Shown here one piece after another: positions 1-6,672 of a stretch of DNA of 6,672 bases. This DNA is from Candidatus Fermentibacterales bacterium (GTDB lineage Bacteria; Fermentibacterota; Fermentibacteria; Fermentibacterales; JAFGKQ01). Every line of letters begins with the position of its first letter. The stretch's first letter is position 1. The notes under the pieces are model-generated. The model was not told the DNA's origin. It made no database searches and worked only from the letters and a program-made list of their open reading frames with translations. A program made the position numbers and the translations under genes. The stretch lies in contig JAFGKQ010000026.1 of NCBI GenBank assembly GCA_016928495.1, forward strand, positions 1 to 6,672, given 5' to 3'.

Positions 1-936
1 CGCGGCGACATGGTGCTCACGCAGGAGGTCTTCGAAGGCCCCGCCGGGTACTTCAACGCTTCCTTCGGCGCATCGTCCGCCGGTCTGGGGTCGTCGTGGG
101 ACGGCTCGGGGGCTCTCGATGTGGTGAACCTCCTCGGAACGGGCAGGGAGCTGGAGATATGGGTCGCCAGAGTTGACTGGGGCGGAGTGGACGCATCGGC
201 GCGCTACCGGGAGCCCTGGATCCTGGGAGTTCCCCTGTCGGCCGAGATCCGCGCTTCTCAGGAGGTCCCGGAGAGCGCCTGGGTAAACAGGCAGCTCGAG
301 CTGATCGGCATATGGGAGCTCTCCCGGGGGTTGTCGGTCTGGACGGGAGCCGGCGCATGGCGGGGCTACCCGCCCGAAGGTCCTGACGAGTCGTGGGACT
401 ACGGTCTGATAGGTGGGGGATACGATGGCCGCGAGCCAGTCCGGCAGGGCATGACGGGCATCCTCGTTGCCCTGGAGGGAAGGGCAGGCAGGGGGTCGTC
501 GGGCTCGGACTCGGCAGGCGTTCTGGCCAGTGCCGATCTTGTGGCGGCTGCGGGCTGGTTCGAGGGCGCCCTGGGTCTCGGGGCGGACCTGCGCTGCGCC
601 GGAGTGGTCGAGGGAGACTGGCTGGAGGGCCGTCTCGAGAGCGTTGGAGGGCAGTCGAGCCTGCGCGGGTATCCCGAGAACGCCTTCAGAGTCGGCAGGT
701 ACGCTCTGCTGCGTCCTGAGGTCTCCCTGGGCGAGACCAGGACCAGGGCTTATGCCTTCTGCGATCTTGCCGTGATGGACGACGGGGGCGCGGAGGGCAT
801 CTTCAGAGCGTCCGCGGGAATCGGGCTGAGGAGCCCGGTTGCGCCTCTGGACATCGATGCCTGCGTCGGGGTTCCTTTCAGGGCAGGGTTCCGGGGAGCC
901 AGGGTCTACCTGACGGCGAGGACGCCCATCTTCTGA
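1..936 (+). CDS. Omp85/BamA-TamA family outer membrane beta-barrel protein, 5'-truncated by window
   Basis: This is the C-terminal part of an outer-membrane barrel of the Omp85 superfamily (bacterial surface antigen/D15 domain), whose members insert or export proteins across the outer membrane. The frame is open from base 1. The first ATG (base 10) has no clear ribosome site, so the true start and any POTRA domains probably lie outside the window. Alternating polar/hydrophobic strands run throughout. The diagnostic part is near the C-terminus: a GGQSSLRGYPENAF segment whose RGY (residues 219-221 counted from base 10) matches the conserved loop-6 (V/L)RG(F/Y) motif. It is followed by an alternating stretch with a Glu (RPEVSLG), an Asp-Gly pair, a GIGLR segment and a terminal Phe, as expected for the beta-signal. 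Which subfamily (BamA, TamA or a lineage-specific relative) cannot be decided without the N-terminus. An 89-bp gap with its own promoter separates it from the next gene, so no functional link is implied. Confidence 0.8.
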   Translation, partial: RGDMVLTQEVFEGPAGYFNASFGASSAGLGSSWDGSGALDVVNLLGTGRELEIWVARVDWGGVDASARYREPWILGVPLSAEIRASQEVPESAWVNRQLELIGIWELSRGLSVWTGAGAWRGYPPEGPDESWDYGLIGGGYDGREPVRQGMTGILVALEGRAGRGSSGSDSAGVLASADLVAAAGWFEGALGLGADLRCAGVVEGDWLEGRLESVGGQSSLRGYPENAFRVGRYALLRPEVSLGETRTRAYAFCDLAVMDDGGAEGIFRASAGIGLRSPVAPLDIDACVGVPFRAGFRGARVYLTARTPIF

Positions 937-951
937 GGCGGACTGAGGGGC

Positions 952-980
952 TTGCCTCTCTGAATACATGAACATATAGT
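952..980 (+). promoter_or_regulatory. Sigma-70-like promoter for the regulator-ahcY unit
   Basis: TTGCCT (952-957, 4 of 6 to TTGACA) is followed after exactly 17 nt by TATAGT (975-980, 5 of 6 to TATAAT). It lies in the only AT-rich patch between the barrel gene and the regulator. Transcription would begin near 987 and give a leader of about 40 nt before the proposed ACG start. The patch 961-990 holds an imperfect tandem pair, TGAATACA then TGAACATA, and an ATAT-AGTA-ATAT core over the -10 box. These are plausible sites for autorepression by the ArsR-type protein, but no clean palindrome is present. Confidence 0.55.
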
Positions 981-1014
981 AATATCACGAATGAGCCCCA
1001 TGCTCTCACCGATC

Positions 1015-1020
1015 GGAGGT
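1015..1020 (+). promoter_or_regulatory. Shine-Dalgarno GGAGGT that points to a non-ATG start
   Basis: GGAGGT sits five bases ahead of an ACG codon (1026-1028) that is in frame with the ArsR-methyltransferase protein. No ATG, GTG or TTG lies in that frame between the upstream stop (969-971) and the ATG at 1071. The ATG at 1071 is directly abutted by CTGAGG and would remove the first helix of the DNA-binding domain. The site therefore decides the start in favour of ACG, or marks a recently lost or miscalled ATG. Confidence 0.6.
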
Positions 1021-1025
1021 CGGCG

Positions 1026-1988
1026 ACGGACAACGCCTTCAGCGTTCTGGGCGACAGGAACCGCCTGAGGATGTTCTGCGTGCTGTCCAGGGGTCCCCTC
1101 AACGTGAGCGAGATATGCCGCGTTCTCGGACTCCGCCAGTCCAATGTCAGCCATCACCTGAGGAAGCTGCTGGATGCGGGCCTCGTGGAGAGGCGAGGCA
1201 GATCGGGATGGGTCTACTACGAGCTGGATCGCTCGGAGCCTTTCGCCGTGGAGCTTTCCGAGCTCGTCAGCCGATGGGCGGAGAGGATACCCTGCCTGTC
1301 TTCGGACATGGCGGCTCTGTCGCTGTGCCACGAACGCAGGAGCGCCAGATCCAGGGAGTTCTTCGATCGAAGCGCGGTCGAGCAGCCCGACATCTCCGGC
1401 CTGCTTCCCGACCCGGCCGGCTATCTCGACGAGATGCTCGCCATGCTTCCGGTCGACGGTACCGTGGCGGAGCTCGGGTGTGGAGCCGGAAGGCTCCTCC
1501 TCGAGCTCGCGCACACATCACGCAGGCTCATAGGGGTGGACCAGTCCGAAGGCATGCTCTCCCGGGCCAGGCAACTGGTTGCCTTGGAGGATCTGGCAGG
1601 CAGGGCCGATCTCAGGCTCGGGCGGGTCGAGCACCTGCCCATGGCCGATGGGTCCGTCGACGCCGTCGTGGCGCACATGGTCCTGCACCACGTCCCCGAG
1701 CCGATCAGGGCCCTGCGGGAGGCCTGGCGGGTGCTCGGGCCGGCTGGAAGGCTGGTGGTCGCGGAGCTGACGGCCCACGGCAACGTCGCCTACAGGGAGA
1801 CCCAGGGAGACCTCTGGCCCGGGTTCGAGCCGGCCCAGCTCGAGGGCTGGCTCGGATCCTCGGGATTCGTGGACATCAACAGCATCGCCGTAGCCTCAGG
1901 CGCGGTGCTTCTGGTAAGCTCTCGCAAGGGAGGAAAGGAGGACCGACTTGTCCGGGATGGAGACAGGAAAGCGGGATCGGGAGCCTGA
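1026..1988 (+). CDS. ArsR-family regulator fused to SAM-dependent methyltransferase domain (SahR-like)
   Basis: The protein is 320 aa if started at ACG 1026. Residues about 1-70 form an ArsR winged helix: the family's LGDRNRLRM opening, then [22 protein letters not shown] as the helix-turn-helix (about 27-48) and a wing around [12 protein letters not shown]. Residues about 105-300 are a class I Rossmann methyltransferase: glycine-rich motif I AELGCGAG (148-155) and the acidic residue D172 in GVDQSEGM, which would bind the ribose of SAM or [13 protein letters not shown] follows, typical of the Methyltransf_11 type. Known background: SahR regulators of Proteobacteria have this same fusion, sense S-adenosylhomocysteine and control methyl-cycle genes including ahcY. 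The overlap with ahcY (41 nt) makes the same role likely here, as a repressor released by SAH. It may be a ligand sensor rather than an active methyltransferase; the sequence does not settle this. The fusion architecture is clear; the SahR assignment is inference from architecture plus neighbour. The ArsR homology continues upstream of the ATG at 1071, which is why the earlier start is chosen. Confidence 0.85.
1936..1941 (+). promoter_or_regulatory. Shine-Dalgarno AGGAGG for ahcY, deciding a TTG start
   Basis: AGGAGG, within AAAGGAGGA, lies six bases ahead of TTG 1948. The next in-frame ATG (1957) would be 15 bases away, too far. The site is inside the 3' end of the regulator's coding sequence, so translation of the two genes is probably coupled. 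Confidence 0.8.
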
Positions 1989-3393
1989 TCACAGGGTAGC
2001 CGATCTATCTCTGGCCGAGCTGGGTCGCCGTGAGATCGAGATAGCCGAGAGGGAGATGCCTGGCCTTCTGGCCATCCGCGAGAAGCATGGCCCCGAGAAG
2101 CCGCTGCAGGGACTCAGGATCACCGGGTCCCTGCACATGACGGTCGAGACATCCGTTCTCATAGAGACTCTCAGGCATCTGGGCGCAGACGTCAGGTGGG
2201 CAAGCTGCAACATCTTCTCGACCCAGGACCATGCCGCCGCGGCCATGGTGCGGGCCGGGGTGCCGGTCTTCGCCTGGAAGGGTGAGAGCCTCCGGGAGTA
2301 CTGGTGGTGCACCAGACAGGCGCTGACCTTCCCCGGGGGCACTGGTCCCGACCTGATAGTGGACGATGGGGGCGATGCCGCCCTCATGGTACACGCCGGC
2401 TACGACATGGAGGAGCACTACGAGCGGGAGGGGGCTCTTCCCGAGCTACCGTCGTGCTCCAGGGACGAGATGGAGCTCCTGAGGAACCTCAGGCAAGGCA
2501 TCGAGAATGGGGAGAAGGGTTTCTGGAGCAGGGTGGCAGCCGGTATCATCGGCGTCTCCGAGGAGACGACCACGGGAGTCAACAGGCTCTACCAGCGCCT
2601 GGAATCCGGTCGGCTCCTGTTCCCGGCCTACAACGTGAACGACTCCGTGACCAAGAGCAAGTTCGACAACCTTTACGGATGTCGTGAGTCGCTCGCGGAC
2701 GGGATAAAGAGAGCCACGGACGTCATGGTGGCCGGCAAGGTGGTTGTTGTCTGCGGCTACGGCGATGTTGGCAAGGGCTGCTGTCAGAGCATGCGAGGCT
2801 TCGGCGCGAGGGTCATAGTGACCGAGATAGACCCGATCTGCGCCCTGCAGGCCGCCATGGAGGGCTACGAGGTTTCCACGGTCGAGGAGGCGCTGCCCGA
2901 AGGGGACATCTTCGTCACTGCCACGGGCAACCTCTCGGTGATAACCTGCGGCCACATGGCAGCCATGAAGGACCAGGCGATCGTCTGCAACATCGGGCAC
3001 TTCGATCACGAGATCGATGTGGACGGGCTCGAGTCCCTGCCCGGGGTCGTGAAGACCGAGATAAAGCCCCAGGTTCACAGGTACAGCTTCCCCGACGGCC
3101 ACTCCATCTTTCTCCTGGCGGAGGGAAGGCTGGTCAACCTGGGTTGCGCGACCGGGCACCCCAGCTTCATCATGTCCAGCTCCTTCACGAACCAGTGCCT
3201 TGCCCAGATCGCTCTCGCTACGGAGCGCCCCGGGATAGGCGTGTACAGACTCCCGAAGAGGTTGGACGAGGAAGTGGCCAGGCTGCACCTGGAGAAGCTC
3301 GGAGTGAGGCTCACGAGACTCAGGCCGGAGCAGGCCGCCTACATAGGCGTGGACGTGGACGGCCCGTACAAGCCCGAGCACTACCGGTACTGA
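1948..3393 (+). CDS. ahcY: S-adenosylhomocysteine hydrolase (adenosylhomocysteinase)
   Basis: This cytosolic NAD-dependent enzyme splits S-adenosylhomocysteine into adenosine and homocysteine, relieving product inhibition of methyltransferases and feeding homocysteine back to methionine. The product is 481 aa and full length. Visible landmarks: SLHMTVET with substrate-site H63; [12 protein letters not shown] (about 88-99); VDDGGD (138-143); SEETTTG (204-210); [13 protein letters not shown] with K236, D240 and N241 matching the catalytic Lys, Asp and Asn; the NAD-binding GYGDVGKG (270-277); GHPSFIMS; and the C-terminal PYKPEHYRY whose Lys475 and Tyr479 reach into the neighbouring subunit's cofactor site in known structures. 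About 60 residues lie between VDDGGD and SEETTTG, some 40 more than in the human enzyme. This is the insertion known from plant and mycobacterial forms. The usual Cys just before the LHMT motif is Ser61, a mild change. TTG start chosen from the ribosome site. It overlaps the SahR-like regulator by 41 nt. Confidence 0.97.
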
Positions 3394-3448
3394 TCGCACC
3401 CGTTCCCGGAACAACGGTCCTCCGGCGGGAGCGACGGGCGCCTCGAGC
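3394..3448. other. Convergent intergenic gap with weak hairpins
   Basis: These 55 bases separate the converging stops of ahcY and the recombinase-like gene. CCGTT (3400-3404) pairs with AACGG (3413-3417), and CTCC (3420-3423) can pair with GGAG (3428-3431). Neither is followed by a T-run on either strand, so intrinsic termination is not convincing. Rho-dependent termination, or a compact bidirectional hairpin terminator, is possible. Confidence 0.3.
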
Positions 3449-4291
3449 CTATCTCGTCATGAACCTGTCCATGGGGCTCATGATCCTCAGCGGGCCCCTG
3501 CCAACAGCCAGTTTCACGTAGGGTGTCATCATGGACGGCGTGCTCACTCCGAGCAGGCGCTGGAGGAGCTTCCTGTCCACTCCGTCCTCGAGAAGATGGA
3601 CCGCGAAGCTGTGCCTGAGCCAGCCGAGGGTGGCATGCCTGTCTACCCCGGCGGCTGCCAGCGACTCGGAGAATGCTCTCTGTATCGTGCGTGCCGATAT
3701 GCAGGACTTCCTGCCCCTGCCCGGGAAGAGGAAGGGAGACTCGGCGCTCCTCGTCCGGAGGTACTGGTCGAGAGTGCTCTCCGCGCTCCTGGCCAGTATC
3801 GTGTCCCTCACATGGCTGCCGCCACGGCTGTTGACGTGGATCACCATTGCCTTCCTGTCGATTCCTGCGAGCAGAAGGCAGGCCGCCTCTCCCACCCGAA
3901 GGCCGGACGAGTAGACGAGCATGAGAGCCAGCCGGTACCTGATGTCCTCCGTGTTCCCGATGATCGAGGAGATCTCCTCGCGGGTGAAGACGCCGTGAAG
4001 CGGGAGCCCCCTGGAGGGCAGCCCGGATTCGGGCAGCGGGTCCGCCTTCTTGAGGACCTCGGTGTAGAGGAACCTTATTGCGCTCTGGGCCTGGTTTATG
4101 TATGAGAGCGACTTGCGCTCTTCCAGGAGAGCGTTGAAGTAGCTCTCGAGCTGCGCGTGGGTAAGACCGGTCACCGAGTCACCGAAGGTCCTGGTGAGCC
4201 TTCGGATGTGGGAGAGGTAGCTGTTGGCGGTCCTGACGCTTCTTCCAGCCTCGATCAGGACGTTCCGCATCTCCTGCAGGAGGTCAGCCAT
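3449..4291 (-). CDS. Tyrosine-recombinase-fold protein with degenerate active site
   Basis: The protein is 280 aa with a SAM-like core-binding domain (about 1-90; the helical stretches RTANSYLSHIRRL and NQAQSAIRFLYTEVL match integrase N-domains) and a tyrosine recombinase catalytic domain (about 100-270). Box I Arg is present (SSGLRVGEA, R132), as are box II Arg (WLRHSF, R226) and the nucleophile Tyr in TPYVKL (Y258). Three other conserved positions are changed. The beta-hairpin that normally reads GKGxKxR reads RGGSHVR (156-162), so both Lys are gone. The HxLR His is Gly223. The LGH(S/T) His is Val249 in LLGVS. Length and N-domain are closest to integron-integrase or XerC-like proteins. Start: ATG 4291 has AAAGG (4301-4305) nine bases upstream; GTG 4294 is an alternative with six-base spacing. 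It is divergent from the kinase-like gene and convergent with ahcY. No att site, cargo or transposase is seen. It may still cut DNA poorly, or act as a DNA-binding protein. Confidence 0.85.
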   Translation of the reverse strand: MADLLQEMRNVLIEAGRSVRTANSYLSHIRRLTRTFGDSVTGLTHAQLESYFNALLEERKSLSYINQAQSAIRFLYTEVLKKADPLPESGLPSRGLPLHGVFTREEISSIIGNTEDIRYRLALMLVYSSGLRVGEAACLLLAGIDRKAMVIHVNSRGGSHVRDTILARSAESTLDQYLRTRSAESPFLFPGRGRKSCISARTIQRAFSESLAAAGVDRHATLGWLRHSFAVHLLEDGVDRKLLQRLLGVSTPSMMTPYVKLAVGRGPLRIMSPMDRFMTR

Positions 4292-4345
4292 CACCGGTCG
4301 CCTTTCCAGACTGCTCAGGGGCGTGTCCAGTCCGTTGGCCACTAT

Positions 4346-4375
4346 TAAATACCGCTGGCACCATCTATGTGTCAA
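4346..4375 (-). promoter_or_regulatory. Candidate promoter for the recombinase-like gene
   Basis: On the minus strand a perfect TTGACA (plus 4370-4375) is followed after 18 nt by TATTTA (plus 4346-4351, only 3 of 6). An overlapping TTTAAT (4344-4349) fits better (5 of 6) but at 20-nt spacing. This AT-rich core is the only one in the divergent region, so both genes probably use it. No matching plus-strand promoter was convincing. Confidence 0.35.
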
Positions 4376-4395
4376 ATGAGACGGAGGCCACCCCT

Positions 4396-4411
4396 GGCGC
4401 CGCCGGGTGCC
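4396..4411 (+). other. GC-rich hairpin in the leader of the sensor-kinase-like gene
   Basis: GGCGCC (4396-4401) and GGTGCC (4406-4411) form a six-pair stem, one pair being G-T, around the loop GCCG. It sits 20 bases before the chosen ATG. It has no T-run, so it is more likely a leader structure than a terminator; chance in GC-rich DNA is also possible. Confidence 0.25.
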
Positions 4412-4430
4412 CGCACTCTCCTGGTGTTGT

Positions 4431-6672
4431 ATGCTTGGTGAGATGAGCACTGGACCGGAGCGGGGCCCCGCGGCAGGGCCGCAGTCAGGACGGGCGGGAG
4501 AGGGGCGAGCACTCCCTCTCTCGATGGTGGCTCTCTGCGTCCTGGTCGCGCTGCTCCCGATCCTCGTCCATCTCCTCGACTCGAGCAGGCTCGCATCCTG
4601 TCTCGACGATGCCCTGCTCCTGAGGGCCGAATGCTGCTCGAGGACGCTCGCGCTCATGCTCGAGCGAAGCTCCATCGCGGCGCAGGCGATTCCCGCCATG
4701 CTCGCCGACGGGCATGCGGCCACGGAGCCGCATCTGGCCGCCGAGCTGCTGTCGGCAGTCGAGTCGCTGGGCCTGGTCGGGGCGGGAGTGCTCGTCGTCG
4801 GCTCAGAGCCGGACACGGTTTTCGCTCTGCTTTCCGCCCGGCACTCCGGGCTGTCGGAAGCGGACGGGCCAGGACAGAGCGCCTGGATCGAGGCTATGGC
4901 CTCGTCCGCTTCCCTCCCGGACCCGGACGGGCGTCGCCAGGGCTTGACTGTCGGCTCCGTCGTGGCGAGCAGCCACCCTTTCGACATGCCCACCTCCGGT
5001 GAATGGGATCTGTCCGCGGTGATCGCTCTGGACGCCTCGGGGCCGTCGAAAAGGCTGGCCGCAAGCGGACCATCGGCATTGCCTGTCGCGGCCGCGGGCA
5101 GCCTGGTTGCCGCAGGCGCCTGCCTGCTTCTCGTCCGGCTCTCACGGCTCGGGAGGAGACCGGGTCCCGCTCCCGACTCCGTTGCCCGTGCCGCCCCGCT
5201 TGATCCCGATGAGCATCGGGATGGAGGCAAGAGCTCCTTGCCCGAGCAGATCGAGAGCCTGCTGGAGTCCTCGACCATGGTCTCCCTGGTCGTCCTGGAC
5301 GGCGAGGGGGCTGTCCGCCGGGCGAGCTCTCCGGCTGAATCCCTGCTGGACACGATGCTCGACGACATGGAGGGGGATCCGCTGTGGTCGCTGGCCTGTT
5401 TCGGCGCGGGGGACAGGGGCAGGATCCGGGCCGGGGTGGAGTCCGGAGAGCACTGCAGCCTCGAGCTGAGCGTTCTGCACGGCTCCGGCGAGGAGAAGCT
5501 GATCGCTCTCTCCATGGATCCCCTGGACCTCTCGTCGGGCAGCACGGGATGCCTCGTCAGCATGATGGACAGGACGGAGGTGATGGAGGCCAGACGTGAG
5601 CGCGAGGATCTCGAGCAGAAGAGGCTGGAGGCGAGCAACGCCCAGGTCTTCCGGACGATCGCCAGGAGCCTGGCGAGCGATCTCAACAACCTGCTCTCGG
5701 GCGTCGTGGGTGCCGCCTCCCTGGGGGAGGCGCTCCACGAGGGCCCGGAGAGCAGTGACAGGCAGCGCTACAGGGCCATCCTCAACGCCTCGGAGAGAGC
5801 CTCGGTCATCTCGGACGAGCTGCTTTCTCTCGCCGACCACACCCGGCAGTCCAACAGGCCGCTGGACCTCTGCCAGGAGATCGAGGAGATCACCGAGACT
5901 CTCAGATCCGTAGTACCCGACAATGTCTCGCTGGATCTGGCGCTGGGCTCCGGTCTTCCTCCGGTACTCGCCGACAAGGTCGTGCTACGGCAGATGCTCT
6001 TCACCCTCGTGCTGGACTCCTGCAAGAACATGGAGGGCGCCGGGCAGATAACCGTCTCTCTGGAGGACGTGGCCGAGCCTGCTTCGGATATCCGCTTCTC
6101 CAGTGCCTGCAGAGCCCTGCACCGAGTGCACTGCGTTTCCCTGTCCGTGTCCGACACCGCCGAGCGTGAGGGAGGCCACGGGCCTCTCAGGGGATCAAGG
6201 CCTCCGGGCGAGCCGGGAGCCGTAGCGGGACTGGTTCGCAGCCTTCAGGGTTGCATGACGTCCACGAGCGGCTGGAGGGGCTCAGTGGTCCGCGTTCTCA
6301 TGCCGGCCACCGAGAGGCCTCGGGACGACCGTGACTCCCGGACAGCCAGGAGGACGAGCGGTGAAGGAATCGCCGTGCTCGTCGCGGAGAAGGACGAGAT
6401 CGTAAGGGAGACGGCCAGGGAGATACTGGAGCACTACGGTTTCAGGGTAGCGACGGCGGCCTCCCTGGATGAGGCTGCGGTGATCATGGAGCACGAGCGG
6501 TTCGAGGCTCTGGTCATGGACAGCGTTCTGACGGAGTCCGGTCCCGCAGAGCTGGTCAGGCTGTGCCGCGAGCGCTGGCCCTGGCTCTCGATCCTCTTCA
6601 GCAGCGCATTCGAAGCCGCCGATGATCTCGTCAGGTCGACCGGAGCGGACAGTGTCGGCTTTCTCAAGAAGC
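4431..6672 (+). CDS. Membrane-anchored hybrid sensor kinase-like protein (PAS-DHp-HATPase-receiver), probably kinase-dead, 3'-truncated by window
   Basis: The frame stays open to the right edge, giving at least 747 residues. Order: Arg/Gly/Pro-rich N-terminus; membrane helix 1 (about 30-49); a periplasmic region of about 165 residues matching no family I recognise, with Cys57, 68 and 69; membrane helix 2 (about 217-235); a weak PAS domain (about 274-383) ending in the usual D-x-T-E; a short coiled coil (384-405); DHp (about 405-480); HATPase-like region (about 490-625); receiver (about 647 on). The DHp motif reads LASDLNNLLSGVVG where relatives (HPK4, NtrB-like hybrids) have LAHDFNNLL, so the phosphoacceptor His is Ser416. 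The N-box Asn is Asp529 (LVLDSCKNM), the G1 box is DTAERE (575-580) instead of DxGxG, and no F or G2 box is visible. The receiver keeps Asp697, Ser725 and Lys747, but its acidic pair is EK. Start uncertain: ATG 4431 has GGTG four bases upstream; ATG 4443 and GTG 4407 are alternatives. Confidence 0.85.
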   Translation, partial: MLGEMSTGPERGPAAGPQSGRAGEGRALPLSMVALCVLVALLPILVHLLDSSRLASCLDDALLLRAECCSRTLALMLERSSIAAQAIPAMLADGHAATEPHLAAELLSAVESLGLVGAGVLVVGSEPDTVFALLSARHSGLSEADGPGQSAWIEAMASSASLPDPDGRRQGLTVGSVVASSHPFDMPTSGEWDLSAVIALDASGPSKRLAASGPSALPVAAAGSLVAAGACLLLVRLSRLGRRPGPAPDSVARAAPLDPDEHRDGGKSSLPEQIESLLESSTMVSLVVLDGEGAVRRASSPAESLLDTMLDDMEGDPLWSLACFGAGDRGRIRAGVESGEHCSLELSVLHGSGEEKLIALSMDPLDLSSGSTGCLVSMMDRTEVMEARREREDLEQKRLEASNAQVFRTIARSLASDLNNLLSGVVGAASLGEALHEGPESSDRQRYRAILNASERASVISDELLSLADHTRQSNRPLDLCQEIEEITETLRSVVPDNVSLDLALGSGLPPVLADKVVLRQMLFTLVLDSCKNMEGAGQITVSLEDVAEPASDIRFSSACRALHRVHCVSLSVSDTAEREGGHGPLRGSRPPGEPGAVAGLVRSLQGCMTSTSGWRGSVVRVLMPATERPRDDRDSRTARRTSGEGIAVLVAEKDEIVRETAREILEHYGFRVATAASLDEAAVIMEHERFEALVMDSVLTESGPAELVRLCRERWPWLSILFSSAFEAADDLVRSTGADSVGFLKK

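Follow-up and report, generated by a model that had tools for sequence, protein, structure and literature searches.

What is known of pseudo-histidine-kinases comes mostly from individual, well-studied proteins. DivL carries a Tyr in place of the phosphoacceptor His and keeps a recognisable ATP domain; ChpT and Spo0B have, to our knowledge, neither a sensor nor a receiver. The HATPase domain of RetS is degenerate, and the protein restrains GacS by phosphatase action, phosphate removal and contact (PMC5992135). In DivL of Caulobacter, the kinase fold has been repurposed to sense a regulator (PMC4211667), and ATP was not found in the Bergerat-like domain that accompanies the DHp domain of ChpT (PMC3433190). 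HisKA proteins such as CrdS depend for phosphatase activity on the residue four positions after the phosphoacceptor His (His+4; PMC3510030), and the DD2 position of receivers binds metal directly (PMC12632262).

Here we describe a hybrid pseudo-histidine-kinase of the Fermentibacterota, a phylum for which a literature search returned nothing joining Fermentibacteria with histidine kinases. The gene is syntenic, nearly always present in single copy and near-universal in the phylum, with the phosphoacceptor His kept or lost by lineage, and the family thereby offers a natural series on post-kinase function.

Results

Gene, distribution and neighbourhood

The window, i.e., the whole stretch of DNA that was analysed (6,672 nucleotides), is an entire contig of a draft genome (2.3 Mb, 337 contigs, 81% complete). 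A frame on the plus strand is open without a stop from 4431 to the contig end, and its 747 codons bear out the figure of more than 740 in a first-pass annotation of this DNA. The 3′ end of the gene lies beyond the contig, and the 747 encoded residues (4431-6671) represent the N-terminal part. Since an antisense frame (3449-5689, 746 aa) is also open in this GC-rich DNA, the open frame alone was weak evidence for a gene; the case for the gene rests on homology and synteny rather than on frame length. The layout is sensor-PAS-DHp-CA-REC (Table 1).

Table 1. Positions of the pseudo-kinase gene, its domains and key residues, and the adjoining recombinase gene in the window
Feature	Position	Strand	Basis
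Divergent gene for an Xer-like tyrosine recombinase, in conserved synteny with the pseudo-kinase gene	3449..4291	-	Synteny, alignment
Hybrid pseudo-histidine-kinase gene	4431..6672	+	Translation and orthologues; alternative start ATG 4446
N-terminal sensor region	4515..5144	+	Hydrophobic segments at about residues 29-50 and 216-238, positions inferred from translation
PAS-like domain, residues 282-384	5274..5582	+	PAS_4, E 5.9e-4
DHp (HisKA-like) domain, residues 392-470	5604..5840	+	HisKA sub-threshold; predicted structure
Ser416 (AGC) at the phosphoacceptor His position	5676..5678	+	Translation, alignment
Asn420 at the His+4 position	5688..5690	+	Alignment
Pseudo-CA (degenerate HATPase) domain, residues 470-640	5838..6350	+	Bergerat-type fold (structure prediction), no HATPase_c match
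Asp529 (GAC) at the N-box Asn position	6015..6017	+	Translation, alignment
Segment with SDG[TF]..P..L......I.R..G in other members, lost here	6150..6212	+	Alignment
Receiver domain, residues 649-747, incomplete at contig end	6375..6671	+	Response_reg, 4.2e-11 (Pfam)

A search of 60 genomes with the single sequence revealed six relatives at E values of 4e-84 to 1e-101, other hybrid-kinase-like matches reaching only ∼1e-27. Five of these first six relatives came from Candidatus Fermentibacteria or Hyd24-12, as found by a profile scan of named genomes; a single-protein scan of genome contigs gave no match, whereas a profile scan of the same kind did. With a 15-row profile, the gene was found in 40 of 42 Fermentibacterota genomes and in all 24 that were ≥90% complete and ≤5% contaminated. 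The window protein, itself one of the 15 rows, matched this profile at E 4.3e-220 over positions 3-720. Copy number was one per genome; the exceptions were G038, with two, and G012, where the match was split. Beyond the Fermentibacterota, a search of 385 genomes found no full-length relative and gave only partial matches at the level of ordinary hybrid kinases: the best match outside the phylum scored 4e-55 (query ∼236-733), compared with 1e-90 to 1e-274 for members. We refer to the window, G002, G004, G005, G006, G008 and G010 as tier A. The 13 readable members that belong to genera g7 and g8 make up tier B, and 19 members, most of them from g2, make up tier C. Tiers B and C each formed one clade with 100% bootstrap support, and tier A was unresolved as one clade. 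Two further copies were either broken genes or assembly errors: one lies in two adjacent frames (G041:C3, ∼210384-212449; L134) and the other is truncated at a contig end (G031:C363; L135).

The divergent Xer-like recombinase gene adjoins the pseudo-kinase gene in 20 of 21 loci, the contig ending at that point in the exception; in the window, it lies next to the gene. Downstream, the order is MgtC, patatin, ankyrin, HD (on the other strand), PHP, MreB and MreC, with some of these absent in some loci. This neighbourhood is common to all three tiers, and no other two-component gene was present among its identified genes. Of this neighbourhood, the window covers no more than the upstream part, its contig breaking off within the gene. 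The downstream run from MgtC to MreC is itself kept across the phylum (L076-L095). Positions 1071-3390 of the window encode a fusion of an ArsR-type HTH with a SAM methyltransferase and, after it, an S-adenosylhomocysteine hydrolase; this pair recurs in other genomes of the phylum. In the Xer-like recombinase (window, L076-L093 and L095), two Arg and the Tyr are kept; the HxxR His and the GH/W residue are missing in every readable member (LLG[IV] or MG[IV]), and both His are replaced by comparison with the archaeal XerC-like protein 4a8e. From these residues, it is possible that a pseudo-recombinase stands beside the pseudo-kinase.

Domains and predicted fold

In the sensor region, two hydrophobic segments enclose an inferred extracytoplasmic stretch of ∼165 residues, and conservation across tiers A and B is weak. 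The PAS_4 match of the window protein (20.5 bits) lies under the curated cut-off of 23.1, and some orthologues score higher. HisKA was likewise sub-threshold (Pfam, E 0.02). In structure models, which were computed for six sequences and were of moderate confidence (mean pLDDT 71 and 77), the DHp domain formed two long helices, with a fold matching the DHp-CA of CckA and ZraS. The best matches of the predicted DHp-CA fold were 5idj (Z 17.7), the NtrB CA domain 1r62 (Z 17.0), DivL (Z 16.8) and RetS (Z 16.4). ChpT and Spo0B were absent among the fold matches listed, which counts as evidence neither way.

Loss of catalytic residues

The first-pass annotation had read a Ser in place of the phosphoacceptor His in the motif LASDLNNLL (residues 414-422), and translation agreed. 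The window protein thus has Ser416 where an active HisKA protein would carry its phosphoacceptor. The His is present in 18 of the 20 tier A and B members, in the context HDLNN or HDMNN, the exceptions being the window and G010 (Arg). In tier C, the H-box is absent and 17 of 19 members have another residue in the aligned column; the His that G012 and G015 show there, without an H-box, was treated as an alignment chance, but may be a remnant. Parsimony on 29 rows required three changes for loss of the His. We regarded the loss as secure in the window and in tier C, but not in G010, since its Arg is one base from His and the draft is 77% complete. The His+4 Asn is present in all 20 tier A and B members, including the window, and in 1 of 19 tier C members; phosphatase action therefore cannot be a family-wide role. 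The window protein combines this phosphatase residue, Asn420, with a degenerate HATPase in a hybrid sensor, as in RetS. A transferring His of the ChpT and Spo0B type is absent from the window protein, but most orthologues of tiers A and B have one.

In the pseudo-CA domain, we recovered the reported Asp529 at the N-box and a G1 without Gly (DTAERE, residues 575-580), with F and G2 boxes unreadable. The G1, F and G2 boxes are not canonical elsewhere in the family: G1 glycines, F box and a GTGLG-type G2 were absent from every readable member, and HATPase_c gave no match at E ≤1 in the window or seven other members scanned (Pfam). The positive control, an ordinary hybrid kinase from the same phylum, matched at 4.5e-20. 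These results indicated that the broken ATP domain is ancestral. As the canonical G boxes were lost before the known members diverged, the family is not expected to autophosphorylate, although a protein with such degenerate boxes could in principle still bind a nucleotide. The other readable members share, with small variations, D-G-T/F..P..L......I.R..G in this region. The window protein alone among readable members lacks this motif, its loop being shorter by ∼11 residues. Nor do the other two frames across 6129-6260 contain the motif, so that a frameshift hidden in the G1 segment found no support.

The first-pass annotation had raised the question of whether Ser416, Asp529 and the broken G1 are conserved among orthologues. 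Ser416 is not, as 18 of the 20 members of tiers A and B have His there; nor is Asp529, at whose position the remaining six members of tier A have Arg, tier B has Asn (11 of 13) or Ala, and tier C has Tyr, Phe or His. G1 is broken in all, but in a conserved D-G-T/F form that the window has lost.

The receiver Asp and Lys are invariant in all 39 members, and in the window protein they are Asp697 (6519-6521) and Lys747 (6669-6671) by translation, both as first annotated. The conserved Thr/Ser position is, by alignment, Ser724 (6600-6602) rather than the Ser725 named earlier. This phosphorylatable set of Asp, Thr/Ser and Lys is accompanied by Glu653-Lys654 in place of the acidic pair DD1/DD2; the window receiver is therefore not fully intact, and the earlier proposal that another kinase phosphorylates it is weakened by Lys654. 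Nearly all of the 19 tier C receivers have Ala or Gly at DD2 but keep Asp, Thr/Ser and Lys, and these therefore look like pseudo-receivers by one residue.

Selection

By pairwise counting, no domain had a lower median dN/dS than the pseudo-CA in either tier B (0.11) or tier C (0.10). It stayed tight in tier C although the DHp domain had become the most relaxed (0.40). In tier A, DHp was tightest (0.18) and CA stood at 0.40, in pairs that are mostly between genera and near saturation; for the close pair G006/G010, CA dN was 0 at a dS of 0.14. The earlier description of the ATP boxes as eroded in this particular gene was thus not supported: readable orthologues all lack canonical G boxes, and the domain is under strong purifying selection. 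We fitted a branch-specific codon model to six taxa, an eight-taxon version having hit saturated branches with unstable fits; the sensor-region fit of the six-taxon model was not interpretable. For DHp+CA+REC, omega on the window branch was 0.22, not significantly different from the rest (2 delta lnL 1.3), and neutrality was rejected, though weakly because synonymous sites are saturated (2 delta lnL 4.1). A dN/dS below 1, proposed at the outset as a check, was found clearly in the family pseudo-CA (∼0.1 in tiers B and C) and less firmly in the window.

Discussion

Architecture, orthology, conservation pattern and family-level selection describe a protein built like a hybrid sensor kinase, but probably without kinase chemistry. 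Since it is a single-copy family in nearly every genome of the phylum, loss of the kinase part is mostly an old selected trait and not decay at this locus. We consider it probable (roughly 0.6) that the protein is a Fermentibacterota-specific, single-copy, non-autophosphorylating hybrid pseudo-kinase that acts by protein contact, possibly with phosphatase action, in the manner of RetS. The ATP domain without canonical G boxes would be retained for another role: a stimulus, either extracytoplasmic or acting on the PAS domain, would change the DHp/pseudo-CA dimer, and the pseudo-CA surface together with DHp would act by contact on a partner kinase or regulator. In proteins that retain the His+4 Asn (those of tiers A and B, the window included), transmitter phosphatase action may be added. 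The receiver may dock or accept phosphoryl groups. In the window protein, Ser416, the Lys at the receiver metal site and loss of the pseudo-CA loop would leave mainly contact or phosphatase roles. The partner, the direction of the effect and the phosphatase activity we infer. As a whole, the first-pass observation stood, apart from the Ser724 assignment and the receiver, which is not intact: the sequence supports a pseudokinase, and RetS provides a precedent that makes "scaffold or signal sink" a reasonable kind of function to propose, the phosphate-sink role being the weakest part for the window because Lys replaces the DD2 acid.

More tentatively, the phylum may keep this one syntenic hybrid pseudo-kinase with the degenerate ATP domain and its own motif as the main selected module, e.g., as a site for a partner or another ligand, phosphotransfer residues having been shed in separate lineages. 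The pattern of constraint, with a tight pseudo-CA and a DHp relaxed once the H-box is gone, indicates which surface to test. A single genome would have misled here: the "eroded" ATP boxes are an ancestral trait of the family and under selection, and special to this gene are only Ser416, Lys654 and the loss of the loop.

These three features could also be early steps of gene loss in a window copy that is decaying within an otherwise selected family. Its position as the sole readable member without the SDG[TF] loop fits this, as do its pseudo-CA omega of 0.28, for which neutrality was not rejected (2 delta lnL 1.1), and its being the member that departs most often from columns common to the other tier A and B members in REC (4/12) and CA (3/12). 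We nevertheless judge decay rather unlikely in view of the 747 open codons with codon-position GC resembling that of the neighbouring genes, the weak rejection of neutrality for DHp+CA+REC, an end branch (0.68) near that of G005 (0.60), and the retention of Asp417, Asn420, Asp697 and Lys747. That the Ser416 codon (5676-5678) or the G1 segment was misread or misassembled is hardly credible, even in a draft of 337 contigs: the family His codon (CAC/CAT) requires two changes to become AGC, so that a one-base error cannot explain Ser416, and neither alternative frame restores the missing motif. This disfavours the error that the first-pass annotation had named as a refutation.

Two other readings concern the family as a whole. 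It could be a membrane-bound histidine phosphotransferase of the ChpT/Spo0B/PhyT type, passing phosphoryl groups from one receiver to another by way of its DHp His, with a vestigial CA alongside; the window and G010 would then have lost the activity. The His in its HDLNN/HDMNN context in most tier A and B members beside a degenerate CA agrees with this, and ChpT and PhyT/PhyP set a precedent for such a pairing, PhyP being membrane anchored with a periplasmic sensor. The gene, however, stays in the same place where the His has gone (all or nearly all 19 tier C members, the window and G010), constraint in tiers B and C is strongest on the pseudo-CA, seemingly the part that a phosphotransferase could best do without, and ChpT- or Spo0B-type Pfam models found no match in the members scanned; we hold this reading to be improbable. 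That the protein is an ordinary active hybrid kinase with boxes too divergent to recognise is very improbable. The DHp-CA fold is kept overall in the models, and tier B keeps the N-box Asn; against this, the window has no phosphoacceptor, no readable member has a canonical G1, F or G2, and HATPase_c failed to match even at E 1 although the positive control matched.

The preferred reading, a contact-acting pseudo-kinase, can be set beside several described systems. RcsD resembles the window protein in having a pseudo-kinase domain without the phosphoacceptor His (PMC3762810), but its HPt domain does transfer, and its Rcs partners are known. DivL is also kinase-like and among the fold matches, but has no receiver of the family's type. 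ChpT and Spo0B share the DHp four-helix bundle, and their transferring His is essential to their role, which sets them apart from this family. PhyP/PhyT of the alphaproteobacteria share the membrane anchor, the extracytoplasmic sensor and a DHp with degenerate ATPase, but differ in the HRxxN motif, in lying at the locus of their partner PhyR and, as far as the portion of the source used here goes, in having no C-terminal receiver described (PMC5898713). The phosphotransferase model (ChpT, PhyT) fits those members of tiers A and B that carry the His, whereas the window, G010 and tier C do not conform to it. RetS of Pseudomonas aeruginosa differs in keeping its H-box, in having two receivers and in its known partner GacS, and the family in having lost the His in more than one lineage; no full-length sequence relationship between the two was found. 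RetS and the family are alike as membrane hybrid sensors with a HisKA domain, an HATPase without G boxes and a receiver, and by analogy RetS would be the closest working model.
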